DNA from: Sphingomonadaceae bacterium
GTDB lineage: Bacteria; Pseudomonadota; Alphaproteobacteria; Sphingomonadales; Sphingomonadaceae
NCBI GenBank assembly: GCA_020446665.1
Contig: JAGREF010000202.1
Location: 1-6,907 of the forward strand
Direction of reading: 5' to 3'
Length of the DNA: 6,907 nt
In this document: one piece after another, positions 1-6,907 of the stretch
Layout of the letters: each line of letters starts with the position of its first letter
Numbering within the stretch: position 1 is the stretch's first letter
Notes under the pieces: generated by a model
The model's input: only the letters and a program-made list of their open reading frames with translations
The model's database searches: none
Told to the model about the DNA's origin: nothing
Translations under genes and position numbers: made by a program

Positions 1-1197
1 GGCCTGATTTCCGGGCGCAAGCGCGGCTCCACCATCCGGGCAGCCGAACCGACCATTTGCGTCGAATTCTCGCGCAATGCGGCGCTCAAGCTGATTGCCA
101 CCACGCCATCTGTCGGCCGCGCCGTCAACCGCATTTCGATCGAGCGCCAGCTGCTGCAAATGTTCGGCTCCGGCCTGACCCCTGCCGATATTTCCGATCT
201 GGTGGACAAGGCCGAAGTGATCGAAGCCCGCGCCGGGCAGGTCGTGATCGAGGAAGGGGCGGACGACAAGGACATCTTCGTGATCCGCCGTGGCTCCATG
301 ATCGTGGAAAAGGATATTGGCGGCAAGCCGGTGTTCCTCTCTTATCTGCCCGCCGGGTCCTATTTCGGCGAAATGGCGGTGATCGACGGGTCAAGGCGCA
401 GCGCCACGGTCAAGGCAGCGGTAAAATCACAAGTCGTGAAACTGCCGGGCGAGGAATTCCTCAAGGTTCTCGATGCCAAGCCGAAATTGCGCGAGCGGGC
501 GCTGGCCGACATGGCCGGACGCCGCGCCACCAATGAATTTGTCGAAAGCCGCAAGGACAGTTTCGGCAGCGCGGTGGACATGTATTCGCAGACCGCGCAG
601 TTCCTGGTCGATAACGGGATCGGCGAAGCGACGGACGTGCTGCTGATCGACGAGAAGCTGTGCGTGGGCTGCGACAATTGCGAAAAAGCCTGCGCCGACA
701 GCCATGACGGCCTCTCGCGGCTCAACCGTGAAGCGGGCACCACTTATGCCCATCTCCATGTGCCGACATCCTGCCGCCATTGCGAGCATCCGCATTGCAT
801 GGCCGATTGCCCGCCTAATGCGATCAAGCGTGGCCCCGATGGCGAAGTCTTTATTGACGAGACCTGCATCGGCTGCGGCAATTGCCAGCGCAACTGCCCC
901 TATGGCGTGATCCGCATGGATGCCAAGCCGCCGCCCAAGCCATCGCTGCTGTCATGGCTGTTCTTTGGCAAAGGCCCCGGTCCGGGCGAGCCGAGCTATG
1001 GCTGGCGCAAGAAGAAGATGGAGGAACAGGAAGCGGAAACGGGCAAGAAGCCCGGCAAATTCGCGATCAAATGCGACATGTGCTCCGGCATTGAAGGCGG
1101 CCCCAGCTGCGTGCGCGCCTGCCCCACCGGTGCGGCCATCCGCGTCTCGCCAGAGCGTTTCCTCTCCATCACCCGCTTTGCCGAGGAGACCGACTGA
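1..1197 (+). CDS. Cyclic-nucleotide-binding (x2) / four-[4Fe-4S] ferredoxin fusion protein, 5' end cut by window
   Basis: The frame is open from base 1 (398 residues in the window, TGA at 1195-1197), so the true start lies upstream. The Met codon at 160 lies inside the protein. Residues 1-20 are the end of a first cNMP module: SGRKRGSTIRA matches the phosphate-binding cassette and keeps its ligand Arg (R8). Residues about 60-170 are a second complete module with FGEMAVIDGSRRSATV at 122-137, where E124 and R133 are the expected cNMP contacts. Residues 213-390 are an electron-transfer subunit of DmsB/HybA/NrfC type. It has four Cys groups: C221/224/227/231, C258/261/266/270, C289/292/295/299 and C358/361/370/374, enough for four [4Fe-4S] clusters. 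There is no membrane helix in the visible part, and the cNMP modules imply a cytoplasmic location. There is no DNA-binding HTH between or after the modules, so it is not a CRP/FNR regulator. Its likely role, inferred, is a cNMP-responsive Fe-S relay feeding the membrane haem protein encoded next, whose start it overlaps by one base. Confidence 0.9.
   Translation, partial: GLISGRKRGSTIRAAEPTICVEFSRNAALKLIATTPSVGRAVNRISIERQLLQMFGSGLTPADISDLVDKAEVIEARAGQVVIEEGADDKDIFVIRRGSMIVEKDIGGKPVFLSYLPAGSYFGEMAVIDGSRRSATVKAAVKSQVVKLPGEEFLKVLDAKPKLRERALADMAGRRATNEFVESRKDSFGSAVDMYSQTAQFLVDNGIGEATDVLLIDEKLCVGCDNCEKACADSHDGLSRLNREAGTTYAHLHVPTSCRHCEHPHCMADCPPNAIKRGPDGEVFIDETCIGCGNCQRNCPYGVIRMDAKPPPKPSLLSWLFFGKGPGPGEPSYGWRKKKMEEQEAETGKKPGKFAIKCDMCSGIEGGPSCVRACPTGAAIRVSPERFLSITRFAEETD
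1183..1188 (+). promoter_or_regulatory. Ribosome binding site for the cytochrome b gene
   Basis: GAGGAG lies 8 bases before the ATG at 1197, inside the end of the preceding gene. With the TGATG stop/start overlap it supports this start and suggests translational coupling. Confidence 0.7.
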
Positions 1198-2075
1198 TGG
1201 CCTCCATCCCTGACGAAAAGCCGGTGGGCGCAAGCGCGATCGAACAGCGCCGGGCAGCCGATCACAGCAGCTTCCTGACGCACAGGAAATTCCTGTGGCT
1301 GTGGGTGGCTCTGGCCAGCTGCATTGCCGCCATAGCCATCTATTTCAGCATTGACGTACAACCGCGCCCCAATGGCGGCACCTGGTATGGCTATACGCTG
1401 GGCACGATTGGCGCAGGGCTGATCGTGTGGCTCGCGCTGCTGGGTATCCGCAAGCGCAATATGAGCGAAGGCCACTGGTCGCTGAAAGCGTGGACCAGCG
1501 CGCATGTCTATCTCGGCCTCTCGCTGATCGTGATCGCCACCCTGCATACCGGCTTTCAACTGGGCTGGAATGTCCACACGCTGGCCTATGTTCTGATGAT
1601 GATCGTGATCCTTTCGGGCATTTACGGCATCTATGCCTATGTCACTCTGCCACAGGCGCTGAGCGACAATCGCAAGGAAATGACGACGGAAATGATGGTC
1701 GAGGCGCTGACCTCGATTGACGGCCAGCTGCGCCGCGCCGCGCAGCCGCTGGATCGGCATGAAGCCGATACAGTGATCGCCGCGCTGGAACAGGATACGT
1801 TCGGCTTCGGTCTGTGGACCCGGCTCGCCAATCGCTATGGCAATTGCGCCACCACCCGCGCGCTGGATGCTTTTTCCGGCAGCCATGGCAAGGATAGCCC
1901 GCAGGAAACCGTGCGCGCGCTGCTGGCGCGGCGCAAAACACAACTCGACCAGATCCGCCGTCATATGAAGATCAAGGCCATGCTTGAGGTCTGGCTCTTC
2001 ATCCATATCCCTGTAACCATCGCGCTGCTCGCGGCTCTCACCGCGCATATTATCAGCGTGTTCTATTACTGGTGA
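1197..2075 (+). CDS. Five-helix membrane protein, probable di-heme cytochrome b
   Basis: The protein has 292 residues. Predicted helices by eye are at about 32-52, 65-84, 102-121, 126-150 and 263-289. Basic residues (HRK at 29-31, RKR at 85-87, RRHMKIK at 254-260) place the N-terminus and the TM2-TM3 and TM4-TM5 loops in the cytoplasm, and the C-terminus in the periplasm. Helix 3 carries H103 and H117, and helix 5 carries H270 and H284. Both pairs are spaced 14 residues and the helices run parallel, as in the quinone cytochromes b where two helices each give one ligand to a low- and a high-potential haem. I infer H103/H270 near the cytoplasmic face and H117/H284 near the periplasmic face. A long cytoplasmic loop (about 151-261) separates helices 4 and 5. 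No name can be given with confidence. The position between an Fe-S protein gene and a decahaem cytochrome gene suggests a transmembrane electron link, possibly with quinone exchange. Confidence 0.88.
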   Translation: MASIPDEKPVGASAIEQRRAADHSSFLTHRKFLWLWVALASCIAAIAIYFSIDVQPRPNGGTWYGYTLGTIGAGLIVWLALLGIRKRNMSEGHWSLKAWTSAHVYLGLSLIVIATLHTGFQLGWNVHTLAYVLMMIVILSGIYGIYAYVTLPQALSDNRKEMTTEMMVEALTSIDGQLRRAAQPLDRHEADTVIAALEQDTFGFGLWTRLANRYGNCATTRALDAFSGSHGKDSPQETVRALLARRKTQLDQIRRHMKIKAMLEVWLFIHIPVTIALLAALTAHIISVFYYW

Positions 2076-2078
2076 GGG
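2074..2078 (+). promoter_or_regulatory. Ribosome binding site for the FHA-decahaem gene
   Basis: GAGGG overlaps the TGA of the preceding gene and sits 7 bases before the ATG at 2086, fixing that start. The 10-base gap between the genes leaves no room for a separate promoter or terminator. Confidence 0.7.
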
Positions 2079-2085
2079 CGCGGCG

Positions 2086-3924
2086 ATGACTTTCCTGATC
2101 GAGACCATCGACGTCACCGCCAGCGGCCGCGAAATCGTGCGCCGCAAGGAAATGCCCGGCAGCGAGCTCGGTATTGGGCGTGACGCCGCGAATGCAATCC
2201 ACCTTGATGACCTGGCGGTAGAGCTCAACCATGCCCGTGTTACCCAGCGCGAAGACGGGACGCTGGCGGTGGAGGCTGTCAGCTCGCTCGGCTTTACTGT
2301 CGAAGGGCGTCACACCAACAGCGCGATAATCGACCCGCGCGGCGGCGGCGAACTGGGCTTTGGCAATTATCGTCTCACTGTCTCTCAAGGCGAAGGCGGT
2401 GTGCCTGCCATCTCCATCCGCGTTGCAGAAGCAGCCGAAGGTGCACGGGCAGACAAGGTCGGCGGCTTTGCGTTAGCCAGCGCCATGCCCAGCAAGCGCG
2501 TGGTCGCATGGGTTGCGCTGGTCGGCATCCTCATCGCCTTCCTCGCTGTGCCGATTTTCAGCCATCTGACGCGGGACACAGTCAAGCCGGATTATGACCA
2601 GCAAGGCGCAGTGCTGATGGATTCCAGCTGGAGCACCGGCTCGCTCAGCCTCGCCCATGAAGGGCTGGAGGACAATTGCGAGGCCTGCCACGTCACCCCT
2701 TTCGAGGCAGTGACGGACCAGACCTGTCTCAGCTGCCATGGCGAGCTGTCGAAACATATCGACACGATTATCGAGGATCACGCCAAGCCGGACCGCATGG
2801 CCCCTGCTCGCGGCCCGCTGCCCTGGGGGGACCAGATCCAGTGGGATATCGCCCATGCCTTTGGCAAATCCGGCCCCGGTGTCTGTTCGGACTGCCATAC
2901 AGAGCATGAAGGCAAGACGAAGATGCAACCAGCCGCGCAGGCCTTCTGCGCCGATTGCCATGACAGTCTGGACAAGCGCCTGACCGATACAGAGCTGGGC
3001 AATGCGGGCGATTTCGGCACTGCTCACCCACAGTTTAAGGCGGTTCTGTTCACAGAGCCGGGGCAGAAAGACCCGGTGCGCCTCTCGCTCGACAGCCAGC
3101 CAAAGGAATATAACGGGCTGCGTTTCCCGCATGATGTGCATCTCGACAAGCGCGGCGGGGTGGCGCGCATGGCAATGCGGATCGGGGCCAAGCGCGGCTA
3201 TGGCGCCGGCGGGATGGAGTGCAAGGATTGCCATCGCCTCAACAAGGATGAGAGCGATTATCTGCCGGTCGAGATGGAGCGGGATTGCGAAGCCTGCCAC
3301 AGCCTCGTTTTTGATAGCAGCGGCGGCCAGTTCCGTTCGCTGGAACATGGCGATGTCGGCAAGATGCAGGCAGCGCTGGCGCGGCTTGACCGGGCTCCGC
3401 GTCGACCGATCGTGACAGATCGCCGCCGCCCCGGTGAATATGCGCGTGGCGGGCTCTATTATCAGGACTTCGGCCAGCCGCAGCGCGGACTGATCGCGAT
3501 CAACCGGGCGCTGTCCAGGGGCGGGGTCTGCGGCGATTGCCATATCCCGACCAGTAAGGGATCACGAGCAGGCGTGATGCCGGTAAACCTGCCCGACAAA
3601 TATTTCATCCGCGGCTTCTTCGATCACAAGACGCATGAGAAGGATGCCGAATGCAGCGATTGCCATCTGGCGGGTCAGTCTAAGAGCGCCGACGATTTGC
3701 TGATGCCCGCGATCAAGCAATGCCGCGATTGCCATATGGGCGAAGCGGACAAGAAGGCGGATGTTCCCTCCAGCTGTGCAATGTGCCATGCTTACCATCC
3801 GCGTAATGGCCTGATGCCAGCCATCGACCCGCATCGGAAAGACAAGAAGAGCATTTCGGACAGAAAGACGATTGCCGGAATTCTGCCAAAGCAGAGGCCA
3901 GCAAGCCGCGCGGGTGGGGAATAG
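2086..3924 (+). CDS. FHA domain - membrane helix - decahaem cytochrome c (cytochrome c3 family-like)
   Basis: The protein has 612 residues. Residues about 1-100 form an FHA domain: GIGRDAANAIHL at 29-40 has the conserved Gly-Arg (G31, R32), and H49 in VELNHARV is kept. One strong membrane helix at about 139-158 follows, preceded by K137 and R138. Because the N-terminal domain has no signal peptide, this helix probably acts as an uncleaved signal anchor, leaving FHA in the cytoplasm and exporting the rest. Ten CxxCH motifs follow, with first Cys at 198, 214, 267, 288, 379, 401, 482, 523, 546 and 564. Extra His in FPHDVH (349, 352) and FDHKTH (514, 517) look like distal haem ligands typical of multihaem cytochromes. 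The C-terminal tail after residue 580 is basic and haem-free. The likely role, inferred, is to take electrons from or give them to the co-encoded di-heme b protein on the periplasmic side. The partners further out are unknown. Confidence 0.93.
   Translation: MTFLIETIDVTASGREIVRRKEMPGSELGIGRDAANAIHLDDLAVELNHARVTQREDGTLAVEAVSSLGFTVEGRHTNSAIIDPRGGGELGFGNYRLTVSQGEGGVPAISIRVAEAAEGARADKVGGFALASAMPSKRVVAWVALVGILIAFLAVPIFSHLTRDTVKPDYDQQGAVLMDSSWSTGSLSLAHEGLEDNCEACHVTPFEAVTDQTCLSCHGELSKHIDTIIEDHAKPDRMAPARGPLPWGDQIQWDIAHAFGKSGPGVCSDCHTEHEGKTKMQPAAQAFCADCHDSLDKRLTDTELGNAGDFGTAHPQFKAVLFTEPGQKDPVRLSLDSQPKEYNGLRFPHDVHLDKRGGVARMAMRIGAKRGYGAGGMECKDCHRLNKDESDYLPVEMERDCEACHSLVFDSSGGQFRSLEHGDVGKMQAALARLDRAPRRPIVTDRRRPGEYARGGLYYQDFGQPQRGLIAINRALSRGGVCGDCHIPTSKGSRAGVMPVNLPDKYFIRGFFDHKTHEKDAECSDCHLAGQSKSADDLLMPAIKQCRDCHMGEADKKADVPSSCAMCHAYHPRNGLMPAIDPHRKDKKSISDRKTIAGILPKQRPASRAGGE
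3916..3920 (+). promoter_or_regulatory. Ribosome binding site supporting the GTG start at 3927
   Basis: GGGGA lies 6 bases before GTG at 3927, at the end of the decahaem gene. The next in-frame Met codon is 42 codons further on, past the essential DxH metal motif, so the GTG start is required. Confidence 0.6.
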
Positions 3925-3926
3925 AC

Positions 3927-4775
3927 GTGCTGATTGCGCAGTTGACGGATATCCATATCGGCTTCGAGCCTGACGCAAGGCCGGAGGAGCTCAACCGCAT
4001 CCGTTTCCGCGCGACCCTCGCCCGGGTTCTGGATGGCCCAAACCGGCCGGACATGCTGGTGGCAACCGGCGACATGACCGATCACGGCGATCATGACAGC
4101 TTCCTCAAGACCGCTGAATTGCTCGCAGCCTGCCCCTTCCCCGTGCTGCCCATGGTGGGTAATCACGATAGCCGCGAAGGACTGCTGGCGGCCTTTCCGG
4201 ATACGCCGACCAATGATGGTTTCGTGCAATATGAAGTCGAGAAGGATGGGCTGCGCATCCTGCTGCTCGATACGCTGGAGCCGGGCCGCCATGGCGGTGC
4301 ATTTTGCGAGCGGCGCGAGGCATGGCTGAGTGACCGGCTGCATGAAAAGCCGGACCAGCCCACGCTGATCTTCATGCATCACCCGCCGGTTGTCGCCGGG
4401 ATTGACTGGATGGACCCGGTCATGAGCGAACCGTGGATCGCCCGCTTTGCTGCGGCGGTGCGGGGTCACAGCCAGATCGTGGGCATCCATTGCGGGCATC
4501 TCCACCGCCCGATCTTCACCATGTTCGAAGGCCACCCACTGGGCGTGACTCCGTCTGTCGCGCCGCTGGTGGCCATGGATCTGCGCCCGATTGACCCGGA
4601 TACGCCTGACGGACGCGACCTGATCACTACCGAGCCACCCACTTACGCCCTCCATCGGTGGGACGGGACGCGGCTGGTAACCCATTACGAACGCGTGAGC
4701 GACTGGCGCGTACTCGCCAGCTTCACCCCGCATTTGCAGGGGATGATCCGGGAAATGTTCGCGGAGCGGAATTAG
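3927..4775 (+). CDS. CpdA-type (class III) metallophosphoesterase, probable cyclic-nucleotide phosphodiesterase
   Basis: The protein has 282 residues, close to the usual size of class III cyclic-nucleotide phosphodiesterases (CpdA, Rv0805). The five metal-site blocks occur in the standard order and spacing: TDIHIG (D8, H10), TGDMTDHG (D49), VGNHDSR (N79, H80), MHHPPV (H151) and CGHLHRP (H191, H193). These bind a two-metal centre (commonly Fe and Mn) that hydrolyses a phosphodiester bond. There is no signal peptide or membrane helix, so the enzyme is cytoplasmic, as expected for cAMP breakdown. The start is a GTG two bases after the decahaem gene stop, which may lower expression. Placement in an operon with a cNMP-binding redox protein suggests that it removes that protein's ligand. 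Family members also act on other phosphodiesters or nucleotides, so cAMP specificity is inferred and untested. Confidence 0.9.
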   Translation: MLIAQLTDIHIGFEPDARPEELNRIRFRATLARVLDGPNRPDMLVATGDMTDHGDHDSFLKTAELLAACPFPVLPMVGNHDSREGLLAAFPDTPTNDGFVQYEVEKDGLRILLLDTLEPGRHGGAFCERREAWLSDRLHEKPDQPTLIFMHHPPVVAGIDWMDPVMSEPWIARFAAAVRGHSQIVGIHCGHLHRPIFTMFEGHPLGVTPSVAPLVAMDLRPIDPDTPDGRDLITTEPPTYALHRWDGTRLVTHYERVSDWRVLASFTPHLQGMIREMFAERN

Positions 4776-5131
4776 GGTCGGTCGCGCAAGATGAAGGGCA
4801 TGGCCCCAAGCAAATAGCCAAGAAAGGCCGCTTGCAAAGGCAGCGAGTAAGCGAAAGCAGGGAAACCAAGCCCGATCAGCGCATAGGCATTGATCGCCAC
4901 ATCGGCGATCATGATCACAAGACCAAGCCACAGAGCCATGGCGACCTTTCGCCACACAATAAGGCCGGCCACAGCAAGGTCCAGTGGCAGCAGCAGCGTC
5001 CAGAACCAGTTCAGCCCGATCGGGGCGAAGCGATAGGGCAGCCAGCCGCCTAGCACGATATCCTTCAGGTGAAACAGCCCACCGATCAGGAATAGCGCGC
5101 CGATAATCACGAGGCTGATCCGGCGGACCAA
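4772..5131 (-). CDS. Small four-helix membrane protein of unknown function
   Basis: The protein has 119 residues and is strongly hydrophobic. It has four likely membrane helices at about 4-22, 38-60, 63-86 and 95-115, short loops and RR or RK at helix ends. I see no metal, haem or catalytic motif and do not recognise a family. The start is a TTG at 5129-5131: there is no in-frame ATG or GTG between it and the TAG that ends the upstream gene, and a G-rich stretch sits 5 bases before it. A GTG at codon 8 is the alternative but would cut into helix 1. It follows the LVIVD-repeat gene by 12 bases on the same strand, so the two are probably co-transcribed. Its TAA overlaps the stop of the convergent phosphodiesterase gene by 4 bases. 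Hydrophobic composition over the full length argues that it is real and not a shadow of the 131-codon plus-strand reading frame opposite it. Confidence 0.72.
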   Translation of the reverse strand: MVRRISLVIIGALFLIGGLFHLKDIVLGGWLPYRFAPIGLNWFWTLLLPLDLAVAGLIVWRKVAMALWLGLVIMIADVAINAYALIGLGFPAFAYSLPLQAAFLGYLLGAMPFILRDRP

Positions 5132-5136
5132 CTGAA

Positions 5137-5144
5137 CCCCCGCC
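5137..5144 (-). promoter_or_regulatory. Ribosome binding site supporting the TTG start of the small membrane protein
   Basis: On the minus strand the sequence GGCGGGGG lies 5 bases before the TTG at 5131. It is G-rich rather than a perfect AGGAGG match, so support is moderate. Confidence 0.45.
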
Positions 5145-6907
5145 TACTGCCCGCCCTGCGCCTCTTCCAGTTCCGGCGCGCTGTCAGCACTGCGCCATGA
5201 CCCGCCGCCGACCCATGCGCCCATATCCACATCATCGCTGACCTTCCAGGGGAAGCCACCACGAGTGAGGAACAGCCGCTCCATCTCGGCGCGGGTAAAG
5301 GGACGCGAGCCCAACCGTCCGAAGATTGCGATCTGCCCCCCGGTCTCGTCCACCGCACGGTCCCGTGCGAGGCCGCGCGACATGGCAATTGCGGGCCCCT
5401 TGGTCTTCGCCCAGGCGACCAGTTCGGGCATCGGTTTGGGCGAGAAGCCATAGAAATTGCGCTGGCTGTCGGGGCTGGTCATCTGGATGACTTTCATCCC
5501 GTTCACCCCATCCGCGACATAGGCGAAGAGCGAAGCATTGGTGGAGCCAAGCACCACATCTTCCGCATCATTCATCAGCCCGCCCAACGTTTCGCGCTTG
5601 TATATCTTGGGTGCCATCGGGCGGGTCACATCCACGATAACCAGACCATCCTGCTTGGCCGCGACATAGGCATAGGTTCGCGCAATATAGAGACGCCGGG
5701 CATTGGCGAGTTCAATCGTCGCCTCGGGCACCGCCACCGGATTGCGCATATTGGTGACGTCGAACAGCTTCAGCCCGTCCATATCCGTGACCCAAAGATA
5801 GCGGAACTGGATCGCGCTGGCCCGCGCATCCTGCAATTCGCGCACGGCCGCCAATTGCGGATTGAGCGGGTCAGAAAGGTCCACGACCACCAGCCCGCGA
5901 TCTGCGGTGATATAGGCGATTTCGCCCGCCAGATGGATGTGCCGCGCACCATTCAGCACGCCGCCTTCATTCCATGTCACCGCCCGCTTCAGCTTGTTGT
6001 TGCGGAATTCGCCATCCGCAAGCGTATCGACATTGACGAGGATCAGCCCCTCTTCGGAATCGGTGATCGCAGCATAGTGATAGATCGGCAGGAAGGGCTG
6101 TTCCTGGTTCATCTCCTGCATTTCCGGCGTGTTGCGCGTCGGGGCGATGGCCTGTTCCGTGGGCAGCGCCATGCAGGTGGCATTGGCGCTCTTCACCCGC
6201 GTATCATGGCCGAGCGCTGAGAAAGGCCCTTCGATAATCCGTTCGGAGAAGCCTTTGTTCGCGATGCTCGCCACGTCATAGACAGCAAAGCCGCCCTTGC
6301 CCTCGGCCACGAACATATATTCACCGCGCAATTGCAGGCAGCCTACCCGTCCGCTGGTCCCTTCATGGACATTGGCGAATTGTTCGAGCGGCTTGGTCTC
6401 GCCCGACAGATTGTCGTCAAACGCCTGCCCGCGGGTCCAGTCCTTCAATTCGCGGTCATTATCGTCCACGAATTGCCGGTAATATTCGGGATAGGCATAT
6501 TTGTGCAGGTAAGATCCAAGCACAGCCTGCGGCTCGTCATATTCAGTCACGCGGATCGCTTCGAAGCCGCCTTCTTCACCGGTCCAGGCATTCAGCCCAA
6601 CGAAGTTGACGTAATTCGTACCCAGCAGCAGCAACTGGGCCATGATCGCATTATTGTCATCCGCTTCGGACAGATGGCAATCGGTGCAGGTCTTGGTCTC
6701 GGTCAGGCGCACTGTATGCGGGAAATGCGGAGCGAAGGCCTGACTGGAATAGCCCACCGCGCTGATCGGGGGCTGCTGCACATAGATACGTTCGCGGTTG
6801 ATATTGGTGGAAGACAGGACCAGCGCCGAGCTGGAACGGACCGGCGCAACCTGATTGCCCTTGGTCGTCTGATGCTTGCCCAGCTGGAACATCTGGTCGC
6901 GCGCCAC
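5144..6907 (-). CDS. LVIVD-repeat beta-propeller protein with a CxxCH haem c motif, 5' end cut by window
   Basis: 587 codons are visible, ending with TAG at 5144-5146. The codon at the window edge (GTG, 6905-6907) begins an unremarkable polar stretch with no signal peptide, so the protein very likely continues upstream. Residues are counted from that edge. CTDCH at 74-78 is a haem c site preceded by HFPH (61-64), a pattern in which the earlier His can be a distal haem ligand. At least six LVIVD-type repeats follow, starting near residues 206 (GFAVYDV), 287 (GLILVNV), 338 (GLVVVDLSDPLNP), 378 (GLKLFDVTNMRNP), 421 (GLVIVDVTRPMAP) and 470 (GMKVIQM). Each is preceded by a short aromatic/Val strand such as YAYVAA, as expected for propeller blades. 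Haem c attachment requires a periplasmic or extracellular location. The catalytic role is unknown. It may be a haem-carrying scaffold or a partner of the convergent multihaem operon. Confidence 0.87.
   Translation of the reverse strand: MARDQMFQLGKHQTTKGNQVAPVRSSSALVLSSTNINRERIYVQQPPISAVGYSSQAFAPHFPHTVRLTETKTCTDCHLSEADDNNAIMAQLLLLGTNYVNFVGLNAWTGEEGGFEAIRVTEYDEPQAVLGSYLHKYAYPEYYRQFVDDNDRELKDWTRGQAFDDNLSGETKPLEQFANVHEGTSGRVGCLQLRGEYMFVAEGKGGFAVYDVASIANKGFSERIIEGPFSALGHDTRVKSANATCMALPTEQAIAPTRNTPEMQEMNQEQPFLPIYHYAAITDSEEGLILVNVDTLADGEFRNNKLKRAVTWNEGGVLNGARHIHLAGEIAYITADRGLVVVDLSDPLNPQLAAVRELQDARASAIQFRYLWVTDMDGLKLFDVTNMRNPVAVPEATIELANARRLYIARTYAYVAAKQDGLVIVDVTRPMAPKIYKRETLGGLMNDAEDVVLGSTNASLFAYVADGVNGMKVIQMTSPDSQRNFYGFSPKPMPELVAWAKTKGPAIAMSRGLARDRAVDETGGQIAIFGRLGSRPFTRAEMERLFLTRGGFPWKVSDDVDMGAWVGGGSWRSADSAPELEEAQGGQ

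Follow-up and report, generated by a model that had tools for sequence, protein, structure and literature searches.

A candidate NAD(P)H-fed electron conduit with a possible cyclic-nucleotide switch in Sphingomonadales

The Gene Cluster

The window, which is the whole 6,907-nucleotide stretch of DNA analysed, is a single contig of a draft Sphingomonadales genome. Four open reading frames (ORFs) follow one another on the forward strand, at positions 1-1197 (open at the 5' end), 1197-2075, 2086-3924 and 3927-4775. Genes 1 and 2 overlap by 1 base, 10 bases separate genes 2 and 3, and 2 bases separate genes 3 and 4. These coordinates agree with a first-pass annotation, which had described four adjacent same-strand genes with gaps of at most 10 bases.

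Gene 1 is cut at the 5' edge, so the window holds only part of it, as it does of a convergent gene at 5144-6907. Both ends can be followed into other contigs of the same genome. Positions 1-25 overlap exactly with the end of contig C438, and positions 6883-6907 overlap exactly, and in frame, with the end of contig C56. Beyond the window lie the FAD half of gene 1, an outer-envelope module and a CHASE2 adenylate cyclase at this genome's own locus.

The Oxidoreductase with Cyclic-Nucleotide Domains

Gene 1 is represented in the window (1-1197, forward strand) by the C-terminal 398 residues of an oxidoreductase, recognised by domain scan and homologues. They comprise the tail of one cyclic-nucleotide-binding (cNMP) domain, the whole of a second and DmsB/HydN-type Fer4 clusters. 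Relatives have a median length of 817 amino acids. The rest of the gene, whose recovery the first-pass annotation had proposed, was found on C438, which carries the N-terminal FAD/NAD(P) half. A full-length homologue (L116:8603-11095) contains Pyr_redox_3 (3e-26), PF00027 twice and Fer4, bearing out the original description of two cNMP modules and four [4Fe-4S] clusters. As judged from these domains, the full protein is an NAD(P)H dehydrogenase with two cNMP domains and a 4x[4Fe-4S] relay.

The GXGXX(G/A) motifs for FAD and NAD(P) occur in all eight listed sequences that span the N-terminal region. Among NCBIfam models, the best match of the FAD half is YpdA (1.9e-29) and that of the Fe-S half is AegA, both below cut-off. 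In the L036 protein, residues 1-400 have cysteines at 247, 266 and 307 only, without the CXXC that marks thioredoxin reductases. The four [4Fe-4S] sites lie at 640-1134 (forward strand), and their 16 cysteines, four sets in a DmsB/HycB-type relay, are conserved without exception in the 85 sequences aligned.

Cyclic-nucleotide-binding cassettes of the CRP/PKA type are marked by a Gly-Glu pair and an Arg. The second domain of gene 1 (223-474, forward strand, residues 75-158; PF00027, E 7e-19) has an intact phosphate-binding cassette, Gly-Glu ... Arg-Ser-Ala-Thr. The pocket Gly, Glu and Arg of both domains, six of six residues tested, are invariant in 84/84 homologues, against a background of 15/112 and 10/115 invariant columns in the two domains (9-13%). 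With the window sequence included, the three residues of the second domain and the Arg of the first are invariant in 85/85. On these motifs, the predicted nucleotide pockets are intact in both domains. The residue following the pocket Arg is mostly Thr or Ser in domain 2 and Gly in domain 1.

The Membrane Protein and the Decahaem Cytochrome

Gene 2 (1197-2075, forward strand) encodes a membrane protein predicted to bind two haems b through His103/His117 and His270/His284. The original description was of five helices and two His pairs spaced by 14 residues. The His pairs are invariant in 87/87 sequences; the helix count depends on the method. Six helices of at least 19 residues appear in the AlphaFold model, of which that at 164-182 appears polar by eye, so that five candidate membrane helices remain, whereas a simple hydropathy scan gives four.

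Gene 3 (2086-3924, forward strand) combines an FHA-like domain (2143-2376, forward strand), one predicted transmembrane helix (2500-2556, forward strand, residues 139-157) and a decahaem c-type cytochrome with ten CXXCH sites (2677-3789, forward strand). The helix and the haem sites proposed earlier hold up, and the CXXCH count is exactly ten in 76/76 homologues, drawn from the best 80 of 571 loci. The FHA assignment fares less well. The N-terminus matches PF00498 at E 0.003 and 18.4 bits, below the cut-off of 20.7. FHA domains read phosphothreonine with a core of Gly-Arg, Ser and His; here Gly-Arg is kept in 84/84 sequences, while the Ser position is Glu in 72/84, as in the window, and Ser in 1/84. 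The domain thus looks degenerate, with its phosphate-binding serine lost, and FHA-dependent kinase control was rejected for this reason.

The Phosphodiesterase

Gene 4 (3927-4775, forward strand) encodes a class III phosphodiesterase of the metallophosphoesterase type (Metallophos, E 7e-16). By pattern, all five motifs are complete in 54/57 homologues; of the three misses, L049 and L108 hold all motifs behind an over-long start, and L051 is without GNH. The nearest NCBIfam families are SpdA and CpdA, both far under cut-off. Gene 4 scores 136 bits against the SpdA equivalog (2',3'-cNMP phosphodiesterase, cut-off 400) and 74 bits against the CpdA equivalog (3',5'-cAMP phosphodiesterase, cut-off 225). 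Rv0805, another relative, prefers 2',3'-cNMP. SpdA hydrolyses 2',3'-cAMP, with no activity detected on 3',5'-cAMP (PMC4222275). The likeness of gene 4 to SpdA and Rv0805 equals or exceeds that to CpdA, so a role as cAMP eraser is no more than possible. The class III assignment of the first-pass annotation stands.

The Convergent Operon

The gene at 5144-6907 (reverse strand) encodes the C-terminal 587 residues of a decahaem LVIVD-repeat protein, which is 1371 amino acids long in the related genome G001. Its start and the other nine CXXCH motifs are on C56, which also carries a cyclase, a 243-amino-acid protein, a c554-related cytochrome, an HbpS-like protein and a porin. The convergent operon is made up of a CHASE2 adenylate cyclase, a multihaem cytochrome, an HbpS-like protein, an AlgE-like porin and the decahaem LVIVD protein. 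The porin model is AlgE/OprD-like, with 18 long strands, and is not evidently a cytochrome sheath.

The LVIVD protein is present in 21/21 genomes with gene 3 and in 1/77 without it, even where the two loci are far apart. At the cut used, a cyclase orthologue occurs in 17/21 and 1/77, respectively. Both comparisons take no account of shared ancestry, and all 21 positives belong to one family.

PF00211 and CHASE2 are found in the cyclase copies of both this genome and G001. Class III adenylate cyclases are recognised by a metal-binding Asp pair, a Lys/Asp selectivity pair and an Asn/Arg pair. All three patterns, with the Lys/Asp pair of adenylate type, occur in 10/10 orthologues checked; a weak match from L161, a distant genome, fails. 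That cyclase-like ORF, which lies beside a gene-4-like ORF, was set aside as evidence for a linked cAMP maker, as it shows 28% identity and its catalytic pattern was not found.

Recurrence of the Gene Set

A neighbourhood survey, which the first-pass annotation had suggested, kept the best 80 of 571 confirmed places, with titles mostly from Sphingomonadales. Genes 1, 2 and 3 are matched together in 78 of these 80 loci; the two exceptions (L032, L058) run off their contigs. A gene 4 match follows in 69/69 loci with at least 1.5 kb retained beyond gene 3. The linkage of the four genes is beyond chance.

Outside the family, seven of seven genomes with a gene 2 match at E < 1e-30 have genes 1, 2 and 3 in order, and in two of them genes 1 and 2 are fused as a single ORF. 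Porin and HbpS-like genes lie downstream on the same strand in three of the seven, with an LVIVD gene as well in two. Neither gene 4 nor the cyclase was detected in the fetched stretches of these genomes, bar the weak matches in L161. Around three further, weak gene 2 matches (L168, L169, L170), the gene set is matched only weakly or in part. The distant gene 2 and porin have named relatives in Colwellia, Thalassotalea and Pseudomonadales, among others.

A Proposed Electron Conduit under cAMP Control

Taken together, these genes may encode a conduit that carries electrons from NAD(P)H across the inner membrane, with an entry protein switched by cAMP, a reading for which we judge the chances to be evenly balanced. 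The process would start with NAD(P)H reducing the FAD domain of gene 1. Because this protein begins with an FAD/NAD(P) oxidoreductase, the wire would bring its own electron source. Electrons would then pass through the four [4Fe-4S] clusters to the two haems b of gene 2, and on to gene 3, whose decahaem domain would face the periplasm. From there they may continue to two products of the convergent operon, the c554-related cytochrome and the decahaem LVIVD protein, with the AlgE-like porin probably admitting the substrate of these outer haem proteins. The idea of a transmembrane conduit, already put forward from the window, is strengthened by the recurrence of the set, the fusion of genes 1 and 2 in two genomes, the intact nucleotide pockets of both cNMP domains and the invariance of the cofactor residues.

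The cNMP domains lie between the FAD and Fe-S domains, so nucleotide bound there would alter how the dehydrogenase is coupled to the relay. The CHASE2 adenylate cyclase, whose sensor domain is predicted to be periplasmic, would adjust cAMP to a signal from the envelope. Gene 4 may remove cAMP, or may keep 2',3'-cNMP away from the cNMP domains. By these assignments the same locus likely encodes a cAMP-making enzyme and possibly a cAMP-destroying one. Placing maker and eraser at the locus gains from the CHASE2 cyclase in this genome but does not extend to the seven distant genomes, where neither was detected in the stretches fetched apart from the weak L161 matches.

Alternative Explanations

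The conduit may be real while its cNMP domains have a role in assembly, dimerisation or localisation, or take up nucleotide with no effect on turnover. Such a role would suit the distant wires found without a neighbouring cyclase or phosphodiesterase (again bar L161), and the four of 21 family genomes in which no cyclase orthologue was found at the cut used. However, merely structural domains would be expected to lose their pocket residues, whereas all six are kept in every one of the 84 homologues, including those at loci with no detected cyclase or phosphodiesterase. We regard this explanation as unlikely. A quite improbable alternative is that cAMP acts through transcription only, the cyclase and gene 4 feeding a CRP-type regulator, so that linkage reflects co-regulation. 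There is precedent in Sinorhizobium meliloti, where the class III phosphodiesterase gene spdA lies at the cyaD1 cyclase locus and cAMP acts via the regulator Clr (PMC4222275), and the present genome has other frames with cNMP domains, for instance one of 277 amino acids on C300. Yet the redox protein itself carries intact cNMP domains, and no CRP-type gene was noticed in passing among the neighbouring ORFs listed.

Electrons might also flow inward, the porin admitting a reduced compound which the decahaem proteins oxidise, with gene 1 finally reducing NAD(P)+. The parts fit either direction, and an AlgE/OprD-like porin is suited to importing small substrates. Transfer from periplasmic haem to NAD(P)+ would nevertheless be uphill unless aided by the membrane potential, and the kept loci, mostly Sphingomonadales by title, like the named relatives of the distant gene 2 and porin (Colwellia, Thalassotalea and Pseudomonadales), belong to groups known mainly as heterotrophs. 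Inward flow is rather improbable.

Comparison with Known Systems

The Hmc, Tmc, Qrc and Dsr complexes of sulfate reducers carry electrons across the inner membrane. Like the present set, they join a multihaem c-type cytochrome, a membrane protein and a 4x[4Fe-4S] subunit. Matches to the HmcA, HmcB, TmcA and QrcA equivalogs are far below their cut-offs, and that to the DsrO model is also below cut-off. We know of no NAD(P)H or cNMP domain in any of these complexes. With MtrCAB/Pcc and CbcL-type systems the locus shares a multihaem inner-membrane module and an outer-envelope porin and decahaem protein. An MtrAB conduit has a wide MtrB-type barrel around a decahaem cytochrome; here the porin model resembles AlgE and shows 18 long strands, and the predicted electron source is NAD(P)H, not quinol.

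The likeness of gene 1 to AegA/HydN and YpdA/thioredoxin-reductase flavoproteins consists in the best NCBIfam matches of its halves. It differs from these in lacking CXXC in the FAD domain (L036), in the two cNMP domains between its halves and in having a membrane partner. Intact cassette cNMP domains control a fused or bound effector in PKA/PKG, the MlotiK1 and SthK channels and mycobacterial Pat, whereas the neighbouring domains of gene 1 are redox modules. No chain name among 60 listed of 168 PDB matches pairs cNMP with flavin or Fe-S. The S. meliloti system has a class III phosphodiesterase adjoining a receptor-like adenylate cyclase (PMC4222275); cyclase and class III phosphodiesterase are common to both systems, but the cAMP reader of CyaD1/SpdA/Clr is a transcription factor.

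Significance

Literature searches found no description of a system of this kind. It may, tentatively and with doubt outweighing confidence, be the first second-messenger-gated transmembrane electron conduit, comprising a maker cyclase, a reader cNMP oxidoreductase and an eraser phosphodiesterase. To our knowledge, electron flow across membranes is controlled mainly by gene expression, substrate supply and membrane potential. If the reading is true, a second messenger would exert direct allosteric control over a redox wire through the cNMP pockets of its entry protein. The wire would be the electronic counterpart of a cyclic-nucleotide-gated ion channel, switching the flow of reductant to the envelope.

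A function would also follow for a group of decahaem and LVIVD proteins that lack annotation in common bacteria, since relatives of gene 2 are widespread. With a distant Colwellia copy as query they number 3,231 proteins at E <= 0.001, although not every one of them is necessarily part of a comparable cluster.

Divergently upstream of gene 1, both relatives scanned have a CcmH/CycH-type TPR gene for cytochrome maturation. An apparently similar ORF lies upstream of gene 1 in the present genome.

Gene layout and the complete oxidoreductase

The window, contig C119 of a draft genome of 2.37 Mb that is 77% complete, carries four plus-strand genes. Gene 1 (1-1197, open at the window start) encodes an oxidoreductase, gene 2 (1197-2075) a membrane protein, gene 3 (2086-3924) an FHA-like/transmembrane/decahaem cytochrome and gene 4 (3927-4775) a class III phosphodiesterase. 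They are separated by a 1-base overlap and then by gaps of 10 and 2 bases. A family scan bears out the domains assigned in the first-pass annotation, with the FHA match slightly under the Pfam cut-off. Convergent to these genes, a long minus-strand ORF with LVIVD repeats in the domain scan (5144-6907) runs off the window end. Between it and gene 4 lies a small, membrane-like ORF of 119 aa (4772-5131, minus strand), which ORF comparison found only in the own-genome locus L006.

Gene 1 is incomplete in the window; its median length in relatives is 817 aa, and the closest of these, among the matches listed, are titled Sphingomonadales and Erythrobacteraceae. An example of the complete protein is the homologue at L116:8603-11095, in which a FAD/NAD(P) oxidoreductase domain (Pyr_redox_3, 3e-26) is followed by two cNMP domains and then by an Fe-S relay. 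The missing N-terminal half is found on contig C438 of the same genome, with 71% identity to the L116 protein, and the end of that contig exactly matches the first 25 window bases. Since C438 carries the FAD/NAD(P) half, the conduit is predicted to start with an NAD(P)H dehydrogenase of its own. In NCBIfam the FAD half matches YpdA and the Fe-S half AegA, both under cut-off. No CXXC was found in the FAD region of the homologue at L036, and identity as a thioredoxin reductase was therefore rejected.

Upstream of gene 1, and divergent from it, the family scan places a gene for a CcmH/CycH-type TPR protein of cytochrome c maturation at L036:7716-8609 and L116:7542-8486, both on the minus strand. 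A similar divergent ORF on the own contig C438 (L180:1401-2339, plus strand) is recognised by likeness only.

Proposed mechanism

We infer a path in which electrons would pass from NAD(P)H to FAD, four [4Fe-4S] clusters, two haems b and the ten haems c of gene 3, and from there to the c554-related and LVIVD decahaem proteins of the envelope. The cNMP domains are flanked by the FAD and Fe-S domains, and a conformational change at this position could switch the coupling of the two on or off. What is observed directly is residue conservation, gene content and linkage, co-occurrence, the fusion and the contig overlaps; functions, ligand, gating, acceptor and direction of flow are predicted. The component families are known, and the combination is classed as a variant of trans-membrane electron-transfer systems; no description of it was found in the titles and abstract openings of the open-access papers listed. 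If gating were shown, this would be a new kind of system.

Linkage and fusion

The first-pass annotation read the four genes as a candidate second-messenger-gated conduit and proposed looking for the set elsewhere. The set does recur. Among the best 80 of 571 confirmed gene 1 places, genes 1, 2 and 3 are all matched in 78, the other two running off contigs, and gene 4 is matched in 69/69 loci with at least 1.5 kb of sequence past gene 3. Median spacings are -1, 10 and 2 bases (76, 76 and 55 pairs).

Of 98 related genomes, counting the own one, 21 carry gene 3, and all 21 belong to one family. Across a 398-genome spread of the phylum, 31 genomes match gene 2 at E <= 0.001, of which 15 do so at E < 1e-30. 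Seven of these 15 genomes lie outside the family, and all seven carry genes 1-3 in that order. Three stretches around weaker gene 2 matches were also read: L169 weakly matches genes 1 (in part), 2 and 3, and L168 and L170 weakly match genes 2 and 3 alone, in order.

Two of the seven distant genomes, both from a single genus, encode genes 1 and 2 as one ORF of 1118-1123 aa (L165:3052-6423, L167:6850-10206). This fusion is good evidence for joint action of the Fe-S and membrane proteins.

One genome, a Porphyrobacter MAG (L034:1-4421), is arranged differently: its porin and LVIVD genes are found upstream of gene 1 and share the orientation of that gene instead of being convergent.

Invariant residues

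The cNMP alignment comprises 84 homologues: 77 come from the best 80 loci, some of them truncated by contig ends, and seven are distant ones with 41-64% identity to the L116 protein. The phosphate-binding cassette of each domain keeps its Gly, Glu and Arg in every homologue, while the invariant columns overall number 15/112 and 10/115; judged by alignment, both nucleotide pockets are intact. Likewise invariant are the 16 Fe-S cysteines of gene 1 (85/85) and the four histidines of gene 2 predicted to ligate haem b (87/87). Gene 3 homologues from the best 80 loci have exactly ten CXXCH motifs (76/76), and those adjoining the two fused ORFs have nine. The FHA-like domain keeps its Gly-Arg; its Ser position is Glu in 72/84 and Ser in 1/84, a replacement that makes phosphothreonine reading unlikely.

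The phosphodiesterase

All five class III motifs are found in 54/57 gene 4 proteins by pattern, or 56/57 allowing for two over-long starts. The class III assignment of the first-pass annotation stands; the proposed role of gene 4 as cAMP eraser is the weakest link. The best NCBIfam match is SpdA of S. meliloti, and Rv0805 is another relative. The study of SpdA (PMC4222275) reports hydrolysis of 2',3'-cAMP with no detectable 3',5'-cAMP activity, a like preference for the 2',3' substrate in Rv0805, and a suggested role for SpdA in insulating cAMP signalling from 2',3'-cNMP. By analogy, gene 4 could be such an insulator.

The cyclase

In the own genome, a CHASE2 adenylate cyclase is encoded within the LVIVD operon; its CHASE2 domain would respond to a signal in the envelope. 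At E < 1e-100, a cut set after the table was seen, an orthologue is present in 17/21 genomes with gene 3 versus 1/77 without (Fisher p 2e-14, ancestry uncorrected); at this cut none was found in the gene 3 genomes G013, G015, G031 and G051. In the other 16 genomes the cyclase lies less than 14 kb from the LVIVD gene in eight, 22-25 kb away in two, and far off or on another contig in six. Catalytic patterns, among them the Lys/Asp pair that marks adenylate cyclases, are present in 10/10 orthologues checked.

At one locus, 4.7 kb past gene 3, a gene-4-like phosphodiesterase ORF (L161:16944-17804) directly adjoins a cyclase-like ORF (17808-19670), in which the catalytic pattern was not found.

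The cyclase is followed in 10/11 loci read, and with a weak match in the eleventh (L172), by a small protein of 243 aa labelled FecR-like (e.g. L160:4962-5690). It has no Pfam or NCBIfam match and is possibly a partner of the cyclase.
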